A stretch of 41,221 nt of DNA from an uncultured Clostridia bacterium (GTDB taxonomy: Bacteria > Bacillota > Clostridia > TANB77 > CAG-508), in NCBI GenBank assembly GCA_947594845.1, contig CANQEI010000012.1, positions 1-41,221 on the forward strand, written 5' to 3'. The position numbers and the translations under genes were made by a program. The notes under the pieces were generated by a model. The model saw only the letters and a program-made list of their open reading frames with translations, searched no databases and had not been told where the DNA came from. This document shows, in pieces, positions 1 to 41,221 of the stretch (positions within the stretch are counted from its first letter, which is position 1; each line of letters opens with the position of its first letter).

Positions 1-1137
1 ATAAGTTTCTCCATTATTTATTACTTTTTTTGCTTTTATTTTTCCATATTTGGTGTCTAATTCAACAATTTCTCTACCAAGTTCTGTTCTATACTCAAAT
101 CGATATCTAATACCAATAGTAGTTGTTTCTTTAAAGATAATATTTTGTAATTTATATATATCTTCTCTTTTACATGCTACTGTTAATCTATAAGCTGGTC
201 TATTTTTCTTCATAAAGATTGGTGTATAAAATACATCTAATGCTCCATTTTTAAATAATAATTCTTGTGTATATCCTAATATTTCTCCACTACAATCATC
301 AACATTAGTTTCCATTACAACAAAATCTTCATTTGGCTTTTCCATTTTTCCATAATATACTTTTAAAATATTTGGTATTTTCAAGTCCTTAAATCCAGCT
401 CCCCATCCTATTTTTTCAGTTACCATAGCAGGTAAATTGGTAAATTCTTCAGCAAGTTCACTAATTATTGCTGCACCTGTTGGTGTTACAAGCTCTGTAT
501 CTACATCTATTTGTCTAAATTTTACATTAGATGATGCAAATATTTCACTTGTTGCAGGTACTGGCACAGACATAGTTCCATGAGCACATTCTATAAATCC
601 ATATCCATCATTTACAATACTTGAAATAATTTTATCTGGATTTATTTTATTAATTAAAATAGCTGTTCCAACAATATCTACAATAGAATCTATTGCTCCT
701 ACTTCATGAAAATGCACTTCTTCTAAAGATTTATTATGTACTTTAGATTCTGCTTTTGCTACTCTTAAAAATATTCTTTTTGCTAAATCTTTTACATCTT
801 CTTTTAAAGAACTATTATCAATAATTTCATTTACATCTTTTAAATTTCTATGTTCGTGATGATGTTCATGATCATGGTGATGGTGTTCTTTCTTATGCTC
901 ATGTTCTTCTAAATGATGGATATGTCCATACTCATCTTTTCCATCAACCACTACATCTACATAAGTTCCTGTTATTCCATTTTTTTCTTTTTTAGATATT
1001 TGTATTTTATATCCATTTATATTTAATTTTTTTAATTCTTCTGATAAGTAATTTTCATCTCCTATGATTTCTAATAAAGCTCCAAGTACCATGTTTCCAC
1101 TAATCCCACTTGAGCAATCAAAATATAAAGTATTCAA
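1..1137 (-). CDS. larC: LarC-like nickel insertion protein, 3'-truncated by the window edge
   Basis: LarC (DUF111) family. LarC proteins load nickel, using CTP, into the pyridinium bis-thiocarboxylate cofactor of lactate racemase and related enzymes. The open frame runs for 379 codons to base 1 without a stop; the family is about 400-420 residues, so only the last few tens are missing. The N-terminus reads NTLYFDCSSGISGNMVLGAL, the family opening, which fixes a TTG start at 1137 preceded by AGGAAGG; an ATG 10 bases upstream is out of frame. Residues 72-96 hold 14 histidines in 25 positions, a plausible nickel-storage segment. In Lactobacillus plantarum larC is read through a programmed frameshift, whereas here one frame covers both parts. 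It lies 53 bp behind the dGTPase-like gene. Which racemase it serves cannot be seen in this window. Confidence 0.85.
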   Translation of the reverse strand, partial: MNTLYFDCSSGISGNMVLGALLEIIGDENYLSEELKKLNINGYKIQISKKEKNGITGTYVDVVVDGKDEYGHIHHLEEHEHKKEHHHHDHEHHHEHRNLKDVNEIIDNSSLKEDVKDLAKRIFLRVAKAESKVHNKSLEEVHFHEVGAIDSIVDIVGTAILINKINPDKIISSIVNDGYGFIECAHGTMSVPVPATSEIFASSNVKFRQIDVDTELVTPTGAAIISELAEEFTNLPAMVTEKIGWGAGFKDLKIPNILKVYYGKMEKPNEDFVVMETNVDDCSGEILGYTQELLFKNGALDVFYTPIFMKKNRPAYRLTVACKREDIYKLQNIIFKETTTIGIRYRFEYRTELGREIVELDTKYGKIKAKKVINNGETY

Positions 1138-1190
1138 AATTAACCATCCTTCCTTTGTAATTTACATTATTCATTATAATTCTCTTTTCT

Positions 1191-2372
1191 TTAAAAACTT
1201 ATTATTTTGTTGTACATATCTATTGCATAATTATCTGTCATTCCTGATATATAATATATAATTGCTTGATAAAAATCTTTTTCATTTTCAATATCAAAAA
1301 TAACTTTATTTTTACAACCATCATATCTCTCATAATTCCAATATAATTTTAGCCATTTTTCAAAATCCTTTATAATTTCTGGATACATTTTAGAAATATG
1401 ATCTTTATCTGTATAATATTTTTTCAATGTATTATATATTGTTGTAATTACAATTTCGAAATATTTATTAGAAGGTTGTAATCTTTCATCTAAATAAATA
1501 TATTTATAATTGAATTCTTTTAATTTTTTAATAAATTCAAAAGATTTATCAGAAAATTTTAACCCTACATCTTCATTACTATTTTTACATATGTCAGATA
1601 TTAAATTATTAATTATAATAGAATTATTTATTGCTTCATTTTCATTTATTTTAATAGCTTCTCGAAGTTCTTTTAAATCTTTATTTAAAATTCCTATAGT
1701 AATAGCATCTTGTATATCTCTTCCTAAATATGCTATTTTATCGGCAATTTTTACTACGCATCCTTCCCAAGTATATGGGTTATACTGATTTGGAAAGTTA
1801 TAATCATTTAAGTTAATATATTCATTTCTAGGAAATAAACTATTTTCATCAATTTCACCACAATGTGATATAATACCATCTTTTACACCATAAGTAAGAT
1901 TAAGGTTCTGTAAGTTTTGTTTATTATCTTCTAGTAAAATAATCTTATCTACCATTTCTAATCCATTTTTTTCATGCCAAAATGTTTTTCCTATATCTTT
2001 TTTTGATATTTCAGATAATATTTTTTCTCCTTGATGTCCGAATGGACTATGTCCTATATCGTGACTCATGGCAATAGCTTTTGTAAGTTTTGTATTTAAT
2101 CCTAAATATTCAGCTATTGTATTACTGATAGATTCTACTAAAATTATATGTTCAATTCTAGTACAAATATGGTCATTTGTTGGTGAAAAGAATACCTGTG
2201 TTTTATGTTTCATTCTCCTAAATGCTAAGCTATGTATTATTCTTGTATAATCTCTTTCGAATTCAGAACGAATATCATTTTCTCTTGAATAAAGTTCATA
2301 TTCACGTTTTATGATGTTATTCCATTTTGAATTTTCCTGTGTAGCGGCTTGATTTTTTAAACTATTTTTCAT
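1191..2372 (-). CDS. dgt: dGTPase-like deoxynucleotide triphosphohydrolase (HD domain)
   Basis: Family member that cleaves dNTPs to deoxynucleoside and triphosphate, thereby controlling dNTP pools. The HD metal site is visible: H75 in RIEH, then H104-D105 in AMSHDIGHSPFGHQGE, which is the dGTPase signature, preceded by HSLAFRRMKHKTQVF (about residues 47-61), the typical substrate-loop segment. The length of 393 aa is normal. The start follows AAGGAT. It is separated from the upstream metallopeptidase-like gene by a terminator, so it has its own promoter region (2373-2500), where a TTGAAA and a TATAAT are only 15 bp apart. It may be co-transcribed with larC. Whether it prefers dGTP cannot be read from sequence. 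Confidence 0.88.
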   Translation of the reverse strand: MKNSLKNQAATQENSKWNNIIKREYELYSRENDIRSEFERDYTRIIHSLAFRRMKHKTQVFFSPTNDHICTRIEHIILVESISNTIAEYLGLNTKLTKAIAMSHDIGHSPFGHQGEKILSEISKKDIGKTFWHEKNGLEMVDKIILLEDNKQNLQNLNLTYGVKDGIISHCGEIDENSLFPRNEYINLNDYNFPNQYNPYTWEGCVVKIADKIAYLGRDIQDAITIGILNKDLKELREAIKINENEAINNSIIINNLISDICKNSNEDVGLKFSDKSFEFIKKLKEFNYKYIYLDERLQPSNKYFEIVITTIYNTLKKYYTDKDHISKMYPEIIKDFEKWLKLYWNYERYDGCKNKVIFDIENEKDFYQAIIYYISGMTDNYAIDMYNKIISF

Positions 2373-2502
2373 ATTTTTAATCCTTTTTAATTGATTTGTA
2401 TTTCAATATTTTCTTTTTTAATATTATAATAATATACACTTTTTTTCAATAAATTTGGTCACAATATGTTCTATATATTATTTGTTAAAAATTTATTCTA
2501 AA

Positions 2503-2535
2503 ACAAAAAATGCCAGTATCTGCTGTATACTGACA
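2503..2535 (-). terminator. Rho-independent terminator of the metallopeptidase-like gene
   Basis: Read on the minus strand there is a 9-bp stem (TGTCAGTAT / ATACTGGCA with one G-U pair), a short loop, then six T residues. It lies 17 bp beyond the stop of the gene ending at 2552. Nearly the same stem is used behind secA (5418-5449). Confidence 0.75.
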
Positions 2536-2551
2536 TCTTTATATATAATAT

Positions 2552-3655
2552 TTATTTTTCTATTAATTCTTTATCATTTGTTAAGTCTAATTTTTTACTT
2601 ATTATTTTTAGTTGTTGATTTTTACATATAGCTAATTTAGAAATTGATTCGAAATCCATTTTAAGTTGTAATGATAGAAATATTTTTGAAAAATCATCAT
2701 CTTTATGAGCATTTGTAAAATCTTTTTGCATTTTCATTGCTTTTTCAGGATCTCTTAAGTAGATGCTATATAAATATGTACCTGCAAGATTTGCCAAAAT
2801 ATATCTTGTCATAAGTGGCTCACTAAAATTACTTATTCTTTTTATATGCATTGCTAGAACTGAATCATCTGGTATATATTGGTTTTTCTTTAAAATTTCC
2901 TTTAAATCAGCTTTTTTTATATCTTTATTTTTTTCTTTTCTTTTAGCTAATTGTATTCTAAGATCGTTTATATCTGCAGTTTTTTTATCTCTTTTATATT
3001 GTTCAAATACATATGAATATTTTTCTTTTTCTGTTATTAATCCTTTCTTTTCTAAATAATCATTTAATAAGTATTCTATAAAAACAGGATTTATTTCATC
3101 AAAAAGTGGCCTTGTTTCAGTTCTTTGTTTATAACTATTTGGATCTATACCCATTACATGAGCTAATTCATGTGCTAATACATATGCATCTTGTATGTTT
3201 CCTTCTAATTCAATATATATTTTTCCTCGATTAGTTTGAATAATACGTGGTTTTTGATGTGAATCAATTTGAAGTTCGTCATATTTAGTTAATATCTTTG
3301 AACCATCTTTTGAATATTTAGGAAAATCAAAATCATTAGGTAGTAATTCTTTAGTTTTTTCATCATATAACACAATTGAAATATTATTATCTTTATTTAT
3401 TATAATATTCTTTGCCATTTGATAATACTCAGGATCTAACTGTTTATAAAAACCTAAAACGATACTTATTATTTCATTTTGTGATAGTGGTCTATAAATT
3501 TGAGACCTTCTTTTTTTGAATGGAAATGATGGGAGTTTTGAAAAAGCATCATTTACAGTTGATACAACAAATCTTTTTTCATTATTCATATCTTTATTTA
3601 ATATTATGAGTATTACATCTAATGCTTTATTTAATTTTCTATATTCTTCTTCCAT
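2552..3655 (-). CDS. Putative gluzincin-type metallopeptidase-like protein, function unknown
   Basis: I do not recognise a named family. The clear feature is an HELAH zinc motif at residues 162-166 in the context YVLAHELAHVMG, followed by a conserved-looking helix PVFIEYLLNDYL. E194 lies 28 residues after the second histidine, a spacing similar to that of the third zinc ligand in M3-type gluzincins. There is no signal peptide or membrane segment, so it is probably cytoplasmic. The N-terminal 150 residues are a mixed, charged region (KKRR at about 47-50) and the C-terminal 170 residues are mostly helical. Its own terminator follows. The gap to the upstream antitoxin gene is 94 bp, so it may belong to that transcription unit. 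The ribosome binding site (AGAAAG) is weak. Confidence 0.55.
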   Translation of the reverse strand: MEEEYRKLNKALDVILIILNKDMNNEKRFVVSTVNDAFSKLPSFPFKKRRSQIYRPLSQNEIISIVLGFYKQLDPEYYQMAKNIIINKDNNISIVLYDEKTKELLPNDFDFPKYSKDGSKILTKYDELQIDSHQKPRIIQTNRGKIYIELEGNIQDAYVLAHELAHVMGIDPNSYKQRTETRPLFDEINPVFIEYLLNDYLEKKGLITEKEKYSYVFEQYKRDKKTADINDLRIQLAKRKEKNKDIKKADLKEILKKNQYIPDDSVLAMHIKRISNFSEPLMTRYILANLAGTYLYSIYLRDPEKAMKMQKDFTNAHKDDDFSKIFLSLQLKMDFESISKLAICKNQQLKIISKKLDLTNDKELIEK

Positions 3656-3749
3656 TTTAATATTCTTTCTATTTTAATTTTTATTTTCCTATTAATTTTA
3701 TAATATTTTTTAATTAAAAGTAAAAATGTAGAATATAAATAAAATGTTA

Positions 3750-4793
3750 TTAAAAATCTTTAAGTGTCTTTGTTAATGAAAAAGGTATAATTTGTTCCGG
3801 TGCTGTTTGTTTGTAAGCATCCTCTTCGTGCATATAATTAGATATTTCAGAACTTTTATAATCCTTAAATTTACTGATAACTTTATCTATAATTTCTCTT
3901 TCTTTATCATCTATCTTTTTTATTTTATAATTCTCTTTTGGATAAATATTATATTGATATTGGTCTTCTTTTGGTTGTTGTTTATCAAAACTAATAGATG
4001 GTAAATACATTATTTCATCATGTCCTATAGGTAATGCTCCGTACTTTTCATGAACATAAACTAATCCAGTAATAGCTTTATTATTCTTTTTATAGCTAAT
4101 AGAATCTATATACCAAAGCAATTTCATTAAAACAACTTTTTTTAAATCCTTACCCTTATCTTTCATACTTTTTGCTATATAAGCAAGATAGTTACTCAAT
4201 TTGTCTATATTTAATAAACGGTTTCCGTTATCTTCATTTTCTTTATCATATTCAATGTATTTTATTTTTAAAATATTTATCTTTGCCTCATCTTCTTTTA
4301 TAATATTTTTAATATTATTTTTTATTTCATTGTATCTTTCATTTGTGAATTTATCTTTTCTTTCTTCTAAATATTCTAATAAAGTTATCGGATTAGAATT
4401 AACAAATTTAATAATTTGGTCAATACTAACGTCTTGAATTTGCTTTGTTTCATATCTAGTAATAGTAATTTCTCCTAATCCTAATAAAATAGAAAATTCT
4501 GCTTGAGTTAATTTAAACTTATTTCTTATTTCTTTTATTTCTTTAGAAGTTAATAAATTTTTCTCTTTACGATAAGTATCTTTAGCTGTTAAAAGATTTT
4601 CAAAAATCATATTATCCTTAGTAAAGCAATTATTTTCAATCGAATTACTACAAAAATAATATTTTTCTTTATATGTTATTTTTTCTTCTTTTATAGTCAT
4701 AGTAGCATTACTTTCTCGTAATTCTATTTCATGTTCTTCACCACATATTGGGCAAAGCATCTTTTCTTTTTTTAATAATTTGTAATTATCCAT
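3750..4793 (-). CDS. Zinc-ribbon/HTH antitoxin with C-terminal Panacea (SocA-like, DUF4065) domain
   Basis: Predicted DNA-binding antitoxin of a type II toxin-antitoxin pair. Domains in order: MqsA/YgiT-like zinc ribbon with C14, C17, C48 and C56 (CPIC, then CSNSIENNC); an Xre-like helix-turn-helix at about 83-125 (KLTQAEFSILLGLGEITITRYE); a linker; and a Panacea/DUF4065 domain from about 200 to the end (SNYLAYIAKS, LLWYIDSISYKK, YGALP). The Panacea domain is known as a promiscuous toxin-neutralising fold. A GTG six bases upstream is in frame, but GGAGG is 7 bp from the ATG at 4793, so I chose the ATG. It follows the toxin gene after 22 bp, in the toxin-first order of mqsRA. It should bind the toxin and repress the shared promoter, probably at the palindrome 5289-5306. 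Confidence 0.8.
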   Translation of the reverse strand: MDNYKLLKKEKMLCPICGEEHEIELRESNATMTIKEEKITYKEKYYFCSNSIENNCFTKDNMIFENLLTAKDTYRKEKNLLTSKEIKEIRNKFKLTQAEFSILLGLGEITITRYETKQIQDVSIDQIIKFVNSNPITLLEYLEERKDKFTNERYNEIKNNIKNIIKEDEAKINILKIKYIEYDKENEDNGNRLLNIDKLSNYLAYIAKSMKDKGKDLKKVVLMKLLWYIDSISYKKNNKAITGLVYVHEKYGALPIGHDEIMYLPSISFDKQQPKEDQYQYNIYPKENYKIKKIDDKEREIIDKVISKFKDYKSSEISNYMHEEDAYKQTAPEQIIPFSLTKTLKDF

Positions 4794-4815
4794 AATCACT
4801 CCTCCAATATTTTCC

Positions 4816-5232
4816 TTACCTATAAGGAAAGACTTTCATTTCAAATTCTGGAAAATGAAACGATACACATAAAACCTTTTTTTGGTCTCTACTTACAATT
4901 TTTATTTTTATATAAACCATTTTTTCTTGTATGATCTTTCCAAAGATATAAAAATATTCATTGTGTTTTTTTATATTTTTATCTTTAACAGTTCTGAAAT
5001 AGTTAGAAACATTTAAAGTTTTTAGTTCTTCAACAACCTGACTTTTGTCACTAAATGATAGTTGGTCTAGACAGTATGTTGTAGTATATTTTTCTTCTTT
5101 ATCTTCTCTTCCTGGTAAATCAAATTCATAATATTTAGAATTAAATATGTCATTTAATTCTTTCAAAAAGATTTGTACGTCTCCTTTGTTGCTTTTAAAG
5201 CCTTTCTCATCTTGTGTTTCTGGTATTGGCAT
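4816..5232 (-). CDS. MqsR-like toxin
   Basis: Predicted toxin partner of the downstream Panacea antitoxin. The central and C-terminal part matches the MqsR pattern: NYFRTVKDKN (compare DFYKSM), MVYIKIKIV (compare VYLKITV) and VLCVSFHFPE (compare VLIVSF). MqsR is a RelE-fold, ribosome-independent mRNA endonuclease. The length of 138 aa is longer than E. coli MqsR (98 aa) because of an N-terminal stretch of about 35 residues with KGDVQIFLKELNDIF. The start has AAAGGAG 5 bp ahead. The pair has one promoter (5309-5337). The family call is by pattern only; the target cleavage site cannot be inferred. Confidence 0.65.
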   Translation of the reverse strand: MPIPETQDEKGFKSNKGDVQIFLKELNDIFNSKYYEFDLPGREDKEEKYTTTYCLDQLSFSDKSQVVEELKTLNVSNYFRTVKDKNIKKHNEYFYIFGKIIQEKMVYIKIKIVSRDQKKVLCVSFHFPEFEMKVFPYR

Positions 5233-5288
5233 AATTTCTCCTTTTGTTTTAATATTTTTATAATAGTTGATATATTTTTAAAGAAACA

Positions 5289-5306
5289 AACTATCATTTG
5301 ATAGTT
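5289..5306. promoter_or_regulatory. Palindromic operator of the toxin-antitoxin operon
   Basis: AACTATCA-TT-TGATAGTT: perfect 8-bp arms around two bases. It begins two bases downstream of the -10 box of the toxin promoter on the minus strand, so a bound repressor would cover the transcription start. The natural candidate is the HTH domain of the antitoxin; this is inference from position and symmetry. Confidence 0.7.
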
Positions 5307-5308
5307 AA

Positions 5309-5337
5309 ATTATAGCATAATGTATTTTCTTTTTCAA
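5309..5337 (-). promoter_or_regulatory. Sigma-A promoter of the toxin-antitoxin operon
   Basis: On the minus strand TTGAAA (5337-5332), a 17-bp spacer and a perfect TATAAT (5314-5309). It drives the MqsR-like toxin gene about 70 bp downstream. Confidence 0.75.
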
Positions 5338-5417
5338 CACTTTTTAATTTTTTATAAAGGCAATATTTTTTAACATTAATTAATATCATAGTTCTTTTAT
5401 TTTATTGTAAAAGCATT

Positions 5418-5449
5418 AAAAAATGCCAGTATCTATAAATATACTGACA
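5418..5449 (-). terminator. Rho-independent terminator of secA
   Basis: Minus-strand stem TGTCAGTAT / ATACTGGCA (one G-U) followed by six T residues, 16 bp past the secA stop. The stem is the same as in the terminator at 2503-2535. Confidence 0.75.
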
Positions 5450-5464
5450 TCTTTATTACTGATA

Positions 5465-8221
5465 TTACTGATTTCTACCACAGCAGTTTTTATACTTTTT
5501 ACCACTTCCGCATGGGCATAAATCATTTCTTCCAACTTTAGGCCCATCATTTACTATTGGAACGTGAACTTTTTTCTTTTCTTCTTGTGCAAGTTCTGGA
5601 TTAATCATTTCGTCTATGTCTTCTCTTCCTTCACTTGTAACTTTTACTGTACTTCTTCTTTCATAGCCTTCTCTTTTCTTTACACACATAATTATTTTGG
5701 TTACATCAAGTTTAATGTCATTTATCATTTCTTCAAACATATCTGAACCATCAATTTTGTATTGTACTACAGGATCTTTTTGACCATATGCACGAAGTCC
5801 TATACCATCTTTTAGTGCATCCATACTGTCTATGTGATCCATCCATTTATTATCAACTACTTTTAAAAGTACAATTCTTTGTAATTCCTTAAATGCGTCT
5901 GTTCCTATTTCTTTTTCTTTTTCGTCATATGTCTTTAATGCTTTTTCTTGAATTTCTTTTAATATTTCATCAGCATCTATATGTTCTTTATTTAATGCTT
6001 CTACTTCTGGTATATTTAATCCATTTTGAATTTCTAGTAATAAAGCACTTTTATCAGCTGTTTTATCTTCTATTTCTGGTCTATATGTATCTACTATTAG
6101 TTCGCAAGCTTCTTTTATCATTGATTTTATTGATTCAGATACATCTTCACCATCTAATACTTCTCTTCTTTGAGAATATATTATTTCTCTTTGAGTATTC
6201 ATAACGTCATCATAGCTTAATACATATTTTCTGATTGAGAAGTTTCTACTTTCAACTTTTTTCTGAGCCGTTTCAACAGCTTTTGAAATTGGTTTAAATT
6301 GTATTGGCATATTTTCATCTGCACCAAGTGCATTATATACTTTTGTAACTGTGTCTCCACCGAAAAGTTTCATTAAATCATCATCAAGTGCAATATAGAA
6401 TATAGATTCTCCTGGATCTCCTTGACGACCACTACGACCTCTTAACTGGTTATCAATTCTTCGTGATTCATGTCTTTCAGTACCAATAATTTTTAATCCA
6501 CCTGCTGCAATAACTTTTTCTTTTTCTTCGCTAATTTCTTTCTTATATTTTTCTTCTAATTCATTGAATACTTTTCTAGCATTTAATATTTCTTCGTCTT
6601 TTGTTTCGTTATGTGCAGAAGCTTGATTGATTAAATCATTTGAATAACCTTCTCTTTTCATTTCTTGTTTTGCCATAAATTCTGTGTTTCCACCAAGCAT
6701 AATATCGGTACCACGACCAGCCATATTTGTTGCTATTGTTACACTTCCGAATTTACCTGCTTGAGCGATTATTTCAGCTTCTTTTTCATGGAATTTTGCA
6801 TTCAATACTTCATGAGGAATACCGGCTTTTTTTAGTAATCTACTTAATTTTTCAGATTTTTCAATAGAAACTGTACCTACTAGTACTGGTTGACCTTTTT
6901 CATGACATTTTTTAATATCTTCAACTACAGCGTTGAATTTTACATCTTCATTTTTATATATAATGTCATTATGATCTGTTCTATCAACTGGTTTATTTGT
7001 TGGTATAACAACAACATCTAGATTATATATCTCTCTGAATTCATCTTCTTCTGTTTTTGCTGTACCTGTCATACCTGCTAATTTTTTATACATTCTGAAA
7101 TAGTTTTGGAAAGTAATATTTGCAAGAGTTTTTTGTTCGTCTGCAATTTTTACATTTTCTTTTGCTTCTATTGCTTGATGTAACCCTGCATTGTATCTTC
7201 TTCCATACATAATTCTTCCTGTAAATTCATCAACAATTAGTACTTCACCATCTTTAACAATGTAATCTGTATCTTTTTTCATAACTCCATGTGCTTTTAA
7301 TGCTTGATTTACATTATGAACTATGTCTGTATTGTCTAAATCGTTGAAATTTGAAAGTCCAAAATATTCTTCTGCTTTTTTAATACCTTTTTGTGTTAAT
7401 GATGCTGTTTTGGCTTTTAAATCTACGATATAATCAAATTTTTCGTTATCTTCTAGTTGTTCTGCATTTTTAATATCTTCTTCAACAATTACTTTGGCTG
7501 TTAATCTTTTTACAAAATCGTTTGCTTTTTTATAAAGTTCAGAAGATTTATTTGCTCTACCAGATATAATAAGTGGTGTTCTTGCTTCATCAATTAAGAT
7601 ATTATCAACCTCATCAACGATAGCATATTCTAAACCTCTTTGTACCATATCTTCTTTATGAATAACCATATTATCTCTTAGATAATCAAATCCATATTCA
7701 TTGTTTGTTCCATATGTAATATCTGCTTCATATGCTTTTTTCTTATCTTGTTGGTTCATTCTTGATATATTTAATCCAACTGATAATCCTAAAAATCTAT
7801 ATAATTTACCCATCCATTCGCTATCTCTTTTAGCTAGGTAATCATTAACTGTAATTACATGAACACCTTTTCCTGTAAGAGCATTTAAATATACCGGTAA
7901 TGTTGCAACTAAAGTTTTTCCTTCACCAGTTTTCATTTCTGCAATTCTACCTTGGTGAAGTATTATACCACCAATTAATTGCACATCGAAGTGTCTCATT
8001 TCTAATACTCTTTTAGATGCTTCTCTAACAACAGCAAATGCTTCTGGTAAAATATCGTCTAAAGTTTTTCCTTCAGATAATTGCTTTTTAAAATAATCTG
8101 TTTTTGCTCTTAATTCACTATCAGATAGTTTTTCCATTTCAGGTTCTAAACTGTTGATTTTATTAACTATTGGTTGAACTCTTTTTACTTCTTTTTCACT
8201 ATAAGATTTGAATAATCCCAT
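5465..8221 (-). CDS. secA: SecA, preprotein translocase ATPase
   Basis: ATPase motor that pushes unfolded preproteins through SecYEG at the membrane. 918 aa. Walker A is at about 100-107 ([14 protein letters not shown]), Walker B is [19 protein letters not shown] at about 200-218, followed by the preprotein cross-linking domain. The second motor domain contains [19 protein letters not shown] and [13 protein letters not shown]. The C-terminus carries the zinc motif [13 protein letters not shown] that binds SecB or the ribosome. The start has AGGAGG 7 bp ahead. It is a single-gene unit with its own promoter and terminator. Nothing is missing. It is the housekeeping secA1 type, not the shorter accessory secA2. 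Confidence 0.98.
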
Positions 8222-8257
8222 TTAATTTGCCTCCTAAAAATCATGTTGATTATTAAA

Positions 8258-8286
8258 ATTATAATCTCTTATTAATCAGTGTTAAA
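8258..8286 (-). promoter_or_regulatory. secA promoter
   Basis: Minus strand TTTAAC (8286-8281), a 17-bp spacer, TATAAT (8263-8258), about 35 bp before the secA start codon. Confidence 0.6.
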
Positions 8287-8374
8287 TATATCATTATTTT
8301 TTATACATTGCAAGGAATAATATTTAATTTATTTCATAGTATTTAATAAATTTATTTTAGATAGGATGTTGGTT

Positions 8375-8944
8375 ATGCATGTATATAATTTGAAAATTAA
8401 TAAAAATAGTCTATTTAAAGGTATTCTGCTTATTTGCATTCTTATTTGTATTATTATTTTTTTCTACGCTGGATATTATTTTTTTTCTGAAATAAAAAAA
8501 TCTAATCAAGATGAAAATTTTGTTGTTGTAGATTCATATTTTGAAAATACTACTCCTGTTTCTATACCTTCTAGTCAATATACTAATGTTTTAAAGGAAG
8601 TTCACGATAATTTAGATGATTATATTGGAAAGGAAATATCTTTTGTAGGATATGTTTATAAAATTGATTATTTAGAAAATAATCAATTTGTACTTGCACG
8701 AAATATGATCATAAACTCTGCATCTCAAACTGTTGTTGTAGGTTTTTTATCAGAATATGAAAATATTGATAAATTTGATAATTTGTCATGGGTTTATGTA
8801 ACTGGAACTATTGAAAAAGGTAATCTTAATGGTGAAATTCCGCTTCTGAAAGTTGAAAAAATAGAAATGACAGATAAGCCAGAAGATGAATTTGTATATC
8901 CTCCTGATAATACATATATTCCAACAAGTTCTAGTTTATATTAA
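8375..8944 (+). CDS. Membrane-anchored protein resembling the C-terminal domain of DUF1980/YcgQ
   Basis: About 189 aa. One N-terminal membrane segment (about residues 12-37, GILLICILICIIIFFYAGYY), then an exported domain. Residues 70-165 (GKEISFVGYVYKI, NQFVLARNMII, VVVGFLSEYE, LSWVYVTGTIEKG) match the pattern of the C-terminal domain of DUF1980 (TIGR03943/YcgQ) proteins, which act with YcgR-type permeases. In those proteins a CC-x-AD motif follows the FVLAR segment; here it is NSASQT, so the cysteines are absent. It stands alone, without a permease partner. An in-frame ATG at 8366 is immediately next to the AGG; the ATG at 8375 has that ribosome binding site 8 bp ahead, so I prefer it. Its function is unknown. 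Confidence 0.6.
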   Translation: MHVYNLKINKNSLFKGILLICILICIIIFFYAGYYFFSEIKKSNQDENFVVVDSYFENTTPVSIPSSQYTNVLKEVHDNLDDYIGKEISFVGYVYKIDYLENNQFVLARNMIINSASQTVVVGFLSEYENIDKFDNLSWVYVTGTIEKGNLNGEIPLLKVEKIEMTDKPEDEFVYPPDNTYIPTSSSLY

Positions 8945-8956
8945 TAGCAAGATTAG

Positions 8957-8994
8957 ACAGTTTTCTTATTGGACTTCATTGATAAGAAAGCTGT
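8957..8994. terminator. Bidirectional hairpin between convergent genes
   Basis: ACAGTTTTCTTAT pairs with ATAAGAAAGCTGT (one G-U) around a 12-base loop. It sits between the stop of the plus-strand DUF1980-like gene and the stop of minus-strand ytvI. The T tract is poor on both sides, so termination strength is uncertain. Confidence 0.5.
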
Positions 8995-10074
8995 TTAATA
9001 TTGACTATTTATTTTAAATATGTTTTGTATTATTACCAAAATAATTGGTCCAGTTATTAGTCCTATTATCCCCGAAAATTTAAATCCGATATACATTGCA
9101 ATTAGCGTATATAGAGGATGTATTCCTAATTGTCCAGATACAATCCTGGGTTCTAAGAATTCTCTAATTAGTGATATTACTGCTAATAAAACTAATATTG
9201 CAATTCCTAATTTTAAATCTCCCATAATTATTGTTATTATCCCCCAAGGTAGCATTACTGTGCCAGAGCCTAGAATTGGCAATAAATCTACAAAACCTAT
9301 GCCAAGGGAAATTAAAAAAGGTGATTTTATATTTAATCCAAATGCTTTAAAACCATACAAGCTTATTAAGACTATAATAAATGAAATTAATACTAAAATT
9401 ACTTCTGCTTTAATATATTTGCCTAGTACTTTTGTAGTGCTTACAAATTGATTATTTATTTTTCTTAAAAATTTCTTTGGAAAAAGTTGTTCTAAATTAT
9501 CTAATATAGATATTCTATCTGTAGATATAAAATAGGTTGCTAATATTGTTATTACTAAATAAATAATGAACACTGGTATTTGTGTAATAAGATTTAAAAT
9601 GTTTGTAAGGAAATTTTTTAAGTAATCTAGTGTATGTGTTATTAATTCAGTTGTACAATTTATTACCAAAGTTCTTACTTCATCAGAAACATTTACATTT
9701 TCTAATTTGAGAAAGTCACTAATTCTTTCTAATGATTCGTTTATTTCTTTTCCTATATTTCCAAAATCTTTTAGTAAATTAGCTGTTTCCGAAATTAACA
9801 TTGTTGAACTTATTCCTATTATTCCAAGTATTATTAAAAAAGTTAAAAATAAAGCTATTTTTGCAGAAGTATTTCTGAGCAAACCTGTTTTCTTGCTTAT
9901 CATTTTTATAAGAGGTTCTATGCAATTAGCTATAATTAAAGCAATCAAAAAAGGTAAGAAAAATACTGCCATTTTAAGCGATATATATATTACTAAAATT
10001 ATAAATAAAAAATATAATATTTTTTTAATTATAAATTTCCAGCTTTTAAAATCTTTTTTCATATTACCATCCAT
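8995..10074 (-). CDS. ytvI: YtvI-type sporulation membrane protein (AI-2E transporter superfamily)
   Basis: Polytopic inner-membrane protein of the AI-2 exporter/YtvI superfamily (PF01594). 359 aa with the usual plan: two or three N-terminal membrane helices (about 15-85), a soluble helical segment (about 90-150), then further hydrophobic helices including the hairpin DLLPILGSGTVMLPWGI and the signature REFLEPRIVSGQLGIHPL, which is characteristic of the family. The YtvI branch is associated with sporulation in Bacillus and Clostridia. The transport substrate is unknown. The start is not fixed by a strong ribosome binding site; MKKDF, 4 codons in, is an alternative. It is a single gene, convergent with the DUF1980-like gene. 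Confidence 0.82.
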   Translation of the reverse strand: MDGNMKKDFKSWKFIIKKILYFLFIILVIYISLKMAVFFLPFLIALIIANCIEPLIKMISKKTGLLRNTSAKIALFLTFLIILGIIGISSTMLISETANLLKDFGNIGKEINESLERISDFLKLENVNVSDEVRTLVINCTTELITHTLDYLKNFLTNILNLITQIPVFIIYLVITILATYFISTDRISILDNLEQLFPKKFLRKINNQFVSTTKVLGKYIKAEVILVLISFIIVLISLYGFKAFGLNIKSPFLISLGIGFVDLLPILGSGTVMLPWGIITIIMGDLKLGIAILVLLAVISLIREFLEPRIVSGQLGIHPLYTLIAMYIGFKFSGIIGLITGPIILVIIQNIFKINSQY

Positions 10075-10126
10075 TCACTAAATATGCTTTATTTTTAGTA
10101 TGATATTATGAAAAATAAATATTCAC

Positions 10127-10161
10127 AAAAAAAGTTAATGGCTCCCCCTAGCCGAGGAGCC
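10127..10161 (-). terminator. Rho-independent terminator of the four-helix membrane protein
   Basis: Minus strand GGCTCC, a 10-base loop, GGAGCC, then ATTAAC and seven T residues, 18 bp past the stop at 10180. Its GC-rich stem differs from the AT-rich terminators of neighbouring genes. Confidence 0.8.
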
Positions 10162-10179
10162 ACCTTTGTGAAAGACTGG

Positions 10180-10584
10180 TTATATGCTGCTTTTGCGTTT
10201 GAACAGAAAGAAAAGAATTGCTGATATGGCAACTGCGACAAAAAAGATGTGCCATGCAAACTTGTATTTAAGTACAATTGCCCAGAAAATGACTTGCAAC
10301 GCTACCGCAATTATTATCATCAGCAAAAAAAGCCGTATTCCCTGCCAGTCAATTTTTCCTTCTGATTCTTCCCTAAAGCATGCTAGAAGCATAATTCCCG
10401 AGATGAGCGAGGATTCCGAATATATGCATATCCAAAATCCGAAAATCAGTGCTGCCACTTTAGTGTAGATTGAAGTATAAGTCAAGCCGAACAACTTCAC
10501 TTCGAAAAGGCACAGCACTACTAGGCTCGCAAGAATTACTAGCAGCTTCAAAAGAGCATAGTTTCTTTCCCGTTTTCCGTGCAT
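10180..10584 (-). CDS. Small four-helix membrane protein of unknown function, atypical composition
   Basis: I do not recognise this protein. 134 aa, four likely membrane helices (about 10-27, 41-69 as one or two segments, 83-104, 110-127) and a basic C-terminus (FKRKSSI). The start has AGGGAGG 7 bp ahead. It is a single gene with its own promoter (10668-10696) and a GC-rich terminator. One 60-base line of it (10201-10260) counts 38% G+C, against about 28-32% in native lines, and it uses codons such as GCC, CTC and CGC that neighbours avoid. This suggests acquisition from another genome. The 5' untranslated region carries a short inverted repeat at 10624-10639. Confidence 0.6.
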   Translation of the reverse strand: MHGKRERNYALLKLLVILASLVVLCLFEVKLFGLTYTSIYTKVAALIFGFWICIYSESSLISGIMLLACFREESEGKIDWQGIRLFLLMIIIAVALQVIFWAIVLKYKFAWHIFFVAVAISAILFFLFKRKSSI

Positions 10585-10623
10585 TTTACAACCTCCCTCT
10601 CATTTTGAAATATCTATGATGAA

Positions 10624-10639
10624 CTAGTCATTAGACTAG
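10624..10639. repeat. Inverted repeat in the 5' leader of the four-helix membrane protein gene
   Basis: CTAGTC-ATTA-GACTAG, perfect 6-bp arms, between the promoter (10668-10696) and the start codon at 10584. It could be a repressor site or a small leader hairpin; nothing decides between them. Confidence 0.4.
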
Positions 10640-10667
10640 ATTGGTTTTATATAAAATGCAGAATTTA

Positions 10668-10696
10668 ATTATACCACACTTTTACATATATGTCTA
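10668..10696 (-). promoter_or_regulatory. Promoter of the four-helix membrane protein gene
   Basis: Minus strand TAGACA (10696-10691), a 17-bp spacer, TATAAT (10673-10668). It begins directly after the stop codon of the upstream gene at 10697. Confidence 0.6.
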
Positions 10697-11119
10697 TTAA
10701 TATTGATAATACGTATTGTTTGGAAATTGTGGAGGCATCATTGGATAAAATCCTGATGTGCTCCTTTGCTTAGATAATAAGTATTTTATTACTAATATTT
10801 TTATTAAATCTTTTATTATACTATTATGTTGAAGTTTTTCTGAACTTTTGTTATCAATTGACTTGTCTTTGTAATCATCATATATTTGTTCTGTTATTCT
10901 ATTTACGTTTTCTTCTGTTAATCTGCAATCTTGAGAAACACACTTATTCTCAATTTTACGATTTATTTCCGTATATAATTCTGGATATAATTGACCTGCA
11001 GTCTGTTGATTTGATGTCATATAGTTAAATTGGTTCGGATATGTATAATTATAATAAGGTGTTTGCATATTCATTGCACCAATGTTTCTCATATAGTCAT
11101 CATAATTTTCATAATACAT
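10697..11119 (-). CDS. Tyr/Asn-rich small protein, possibly spore-associated
   Basis: I do not recognise a named family. 140 aa, no signal peptide. The first 45 residues are rich in Tyr, Asn, Gln and Met (MYYENYDDYMRN, TPYYNYTYPNQFNYM), the middle (about 46-90) is a charged helix with two cysteines (CVSQDC), and the tail ends in MMPPQFPNNTYYQY. Tyr-rich low-complexity ends are common in spore coat proteins, which fits a spore former, but this is only a resemblance. The ribosome binding site is strong (AGGAGG, 8 bp). It is downstream of murD but separated from it by a terminator. Confidence 0.55.
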   Translation of the reverse strand: MYYENYDDYMRNIGAMNMQTPYYNYTYPNQFNYMTSNQQTAGQLYPELYTEINRKIENKCVSQDCRLTEENVNRITEQIYDDYKDKSIDNKSSEKLQHNSIIKDLIKILVIKYLLSKQRSTSGFYPMMPPQFPNNTYYQY

Positions 11120-11184
11120 AATAATATCCTCCTATTGCGTTTTATTTATAATATGTTTTAAAGATAAAAAAGTTACACAAAAAT

Positions 11185-11222
11185 AAACCCAAATTGCAAT
11201 TTTTATTTAACAATTAGGGTTT
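11185..11222 (-). terminator. Rho-independent terminator of murD
   Basis: Minus strand AAACCC-t-AATTG pairs with CAATT-t-GGGTTT, followed by ATTTTTGTG. It is 16 bp beyond the murD stop. Confidence 0.7.
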
Positions 11223-11238
11223 ACTTAATTTTTAAGTA

Positions 11239-12648
11239 TTATTTTATATTATTCATTACTTTTTCTCTAAATATATCTCCTCTTTGATATGCATTTTTAA
11301 ACATGTCAAAGCTTGCACTTGCTGGTGAAAATAAAACTATATCTCCTTGATTTGATACTTCGTTTGCAATTTCAATTGCTTCGTCTAGAGACATCGCCTC
11401 ATAAATATCTAATTTTTTATTTTGTGCTTCTAGTTCTTTAATTACAGCATTATAAATTTTATGTTTTGTAGTTCCCATTAAGATTAATGTTTTTACTCCT
11501 TCAACAATAGGCTTAGCAATTGGCGTGTAATCTAAATTTTTGTCATATCCTCCTGCTATTAATATAACTTTTTTATAAAAAGATTTGATTCCTGATATTG
11601 TTCTAGTTGGAGTTGAACTAGCAGAATCGTTATACCATCTAACGTTTTTAGAATCTTCTTTAACTAGTTCTAATCTATGTGGAACTCCCTTAAATTTTAA
11701 TATTGCTTGTTTAGCTGTTTCTTCGTCTACTAATGTTTTAGTTGCTGCAAGTGCTGCACAAATATTTTGATAATTATGTTTACCAAGTAGTAAAACATCT
11801 CTTGTATTTAATATATGTTTTCTTAAATTATTTTCACAAAATTTTATAGTTCCATCATCTACAATAAAACCATTTTCAAGTTTTACTTGATCACTGAAAT
11901 AAATTACTTTGCTTTTTGCTTCTTTTCCAAATTCTCGAGTGATTGGATTATCAAAATTAAGTATTAAAGTATCTTCTTCTGTTTGAGATTTAAAAATACT
12001 TTTTTTGGCTTCAATATATTCTTCTAAATCTGTATGATAGTCTAAATGATTTGGACTTATATTAGTTATTACAGATATAGAAGGACTTATTGTCATATGC
12101 ATTAATTGAAAACTGCTTAATTCTAGTACTATAATATCATCTGGTGTCATTTCAGAAACTTTTGTAAATAATGGTGTTCCTATATTTCCTCCCAAGTAAC
12201 AATTATAGCCTTTTGCTTTAATTATTTCATATATAAGAGTAGTAGTTGTAGTTTTTCCATCACTACCTGTTACTCCAATTATTTTTCCAGGGCATAATTC
12301 CATAAACATTTCAATTTCAGTTGTAACAAGGGCTCCTCTTTTTTCTTCTTCAACCAATTCTTTTGTATTTGGTAAACAGCTTGGAGATCTAAAGATTAGG
12401 CTAAATCCTTTTAATTTTGATAAATAATCTCTACCAATTGAAAATTCCATTCCATATTCTACAATTTTGTCCATTACACTTTTATCAATTTCTTCTATTG
12501 TTCTATTATCAAAAACTGTTACATTGGCTTTGTATTTTCTCATATATTCAATTAGTGGAATATTACTTACTCCAAGCCCAATAATGGCAACTTTTCTGCC
12601 TTTTAGATATTGGTTAAATTCATTTAATTTCTGATTAACATAATCCAT
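11239..12648 (-). CDS. murD: UDP-N-acetylmuramoyl-L-alanine--D-glutamate ligase
   Basis: Cytoplasmic peptidoglycan precursor enzyme that adds D-glutamate to UDP-MurNAc-L-Ala with ATP. 469 aa. The N-terminal Rossmann-like domain starts at KVAIIGLGVSNIPLIEYM. The ATP loop is GVTGSDGKTTTTTLIYEII at about 125. The central domain has NISPNHLDYH, and the ligase C-terminal domain has PHRLELV, WYNDSASSTPTRT, AGGYDKNLDY and the usual FSPASASFDMFKNAYQRGD near the end. Complete, with a GGGGA ribosome binding site. It follows the cytidylate-kinase-like gene by 29 bp and may be co-transcribed with it. It is not in a dcw cluster here. Confidence 0.97.
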   Translation of the reverse strand: MDYVNQKLNEFNQYLKGRKVAIIGLGVSNIPLIEYMRKYKANVTVFDNRTIEEIDKSVMDKIVEYGMEFSIGRDYLSKLKGFSLIFRSPSCLPNTKELVEEEKRGALVTTEIEMFMELCPGKIIGVTGSDGKTTTTTLIYEIIKAKGYNCYLGGNIGTPLFTKVSEMTPDDIIVLELSSFQLMHMTISPSISVITNISPNHLDYHTDLEEYIEAKKSIFKSQTEEDTLILNFDNPITREFGKEAKSKVIYFSDQVKLENGFIVDDGTIKFCENNLRKHILNTRDVLLLGKHNYQNICAALAATKTLVDEETAKQAILKFKGVPHRLELVKEDSKNVRWYNDSASSTPTRTISGIKSFYKKVILIAGGYDKNLDYTPIAKPIVEGVKTLILMGTTKHKIYNAVIKELEAQNKKLDIYEAMSLDEAIEIANEVSNQGDIVLFSPASASFDMFKNAYQRGDIFREKVMNNIK

Positions 12649-12677
12649 GTATATTCCCCTTTTTTCATTTAAGTATA

Positions 12678-13346
12678 CTAATTTAAGATATGTTTTAACA
12701 CTAATTTTGTTGATTCTTCTATACTATTACATTCTGAAACATCAATTATAATTGTATCTTCATATGTATTATAATATCCTGATTTTTTCTGTAGCTCATC
12801 TCTTTTTATTATGTTTTTTCTTATTTCATCATCTGATATTTTTTCATATTGTTTCTTTTTCCATTCTATCCTTTTTTCTAAATTTGCTGTAATAAAAATA
12901 TGATAATCTAGATCTGGATATATTTTTTTAGTGTCTCTTCCTGAAAAAATGACATTATAATCTTTTTTGTATGAGTTTATATAGCTTTCTACAAGTTTGT
13001 ATGCATTTGAATTATTGGCTATTCCTGAAACTTCAGAAACTGCCATTGAATTTTCTAATGATTGTAGTTCTTCTTCTTCAATTTTATTTCCATGTGCGTA
13101 TACAACACTTTCACGGTTTTCGATTTTTATTTCAATTTCAAATTTTTCAAATAATTTTTTCAAATCTATTTGATATAAAGATTCTTTAGTTAAATTTTCT
13201 TTTTTTATCTGGCATGTTATAGCTCTATAAATATTTCCAGCATGTAAAACAATTGTATTGGGAATGTAGTCTAATAATTTTTTGCAAATTGATGTTTTTC
13301 CAGTTCCAACTAGACCTTCAATTCCTATTACTATGTTTTCACTCAT
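12678..13346 (-). CDS. Cytidylate-kinase-like P-loop nucleotide kinase
   Basis: Probable CMP/dCMP kinase family protein. P-loop GIEGLVGTGKTSICKKLL at residues 8-25, then HAGNIYRAITCQI, which corresponds to the GxxYRA substrate motif of Cmk, and FSGRDTKKIYPDLDYHIFITANLEKRIEWKK, which corresponds to the RDxGT..PxAxxKxFLTAs.e.RA..R region of Cmk. The length of 222 aa matches Cmk. An in-frame ATG 15 codons upstream exists, but AGAAAGGA lies 9 bp from the ATG at 13346, so I start there. The motifs diverge from canonical Cmk (RDTKK for RDIGT), so it may be a paralogue with another nucleotide substrate. It is upstream of murD and divergent from the 25-residue peptide gene. Confidence 0.68.
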   Translation of the reverse strand: MSENIVIGIEGLVGTGKTSICKKLLDYIPNTIVLHAGNIYRAITCQIKKENLTKESLYQIDLKKLFEKFEIEIKIENRESVVYAHGNKIEEEELQSLENSMAVSEVSGIANNSNAYKLVESYINSYKKDYNVIFSGRDTKKIYPDLDYHIFITANLEKRIEWKKKQYEKISDDEIRKNIIKRDELQKKSGYYNTYEDTIIIDVSECNSIEESTKLVLKHILN

Positions 13347-13479
13347 TTTATCTGTTCCTTTCTTGCTAATTAGTTTTTTCGCAAAGTACAAAAATATTAT
13401 ACTACATTTTGTTCTAAAGATGAATATTTTTATTAAATTTTGAGAAAATATTATTATATAAGACAGGAGGTGTTATTTT

Positions 13480-13557
13480 ATGAAAAATAATAACAACAAA
13501 GAAAAGAAAAATAATAATCAATCATCAAAGAAGTCAAATAATCAAGAACAAGAATAG
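13480..13557 (+). CDS. 25-residue Asn/Lys-rich peptide
   Basis: A very short gene with a strong ribosome binding site: AGGAGGTG 7-8 bp before the ATG, and a hairpin-T terminator 28 bp after the stop. The peptide is almost only Asn, Lys, Gln, Glu and Ser (MKNNNNKEKKNNNQ at the start). No signal peptide or helix is predicted by eye. It lies between divergent and convergent neighbours as a stand-alone unit. Such hydrophilic peptides occur among small spore proteins, but I cannot assign one. It is too short for ordinary gene finders. Confidence 0.5.
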   Translation: MKNNNNKEKKNNNQSSKKSNNQEQE

Positions 13558-13584
13558 TTTTTAGAATATCTTATATAAAAAGAA

Positions 13585-13624
13585 AAATATATAAGCTACT
13601 GAAATAGTTTATATATTTTTCTTT
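13585..13624. terminator. Bidirectional terminator
   Basis: ATATATAAGCTA pairs with TAGTTTATATAT (one G-U) around CTGAAA, with T-rich tails on both strands (TTTTCTTTT on plus, TTTTTCTTTTT on minus). It serves the 25-residue peptide gene on plus and the solenoid gene, which ends at 13646, on minus. Confidence 0.75.
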
Positions 13625-13645
13625 TATTATATTCATTAGTTAATT

Positions 13646-14605
13646 TTATTTGAAGTAGTTTGTAAAAAAGTCTATGTCATCTGCATCTAAATTATGTCTC
13701 ACTTTATCTAACACTTGTTTTCCTTTTATACAAAACTGAAGAATTTCTCCTATATTATTACTTTTTATTCTATTTTGCAATGCTATCAATGCTTCACCTT
13801 TTTGCTCTTCTGGAATAACATATTTTATTAAATCTGATATTGTAGAAGAGTTTAATTTGCTACAACATTTATATAGACTTTCTAATTTCTTATTTTCAGG
13901 TATATAATATTGTATTATATCTGAAATTTGTTTTGAAGTCATATACATGTAAGATAAGTCAAGTAATTCTGGTATTTTATCAGTCTCAGAACTGCATATT
14001 ATAGTATTTAAATCTGTTTTATTAATTTCTTTGGCATATCTTTTTAAAGCTTCTATTTTTCTTTCTGTATCCAATTTCGAAATAATTAAAGATGTAAAAA
14101 ATCCTTTTAATATATCATGATATTTATTTAGACATTCTAATCTTTCATAAAGTGGTATACTTGTTGAAATTATTTCAGATAAGCTAAAAGCATCAAAGCG
14201 GTCTACGCATTTAGATAAGGCATTGCTTCTTTGATCTGGTGGAAGGTTATTAAAAATTTCTATTATAACATCTAGATCTAAGTAATTTTGGAAATCTTCT
14301 AATATTTTAATTTTACCATTATAATCTAATTTTCTTAGTGTTATATCACATAAGTCAAATGGCGTTATATAATTTTTTGTTATTTTTATTGCTTCTACTC
14401 TTTTGGCTTGTGGTAGTGAAATTATTGATGTACATATTTCAGATGAAGAAAGTCTTGAAGCATAATTTCTAAGAATATTTATTGCTTCATCTGGGTCAGT
14501 TTCTTTTTTTATTGATGCTAAAACAGCTTCAGCATCAAAGCCAGCTGAAAGAGCTTTTACTTTTTTTCCAAAAAATATTTGCTTAATCCTTTCTAAAAAT
14601 TTCAT
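13646..14605 (-). CDS. Alpha-solenoid repeat protein of unknown function
   Basis: I do not recognise a named family. 319 aa, cytoplasmic. After a basic N-terminus (MKFLERIKQIFFGKKVK), the protein reads as about nine helical repeats of 27-33 residues with the pattern x-E-A-L-x-x-Y..L..x-x-I-x-x-I-I-x-x-L-P-x-x-x-R. Examples are VEAIKITKNYITPFDLCDIT, IEALKRYAKEINKTDLNTII and LESLYKCCSKLNSSTISDLI. This looks like a HEAT-like solenoid, probably a protein-binding scaffold. The ribosome binding site is AGAGG. Its stop is followed by the bidirectional terminator. It lies 95 bp downstream of uvrA, with no clear terminator between, so read-through from uvrA is possible. Confidence 0.6.
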   Translation of the reverse strand: MKFLERIKQIFFGKKVKALSAGFDAEAVLASIKKETDPDEAINILRNYASRLSSSEICTSIISLPQAKRVEAIKITKNYITPFDLCDITLRKLDYNGKIKILEDFQNYLDLDVIIEIFNNLPPDQRSNALSKCVDRFDAFSLSEIISTSIPLYERLECLNKYHDILKGFFTSLIISKLDTERKIEALKRYAKEINKTDLNTIICSSETDKIPELLDLSYMYMTSKQISDIIQYYIPENKKLESLYKCCSKLNSSTISDLIKYVIPEEQKGEALIALQNRIKSNNIGEILQFCIKGKQVLDKVRHNLDADDIDFFTNYFK

Positions 14606-14700
14606 CTATTTGTACCTCTTATATTATTTCGTATATAGTATATCATTAATACTAATTAATAATATTTCTTTTGTATTAAATTTTTAAAACATTTTTGTAA

Positions 14701-17523
14701 CTATTCTAAATATTTTGCTAGAAATTTACCAGTATGAGATTTTTCGTTTTTTACAATTTGCTCTGGTGTACCAATTGCAATTACTTGTCCACCTTCTTCT
14801 CCGCCTTCAGGTCCTAAATCAATTATATGATCAGCTGTTTTTATTAAATCTAAATTATGCTCAATTACAATTATTGTATTTCCTGTATCAACTAATCTTT
14901 GTAAAATATCAACTAACCTATGTACATCGTCTATATGAAGTCCAGTAGTAGGCTCATCTAATATATATAACGTTTTTCCTGTTGCTCTTTTAGAAAGTTC
15001 TGTTGCAAGCTTAATTCTTTGAGCTTCTCCACCTGATAATGTTGTAGAAGGTTGACCTAATTTAATATATCCTAATCCAACATCATATAGTGTTTGGATT
15101 TTGTTTTTTATTTTAGGTATGTTTGCAAAAAACTCTAAAGCTTCTTCTACTGTCATGTCTAGTACGTCAGAAATATTTTTTCCTTTATATTTTGCTTCCA
15201 AAGTCTCCCTATTATATCTTTTTCCGTGACATACTTCACATGGTACGTATATATCTGGTAAAAAGTGCATTTCTATTTTTATAATACCATCACCTTGGCA
15301 AGCTTCGCATCTTCCTCCTGGAACATTAAAGCTAAATCTACCTTTTTGGTATCCATTTATTTTTGCTTCATTTGTATTTGCGAAAATATCTCTTATTGTA
15401 TCAAATACTCCTGTATATGTTGCAGGATTTGAACGTGGTGTTCTTCCTATTGGAGATTGATCAATATTTATTACTTTATCTATATTTTCTAATCCTTTGA
15501 TTTCTTCACATTTTCCAGGTTTTACATTTGATTTATAAAGTTCTCTTGAAACATAGTTATATAAAACTTCGTTTACTAATGTACTTTTTCCTGAACCTGA
15601 TACGCCTGTTACACAATTGAACACACCTAATGGTATTTTAACATTTATATTTTTTAAATTATGTTCGCTTGCACCTATTATTTCTATACTTTTTCCATTT
15701 GATTTTCTTCTTTTCTTTGGAACTTCAATTTTCTTTCTTCCACTTAAATATTGTCCTGTTATAGATTCTGGAACTAATTTTATTTCTTCAGCAGTTCCTT
15801 GAGCTATTACATTTCCGCCATGGACACCTGGTCCAGGGCCTATGTCTATTATTTGGTCTGCTGCATACATAGTGTCTTCATCATGCTCAACAACTATTAA
15901 TGTATTTCCAATATCTCTTAATTTTTTAAGTGTTGCTAATAATTTATCATTATCTCTTTGATGTAATCCTATGCTTGGTTCATCTAATATATATAGTACT
16001 CCAGTTAGGCCTGACCCTATTTGTGTTGCTAAACGAATTCTTTGTGCTTCTCCTCCTGATAATGTTCCTGCTGGTCTAGATAATGTAAGATATGACAAAC
16101 CTACATCTATTAAAAATTGTAATCTTTTATTTAATTCCTTAAAAATTTGATCTGCTATTATTCTATCTTTTTTTCCTAATTCTAGGTTTTCAAGATATTT
16201 TTTTATTTCAACAATAGACATATCTGTTAATTCATTTATGTTTTTATCTCCAACTTTGACTGCCAATACTTCTTTCTTTAATCTTGAACCATGGCAAGTT
16301 TCACAAGGCTTTTCACTCATATATAATTCATAAAAATCTCTCATTCCTTGTGATTTTGTTTCTCTATATCTTCTGTCTAATGTTGGGATAACTCCCTCAA
16401 ATGGGCAGCTAAAATGACGTGTTCCTGTTGAAGATGTATATTCAAAATCTATTACTTCACTTCCTGTTCCATATAATATTTTATCTAAAAATTCACGAGG
16501 AAGCTTTTTAATCGGTTTTTTAATATCGACTCCATAATGCTTACCTATTGATTCAAAATACATTTTTGCCATTGTCTCGCCCTTTTTCATTGTACTTGAG
16601 CCAAAAGCTTTAACCCCATCATATAATGTTTTATTTTTGTCAGGAATTATTAAGTCTTCATCCATTCTCATTAAATATCCTATTCCTGTACACTCAGGAC
16701 ATGCTCCAAATGGATTATTAAATGAAAACATTCTAGGAGTTAGTTCTTCAAAACTAATTCCACAATCAGGGCATGCATAATTTTGGCTAAATAATTTTTC
16801 TCCTATATTTATAGCTTCTATTTTTACTAAATTATTTGCATATTTTAAAGCTGTTTCAACAGATTCAGTTAGTCTTGTTCTAATATCATCTTTTATTACT
16901 AATCTATCTACTACTATATCAATATTATGTTTTTTCTTTCTATCTATTTCTATATCATCAGATAATTCGTAAATTTCGCCATCTATTTTAGCTCTTACAA
17001 ATCCATCTTTTTGAAAATTTTCTAATAGTTTTGTATATTCACCTTTTTTGCCTCTAACCACTGGAGCTAGAACTTGTATTCTAGTACCTTCTTCTAATTC
17101 CATTATACTATCTACAATTTGATCAATTGTTTGTTTTTCTATTTTTTTACCACAATTAGGGCAATATGGTACACCAATTCTTGCGTATAGCAAACGAATA
17201 TAGTCATATATTTCTGTAACTGTTCCAACTGTTGAACGTGGATTCCTTGATGTTGTTTTTTGGTCTATTGAAATTGCTGGAGAAAGTCCTTCTATACTTT
17301 CCACATCTGGCTTTTCCATTAATCCTAAAAATTGTCTTGCATATGAAGATAAACTTTCTACGTATCTTCTTTGACCTTCTGCATATAAAGTATCAAAAGC
17401 TAAAGATGATTTACCAGAACCAGACAATCCTGTTATTACTACTAATTTATCTCTTGGTATTTCCAAATTTATATTTTTTAAATTATGTTCTTTTGCACCT
17501 TTTATAATAATAGAATCGTTCAT
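14701..17523 (-). CDS. uvrA: UvrA, excinuclease ABC subunit A
   Basis: DNA damage recognition ATPase of nucleotide excision repair; it loads UvrB onto lesions. 940 aa with both ABC modules: Walker [17 protein letters not shown] near residue 31 and [16 protein letters not shown] near 640, and ABC signatures [16 protein letters not shown] and [15 protein letters not shown]. The zinc modules show CPNC, CPDC...CPEC and CEAC...CEVC pairs. The start is preceded by AAAGGGGGC. In most Firmicutes uvrA directly follows uvrB, but here uvrB ends 4.2 kb upstream with an island between. A TATAAT at 17556-17551 (minus) may be its own -10. I see no GAACNNNNGTTC LexA-type box upstream. Confidence 0.98.
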
Positions 17524-17620
17524 AATAGCCCCCTTTTATAAAACGAAAATATTATATCATATTTTTTTATTTTAAGATACACTTTTGTACTAAAAACTAT
17601 TCTTATTAATTCAATAGTAA

Positions 17621-17732
17621 AAAACAGTAAGATAATTAATTTAAAAGTTGCGCAGCGACCAAACGGAGCAAAGCGAAGTGCGATTGAAGTAAATTACATA
17701 TAAAAATTTTAAAATTATAATTGTGACAAAAA
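17621..17732. repeat. Repeat unit, copy 1
   Basis: First copy of the ~112-bp unit. It differs from copy 2 at a few bases (for example AGAT for AAGT near the left end, T for C after GATTGAAG) and by small indels in the A/T tracts. Confidence 0.75.
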
Positions 17733-17749
17733 CTATTTAATTAAACAGA

Positions 17750-17861
17750 AAAACAGTAAAGTAATTAATTTAAAAGTTGCGCAGCGACCAAACGGAGCAA
17801 AGCGAAGTGCGATTGAAGCAAATTACATATAAAATTTTAAAATTGTAATTTGCGACAGCAA
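17750..17861. repeat. Repeat unit, copy 2
   Basis: Second copy, offset 129 bp from the first. Its right end adds TTTGCGACAGCAAA, a small hairpin, where copy 1 has the decayed form TTGTGACAAA. Confidence 0.75.
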
Positions 17862-17909
17862 AACTTTCTAAATTAATTATCTTACTGTTTTTCTACTCTT
17901 TAATAGATT

Positions 17910-17954
17910 AAAAAGTAAATTTATTGATAAATCAATACTTTTTATTTACTTTTT
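17910..17954. repeat. Nested inverted repeat upstream of the purC-like gene
   Basis: Outer arms AAAAAGTAAA (17910-17919) and TTTACTTTTT (17945-17954); inner arms TATTGAT and ATCAATA (17922-17937) around AA. The right outer arm overlaps the predicted -35 box, so this could be an operator, or the remnant of a terminator. Confidence 0.5.
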
Positions 17955-17973
17955 AGATAAAGTGTATTATAAT
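17945..17973 (+). promoter_or_regulatory. Candidate promoter of the purC-like gene
   Basis: TTTACT (17945-17950), a 17-bp spacer, TATAAT (17968-17973), giving a leader of about 85 nt. A TTGACA at 18002-18007 is followed 17 bp later only by TGTTAA, a poorer -10. Confidence 0.55.
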
Positions 17974-18067
17974 CTCCTCATGCTCAAAACTTAGGCATTC
18001 TTTGACAACGCATTATTTAATGAATGTTAAAGTCTAGAGTAAATATTTGAAAAGTGAGGTATCACTC

Positions 18068-19141
18068 ATGAAGAACTTTGTTTTACCTGTAAAACGGGGC
18101 AAAGTTTGCGACATCTATGCTGGTAACTATCTGTTAATGGACAGAACTGATCGGTTTTCCGTAGATGACGCAAATCTTCCCGGCGAAATCCTGTACAAGG
18201 GACTGATTCTGAATCAGATCTCCAAAAACTGGATGGAAATGACAAGCAATATTGTCAAAAACCATCTTTTGGCAACTGACGCCAAAACTCTCCTTATTCT
18301 CGGTGCAAAACCCGACCAAATGGGTAGAGTTGTTGCTGTTAACGAGTGCTTTGCTCTTCCCTTTGAGATTATCCTTAGACGTTATTATATCGAAAAGTCT
18401 AAGAGCTGGGACACTTATAAGGAAGATGGTACAATCTGCGGAATCCATGTTCGTGAAGGATTAAAAAACTGTGAGGAACTTGATGAGGTTTTATTCACCC
18501 CTTCGACCAAGTGCAACAATGGCGATCATGACATCAACATTTCTTTTGAAGAAATGAAGCTTCAGATGAGAACTTTTATCTATGAGCTCTTTGATGAAAT
18601 TTTTCCTAAGGAAGTTGATGAGTCAGGAACTGAAGAAGCCAATTGCGACGGAGATATTGATGAAGACATGGCCTTTGAAGAGTACTGCTATGAATTTGCT
18701 GACAAGCTCTGTGAGCAGATTCGCGATGTTTCTATCAAGCTTTACAATTTTGCTTACAGCTATGCTTATGAGCGAGGCATCATTATAGCAGACACCAAGC
18801 TGGAATTTGGTCTTAACGAAAACATGGAATTGGTTCTCATTGATGAGCTCTTTACCCCTGATTCCAGTCGCTTTTGGAATCGCGATCTTTACAAAGTCGG
18901 CGTTGAGCAGACCAGTATGGACAAGCAGTATTTGCGTGATTATGTCCATAATGTCATGAACTGGCATGGGCTGCAAGATGGACCCGCACCTAGCGTTCCC
19001 GATTACGTAAAAATCAATGTTTCCCAAATTTACTGCGACATCTATTATCAGCTTTTTGGAGTGAGTATTATCCAGCTGACCGAAGATTTGGCATATGAGT
19101 GGCACGATGCCCAGAAGGAACTCGGATTTGAAGAAGATTAA
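18068..19141 (+). CDS. purC: SAICAR synthase family protein (PurC), solitary and compositionally atypical
   Basis: Phosphoribosylaminoimidazole-succinocarboxamide synthase family, the ATP-dependent step joining aspartate to CAIR in purine synthesis. 357 aa. Matches in order: RGKVCDIYAGNYLLMDRTDR (ATP-binding strands), ILRRYYIEKSKSWDTYKEDG, LFTPSTKCNNGDHDINISFE, IIIADTKLEFGL, LVLIDELFTPDSSRFW and SMDKQYLRDYV, all hallmarks of the family. It is longer than E. coli PurC (237 aa), partly through an acidic insert near residues 185-210 (DESGTEEANCDGDIDEDMAF). The ATG at 18068 has GAGG 8 bp ahead; the TTG seven codons upstream has none. G+C in a sampled line is 38%. No other pur gene is nearby. It has its own promoter and terminator, so it is likely an acquired gene. 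Confidence 0.82.
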   Translation: MKNFVLPVKRGKVCDIYAGNYLLMDRTDRFSVDDANLPGEILYKGLILNQISKNWMEMTSNIVKNHLLATDAKTLLILGAKPDQMGRVVAVNECFALPFEIILRRYYIEKSKSWDTYKEDGTICGIHVREGLKNCEELDEVLFTPSTKCNNGDHDINISFEEMKLQMRTFIYELFDEIFPKEVDESGTEEANCDGDIDEDMAFEEYCYEFADKLCEQIRDVSIKLYNFAYSYAYERGIIIADTKLEFGLNENMELVLIDELFTPDSSRFWNRDLYKVGVEQTSMDKQYLRDYVHNVMNWHGLQDGPAPSVPDYVKINVSQIYCDIYYQLFGVSIIQLTEDLAYEWHDAQKELGFEED

Positions 19142-19186
19142 CTGATGTACATCGTAATACTTTAACCGAATTTTACTCTAATGAGA

Positions 19187-19222
19187 AAGCACTGTGCAGA
19201 GGAATCTGCATAGTGCTTTTTA
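19187..19222 (+). terminator. Rho-independent terminator of the purC-like gene
   Basis: AGCACT-GTGCAGA pairs with TCTGCA-TAGTGCT around GGAA, followed by TTTT. The T tract runs into the stop codon of the convergent kinase gene at 19220, so the hairpin may also stop transcripts from that side. Confidence 0.8.
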
Positions 19223-20254
19223 CAAACTTATTTCTTCATCTCTTTTTTTTCTATTAATTATTTTGTGAACTAGATTTTCTATAGTTTTCCTTCTCTGTGA
19301 AAACATTTCTCTACCAAATTCTACATATTCTTTAGGTAATCCTTCACATTCAGATAATATAGTTTCTACATCATTTTCAGATACATTGTCTAATATTTCT
19401 AACATAATTTTTAAAGTTTCATCTGGATAGTGTTCACTCAAATATGTTAATAACACATCATAAGGAACTTTTTCTGGGTTATTTGGGATTCCCATTCTTG
19501 ATGTAAGAACTTCTTTCGAAACTTCATCAATGTTATTTTTAGAAATTGCATTTCTTATTATTTCTTGATTTTCATACAATCCTAATACTCTTTCATTGTC
19601 ATATGCTGGATAAGGTCTTATACTATTTGTTATAATATCTCTTGCAAAACTCCAATTTTCATCATGTCTATCATTATTTCCAAATACACAATCATATATC
19701 GCCATTTGTATTATATACTGTTTTGCTGCTTTTATTTCTTGTTCTGAACAATTTGAACTTCTCATCATATGTTCAATAGAAGCTAGTATAATTTCTATAT
19801 TATTGTAGTCTCTCTCTCCTAGTGAATCATCTTGAGCTAATTCTTTATATTCTTCTGGTCTATCATTTTTAATTCTTTCAATAATAACATTTCCAGGTAT
19901 CAATACTTCAGTTTTTTTCAAATCACTATAACTAATGCAACCTTCTTTAAGCACAATATTTCCTGAAGTATATTTATTTTTTTCTGTATTAACTTTTACT
20001 AATTCCGAGTCACAAACATCCATGTTTATTCTATGAGCTAATTCGCTGCCAACCACTTCTCCATAATGATTCCCACAAAATAACTCTATAGAATGTCCAT
20101 ATTCTTTTCTTCTTGGCTTAAATAGTCCTCTTTGTGGTCTGTGGTATTTTGCTTCATAATTATCTCTATTATCAAACCAAAGTTTAAATTTTAGCATACC
20201 TTGTTTTTCATAGTATAATGGTGTATATGTATCAATATTTTTAAACCTATACAT
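19220..20254 (-). CDS. HipA-like serine/threonine kinase B
   Basis: HipA/CtkA-type protein kinase fold. 344 aa. Visible elements: nucleotide-binding lysine K46 in RGLFKPRR; NHYGEVVGSELAHRI (about 62-76), the conserved helix; catalytic loop FGNNDRHDENW with D195 and N200; and metal-binding D219 in PAYDNERVLG. In HipA the corresponding residues are the NxDRHxxN loop and the YD of the metal site. It lacks the N-subdomain of full HipA, which may be supplied by the small gene that it overlaps by 8 bp. It is clearly paralogous to kinase A two genes upstream. The target is unknown; HipA phosphorylates glutamyl-tRNA synthetase and HipT tryptophanyl-tRNA synthetase. It is the last gene of the uvrB unit. 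Confidence 0.75.
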   Translation of the reverse strand: MYRFKNIDTYTPLYYEKQGMLKFKLWFDNRDNYEAKYHRPQRGLFKPRRKEYGHSIELFCGNHYGEVVGSELAHRINMDVCDSELVKVNTEKNKYTSGNIVLKEGCISYSDLKKTEVLIPGNVIIERIKNDRPEEYKELAQDDSLGERDYNNIEIILASIEHMMRSSNCSEQEIKAAKQYIIQMAIYDCVFGNNDRHDENWSFARDIITNSIRPYPAYDNERVLGLYENQEIIRNAISKNNIDEVSKEVLTSRMGIPNNPEKVPYDVLLTYLSEHYPDETLKIMLEILDNVSENDVETILSECEGLPKEYVEFGREMFSQRRKTIENLVHKIINRKKRDEEISL

Positions 20255-20621
20255 CTTTTTCGTTCTCCTTTTCTAAAATAAAATTATCTGTTAATAATTT
20301 TCCTTTAGTTTTTTCTAAATATTTAAATTCATCAAATTCACTAATTCCTAGTTCTTCAAGCAATTCTCTTTTTTCTTCTTCATCATAAGTTTCAATTTTG
20401 GGTATTCTCAACTTAAATATAGAAAATAATTCATCACTCTCATAGATTTTGTCAAAATTTGAAAAAGGAATCGTTACCATTGAAAAACCTTGATTTTCTG
20501 CTTCAGTAATATGTTTTTTACTTAATTTAAAATAATATTTTTTGTCTTTTCTGCAAAGAGCCCCAATAATATATTTTTTATTATTCAAAGGACTTAACCA
20601 TTTTAAATATAATACTTCCAT
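20247..20621 (-). CDS. Small HipA-associated protein, candidate N-subdomain or antitoxin partner
   Basis: 124 aa without signal peptide or membrane helix. The N-terminal half looks like a small beta-rich domain (EVLYLKWLSPLNNKKYIIGAL, KKYYFKL, MVTIPFSNFDKIYES). The C-terminal half has the pattern LFSIFKLRIPKIE...R..LLEELGI...LEKTKGKLLTDNF, which I recall from stand-alone proteins beside HipA-like kinases. It sits between two paralogous kinases: 12 bp after kinase A, overlapping kinase B by 8 bp. By analogy with HipS of HipBST, where the N-subdomain of HipA is a separate antitoxin, it may restrain the kinases. That is inference from size and position. The ribosome binding site is GAGAGGA. Confidence 0.55.
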   Translation of the reverse strand: MEVLYLKWLSPLNNKKYIIGALCRKDKKYYFKLSKKHITEAENQGFSMVTIPFSNFDKIYESDELFSIFKLRIPKIETYDEEEKRELLEELGISEFDEFKYLEKTKGKLLTDNFILEKENEKDV

Positions 20622-20633
20622 TTCTGTTCCTCT

Positions 20634-21692
20634 CTATTTTTCTTCAACATCAAAACTTTGTTCTATGTAATAATTATTCAATACTCCCAAAATATTTGAT
20701 GTTCTTTCACTATATATTTTCTTAGCAAATTGTTTGTAACATTCATCTAGTTCACTACATTTTTTTAATATTTCATCCAAATCTTTTTCTTTAAATGTAA
20801 ATATCTTGTCTAATGCCTTTTTAGAATATTGAGGATATTTATTTAATAAATATTTTACCATATCTGTATAATGAATTTTTTCATTTTCTTTTCCAAATCC
20901 CATTCTTGAATTAAGAAGTGTATCTGAGTATGATTTTACGCCTTCATCGCTTTGTATAATTTGTTCAACCACATCTTTTCTTTCCATGAATCCTAGAATT
21001 CTTTCATTATCATACATTGGATACATTTCAACAGTATCAGCTCTTTCTTTTTTTGGGAAATTAATATTTCTAAACACTATTCCCCAGTTTTCATCACTTC
21101 TGTCCCAATTTCCAAATGTACAATCAAACATTACTACTTCTACTAATTCTTCTATTACTTTCTCAATTTCTGAATCTGAACAATTTCCTCTTTCTTTTAA
21201 ATAATATCTTAATGCTGATATTATTGTGTCAATATTATTGTTTTTAGAAGTTGTTGTATTTAAATTTAGTACATCTCTTGAATATGCCTCTAAAATTGTT
21301 AAACCATTAACTACTTCATCTTGGTTTCCTTTATGAATATAGCTTATACAACCATCTATTATGCTTTCTTTTCCTGAATATTTATTTCTGTATTTTCTTC
21401 TTGCTAATTCTACTTTGCAAGCTGGTATTCCAATTTTTTCTGCGATTTTGTATCCTACAAATTCTCCATAGTGATTAGCATATATATAACTCTTTTTACT
21501 TTTTCTCTTTTTTAAAGCTTCATGCATTGGTTTGAATATTCCCGCTTTAGGGAATGATTCAGGATATCCTTCTTCAATTCTTCTTTCAACTGCTATTTTT
21601 CCTAATACATCTCCTACATTTACATCACGTATTTTAACATAGTTTGGTGGCTCAGCAGCTATAATTTTATATTTTTCTGTATCATCATTCAT
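20634..21692 (-). CDS. HipA-like serine/threonine kinase A
   Basis: 352 aa, paralogue of kinase B. K54 is in AGIFKPMHE; NHYGEFVGYKIAEKIGIPACKVEL (73 onward) aligns with the same helix in kinase B; catalytic loop FGNWDRSDENW with D197 and N202 (the usual His after DR is Ser); D228 in PMYDNERILG; then LLNSRMGFG, shared with kinase B (LTSRMGIP). An N-terminal extension of about 20 residues precedes the shared part. The catalytic and metal residues are present, so it is probably active despite the His-to-Ser change. It starts 5 bp after the uvrB stop with its ribosome binding site inside the end of uvrB, so it is translationally linked to a DNA repair gene. The target is unknown. Confidence 0.75.
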   Translation of the reverse strand: MNDDTEKYKIIAAEPPNYVKIRDVNVGDVLGKIAVERRIEEGYPESFPKAGIFKPMHEALKKRKSKKSYIYANHYGEFVGYKIAEKIGIPACKVELARRKYRNKYSGKESIIDGCISYIHKGNQDEVVNGLTILEAYSRDVLNLNTTTSKNNNIDTIISALRYYLKERGNCSDSEIEKVIEELVEVVMFDCTFGNWDRSDENWGIVFRNINFPKKERADTVEMYPMYDNERILGFMERKDVVEQIIQSDEGVKSYSDTLLNSRMGFGKENEKIHYTDMVKYLLNKYPQYSKKALDKIFTFKEKDLDEILKKCSELDECYKQFAKKIYSERTSNILGVLNNYYIEQSFDVEEK

Positions 21693-21697
21693 ATTTA

Positions 21698-23659
21698 CTA
21701 GCCTTCCTTCATGTTTTCTAATTCTTTTATCTTATCTCTCAATTCAGCAGCTTTCTCAAATTCCATATTTCCAGCTGCTTTTAGCATTTCATCTGTTAAT
21801 CTATTTATTATGTCTTCTGCACTTTCATTTTCATCTATTTTATATTCACTTGCTATATCTTCAACAATAGTAGCTTTTATTAATTCTCTTACAGACTTCT
21901 TTATTGTTTGTGGCGTAATATTATTCTTAATATTATATGCTTCTTGAAGTTTTCTTCTTCTATTTGTTTCAGTAATTGCTTTTTCCATAGATTCTGTAAG
22001 TTCATCAGCATACATTATAACTTTTCCTTCTGTGTTTCTTGCTGCACGTCCAATTGTTTGGATTAGAGATCTTTCAGATCTTAAAAATCCTTCTTTATCT
22101 GCATCCAGTATTGCAACTAGAGAAACTTCAGGTATATCTAATCCTTCTCTTAAAAGATTTATTCCAACTAATACATCAAATTCTCCTAAACGTAAATCTC
22201 TAATTATTTCCATTCTTTCTAAAGCTTTAATATCTGAATGCATATATCTTACTTTAATTCCAGCATTTCTTAGATAAGCGGTTAAATCTTCTGCCATTTT
22301 TTTAGTAAGTGTTGTTACTAAAACTCTTTCTTGTTTTTCAACTCTTTCATTTATTTGGATTATTAAATCATCTATTTGATTTTCAACAGGTTTTACTTCA
22401 ATTTTTGGATCTAATAAGCCTGTTGGTCTTATTATTTGTTCTACAACATTTTCTTTTGAATGTTCTTTTTCATATTCTGCTGGTGTAGCACTTACAAAAA
22501 TACATTGATTTATTCTTTCTTCAAATTCTTGAAATTTCAGTGGTCTATTATCATATGCTGATGGAAGTCTAAATCCATATGAAACTAATGAATCTTTTCT
22601 TGCTTTATCACCGTTATACATTGCTCTTACTTGTGGTATTGTTGCATGTGATTCATCAATTAATAGTAAAAAATCATCTGGAAAATAGTCAAATAATGTG
22701 TATGGCGCACTTCCAGCAGGTCTTCCACTTATGTGTCTTGAATAGTTTTCTATTCCTTGACAAAAGCCTGTTTCTTTTAGCATTTCTATATCAAAATTTG
22801 TTCTTTCTTCTATTCTTTGAGCTTCAATTAATTTTTTATTTTGTTTAAAATATTCTACTCTTTCTTCCATTTCTTCTTCTATTGTTTCTAGTGCTCTATC
22901 GAGTTTTTCTTTGCTAGTTACATAGTGAGAATTTGGAAATATCATTACATGTTCTCGAGTAGCTATATTTTTTCCTGTTAATGGATTAATTTCAGAAATT
23001 TTTTCTATTTCATCTCCCCAGAATTCTACTCTTATCGCAGATTCCTCTTGGTTTGATGGATATATTTCTAATATATCGCCTTTAGCTCTAAAAGTTCCTC
23101 TTTTAAAATCTATTTCATTTCTTGTATATTGCATATTTACAAGTTTTTTCATTATTTGATTTCTATCTTTTTGCATTCCTGGTCTTAAGGATACAATCAT
23201 ATTTTCATAATCTATTGGATCTCCTAATCCGTATATGCATGATACAGAGGCTATAACTATTACATCTTTTGATTCAAATAAAGAAGCGGTTGCAGAATGT
23301 CTTAACTTATCAATTTCGTCATTTATTGAGGCATCTTTTTCTATATATGTATCTGAAGATGCTATGTAAGCTTCTGGCTGATAGTAATCGTAATAGCTAA
23401 CAAAATATTCAACATGGTTTTCTGGGAAAAATTCTTTAAATTCAGAGTATAGTTGTCCAGCCAAAGTTTTGTTATGAGCTAAAACAAGCGTAGGTTTCTG
23501 AACTTTTTCAATTATATTAGCCATTGTAAAAGTTTTTCCTGAACCTGTTACTCCTAGAAGTGTCTGGAATTTCTTACCTTCTTTAATTCCATTTGATAAG
23601 TATTCTATTGCTTGCGGTTGGTCGCCAGTTGGCTTATACTCAGATACTAATTTAAACAT
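21698..23659 (-). CDS. uvrB: UvrB, excinuclease ABC subunit B
   Basis: Damage-verifying helicase-like subunit that accepts DNA from UvrA and recruits UvrC. 653 aa. Walker A is [17 protein letters not shown] near residue 38; the beta-hairpin region is [20 protein letters not shown]; helicase motifs include [42 protein letters not shown] and QTIGRAARN. The C-terminal UVR domain ([17 protein letters not shown]) that contacts UvrC is present. The start follows AAGGAG. Downstream, kinase A begins 5 bp after the stop, in the place where uvrA usually stands. No LexA-type box is visible upstream. Confidence 0.98.
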
Positions 23660-23721
23660 TTCTTCTCCTTATCTTAAAATTGTATTATTATTGATGTTAA
23701 AAATATATAAAAGTCTTTATT

Positions 23722-23750
23722 ATTTTATCATTTTTTTATGTAAAATACAA
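23722..23750 (-). promoter_or_regulatory. Candidate uvrB promoter
   Basis: Minus strand TTGTAT (23750-23745), a 17-bp spacer, TAAAAT (23727-23722), about 60 bp before the uvrB start. Moderate match. Confidence 0.45.
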
Positions 23751-23805
23751 TATGCAAACTATATGTGTTTTTCTCTCTCTCAATACCTGCTATTGGTTGT
23801 ATAAA

Positions 23806-23834
23806 TTGAATTTTGGACGTTTTTGTAGTATAAT
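23806..23834 (+). promoter_or_regulatory. Promoter of the SH3/VanX-like peptidase gene
   Basis: TTGAAT (23806-23811), a 17-bp spacer, TATAAT (23829-23834), 30 bp before the ATG at 23864; AGGAGG lies 9 bp before that ATG. Confidence 0.65.
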
Positions 23835-23863
23835 TAAAGTATCATAACTTAGGAGGTTTCTCT

Positions 23864-25126
23864 ATGTTGAAAAAAATTGCATTTTTCTTAGCCATATTGG
23901 CAATTACTCTGTTGACCTACATGAGTTTTTGCAGCTTTACGGCTAGCAATTCTGACACTTCTGATGTTCCTACGGCAACTTCCAATGGCGAAAATCGGAC
24001 CGATGTTAGCGAAAACAATGTAGTTGATGACAACTCTGCAATCCCCAGCGATCCTCTGTACACTGAAAACGTAGAAAATAATGTTATCGAAGATACTCTT
24101 CCCGAACTTCCTACCATCTCTGTAGAACATATTGATGTTACTTTGAATGAGTATGGGCTTGAACTTCCAATAGATGGTGCAACAGGATATGCCTCTATCA
24201 ATCTTCCTTTATATGCAAATCGTACTAAAGAAGATGTAAGCATGGTTTTAAATCCTGGTACTGCCTTTACTATTCTGGAAGAAAATGAAGATTTGTGGTT
24301 AGTTTATGTTGATGGTATTTATGGCTGGATTGAACACAAGTATTGTTTTATAAATCTCCCAGACATAGCACCTTCAATAATATACGATAACACTAATTCA
24401 TACTCATCAATGTATAGATCAGTTGGGAACAGTCTCGATGGCATAACGAATGAACAATTGTATGATACCTTTGTTTACAATCCTAGATTTGATACTCAGC
24501 AATTTATGATGCCTGTATTGTATTCAATGGCTCCAAAGATCTGTGCAGCACAAAATGAAGCTCTTAAAAGTGGCAACAGTTTGAAACTATACGAAGGTTT
24601 TAGACCCTTTGATACTCAAATGAAAGTTTATTATGCTCTTACAGATTTAATGTCCAAGAATACTACAGTTGCGCAGCATGTTAATAATTCTACTTGGAGT
24701 ATCGGCTGGTTCATTGCTACTAGGGTTTCAAATCATCAAAGAGGATATGCCATTGATGTAAGTTTGGTCAAGGTGCTCGGTGCAGAATATAAGTATTGTG
24801 GTTCATATCCATATGTTAGTATTACAGATTATAATGAATATGCAATGCCTACACCTATGCATGAGCTTAGTGATTTATCTTGCACCTTTGTCTCTCCAGT
24901 TGATAGTTCTTCAACGGAATTATGGAAAACAGCAAAGTTATCGTCTTCGATGAATGATTCTGCAAAGTTGCTTCAATATTATTGCACAAATAGCGGTCTT
25001 ACGCCTCTGTCATCAGAGTGGTGGCATTTCAATGATTTAAGTGCAAAGCAATCTGTTGGGAACAAGTTAAGCGATGGCAAATTTTTTATTACTGAGAATT
25101 GCAGTCAAGTTCCAATGAGTGATTAA
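23864..25126 (+). CDS. Secreted SH3-domain M15-type D-Ala-D-Ala peptidase (VanX/VanY-like)
   Basis: Exported cell-wall peptidase, 420 aa. A signal sequence (about 1-24, KKIAFFLAILAITLLTYMSF) is followed by a low-complexity Ser/Asn/Asp linker (25-95), an SH3_3-like module (about 105-165, ending DGIYGWIEHKYCFIN) and an M15 domain. Zinc and catalytic residues are visible: R247 in EGFRPFD, H291 and D298 in SNHQRGYAIDVS, and E385 and H388 in SEWWHFND, the VanX-type arrangement. It may trim muropeptides or D-Ala-D-Ala; no other van gene is near, so resistance is not implied. Base composition is uneven: a sampled line in the linker is 45% G+C and one in the peptidase domain 35%. Single gene with its own promoter and terminator. 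Confidence 0.82.
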   Translation: MLKKIAFFLAILAITLLTYMSFCSFTASNSDTSDVPTATSNGENRTDVSENNVVDDNSAIPSDPLYTENVENNVIEDTLPELPTISVEHIDVTLNEYGLELPIDGATGYASINLPLYANRTKEDVSMVLNPGTAFTILEENEDLWLVYVDGIYGWIEHKYCFINLPDIAPSIIYDNTNSYSSMYRSVGNSLDGITNEQLYDTFVYNPRFDTQQFMMPVLYSMAPKICAAQNEALKSGNSLKLYEGFRPFDTQMKVYYALTDLMSKNTTVAQHVNNSTWSIGWFIATRVSNHQRGYAIDVSLVKVLGAEYKYCGSYPYVSITDYNEYAMPTPMHELSDLSCTFVSPVDSSSTELWKTAKLSSSMNDSAKLLQYYCTNSGLTPLSSEWWHFNDLSAKQSVGNKLSDGKFFITENCSQVPMSD

Positions 25127-25173
25127 TATTTTGTGATTAATGTAAGAGAGATCTAATGCTTTTCTGAAAGCAT

Positions 25174-25208
25174 GCAAAAATACCAGTACAGCGTACTGGT
25201 ATTTTTGC
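25174..25208. terminator. Bidirectional terminator, 16-bp perfect stem
   Basis: GCAAAAATACCAGTAC, loop AGC, GTACTGGTATTTTTGC. The A and T tracts inside the stem give a T run on both strands. It separates the convergent peptidase gene and the surface protein gene that ends at 25218. Confidence 0.85.
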
Positions 25209-25217
25209 TATGAATTT

Positions 25218-26072
25218 TTATCTCTTTTTAGAACGTTTTTTAATCATAATAATTGATATTGATATTAAAATACATATTCCCAATATTGCTAATAGTATAA
25301 AAGCAGGTATTTTGCTTTCTTCTTCAATTTTTACTGTATCAGATTCTACATATACGTTTATTTGATATGTTTTTGCAGTTATTCCATCTTCTGCAGTTAC
25401 TTTTACAAGTATAACATTTTCTCCCTCGTTAAAGTTTTCATTTCCTGTAATATCTATATTAGCATTTTCAACTTCAGCTTCTGTTGTAAGCTCTAGTTTT
25501 TTTGTATTACTTGCAACATTTATATTGTATTTTAATATATTTGAACTAAATGTTGGAGATAAATTATAATTCTCAACACTAATTGATTTTAAATTGGCAT
25601 TTGATACTTCAGTATTGTCAACTTTTGAAACATGAACAATATATTTTTTTTCAGTTCCATTTTGAGCTGTAACTGTTATAGTAACAGTATTTTCACCTTT
25701 TGTAAGTTTTCTATATCCTACTATATTTACCTTAGCATTTGTATCATTTGGTGTAGCTGTAAAATTTATTTGATCAACACTTAAGTCAACTGTTAAATAG
25801 TATTCTGTAACATCCTTACTAAATTGTGGTGATATTTCTCCAATATCTGATGTTAACGATTTTAAAGTTGCATCAGCTGATTTTGTTCCTGATGTGTTAT
25901 TAACGTTATTTTGAGTTGTATTGTTTTGGGTATTTTCTGAATTATTTACAGTAGATGATGTATTATTAGCTTCTGGTGATGGCGATGTATTAGTTGCATT
26001 TACTTCATAAAAGCTAAATATTAGGAAAATTGCTATGATTATAGCTACTAGTTTTAAAACTTTTTTTGTCAT
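25218..26072 (-). CDS. Surface protein with two cadherin-like beta-sandwich domains
   Basis: Membrane-anchored exported protein, 284 aa. Signal peptide (about 1-26, KKVLKLVAIIIAIFLIFSFYEVNA), an Asn/Thr/Ser-rich linker (27-66), and two repeats of the cadherin-like/PF12733 type: ATLKSLTSDIGEISPQFSKD ... KYIVHVSKV (about 68-150) and ANLKSISVENYNLSPTFSSN ... TYQINVYVE (about 156-240). A C-terminal membrane helix (FILLAILGICILISISIIMI) and a basic tail (KKRSKKR) follow. A longer frame starts 13 codons earlier, but GGAGGG is 8 bp before the ATG at 26072. It is the last gene of the CpsC-CpsD-CpsB unit, so it may take part in envelope polysaccharide assembly or display. No LPXTG is seen. Confidence 0.78.
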   Translation of the reverse strand: MTKKVLKLVAIIIAIFLIFSFYEVNATNTSPSPEANNTSSTVNNSENTQNNTTQNNVNNTSGTKSADATLKSLTSDIGEISPQFSKDVTEYYLTVDLSVDQINFTATPNDTNAKVNIVGYRKLTKGENTVTITVTAQNGTEKKYIVHVSKVDNTEVSNANLKSISVENYNLSPTFSSNILKYNINVASNTKKLELTTEAEVENANIDITGNENFNEGENVILVKVTAEDGITAKTYQINVYVESDTVKIEEESKIPAFILLAILGICILISISIIMIKKRSKKR

Positions 26073-26094
26073 ATTTTTTCCCTCCAAAATATAA

Positions 26095-26811
26095 TTACCA
26101 AGTTTGATCATTTAAAATCTTCATTTGGTTTAATTCTGTTATTTGTTTTGTTTTTTCTGCTCCTACTATTTTTTCTAATTTAGTAATAGCTTTTGGGATG
26201 TCTAGGTATATTCCTCCTTTATTATGGCAATCTGACGCCATAAAATGTACTAAATTATTTTTTAGTAGATATTTTATTGTTTTTTTAGCATTGTTTCCAT
26301 ACATTCCTGTTAAACTACCAAAATTACATTGCATTAGACAACCTTTTTCAATATATTCTTTTACTATTTTAGGATTATGTTGAACTGCTTTATACCTTTC
26401 TGGATGTGCAAGTATAAATTTTATTCCTACACTATCTAAAAAATATATAACATAGTCTAAATAATTAATTGTTGTATTCATTGGTAATTCTATTAGTATA
26501 TATTTACTGTCATCTAAAGTTAGTAGCTTTTGTTCATTGTATAATTCTCCAATTTGATCTGTTATATATACTTCCATCCCTGAATGTAATTTTAAATTTA
26601 TATTTTTGGCATCTAATATCTCTTGTATTTTTTCCTTCCAGAATATTAATTCATCTTTATCAGTTTCATAATAGTCTGTCATAAAATGTGATGTTAGTAT
26701 TATGTCTGTAAAACCAGCTTGGGTTGCTTCTCTCATAGCCTCTATTGTTGTTTCTATATTTCTTGAACCGTCATCTACACCTGGAATTAAATGTGAATGA
26801 ATATCAATCAT
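26095..26811 (-). CDS. cpsB: PHP-type protein-tyrosine phosphatase (CpsB/YwqE family)
   Basis: Manganese-dependent phosphatase that dephosphorylates the CpsD-type tyrosine kinase and so controls capsule or exopolysaccharide production. 238 aa. Family motifs: MIDIHSHLIPGVDDGS at the N-terminus, TSHFM, HSGMEVY, ILAHPERY and ASDCHN, which are the PHP metal ligands. The longer frame begins 10 codons upstream inside the end of the kinase gene; the family start MIDIHSH with AGAGGA 5 bp ahead fixes 26811. It begins one base past the kinase stop, so it is translationally coupled. Confidence 0.92.
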   Translation of the reverse strand: MIDIHSHLIPGVDDGSRNIETTIEAMREATQAGFTDIILTSHFMTDYYETDKDELIFWKEKIQEILDAKNINLKLHSGMEVYITDQIGELYNEQKLLTLDDSKYILIELPMNTTINYLDYVIYFLDSVGIKFILAHPERYKAVQHNPKIVKEYIEKGCLMQCNFGSLTGMYGNNAKKTIKYLLKNNLVHFMASDCHNKGGIYLDIPKAITKLEKIVGAEKTKQITELNQMKILNDQTW

Positions 26812-26812
26812 G

Positions 26813-27640
26813 TTATTCCTCTTCTTCTCTTTCCTCTTCATCTTTCTTTAAGTAGTCATTAATTTGCGATAGTATACTTTCTTGTATCTCAGATTTTTCT
26901 TCACTTCTTTTTTCTGTTTGTCGTCTTGTAGGTAATTTTTGTCCATTTTTGCTTACATAATAATATGATTTACTATATTCTTTAGCAGTAACTGGTACAT
27001 TGTTTAATACAACTCCTGCAATTTTTCCACCAACTTTTTCAATTGAATTCTTTACTTTCTTTAAGTTTTCTTTTTTAGTATATTTATATGATGTTACTAA
27101 TATTGTTGTATCTGCCATTCTTGATAAGATTACAGAATCTGTAACAAGTAAACATGGTGTTCCATCTAAAATTATAATGTCAAATATCTTTTCTAGTTTT
27201 TCTAGCATCCTTACTGTTGTTTCTGTTTCTAATAATTCAGATGGGTTTGGTGGAATATTTCCTGCTGGTATAATGAATAAATTTTCTATTTCTGTTGGTT
27301 TTATATACTTAGTTATATCTATTTTTTTATTAAAGCCATCTTGATCTATTCCAGATAGAAAGTTTGATAAACCTGGTTTTGAATCTACTTGAAATAATGA
27401 AGCTAATCTTCCTTTTCTCATATCGGCATCTATCAAAAGAACTTTTTTTCCAGTTTGTGCAAATGTAATTGCCATATTAGATGATACCCACGTTTTTCCT
27501 TCTCCTGGCATTGTTGAAGTTACAAGAATGGTCTTTATGTTTTTATTTGAACTCATAAATTGCAAATTAGTTCTTAATGTTTTAAACATTTCTGCAATTA
27601 TTGATTTTGGACTTCTCTGCGTTATTAATTCTTTTCTCAT
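26813..27640 (-). CDS. cpsD: Capsular tyrosine-protein kinase (CpsD/YwqD family)
   Basis: Bacterial tyrosine (BY) kinase, cytoplasmic half of a split Wzc-type system. 275 aa. Walker A is STMPGEGKTWVSSN near residues 42-55, Walker A' is VLLIDADMRKGRL near 67-79, and Walker B is DIIILDGTP near 153-161. The C-terminal tail has a YYY cluster (KSYYYVSKNGQ) but then 50 charged residues ending in EEEREEEE with one further Tyr, so the phosphorylated tyrosine cluster is small compared with Streptococcus CpsD. It shares one base with the stop of the CpsC-like gene (TAATG), with AGGAGG ahead. Confidence 0.92.
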   Translation of the reverse strand: MRKELITQRSPKSIIAEMFKTLRTNLQFMSSNKNIKTILVTSTMPGEGKTWVSSNMAITFAQTGKKVLLIDADMRKGRLASLFQVDSKPGLSNFLSGIDQDGFNKKIDITKYIKPTEIENLFIIPAGNIPPNPSELLETETTVRMLEKLEKIFDIIILDGTPCLLVTDSVILSRMADTTILVTSYKYTKKENLKKVKNSIEKVGGKIAGVVLNNVPVTAKEYSKSYYYVSKNGQKLPTRRQTEKRSEEKSEIQESILSQINDYLKKDEEEREEEE

Positions 27641-28338
27641 TATCTTTTGCCTCCTTTAACTTCTAGTGCATAATTTGGTATAGTTGTTAAAACTGGTAAA
27701 CCTGATACAGCTTCAATATCTTGTTCTGTTTTGATAGTGTGATCAAACATGTTGGCGGCAAATATATACAATAGAGATAATACAACTCCTGCAAATGCAA
27801 AAATTATAATATCACGTGTGTGATTTATATTGCTTGGCGTTGTTGGTGTTTCTGCTCTATCTAGCAAATAAATATTGCTAATATTGTATATTTCAACTAT
27901 TTTTTCACTAAATACTGTTGCTATTTCATTTGCTATTTTAGTTGCTTTATTAGGATCAGTGTTTTTAACATTTATTTTGATTACTTCTGTATCCTCAACA
28001 GAATTTACTGATATTTTCTTTTTAATTGTTGCAATTTCAGATTTATCTATTCCTAAATTATCAACTACTTTTCCTAATATTGCATTTGTTTTTATTAATT
28101 CACTATATGTGCCAACTAATTTTGAATTTATAGTTATATCTGTAGATGTAATTCCTGAGCTGTCAGCTTTTGATGATGTTTGAACTAAAACTAATGTTGT
28201 TGAGGCTGTATATTCAGGAGTTACAAAAAAGTATGAATATATTACTCCAGCCATCATAAAAAATAATGTTATTAGAACAATTTCGACTTTTTTATTCCAA
28301 AATAAAGTAAATAAGTCCTTAATGTTTATTTCTTCCAT
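27640..28338 (-). CDS. cpsC: Polysaccharide co-polymerase / kinase activator (CpsC/YwqC, Wzz domain)
   Basis: Membrane adaptor that activates the CpsD kinase and sets polymer length. 232 aa. An N-terminal Wzz domain with a first membrane helix (about 18-38, VEIVLITLFFMMAGVIYSYF), an extracellular segment with PEYTASTTLVLVQ, and a second helix near 172-195 (DIIIFAFAGVVLSLLYIFAAN), followed by the cytoplasmic tail IEAVSGLPVLTTIPNY that contacts the kinase. The ribosome binding site is AAGGAG. First gene of the four-gene unit cpsC-cpsD-cpsB-surface protein. The polymerase and transferases of the pathway are not adjacent, apart from the sugar transferase at 29980. Confidence 0.9.
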   Translation of the reverse strand: MEEINIKDLFTLFWNKKVEIVLITLFFMMAGVIYSYFFVTPEYTASTTLVLVQTSSKADSSGITSTDITINSKLVGTYSELIKTNAILGKVVDNLGIDKSEIATIKKKISVNSVEDTEVIKINVKNTDPNKATKIANEIATVFSEKIVEIYNISNIYLLDRAETPTTPSNINHTRDIIIFAFAGVVLSLLYIFAANMFDHTIKTEQDIEAVSGLPVLTTIPNYALEVKGGKR

Positions 28339-28412
28339 TGATTTCTTCTCCTTAATATTGTTTTCTTCTAAATTTTACTTTATATTTAAAAAAATATCAA
28401 CCATTTTATTAA

Positions 28413-29144
28413 CTATTCTTTTGAAAGTTGTATAATAGAATGAATCTCTTCTGTTGACTTGTTTTCGATAACTACAATGTGCTTATTATTGTCTATTTTA
28501 GCATATTTGCAAGTTACTACATCTCCTAATTTTATCTCTTTCTTATATGTAATTCTTATAGAATCATATGGTCTATTTTCATATACTTCTGTTGGTAATA
28601 CTTCATATGCTAGATTTAAATAGTATGTATTATGCATGTGATTATTCACATCAATATCCTTTCTACCAACTTTATATTCTAATTCCTGTAAAAATTTATC
28701 AGGAATTTCTATTTTATTAATTTTAGTTTCTTCGAAAACAGAAATATCTTCTGGTTCATACTTTTCTTTTATTTCATCTGTAAGTTTTACTACATTTCTT
28801 TTATTAATATCTATTAGTGCCCATTTGGAGGTTGCAATAATGCATAATTCATTTTTTGAATTGTATACTCTATAGTCTCTATATGTATAAGCTTTTTGAA
28901 ATCCTCTTCCCCAAGTTTCAACCGTTAAATCTTCGGAATAAATAGGTCTTTTAATAACTTTTATTTTCCATTCTAGTAATACCCATGATACTCCTGTTCT
29001 TTCTATGTCTAAAGCTCCATATCCTGCTTTATTTGAGTGTTCTCCTCCAACATTCTCTAAAATTTCTAAAATTGTTTCATTCTTAATTAAATTGTTTTTT
29101 CCAATGTCTTTTAGCCCTGTTTTAACTACGCTTTTAAATATCAT
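28413..29144 (-). CDS. Acyl-ACP thioesterase
   Basis: Double hot-dog acyl-[acyl-carrier-protein] thioesterase (PF01643), which releases free fatty acids from ACP. 243 aa. The N-terminal hot-dog includes GGEHSNKAGYG and GVSWVLLEWKIKVIKRP; WGRGFQKAYTYRDYRVYN and CIIATSKWALIDI follow. The second hot-dog contains the family motif GRKDIDVNNHMHNTYYLNLAYEVLP, with the N and H of the active site. An ATG two codons earlier is only 3 bp from GGAG, whereas the one at 29144 is 9 bp away. It precedes the cps unit by 74 bp on the same strand and may share its transcript. Confidence 0.88.
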   Translation of the reverse strand: MIFKSVVKTGLKDIGKNNLIKNETILEILENVGGEHSNKAGYGALDIERTGVSWVLLEWKIKVIKRPIYSEDLTVETWGRGFQKAYTYRDYRVYNSKNELCIIATSKWALIDINKRNVVKLTDEIKEKYEPEDISVFEETKINKIEIPDKFLQELEYKVGRKDIDVNNHMHNTYYLNLAYEVLPTEVYENRPYDSIRITYKKEIKLGDVVTCKYAKIDNNKHIVVIENKSTEEIHSIIQLSKE

Positions 29145-29249
29145 TACCATCTTCTCCTTTTAAAAACCATTAATAGTATATATTAAATTTATAATAATTT
29201 AAAGTTAATTTGTAAATTTATGTTATAATAAAAAAAATTGAGGTATTTT

Positions 29250-29921
29250 ATGAAAGAATTTGATGAAATTGTAAATATAACTTCTGGTTCACAATTGCCA
29301 GATAATAAGTCTTCTATTAAAAAATTTTTATTAATTTTTCTAATTGTATTTATTGTTGCAATTTTTTTAGCTATATTCATTAGATATTTTATTTTTACTC
29401 CAGCTAAAGTAGAAAACACCTCTATGTTTCCTACTCTTAATGAAGGTGATATTCTTATTGCCAGCAGATTTCCTAAAACGGTCGGTAGTTCCGTAAAAAG
29501 AGGTGATATTGTAATATTTGAAGCACCTAGTGTTTCTGAAAATTCTACGCAAAGTAGTAACAATTTAAAGCCTACTGCTCAATATTATAATTCTAATTCT
29601 AATTTAGCTTATCAATTTTTGGATATTGGTAAAACTACATACATAAAAAGAGTTGTTGGTTTACCTGGTGAAAAAATATTAATAAAGAAAGGAAAGCTTT
29701 ATATTAATGATATTGAATTTTCGAATGATTACATTGATTCTACTATACCTGTCACTGGTCCTTTCTTTAATATAACTGTTCCTGATGGTACTATATTTGT
29801 GTTAGGTGATAATAGAACTGAAAGCAAAGATTCTCGAAATTTTGGTTGTATACCTATTGAAAAAATAGAAGGAAAAATTTTATTCAGAGTTTTTCCATTT
29901 AATAAATTTGGAAAAATATGA
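29250..29921 (+). CDS. lepB: Signal peptidase I
   Basis: Membrane-bound serine protease that removes signal peptides from Sec-exported proteins. 223 aa. One N-terminal membrane helix (about 25-49), then box B NTSMFPTLNEGD with nucleophile S58, box D YIKRVVGLPGEKI with the general-base lysine, and box E GDNRTESKDSRNFG. A TTG start four codons upstream is possible, but GAGG is 7 bp before the ATG at 29250. A TATAAT lies at 29224-29229; I see no good -35. Single gene, convergent with the sugar transferase. Confidence 0.95.
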   Translation: MKEFDEIVNITSGSQLPDNKSSIKKFLLIFLIVFIVAIFLAIFIRYFIFTPAKVENTSMFPTLNEGDILIASRFPKTVGSSVKRGDIVIFEAPSVSENSTQSSNNLKPTAQYYNSNSNLAYQFLDIGKTTYIKRVVGLPGEKILIKKGKLYINDIEFSNDYIDSTIPVTGPFFNITVPDGTIFVLGDNRTESKDSRNFGCIPIEKIEGKILFRVFPFNKFGKI

Positions 29922-29932
29922 ACACTACTTAA

Positions 29933-29978
29933 AAATGCACCCAAATATTAGGTTTACTCTAATATTTCGGATGCATTT
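29933..29978. terminator. Bidirectional terminator between lepB and the sugar transferase gene
   Basis: AAATGCA-CCC-AAATATTAG pairs with CTAATATTT-CGG-ATGCATTT around a short loop; T-rich flanks on both sides. Confidence 0.75.
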
Positions 29979-29979
29979 A

Positions 29980-30597
29980 TTATTCATACCTTTTCTTTTT
30001 GAAAAACAATGATATAGTTTTTATAAATATTTTTAAATCTAGTTTAAAACCACAATTGTCTACATAGTATAATTCCATTTTCATTCTTTCTTCATATTTA
30101 ATTCCTTCTGTCGCATATGCTTGCCAATATCCTGTCATTCCTGGCTTTATACTTAAAAACTTATCTTTATTATTTTTATATTTTAATACTTCTTTTTTTA
30201 CAACTGGTCTTGGACCAACTAATGACATGTCACCTTTTAAAATATTTACAAATTGTGGAAGTTCATCTAATTTTGATCTTCTCAAAGTTTTTCCAAACTT
30301 GGTAACTCTAAAGTCATTTTGTAATTTGTAATTTTCATTAAATTCTTTTTTTTCTTTTTCTGAGAAATTTTCTATTAGCTTTTCTGCATTTTCTTGCATT
30401 GTTCGGAATTTGTATATTTTAAAAGTTTTTCCATGCTCGCCTATTCTTTCTTGCTTAAAAATTATAGGTCCCTTTGATTCTATTTTTATTACAATTGATA
30501 TTATTAAAAATACTGGAGACAATATTATTATACATATTAAAGAGAAAATAATATCAATGCATCTTTTTATAAATAAATATATTTTCTTTTTTAGCAC
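29980..30597 (-). CDS. Initiating sugar-phosphate transferase (polyprenyl-phosphate glycosyl-1-phosphate transferase)
   Basis: Bacterial sugar transferase (PF02397) that places the first sugar-phosphate on undecaprenyl phosphate for capsule or glycan synthesis. About 205 aa, the short PglC-like form without the N-terminal membrane domains of WbaP. One hydrophobic segment near the N-terminus (IIFSLICIIILSPVFLIISIVI), then GPIIFKQERIGEHGKTFKIYKFRTM, LRRSKLDELPQFVNILKGDM, SLVGPRP and KPGMTGYWQA. I choose the GTG at 30597 because AGAGGA is 7 bp ahead; a TTG nine codons upstream has no ribosome binding site. It lies near the cps regulators but on its own unit. Confidence 0.9.
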   Translation of the reverse strand: MLKKKIYLFIKRCIDIIFSLICIIILSPVFLIISIVIKIESKGPIIFKQERIGEHGKTFKIYKFRTMQENAEKLIENFSEKEKKEFNENYKLQNDFRVTKFGKTLRRSKLDELPQFVNILKGDMSLVGPRPVVKKEVLKYKNNKDKFLSIKPGMTGYWQAYATEGIKYEERMKMELYYVDNCGFKLDLKIFIKTISLFFKKKRYE

Positions 30598-30693
30598 ATT
30601 CTTTTCCTCTATCTTTTCTCTCAATTGTTATGATACATATTATATATATTATATCATCTCCAATATTTTTTCAATGTCTAATAAAAATCTTTT

Positions 30694-30906
30694 TTATTTT
30701 ATTTCAACTACATTAAATCCAGCTTCTTCTATAGCATCTGTTATTTTTTCATTTTCAACGTTGTCTGTTGCTTCTATTTTTGCCATTTTATTTTCTAAAT
30801 CTACCTCTACCTTTGAAATTCCAGGTATACTATTTAAAGCTTTTTCTACACTCATCTTACAATGTTCACAGTGCATTCCTTCTATTTTTATTATTTTTTC
30901 ATTCAT
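30694..30906 (-). other. copZ: Nested CopZ-like frame with its own ribosome binding site inside copA
   Basis: Within the copA frame AAGGAGG is followed 8 bp later by ATG at 30906, reading MNEKIIKIEGMHCEHCKMSV onward for 70 residues to the copA stop. This is the length and motif (GMxCxxC) of the copper chaperone CopZ, which is usually a separate gene just downstream of copA. The cell could therefore make both full CopA and a free CopZ from one frame. The internal start is inferred from the ribosome binding site and needs proteomic proof. Confidence 0.5.
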
Positions 30907-33204
30907 TTTATTTTCCTCCTTAAAATTTATTTTAAACTTTCTTAGCCTTAGTGCATTTGTTACAACACAAACAGAACTTAGGCTCATTGCAGCAGCACCA
31001 ATCATCGGATTTAGTTTTAATCCAAATGGTATATAGAATATTCCACAAGCTATTGGAATCCCTATTGCGTTGTAGAAAAATGCCCAAAACAAGTTCATTT
31101 TTATATTTCTTATTACTGCTTTACTTAATGATATAGCTTTTGCTACATCAAGTAAATTATTTTTTATTAGAACTAAGTCAGCTGACTCTATCGCAATATC
31201 TGTTCCTGATCCTATTGCTAACCCTACATCTGATTTAACTAGTGCTGGGCTATCATTTATTCCATCCCCAACAAAAGCAACTTTTTTGCCTTGTGCTTGC
31301 AAATTGGCAATTTCTTTTTCTTTGTCTTGTGGTAAAACTTCTGCTATAACTTTATTTATATTCAATTTGGTAGCAATTGAATTTGCTACTATACTATTGT
31401 CTCCTGTTAGCATAGCAACTTCTAAATGCATTTTTTGTAATTCTTTTATTGCTGTATAGCTAGTTTCTTTTATTGTGTCTGCAACAGCTATTATTCCGAT
31501 TACTCTCATTTCATTTGCAAAGTATAAAACTGTTTTTCCCTCTTCTAGCAATTTTTTACTTTCCGTTTTCATTTTGTCAATGTAAACTTTTTTCTCAATC
31601 ATTAAAGTAATATTTCCTGCTAAATATTTATTTCCTGAAATAGTTCCTTCTAGTCCTTTACCTGGTATGATTTCAAATTTGTCTACTTTTTGCAATTTTA
31701 TATTTTTTTCTTTTACCTTTTTCAAAATAGCTTCTGCTAATGGATGCTCCGAATTTTTTTCTAAGCTTCCTGCTATTTTTAGAAATTCTTCTTCATCTAA
31801 TTCAGTAATTATATCTGTTACTTTTGGTTTTCCTTCTGTTATTGTTCCAGTTTTGTCTAATACGACTGTGTCAACAGAATGAAGGTTCTCCAGGCTTTCT
31901 GCAGATTTTATTAATATTCCGTTTTCTGCTCCCTTCCCTGTTCCAACCATTATTGCAACAGGTGTTGCTAAGCCTAATGCACATGGGCATGAGATGACTA
32001 ATACAGATATACCTATGCTTAGTGCAAATTCAAATGGTTGCCCATTTATTAACCAAATTATTGTTGCAATAAAAGCTATGGTTATTACAATTGGTACAAA
32101 AATTCCACTAACTTTATCAGCTAACCTGGAAATTGGTGCCTTTGAATTGCTTGCTTCTTCAACTAATTTTATTATTTGTGAGATTGTAGTATCTTCTCCA
32201 ACTTTAGTAGCTCTAATTTTTAATATTCCATTTTTATTTATTGTTCCTGATATAACAGAGTCTCCTATTTTCTTTTCAACAGGAATGCTCTCTCCTGTAA
32301 TACTTGACTGATCTACACTACTATTTCCTTCAATAATAATTCCGTCTACTCCAATACTTTCTCCTGGTTTTATAATTATTATTTCTCCATTTTGAATTTC
32401 TTCTATTTTTAATAATACTTCTTTTTCATTTCTTATTGCTGTCACTTTTTTAGGTACAAGGTTTATTAGTTTATTTATTGCATCACTAGTTTTTCCTTTT
32501 GACTTTGTTTCTAAGTATTTTCCAACAGTTATTAGTGTTAATATTGTTCCAGCAGACTCAAAATACAAATCCATTGAAAATTTATTTATTTGATCAATAT
32601 TATTTACATTCATTCCCTGTATAATCATATAAATTGCATAAAGTCCATAAATTATTGCAGCAGAACTTCCAATTGCAATAAGTGAATCCATATTAGGTGA
32701 TATTTTAAATAATCTTTTAAATCCTACTATAAAATAATTTCTATTTAGGTATACTATTGGAATTACTAATAATAGCTGTGTCACTGCAAATCTTAAAGCA
32801 TTTTCTGGCCCATGGAATAAATCTTTAATTATTTGTGGAACTGGTAATCCAAACCATTCAAAAAGCATATGATGCATTGCAATATACATAAGAGGTATTA
32901 GTAAGCATATTGAGGCTATTAATCTTTTTTTCATTGATTTTATTTCTTTATCATTTGAAATATTTTTTTCCTCTCTGTTTTTACTATTTCCATTATATAC
33001 ATTTGCATCATATCCGGCGTCTATTACAGCATTAATTATTTTTTCATTATTGGCTTTTTTTTCGTCATATTCTACAACCATATTATTTAAAATTAGATTT
33101 ACGTTTACTGATTTAACACCATCTACTTTTTTTACAGCATTTTCTACATGAGCTGAACAGCTACTGCATGTCATTCCGTGTACATCAAATTTAACAGTTT
33201 TCAT
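30694..33204 (-). CDS. copA: Copper-exporting P1B-type ATPase with C-terminal CopZ-like domain
   Basis: Membrane Cu(I) export ATPase, 836 aa. An N-terminal heavy-metal-associated domain has GMTCSSC (C13, C16). Eight-helix core with the transmembrane metal site ISCPCALGLATP, the phosphorylation motif VLDKTGTITEGKP, SEHPLAEAIL, MLTGDN and VGDGINDSPAL. It is unusual in carrying a second HMA domain after the last membrane helices: the core ends with LRLRKFKINFKEENK and then continues in frame into MNEKIIKIEGMHCEHC, a complete 70-residue CopZ-like domain. The DNA at this junction contains an internal ribosome binding site and start (see 30694-30906). A promoter with a CsoR-type operator lies upstream. 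Confidence 0.95.
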   Translation of the reverse strand: MKTVKFDVHGMTCSSCSAHVENAVKKVDGVKSVNVNLILNNMVVEYDEKKANNEKIINAVIDAGYDANVYNGNSKNREEKNISNDKEIKSMKKRLIASICLLIPLMYIAMHHMLFEWFGLPVPQIIKDLFHGPENALRFAVTQLLLVIPIVYLNRNYFIVGFKRLFKISPNMDSLIAIGSSAAIIYGLYAIYMIIQGMNVNNIDQINKFSMDLYFESAGTILTLITVGKYLETKSKGKTSDAINKLINLVPKKVTAIRNEKEVLLKIEEIQNGEIIIIKPGESIGVDGIIIEGNSSVDQSSITGESIPVEKKIGDSVISGTINKNGILKIRATKVGEDTTISQIIKLVEEASNSKAPISRLADKVSGIFVPIVITIAFIATIIWLINGQPFEFALSIGISVLVISCPCALGLATPVAIMVGTGKGAENGILIKSAESLENLHSVDTVVLDKTGTITEGKPKVTDIITELDEEEFLKIAGSLEKNSEHPLAEAILKKVKEKNIKLQKVDKFEIIPGKGLEGTISGNKYLAGNITLMIEKKVYIDKMKTESKKLLEEGKTVLYFANEMRVIGIIAVADTIKETSYTAIKELQKMHLEVAMLTGDNSIVANSIATKLNINKVIAEVLPQDKEKEIANLQAQGKKVAFVGDGINDSPALVKSDVGLAIGSGTDIAIESADLVLIKNNLLDVAKAISLSKAVIRNIKMNLFWAFFYNAIGIPIACGIFYIPFGLKLNPMIGAAAMSLSSVCVVTNALRLRKFKINFKEENKMNEKIIKIEGMHCEHCKMSVEKALNSIPGISKVEVDLENKMAKIEATDNVENEKITDAIEEAGFNVVEIK

Positions 33205-33233
33205 TTGATCTCCTTTGAATTTTTTTCACTGAA

Positions 33234-33262
33234 ATTATATACCCTATGGGGGTATTCGTCAA
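33234..33262 (-). promoter_or_regulatory. copA promoter
   Basis: Minus strand TTGACG (33262-33257), a 17-bp spacer, TATAAT (33239-33234). The spacer is filled by the CsoR-like palindrome, as in copper-inducible copZA promoters. Confidence 0.8.
33239..33255. promoter_or_regulatory. CsoR-type copper operator
   Basis: ATACCCTATGGGGGTAT: imperfect palindrome of the TACCC-N-GGGTA type bound by CsoR repressors, located between -35 and -10 of copA. Copper binding to CsoR would release it. No csoR gene is in the window. Confidence 0.75.
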
Positions 33263-33276
33263 TATATTTTATAAAT

Positions 33277-33313
33277 AAATAGCTATGATTTAATTAAGTA
33301 TCATAGCTATTTT
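33277..33313 (-). terminator. Terminator of the suf-mnmA operon
   Basis: AAATAGCTATGAT pairs with ATCATAGCTATTT around a 10-11-base loop, 21 bp past the mnmA stop. On the minus strand it is followed by ATTTATAAAA, a moderate T tract. Confidence 0.65.
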
Positions 33314-33333
33314 ACTTTTTTCAATTTACTAAT

Positions 33334-34386
33334 TTATATTATTTTTCCTCCACCTAAAACAATGTCATCTATATAAAATACTGCAGATTGTCCTGGTGTT
33401 ATTGCTCTTTGTGGCTCATCAAATACTACTTTTATATTGTTTCCATTTTGAATAATGCTAGCTTTTGCTGATTTTGCTGAATATCTTGTTTTTACTTCTA
33501 CCTCAACCTTTTCTTTGATTTCATCAAATAGTAATAAATTTACATCAGTTACTAATACTTCTTTTTTATATAATTCTTTTTCTTCCCCGACAATTACTTC
33601 ATTTTTTTCTTTATTGAATCCAAGTACAAATAGTGGCACAGGATTTGATATTCCAAGTCCTTTTCTTTGCCCTATTGTATAATTGTATAATCCTGTATGT
33701 ACACCTAACACTTTTCCTTCTCGATTTACGATATTTCCCTGCTTAGGTTTTATATTAGAATTGTTTTCTAAAAATTTCTTGTAATTTCCGTCAGGTATGA
33801 AACATATATCTTCACTATCAGGTTTATTTGCTACTTTTAAATTATTTTCCCTTGCAATTTTTCTTATTTGTTCTTTATCTTCAAAATCTGACAAAGGAAA
33901 AATAACATGTTCTATCAATTCTTTTGGTATATTCCATAAAACATAACTTTGATCTTTTTTACCAGCTTTTGATTTTTTTAGTACCCATCTTTTATATTTT
34001 TCACTATATTCCGTTTTGGCATAGTGGCCTGTTGCAATACATTCACAACCTAATTGTTTTGCCTTTTCATACATTAATCCAAATTTCATATATTTATTGC
34101 ATTCAATACATGGATTAGGTGTTTTACAATTTGAATAGCAATCAATAAAATCATTTATTACATATTTTTTAAATTCTTCTTTATAATTAAAAATAAAATG
34201 AGGTATTCCTATTGAATTACATATATTTTTTGCATCAATATAAGTATTTGTGTTACAACAACTACTTCCTGCAAATAATTCTAATGTTGTTCCCATTACT
34301 TCATAGCCATTGTTTTTTAATAGTAGTGCTGATACTGAGCTGTCAACACCTCCACTCATTCCCAATAAAACTTTTTTCTTTTCCAT
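33334..34386 (-). CDS. mnmA: tRNA-specific 2-thiouridylase MnmA
   Basis: Installs the 2-thio group on U34 of tRNA Lys, Glu and Gln, using sulfur relayed from a cysteine desulfurase. 350 aa. The PP-loop ATP site is VLLGMSGGVDSSVSALLL at 6-23; catalytic cysteines are in NPCIECN and SEDICFIP; the tRNA-binding and barrel domains end with RAITPGQSAVFY. It is the last gene of the suf operon, 13 bp after sufU, so sulfur supply (SufS) and tRNA thiolation are co-expressed. Ribosome binding site AAAGGA. Complete. Confidence 0.96.
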   Translation of the reverse strand: MEKKKVLLGMSGGVDSSVSALLLKNNGYEVMGTTLELFAGSSCCNTNTYIDAKNICNSIGIPHFIFNYKEEFKKYVINDFIDCYSNCKTPNPCIECNKYMKFGLMYEKAKQLGCECIATGHYAKTEYSEKYKRWVLKKSKAGKKDQSYVLWNIPKELIEHVIFPLSDFEDKEQIRKIARENNLKVANKPDSEDICFIPDGNYKKFLENNSNIKPKQGNIVNREGKVLGVHTGLYNYTIGQRKGLGISNPVPLFVLGFNKEKNEVIVGEEKELYKKEVLVTDVNLLLFDEIKEKVEVEVKTRYSAKSAKASIIQNGNNIKVVFDEPQRAITPGQSAVFYIDDIVLGGGKII

Positions 34387-34399
34387 TTTAAAAATTCCT

Positions 34400-34864
34400 T
34401 TAATGACAACAATTTATTTTTCCTGTTCCATCACTATTTTTTTCTATCATATCTTCCAAAGTATGCCATGCTAATAGTGCACATTTTACTCTTGCAGGCA
34501 TATTTGAAACATTTTTAAAAGCAATAGCATCTTCTAATTTTTTTAGTTCATTTTCATCTGTTATTTCTCTTTTTATCATTTTTATAAATGTATCAATAAT
34601 TTCCTTTGCTTCTTCAATTGTTTTTCCTCTTAAAGTATCAATCATTATTGATGTTGATGCTTGAGAAATAGCACATCCGTGTCCTGAAAATGCCATATCT
34701 TCTATAATATTATTATTTACTTTTAATTCTAATGTTATTTCATCTCCACAATTAGGATTATGTCCTAACTCAGAAAAGTCAGGTTTATCTAATTTCTTTT
34801 TGTTATATGAATTCATACTGTGTTCCATTATTAATTCATTATACATTTCTGTTAAATCATCCAT
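34400..34864 (-). CDS. sufU: SufU, SUF-system sulfur transfer / scaffold protein
   Basis: IscU-like zinc protein of Firmicutes that takes persulfide sulfur from SufS and passes it on for Fe-S assembly. 154 aa. Ligands are seen in HNPNCGDEI (with D two residues on), SGHGCAISQAS and PARVKCALLAW. The family insertion between the second and third motif is present. The tail is short, ending KINCCH with two adjacent cysteines, an unusual end that may bind metal. It starts 7 bp after the sufS stop. Confidence 0.94.
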   Translation of the reverse strand: MDDLTEMYNELIMEHSMNSYNKKKLDKPDFSELGHNPNCGDEITLELKVNNNIIEDMAFSGHGCAISQASTSIMIDTLRGKTIEEAKEIIDTFIKMIKREITDENELKKLEDAIAFKNVSNMPARVKCALLAWHTLEDMIEKNSDGTGKINCCH

Positions 34865-34871
34865 ATTTTTC

Positions 34872-36086
34872 CTACCCTATATATTTTTTAAACATATTAT
34901 ATGCTTTATTTAAGCCTTTTACTAAATTATCTACATCTTCTTTTGTATTGTAAATATAAAAACTTGCTCTACAAGTTGAATCTATCCCTAATGATCTCAT
35001 AAGTGGTTGAGCACAATGATTTCCTGAACGAACGCAAACTCCTTCTGAATCTAAAATGCTTGCAACATCATGTGGATGAACTCCATTTATATTAAATGAA
35101 ATTACTCCAGAATGATTTTTCTCATTTTTGGTTAAGTATAAAGTTAAATAATCTAGCTTTGATAATTCTTGTCTCGCATATGTTAACACTTCGTTTTCAA
35201 TTTCATGTATTTTATCATATCCCAAGTTTTGCAAATAATCTATGGCAGCTCCTAGTCCTATTACTCCTTCTACATTTTGAGTTCCCGCCTCAAATTTATT
35301 TGGCAATGGTGCAAATGTTGTGTCCTGTTCATATACATATTCTATCATATCTCCACCCATTAAGAATGGTGTCATATTATTTAATAGTTGTTTTTTTCCA
35401 TATAAAACTCCTATTCCTAATGGAGCCAACATTTTATGTCCTGAAAATACTAAGAAATCTGCATCTAATTTTTGAACATCTATTTTCATATGTGGTATGC
35501 TTTGTGATGCATCAACAATTACTACAGCTCCATGCTTATGTGCACACTTGATTATTTTTTCTATATTATTAATAGTTCCTAAAACATTTGAAACATGTGT
35601 AATTCCAACGATTTTAGTTTTATCCGTTATTTTATTTTCTATTTCTTCATCTGGTATTTCATAGTTTTCATTTATATACATGTATTTTAATTTACTCTCA
35701 GTTTTCTTGGCAACTTTTTGCCAAGAAACTAAATTAGAATGGTGTTCCATTATAGATATTACTATTTCATCATCTTTTTTTAAGTTATCTAACCCATATG
35801 AATATGCTAATAAATTTAAGCTTTCTGTGGCATTTTTTGAAAATATTATCTCTTCTCTGTTTTGTGCATTTATGAATTCGGCAATTTTTGTTCTAGTATT
35901 TTCATATGCTTCAGTTGCTTCGATACTTAAAGAATAAGCTCCTCTATGAGGATTTGCATTGTACTTTTTATAGTATTCTTCAATCGCATTTATTACCTTT
36001 AATGGTTTTTGTGTAGTAGCTCCACTGTCTAAATATGATATTTTTCTATTTTCTAAAATTGGAAAGTCTTTTTTAATTTCAAGCAT
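34872..36086 (-). CDS. sufS: SufS, cysteine desulfurase
   Basis: PLP enzyme that removes sulfur from cysteine as an enzyme persulfide. 404 aa, type II (SufS/CsdA) subgroup. The PLP lysine is in FSGHKMLAPLGIG, and EHHSNLVSW and DASQSIPH are conserved cofactor contacts. The catalytic cysteine is in RSGNHCAQPLMRSLG near residue 360. It opens with YLDSGATTQKP, the usual N-terminal motif. Position 4 of the suf genes (after the regulator: C, B, D, S). Complete. Confidence 0.97.
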   Translation of the reverse strand: MLEIKKDFPILENRKISYLDSGATTQKPLKVINAIEEYYKKYNANPHRGAYSLSIEATEAYENTRTKIAEFINAQNREEIIFSKNATESLNLLAYSYGLDNLKKDDEIVISIMEHHSNLVSWQKVAKKTESKLKYMYINENYEIPDEEIENKITDKTKIVGITHVSNVLGTINNIEKIIKCAHKHGAVVIVDASQSIPHMKIDVQKLDADFLVFSGHKMLAPLGIGVLYGKKQLLNNMTPFLMGGDMIEYVYEQDTTFAPLPNKFEAGTQNVEGVIGLGAAIDYLQNLGYDKIHEIENEVLTYARQELSKLDYLTLYLTKNEKNHSGVISFNINGVHPHDVASILDSEGVCVRSGNHCAQPLMRSLGIDSTCRASFYIYNTKEDVDNLVKGLNKAYNMFKKYIG

Positions 36087-36100
36087 TTTTTTCCCTTTCT

Positions 36101-37153
36101 TTAATCTAATCTATTATCTATTTCATATATAATTTCATTTTTTAGTTTTGCATCCTTTATGCTTTCTAATATTTTATTAAATCTTGCCTTAACAATTAAT
36201 TTCATTGCTTCTTTATAATCAAATCCTCTAGACATTATATAGAATAATTGTTTATTATCTACTTTTCCTGCTGCTGAACTGTGATTTCCCTCAACATCTT
36301 CTTCATCACATAAAAGCATTGGTAAAGCTAAAGATTTTGCAGTATCTGATAATAGCATACAAAATTCATTTTCATTTCCTTTAGATTTTTTGCTTCCTCT
36401 TTTAAAATCAATTGTTCCTTTAAACTTTTTCTTAGCTGAATCTTTTAGTGCTCCCTGAACTTCTATATTTATATTAGTTTTTTCGCCATGTAATTCTCCA
36501 ATATAATTTAAGTCAAATAATTGATTTTCTTTACCAAGATAAATACAATTTATTTTATTTTCAGAGCAATTACCTTTTAAATTTGAATAATAATTTGTAA
36601 TACTGTTCTTTCCGCCAAAATCAACTATGCAATAATTTATCTTTGCGTTTTCTTCTAATTCATTTTCTATACTTATAAAATTATTCGCATTTTCATTTAG
36701 TAAATTTACTACTGAAATATCTATACAAGAATCTTTTTTAGCAAAAACCCTAATTATTCCATTATGATACAAATTGTCTATATTATTTGATTTATATTTT
36801 ATAATTACATCTGCTTTTTTATTTTCTTCTGCTATAATTTCAATATTCTCCACTAAATTCGAATTATTTTCATCTAATTCAAATTCTAATTCTATTGGTT
36901 CTGCATAATTTTTATTAATAACTATTTTTACTTTTTTATTTGAATTAACTTTTACTTGATTTTCTAATTTATCGCCTAATCCATAAATTAGATTAGAATT
37001 AGAAACATTTTCAGAACTTAATACACTATTATTATTTATTTTGAAATTATTAAATGGCATAATTTCTTCTTGTATTTCTAATTCATCTAATTTGACATTA
37101 TTTATATTAAAATTACGAGCTGTCCTAACTGGAGTTTCATTTACAGTAATCAT
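36101..37153 (-). CDS. sufD: SufD, Fe-S assembly scaffold subunit
   Basis: Beta-helix partner of SufB in the SufBCD complex; needed for iron entry. 350 aa, slightly short for the family, mostly through the N-terminal region. The conserved C-terminal core is present: GTIDFKRGSKKSKGNENEF, PMLLCDEEDVEGNHSSAAGK (with the His found in SufD proteins) and YIMSRGFDYKEAMKLIVKA. The central part is divergent and rich in Asn/Lys, as expected in this genome. It lies 14 bp before sufS and 35 bp after sufB. Confidence 0.92.
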   Translation of the reverse strand: MITVNETPVRTARNFNINNVKLDELEIQEEIMPFNNFKINNNSVLSSENVSNSNLIYGLGDKLENQVKVNSNKKVKIVINKNYAEPIELEFELDENNSNLVENIEIIAEENKKADVIIKYKSNNIDNLYHNGIIRVFAKKDSCIDISVVNLLNENANNFISIENELEENAKINYCIVDFGGKNSITNYYSNLKGNCSENKINCIYLGKENQLFDLNYIGELHGEKTNINIEVQGALKDSAKKKFKGTIDFKRGSKKSKGNENEFCMLLSDTAKSLALPMLLCDEEDVEGNHSSAAGKVDNKQLFYIMSRGFDYKEAMKLIVKARFNKILESIKDAKLKNEIIYEIDNRLD

Positions 37154-37188
37154 TCTATTTTCCTTTCCAAATATTATTTCTTTTTTAT

Positions 37189-38589
37189 TTACCCAATCGC
37201 TCCTTCAAGTTCTAAATTAATAAGATTATTCATTTCAACAGCATACTCAACAGGTAACTCTTTAGAAATTGGATAAGCAAATCCTCTTACAATCATAGCT
37301 TTGGCATCTTCTTCTGATATTCCTCTACTCATTAAATAAAAAATTGTTTTATCACTTATCTTACCAATTTTAGCTTCATGAGAAAATTCTATTTCATCAG
37401 TTCTAATATCAGATGTTGGAATTGTATCTGATTTTGATATATCATCAAGCATTAATGATTCGCATGAAACTGAACATTTTGAATTTTTAGCATTTTCATT
37501 AACTCGTACAAGTGATCTATATGTGCAGGTTCCTCCATTTTTTGAAATAGATTTTGCATTAACAAGGCTTGAAGTATTTGGAGCATTGTGTACAACTTTA
37601 AATCCATTATCAAGATTCTGACCTTTACCTGCAAAAGAGATACCAGTAAATTCTGTTTTTGAATTTTCTCCGTTTAATATACTCATTGGATAAAGCATTG
37701 ATATTTTTGACCCAAAAGATCCAGATACCCAATCCATTTTGGCATTTTTCCCTACTATTGCTTTTTTAGTATTTAGATTTAACATGTTTTTTGACCAATT
37801 TTCAATTGTTGAGTATCTTAAATATGCATTATCTTTAACGTATAATTCAACACATCCAGCATGTAAATTAACTTTATTATATTTTGGAGCACTACATCCT
37901 TCAATAAAATGTAAGCTTGCTCCCTCGTCAACTATGATTAAAGTATGTTCAAATTGACCTGATTCAGGTGAATTAAGTCTAAAGTATGATTGTAAAGGGA
38001 TATCTACCTTTACACCTTTAGGTACATATACAAAAGATCCTCCAGACCATACAGCACCATGTAAAGCTACAAATTTATGATCATTTACTGGAACACATTT
38101 CATAAAATGTTCTTTAACTAAATCCGGATATTCTCTTACTGCTGTTTCCATATCTGTGTATATAACACCCTGTTTTATTAATTCTTCTTTCATACTATGA
38201 TAAACTACTTCTGAGTCATATTGCGCACCAACTCCTGCTAATGATGTTTTTTCTGCTTCTGGTATTCCTAATTTATCAAAAGTATCTTTTATATCTTCAG
38301 GAACATCTTCCCATGAATTACTTAATCCCGTTTTGGGTTTGACATATGTTGCAATATCATCCATGTTCAATTCAGATAAATCTGGTCCCCATGTTGGAAG
38401 TTCTAATTTATTATACACATCTAATGCTTTTAGTCTAAATTCTTTCATCCATTCAGGATCATTTTTTTGTTTTGAAATTTCTTTTATAATTTCAGGTGTT
38501 AATCCTTTTTTAATTTTGAAATCATATTCATCTTTATTTTTTATGTCATAAATATTTCTATTTATTTCTTCTATATTAGATTTTGACAT
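37189..38589 (-). CDS. sufB: SufB, Fe-S assembly scaffold subunit
   Basis: Scaffold on which the nascent Fe-S cluster forms in SufBCD. 466 aa. Conserved stretches: YDSEVVYHSMKEEL, VPVNDHKFVALHGAVWSGGSFVYVPKGV, FIEGCSAPKYNKVNLHAGCVELYV (with the conserved Cys), WVSGSFGSKISMLYPM, and near the C-terminus YLMSRGISEEDAKAMIVRGF. Complete and typical. Ribosome binding site AGAAAGGA. Second structural gene of the operon. Confidence 0.97.
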   Translation of the reverse strand: MSKSNIEEINRNIYDIKNKDEYDFKIKKGLTPEIIKEISKQKNDPEWMKEFRLKALDVYNKLELPTWGPDLSELNMDDIATYVKPKTGLSNSWEDVPEDIKDTFDKLGIPEAEKTSLAGVGAQYDSEVVYHSMKEELIKQGVIYTDMETAVREYPDLVKEHFMKCVPVNDHKFVALHGAVWSGGSFVYVPKGVKVDIPLQSYFRLNSPESGQFEHTLIIVDEGASLHFIEGCSAPKYNKVNLHAGCVELYVKDNAYLRYSTIENWSKNMLNLNTKKAIVGKNAKMDWVSGSFGSKISMLYPMSILNGENSKTEFTGISFAGKGQNLDNGFKVVHNAPNTSSLVNAKSISKNGGTCTYRSLVRVNENAKNSKCSVSCESLMLDDISKSDTIPTSDIRTDEIEFSHEAKIGKISDKTIFYLMSRGISEEDAKAMIVRGFAYPISKELPVEYAVEMNNLINLELEGAIG

Positions 38590-38613
38590 CTTTTATCCTT
38601 TCTAAGAATTATC

Positions 38614-39351
38614 TTATTTATATTGACTGTATCCATTTTCTTCTATTTCTTTTGCTAATTCTTGAGTTCCTGTTTTTACTATTCTTCCGTCTACTAATAC
38701 ATGTACATAATCTGCTTTTAAGCTACTTAAGATTTTAGTGTTATGAGTAATTATTAATACTCCATTTTCGTCATTTTTAAACATTTCTATTCCTTTAGAA
38801 ACTGTTTTTATTGCATCTACATCCAAACCTGAATCAGTTTCATCTAGTATGGCAAGTTTTGGATTTAACACTAATAATTGCAAAATTTCATTTTTCTTTT
38901 TTTCTCCTCCAGAAAAACCTACATTTAGACTTCTTTCCATATTTTTTGAATTCATATTTAATTCTTCCATATATTTTTTTAGTTCTTCTCTAAATTCAAA
39001 TATTTTTACTGGTTTTCCCGTTGATTTATTTTTTGCATATTTTAGAAAATTTGTTACAGATACGCCTGGAATTTCTTCTGGCAACTGAAATGACATAAAT
39101 ATTCCTTTTCGAGCTATTTCATCTGTTTTTAAATTAGTTATATCTTCATCACCAAATATAATTTTTCCTTTTTCTTTCTTATATTCTGGATTATTTAAAA
39201 TTGCATTTGCAGTTGTTGATTTTCCAGAACCGTTTGGTCCCATTATTACATGAATTTCGCCTTTATTTATTTTTAAATTAATTCCTTTTAAAATTTCTTT
39301 TTCCTCAGCGTTTACGTATAAGTCTTTGATTTCTAATAAATTTTCACTCAT
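38614..39351 (-). CDS. sufC: SufC, ATPase of the SufBCD complex
   Basis: Soluble ABC-type ATPase that drives conformational change in SufBD. 245 aa. Walker A is MGPNGSGKSTTANAIL near residue 36, the Q-loop is MSFQLPEEIPGV, the ABC signature is NVGFSGGEKKKNEILQLL, Walker B is LAILDETDSGLDVDAIK and the H-loop is LIITHNTKIL. It follows the DtxR-fold regulator by 18 bp, so the regulator controls its own transcript and that of the whole cluster. Confidence 0.97.
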   Translation of the reverse strand: MSENLLEIKDLYVNAEEKEILKGINLKINKGEIHVIMGPNGSGKSTTANAILNNPEYKKEKGKIIFGDEDITNLKTDEIARKGIFMSFQLPEEIPGVSVTNFLKYAKNKSTGKPVKIFEFREELKKYMEELNMNSKNMERSLNVGFSGGEKKKNEILQLLVLNPKLAILDETDSGLDVDAIKTVSKGIEMFKNDENGVLIITHNTKILSSLKADYVHVLVDGRIVKTGTQELAKEIEENGYSQYK

Positions 39352-39369
39352 GATTTATTTCCTTTCAGG

Positions 39370-39813
39370 TTAATTTATTTTTCTTCTAACACAAGATCTG
39401 CATTTTTCTTGATTTATATCATAGTTACAGTCTAAACTATTTAAATCTAGAACTTTATGAACATATTTTGCCAATTCATTTATAGTATTGTCAGATAAAT
39501 TAGATTTTATTTTCTCGGCTTCAATTTCTGCTTCTTCTGAATTTAAATTTAATACATCTTTAAAAAATAAATATACAATGTCATATGCTTCTAAAATTTT
39601 TTTTGCTAAATCTTCACCTTGTTCTGTTAAATCTATAGTTCCATATGTTTCATATATTACCAAATTATTATCTTTTAAATTGTGTAATGCTTTATTTACG
39701 CTTGGTTTACTACAATTCATTTTTTTAGCAACATCTGTAACTCTTATATTTCCATATTGTTTTTTCAGTACATACATATTTTTTAAATATTCTTCTAAAG
39801 CCTTTGATACCAT
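39370..39813 (-). CDS. DtxR-family regulator of the suf operon with degenerate metal sites and a C-terminal Cys triad
   Basis: Transcription factor, 147 aa. A winged helix (about 4-62, IRVTDVAKKMNCSKPSVNKA) precedes a dimerisation domain like MntR. Aligned by eye to B. subtilis MntR, the metal ligands are mostly gone: D8 is Glu8, E11 is Lys11, H77 is Tyr77, E102 is Lys103 and H103 is Ser104; only E99 (Glu100) remains. The tail gains C129, C138 and C141 (C-x8-C-x2-C), a pattern fit for an Fe-S cluster or zinc. The frame continues 23 codons upstream, but AAAGGAG lies 6 bp before the ATG at 39813. First gene of the suf operon; two similar sites flank its promoter. I infer that it senses Fe-S status rather than Mn or Fe. 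Confidence 0.82.
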   Translation of the reverse strand: MVSKALEEYLKNMYVLKKQYGNIRVTDVAKKMNCSKPSVNKALHNLKDNNLVIYETYGTIDLTEQGEDLAKKILEAYDIVYLFFKDVLNLNSEEAEIEAEKIKSNLSDNTINELAKYVHKVLDLNSLDCNYDINQEKCRSCVRRKIN

Positions 39814-39828
39814 AACATTCTCCTTTTT

Positions 39829-39844
39829 GTTAATCACGGTTAAC
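39829..39844. promoter_or_regulatory. Operator-like site O2 of the suf operon
   Basis: GTTAATCACGGTTAAC: dyad GTTAA-N6-TTAAC placed at the transcription start, just after the -10 box. 13 of 16 bases match site O1. Confidence 0.65.
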
Positions 39845-39873
39845 ATTATATTACTATACATATTGTTTGTCAA
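39845..39873 (-). promoter_or_regulatory. Consensus sigma-A promoter of the suf operon
   Basis: Minus strand TTGACA (39873-39868), a 17-bp spacer, TATAAT (39850-39845): perfect at all 12 positions. So strong a promoter needs repression, in line with the two flanking sites. The leader is about 30 nt. Confidence 0.85.
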
Positions 39874-39880
39874 GGTTAAC
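39865..39880. promoter_or_regulatory. Operator-like site O1 of the suf operon
   Basis: GTTTGTCAAGGTTAAC, overlapping the -35 box; same orientation as O2 and 36 bp from it, with GGTTAAC exact in both. Confidence 0.6.
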
Positions 39881-39982
39881 ATTTATTTTCTATGTATAAA
39901 TTCGATAGTTTCGTCAATAATATGTTCAGGTTATTAAGTGTAGATTTTATACTAAATTGATACCAGAAAGGAATGATATTTT

Positions 39983-40156
39983 ATGACAGATAAAGAACTT
40001 CTATATGTTGATGATGCCTTAGGGCATGAAAAATTTTTAAAAACATGTGCATGCCAAACTTCTTCTAAATTACAGGATCCACAATTATCAGAATATTTTA
40101 CTGAATTAGAGCAAACACATGAAGAGTTGCTTAATAAATTTTTAAGCTTATTATAA
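39983..40156 (+). CDS. Small CotF-like spore coat protein, 57 residues
   Basis: Short protein MTDKELLYVDDALGHEKFLK..., resembling one helical half of CotF-family coat proteins (LLxDxLxxEK pattern, here LLYVDDALGHEKFL), with a CAC motif at about 22-24 and the helix LSEYFTELEQTHEELLNKFL. AGAAAGGA is 10 bp before the ATG. It is followed 29 bp later by a second CotF-like gene with an almost identical ribosome binding region, so the two form an operon. Role in the spore coat is inferred from the family. Confidence 0.6.
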   Translation: MTDKELLYVDDALGHEKFLKTCACQTSSKLQDPQLSEYFTELEQTHEELLNKFLSLL

Positions 40157-40185
40157 TTTATTTTTTCAGAAAGGAATGAATTGTT

Positions 40186-40431
40186 ATGAACGATAAACAA
40201 TTAATGGAAAACGAATTACTAGTTATAAAAGGAGTTTGTGATTTATATCTTCATGGAACTCTTGAATCAAGTACAGCAGAAGTTCATCAAGCTTTTAAAG
40301 ATGCACTAAATATTTCTCTAGATATTCAAAATAAAATTTATAATCTAATGACTGAAAAAGGTTGGTATAAAACTGATGTTGTTGAACAAGCAAAAATTAA
40401 TAATGTAAAGCAAAAATTTTCTCAAAATTAA
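40186..40431 (+). CDS. CotF-family spore coat protein
   Basis: 81 aa. The motif YLHGTLESSTAEVHQAFKDA, then LDIQNKIYNLMTEKGWYKTD, matches the C-terminal half of the CotF family (PF07875, ending in M.xKGWY). Small, soluble and helical; expected in the spore coat and expressed in the mother cell. Second gene of the two-gene unit and followed by a terminator. I could not define a sigma-E or sigma-K promoter in 39884-39982 by eye. Confidence 0.8.
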   Translation: MNDKQLMENELLVIKGVCDLYLHGTLESSTAEVHQAFKDALNISLDIQNKIYNLMTEKGWYKTDVVEQAKINNVKQKFSQN

Positions 40432-40434
40432 AAA

Positions 40435-40462
40435 TTAAAAGAAGGTTTTTGCCTTCTTTTAA
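40435..40462 (+). terminator. Rho-independent terminator of the CotF-like genes
   Basis: TTAAAAGAAGG, loop TTTTTG, CCTTCTTTTAA; the T tract is inside and after the stem. It may also help stop minus-strand transcripts from the HD-domain gene ending at 40523. Confidence 0.75.
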
Positions 40463-40522
40463 TCTATTATTCTATTAATATTTTTATTCCGAAAACATTA
40501 TGTTTATAACTTTTAACATATT

Positions 40523-41092
40523 CTAAAAATTTTCTTCTACATATTTATTTATATTAGATTCATCTACTCTCATTGCTAATATTGTTTTTTCTAATAATTC
40601 ATCTAAAGACCAACCAAGATTTTCTGCTCCTTTAATTATAATATCTCTTGAGCAACCTGCTGCAAATTTTTTGTCTTTAAATTTTTTCTTTAAACTAGAC
40701 AATTCCATATCTTGAACACTTTTAGATGGACGCATTTTTGCTGCAGCCCATACTAGGCCTGTTAATTCATCTGTAGCAAATAATATTTTTTCCATTTTTT
40801 CTTCTGGCTTTATGTCAGAGCAAATACCATATCCATGACTGCAAATTGAATGTATAATTTTTTCATCAACGCCATTTTCTTTTAATAATTCAACACATTT
40901 TTTGCAATGTTCTTCAGGATATAATTCAAAGTCTATATCATGCAGTAAACCTATATTTCCCCAATATTCTTCATCTTCTCCTTCTTGTCTTGCAAAATAT
41001 CTCATTACACCTTCTACTGTTAATGCATGTCTTATATGAAATTCTTCTTTATTATATTTCTTTAATATTTTAAAAGCTTCTTCTCTATTCAT
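40523..41092 (-). CDS. HD-domain hydrolase of unknown substrate
   Basis: 189 aa, cytoplasmic HD-superfamily metal-dependent phosphohydrolase. Metal ligands visible: H22 in IRHALTVEG, H51-D52 in LLHDIDFE, a His in CSHGYG and an Asp in ATDELTG. The family occurs widely in anaerobic Clostridia, usually as stand-alone proteins; the substrate (nucleotide or other phosphate ester) is not known. The ribosome binding site is AGAAAGGA. Single gene, convergent with the CotF-like genes. Confidence 0.75.
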   Translation of the reverse strand: MNREEAFKILKKYNKEEFHIRHALTVEGVMRYFARQEGEDEEYWGNIGLLHDIDFELYPEEHCKKCVELLKENGVDEKIIHSICSHGYGICSDIKPEEKMEKILFATDELTGLVWAAAKMRPSKSVQDMELSSLKKKFKDKKFAAGCSRDIIIKGAENLGWSLDELLEKTILAMRVDESNINKYVEENF

Positions 41093-41154
41093 TTTTTATT
41101 CCTTTCTAATTAGTATTCTACATATGGAAGATTTTATCACAAATTAATAAATAT

Positions 41155-41221
41155 CCACCCGTAAAACGGGTGGTATTTCTTTTCCCCTATAAGGGGACGT
41201 TACTGGCAACCCCCATTTGGG
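41155..41221. mobile_element. Hairpin-rich end, probably of an IS200/IS605-type element continuing past the window
   Basis: Two GC-rich hairpins, and the start of a third, follow each other at the edge: CCACCCG-taaaa-CGGGTGG (41155-41173), CCCC-tataa-GGGG (41084+100 to 41196, i.e. 41184-41196) and CCCCCATTTGGG (41210-41221, cut). Sub-terminal perfect hairpins of this kind are typical of IS200/IS605 ends, where they are bound by the transposase, and of the reRNA/omega-RNA that accompanies tnpB. Only about 70 bp are visible and no coding frame, so the element type and its direction are inferred. Confidence 0.45.

Follow-up and report, generated by a model that had tools for sequence, protein, structure and literature searches.

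Which protein controls the assembly of iron-sulfur (Fe-S) clusters in an organism whose suf operon begins with a gene for neither an IscR-type nor a SufR-type regulator, and with one for a relative of the metal sensor MntR instead? This is the question raised by the window, that is, the whole stretch of 41,221 nucleotides analysed here. On its minus strand follow one another sufC (38614..39351; Pfam ABC_tran and gene order), sufB (37189..38589) and sufD (36101..37153), both recognised with Pfam, then what we take to be sufS, for a cysteine desulfurase (34872..36086), and sufU (34400..34864), both from sequence and order, and finally what its sequence presumably marks as mnmA, for a tRNA 2-thiouridylase (33334..34386), an order on which our reading of the genes and a preliminary description of this DNA agree. 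A gene for a heavy-metal P-type ATPase resembling copA (30694..33204, minus strand) lies 129 nt past mnmA and may be part of the same operon; copper damages Fe-S clusters, which would be a possible reason for its position. The gene at the head (39370..39813, minus strand) encodes a winged-helix protein of 147 amino acids with the DtxR/MntR fold and a C-terminal C-x8-C-x2-C motif, called the regulator below. Its upper end had been placed at about 39880, close to the merely mechanical start of the longest open reading frame at 39882; since the -35 and -10 elements lie inside that longer frame and a ribosome-binding site AGGAG is found at 39820..39824 (minus strand), the true start is the ATG at 39813.

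The membership of this protein in the DtxR/MntR family, proposed from the first, is supported by both Pfam domains of the family, PF01325 Fe_dep_repress (1.4e-11) and PF02742 Fe_dep_repr_C (3.3e-11), each above its cut-off, which correspond to the N-terminal winged helix-turn-helix and the helical dimerisation domain of the family architecture. MntR is likewise the top sequence match in the PDB (6.5e-12), and MntR structures are the first Foldseek match (3.0e-7, TM 0.76 by query length) of an AlphaFold2 monomer model with a mean pLDDT of 83.6, in which the tail reaches only low confidence (64, 54 and 55 in the last three blocks). Among the NCBI equivalogs for MntR or DtxR, however, none is reached, with the top model scoring 65.5 bits where 153 are needed. 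The Rrf2 domain PF02082 scores 17.2 bits, under its cut-off of 30, and the regulator carries DtxR domains in place of the DeoR-type domain and the C-x12-C-x13-C-x14-C motif of SufR.

The metal site is where the protein departs from its family. The divalent-metal ligands of MntR, which we take to be D8, E11, H77, E99, E102 and H103, correspond in the alignment to E8, K11, Y77, E100, K103 and S104 of the regulator, whose numbering is shifted by one from the fourth residue in question onwards, so that the conserved set of metal ligands expected of a DtxR/MntR protein is lost. All the replacements listed in the preliminary description can be read in this alignment, and the three cysteines that it named are also present, in a tail encoded at 39391..39429 (minus strand): C129 (39427-39429), C138 (39400-39402) and C141 (39391-39393). 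In an alignment of 40 rows these cysteines are invariant, as are K11, K103 and E98, and two acidic residues between the cysteines, D132 and E136, are at least 90% conserved. This alignment derives from a set of 41 rows, from which L018 and L043 (a fragment and stops) and identical proteins had been left out, by omission of the untailed L024, which L265 repeats. Among 118 distinct tailed homologues, taken from a larger genome set than the 105 proteins discussed below, K11 is found in 115 (two have Ser and one a gap) and K103 in 113 (five have Arg); as these rows were picked by the tail motif, counting their cysteines would be circular, but the lysines are independent of the pick. Some homologues show a C-x9-C-x2-C variant of the tail. 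The recurrence of the lysines and the tail in more than 100 distinct homologues goes beyond what chance would give, with the proviso that all homologue counts given here treat related sequences as independent. A histidine persists at position 77 in 17 and at position 104 in 18 of 105 tailed proteins, as if the metal site of the tailed regulators had decayed stepwise. Relatives that lack the tail (24 from outside the order, and L024) have E11 in 24, H77 in 25, E103 in 24 and H104 in 25 of the 25 rows.

A second line of evidence comes from the genes that follow the regulator. For each of 105 distinct tailed proteins, the 2 kb that follow on the same strand were searched by full-length matching. 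The nearest of the searched genes is sufC in 68 cases, an SMS-type sufC in 19, mnmA in 11 and iscS in one, that is, a target in 99 of 105. The distance is at most 400 nt in 97 of these 99 and at most 150 nt in 89, and the two distant targets (L102 and L122) are mnmA, which, where it is the only target (11 of the 99), serves sulfur transfer and not cluster assembly itself. The SMS, a minimal Fe-S system (PMC12192291), is represented by sufC genes 32-36% identical to that of the window, whose partner, where read, is a short SufB-like protein (in L135, Pfam SUFBD_core, 1.2e-20). Six tailed regulators have no target gene downstream; two of them stand at contig ends, and the other four have at least 1.4 kb downstream (L020, L114, L118 and L121), L118 having an operator before iscS. 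A chance pairing of the regulator with suf was considered and is ruled out by this conservation of the neighbour. The DtxR-family proteins adjoining sufC do share the tail and the ligand loss, a check that the preliminary description had proposed, and the linkage, together with the upstream sites described below, is that of an Fe-S biogenesis regulator; we consider it very probable that the protein controls Fe-S biogenesis. An ordinary Mn- or Fe-sensing MntR/DtxR protein that adjoins suf by chance would be compatible with the fold and the best sequence matches, which are those of MntR, and with the predicted control of a suf-like operon by an ordinary iron-activated DtxR in Corynebacterium diphtheriae (PMC524172). 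Nevertheless, both bridging ligands are lysines in nearly all members, H77 is lost in most, and a target gene follows almost everywhere, so that this reading is barely credible; it was rejected on the ligand loss.

The promoter of the window points in the same direction as these neighbours. Its hexamers, TTGACA (39868..39873, minus strand) and TATAAT (39845..39850, minus strand), are separated by 17 nt and agree with the consensus at 12 of 12 positions (39873-39845), just as had been noticed at the outset. Two predicted operators, likewise described before as 13/16-identical and with a core identity of 13/16 when compared by eye, accompany it on the same strand: a proximal one, TGTTAACCGTGATTAACA, at 39828..39845, whose first base is the last of the -10 hexamer, and a distal one, TGTTAACCTTGACAAACA, at 39864..39881, which overlaps the -35. 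A scan of other upstream regions for GGTTAAC pairs had been suggested, and conserved palindromes of the GTTAAC type do recur in the promoters of the homologues, with TGTTAR-N6-YTAACA as the predicted operator consensus. The best match to this palindrome has all 12 outer positions in 85 of 105 regulator promoters, 11 in 8, and 7-9 in 12; the 12 promoters without a good site count against the mechanism set out below. As a background, 345 upstream regions of other open reading frames (real or not) gave 12 of 12 in one and 11 in six, scores of 8-9 being the commonest. Where a -35/-10 pair can be recognised (93 of the 105 promoters), the site starts on the last -10 base in 87, and a second copy overlapping the -35 is found in 37 of the 105. 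Such a fixed register over the -10 and the start, with one more site over the -35, is easier to reconcile with repression than with activation.

The operator is also confined to few places in the genome. Across 56 related genomes the strict pattern was found 17 times, in 16 genomes: 15 sites precede the regulator, one precedes an SMS sufC (G002) and one iscS (G030, where the regulator is cut by the contig edge). In the 14 genomes of the window's genus a relaxed pattern occurs 13 times versus 35 for the reversed pattern, so that the palindrome does not owe its presence just to AT-rich DNA, and operator-like sequences elsewhere even give the impression of being avoided; the relaxed scan gave three further sites, none of them common to several genomes. 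Moreover, where the regulator is located away from suf, sufC has a site of its own, with 11-12 of 12 positions and 61-92 nt upstream, in all six assessable genomes with a verified tailed regulator among the matches listed (G106, G138, G176, G243, G263 and G283). As these come from four genera, they are not six independent events, and G223 and G273, whose contigs end near or inside sufC, stand outside the test. In genomes without the regulator, sufC stays at the background level throughout, with scores of 8-10 at all 14 loci (L140-L153). At the separate sufC, the site has a -35/-10-like element before it in L157, L158, L228 and L229, and no such pattern was found in L159 and L235. In G138 and G263 there is a good site at sufC and none at the regulator's own gene, and in two genomes with a relative of another type (G109 and G255, see below) a 12/12 site precedes sufC in both. 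The remaining sites in trans are those before the SMS sufC in G002 and before iscS in G030 and G100, the last about 4 kb from the regulator. Genes for a CcdA-like protein and a thioredoxin lie directly 5′ of the G100 regulator (L118, 6130-7277).

How widely this regulator is used was estimated from 287 genomes of the order. A match to the family at E <= 1e-3 is present in 185 of them, and 177 pass the stricter threshold of 1e-14; these 177 matches are profile-based, with the tail read in part of them. On re-examination of 28 genomes, mostly with weak or unread matches, 14 proved tailed, 11 untailed (G027, G065, G072, G109, G172, G182, G222, G255, G267, G271 and G276) and three truncated or split (G139, G170 and G173). 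In G173 and G170 (L267 and L268), which belong to one genus, the regulator beside sufC breaks into two frames at nearly the same point. Beyond the order, 391 class genomes and 398 phylum genomes were searched with profiles. No intact tailed relative stood among the best matches listed; those extending past position 135 were broken by stops or, in G888, belonged to a longer protein. The 26 loci that carry a title all come from metagenome assemblies labelled 'Clostridia' or 'Clostridium sp.'.

The regulator and the Rrf2 proteins, to which IscR belongs, rarely occur together. Rrf2 is found at E <= 1e-20 in 51 of the 287 genomes, the regulator family in 177 and both in only five (G043, G065, G069, G097 and G217), with p 2.5e-17 if genomes are treated as independent; when the 11 untailed genomes are left out, the figures are 166 for the regulator, four for both and p 2.3e-16 on the same assumption. 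Neither family is found in 64 of the 287 genomes, or 74 when the untailed members are left out. Among the five is the case in which the tail is simply missing (G065), a kind of homologue that had been named beforehand as evidence against the proposal; the same genome also holds an IscR-type protein. Within the window's genus, nine of the 14 genomes have the regulator, six have Rrf2 (E <= 1e-20) and three have both (G002, G007 and G008), the regulator preceding mnmA and Rrf2 preceding iscS in these three. It is in first position of the suf operon that the two families exclude each other most clearly: Rrf2 directly precedes sufC in G004 and G010 (sequence read, with three cysteines visible) and G001 (from position only); for two of these three genes IscR is the best equivalog, below its cut-off. 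The regulator thus seems, as far as sequences can tell, to occupy the usual place of IscR at the Fe-S genes of an order of gut Clostridia.

Where could such a protein come from? Its nearest relatives outside the order are untailed clostridial DtxR proteins of about 125 amino acids, which resemble the regulator in having a palindrome of the same kind upstream (11-12 of 12 positions in 10 of the 23 scored, and 12 in L204, L210 and L222) and differ in almost always keeping E11, H77, E103 and H104 and in having no cysteine tail. In 12 of 24 such loci, the best-scoring ones of the class and phylum searches, feoB lies within about 1.5 kb, and the 10 of these 12 neighbours that were also scanned with Pfam all contain FeoB_N; DtxR is known as a regulator of feo genes (PMC8516115). 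Inside the order, G182 and G276 have a canonical DtxR-type protein near feoB. In a tree built without the tail and ligand columns the tailed group forms one side of a branch (99/86), and in a larger tree it stands apart from a second group (100/99), these supports being rough; L243 and rows shorter than 115 amino acids were omitted from the trees. It is plausible that an iron-responsive DtxR regulator kept its type of DNA target, lost the metal switch and gained a cysteine tail.

The second group comprises eight relatives within the order that lack the tail (L262 from G222, L263 from G072, L024, L260, L261, L264, L266 and L269) and have Y or N at position 11 and a motif (A/S)-H-(C/F)-I-S-C-H, here abbreviated HCxxCH, right after the old metal site. 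Two of the eight (L262 and L263) stand directly before iscS with an operator upstream, six have no Fe-S gene beside them, and several adjoin genes for TSUP-like exporters, as judged by eye. The two before iscS are again tail-less homologues next to Fe-S genes, of the sort expected to speak against the proposal, but they carry this other set of cysteines and histidines near the old metal site, and the group could possibly represent a second Cys/His sensor built in the DtxR fold. Joining the tailed group, the HCxxCH group and three rows that are truncated or have no tail requires two changes on the tree instead of one.

Very probably, this order represses its Fe-S biogenesis genes through the regulator, a protein built on a DtxR fold. 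In the mechanism that we propose, a dimer would bind TGTTAR-N6-YTAACA at the -10 and the start, with the second copy over the -35 in the window, and would block RNA polymerase, which would keep its own gene and sufCBDSU-mnmA, perhaps with copA, switched off. The DtxR metal switch would be dead, both bridging carboxylates having become lysines, and the C-terminal cysteine triad would be the new switch, holding an Fe-S cluster, probably a [4Fe-4S] whose fourth ligand would be a carboxylate or solvent. With clusters in ample supply the holo form would repress, and with clusters scarce or damaged the regulator would lose its own and the genes would be expressed, as is the case with SufR and IscR. 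Taken as a whole, this autoregulated holo-repressor with a dead metal switch and a cluster on the cysteine triad seems fairly probable to us. The logic could also be the reverse, the apo form binding the operator or the protein activating its targets under cluster shortage: the two lysines might lock the DNA-binding form without metal, and structures of MntR E11K exist with and without metal. The fixed register over the -10 and the start fits repression and not activation, although it does not distinguish apo from holo, and this reversal appears highly improbable. Both SufR (PMC8593673) and RisR (PMC9973013) are reported to repress as the holo form.

That the triad holds an Fe-S cluster is likely from its composition, since three cysteines with the acids D132 and E136 between them fit a cluster with one non-cysteine ligand, as in NsrR, whose sensory [4Fe-4S] is bound by three cysteines and Asp8 of the other subunit (PMC5411485). 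The cysteines could instead bind a single metal ion (Fe2+, Zn2+ or Cu+), and the same Fe-S genes would then be governed by the sensing of free metal, or the metal would be structural. Three cysteines with a CxxC are typical of zinc and copper sites too; the copA-like gene after mnmA in the window has counterparts in eight of 43 mnmA-holding loci (five genomes; many other loci end earlier), and feoB adjoins 12 of the 24 untailed relatives from other orders. Yet the strict operators in the 56 genomes precede only the regulator, SMS sufC and iscS, and the slot is held by IscR-type proteins in sister species, which makes the single-metal site unlikely. The triad might also be a thiol switch for persulfide, sulfide or oxidants, with the genes tracking the sulfur or redox state. 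Sulfur transfer is what mnmA has in common with iscS and sufS, and such a switch would suit the thioredoxin and CcdA-like genes 5′ of the G100 regulator and the exporter genes beside several HCxxCH relatives. On the other hand, the targets include SMS sufC loci near which no desulfurase was seen, and sister species carry an IscR-type protein at the same position; the thiol switch is, in our opinion, decidedly unlikely.

The cluster-binding repressor thus proposed resembles SufR of cyanobacteria and some Actinobacteria in being dedicated to suf and autoregulated, with a palindromic operator and C-terminal cysteines, which in SufR hold a [4Fe-4S] cluster, and differs from it in family (DtxR fold versus DeoR), in cysteine spacing (C-x8-C-x2-C versus C-x12-C-x13-C-x14-C) and in operator (TGTTAR-N6-YTAACA versus CAAC-N6-GTTG) (PMC8593673). 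With the IscR/Rrf2 proteins, among them RisR and NsrR, it shares the small winged-helix form, the three cysteines and the position at isc/suf genes, but these belong to another protein family and have another spacing and position of the cysteines. MntR, DtxR and IdeR have the same fold and both Pfam domains, whereas their targets are Mn and Fe transport genes and the regulator has Fe-S biogenesis genes, lost ligands and a cysteine tail. The preliminary idea of a DtxR-fold analogue of SufR has fared well in its sequence-level part (tail, ligand loss and palindromes), its Fe-S-sensing part being likely as graded above, and the sites in trans and the linkage to SUF, SMS and iscS extend it. The preliminary description knew of no account of such a regulator, and full-text literature searches, with preprints and most subscription papers outside their scope, brought up none of any Fe-S regulator of the DtxR type carrying this kind of tail. 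According to a review, the regulation of suf is unknown in most Gram-positives without SufR, and its main text contains neither 'DtxR' nor 'MntR' (PMC8593673). For one order of gut Clostridia there is now a concrete candidate regulator, complete with operator, targets and testable cysteines. Confirmation of the cluster would make it a metal sensor that became a sensor of clusters and kept its type of DNA target. A broader scenario would make it another independent kind of Fe-S-sensing repressor beside Rrf2/IscR and DeoR/SufR, with a single origin, probably from a feoAB-linked DtxR, that gained the lysines and the cysteine tail and kept the operator type, replaced IscR across the order, serves SUF, SMS and iscS, and has a related lineage with a second Cys/His site; we hold the arguments for and against this full scenario to be evenly balanced.

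Two minor observations concern the rest of the window. A gene for a Coat_F spore-coat protein (40186-40431, plus strand; Pfam 2e-16) lies near the regulator on the opposite strand, and the region 19220-21692 contains two related open reading frames of about 350 amino acids, HipA-like by eye, with a short open reading frame between them.
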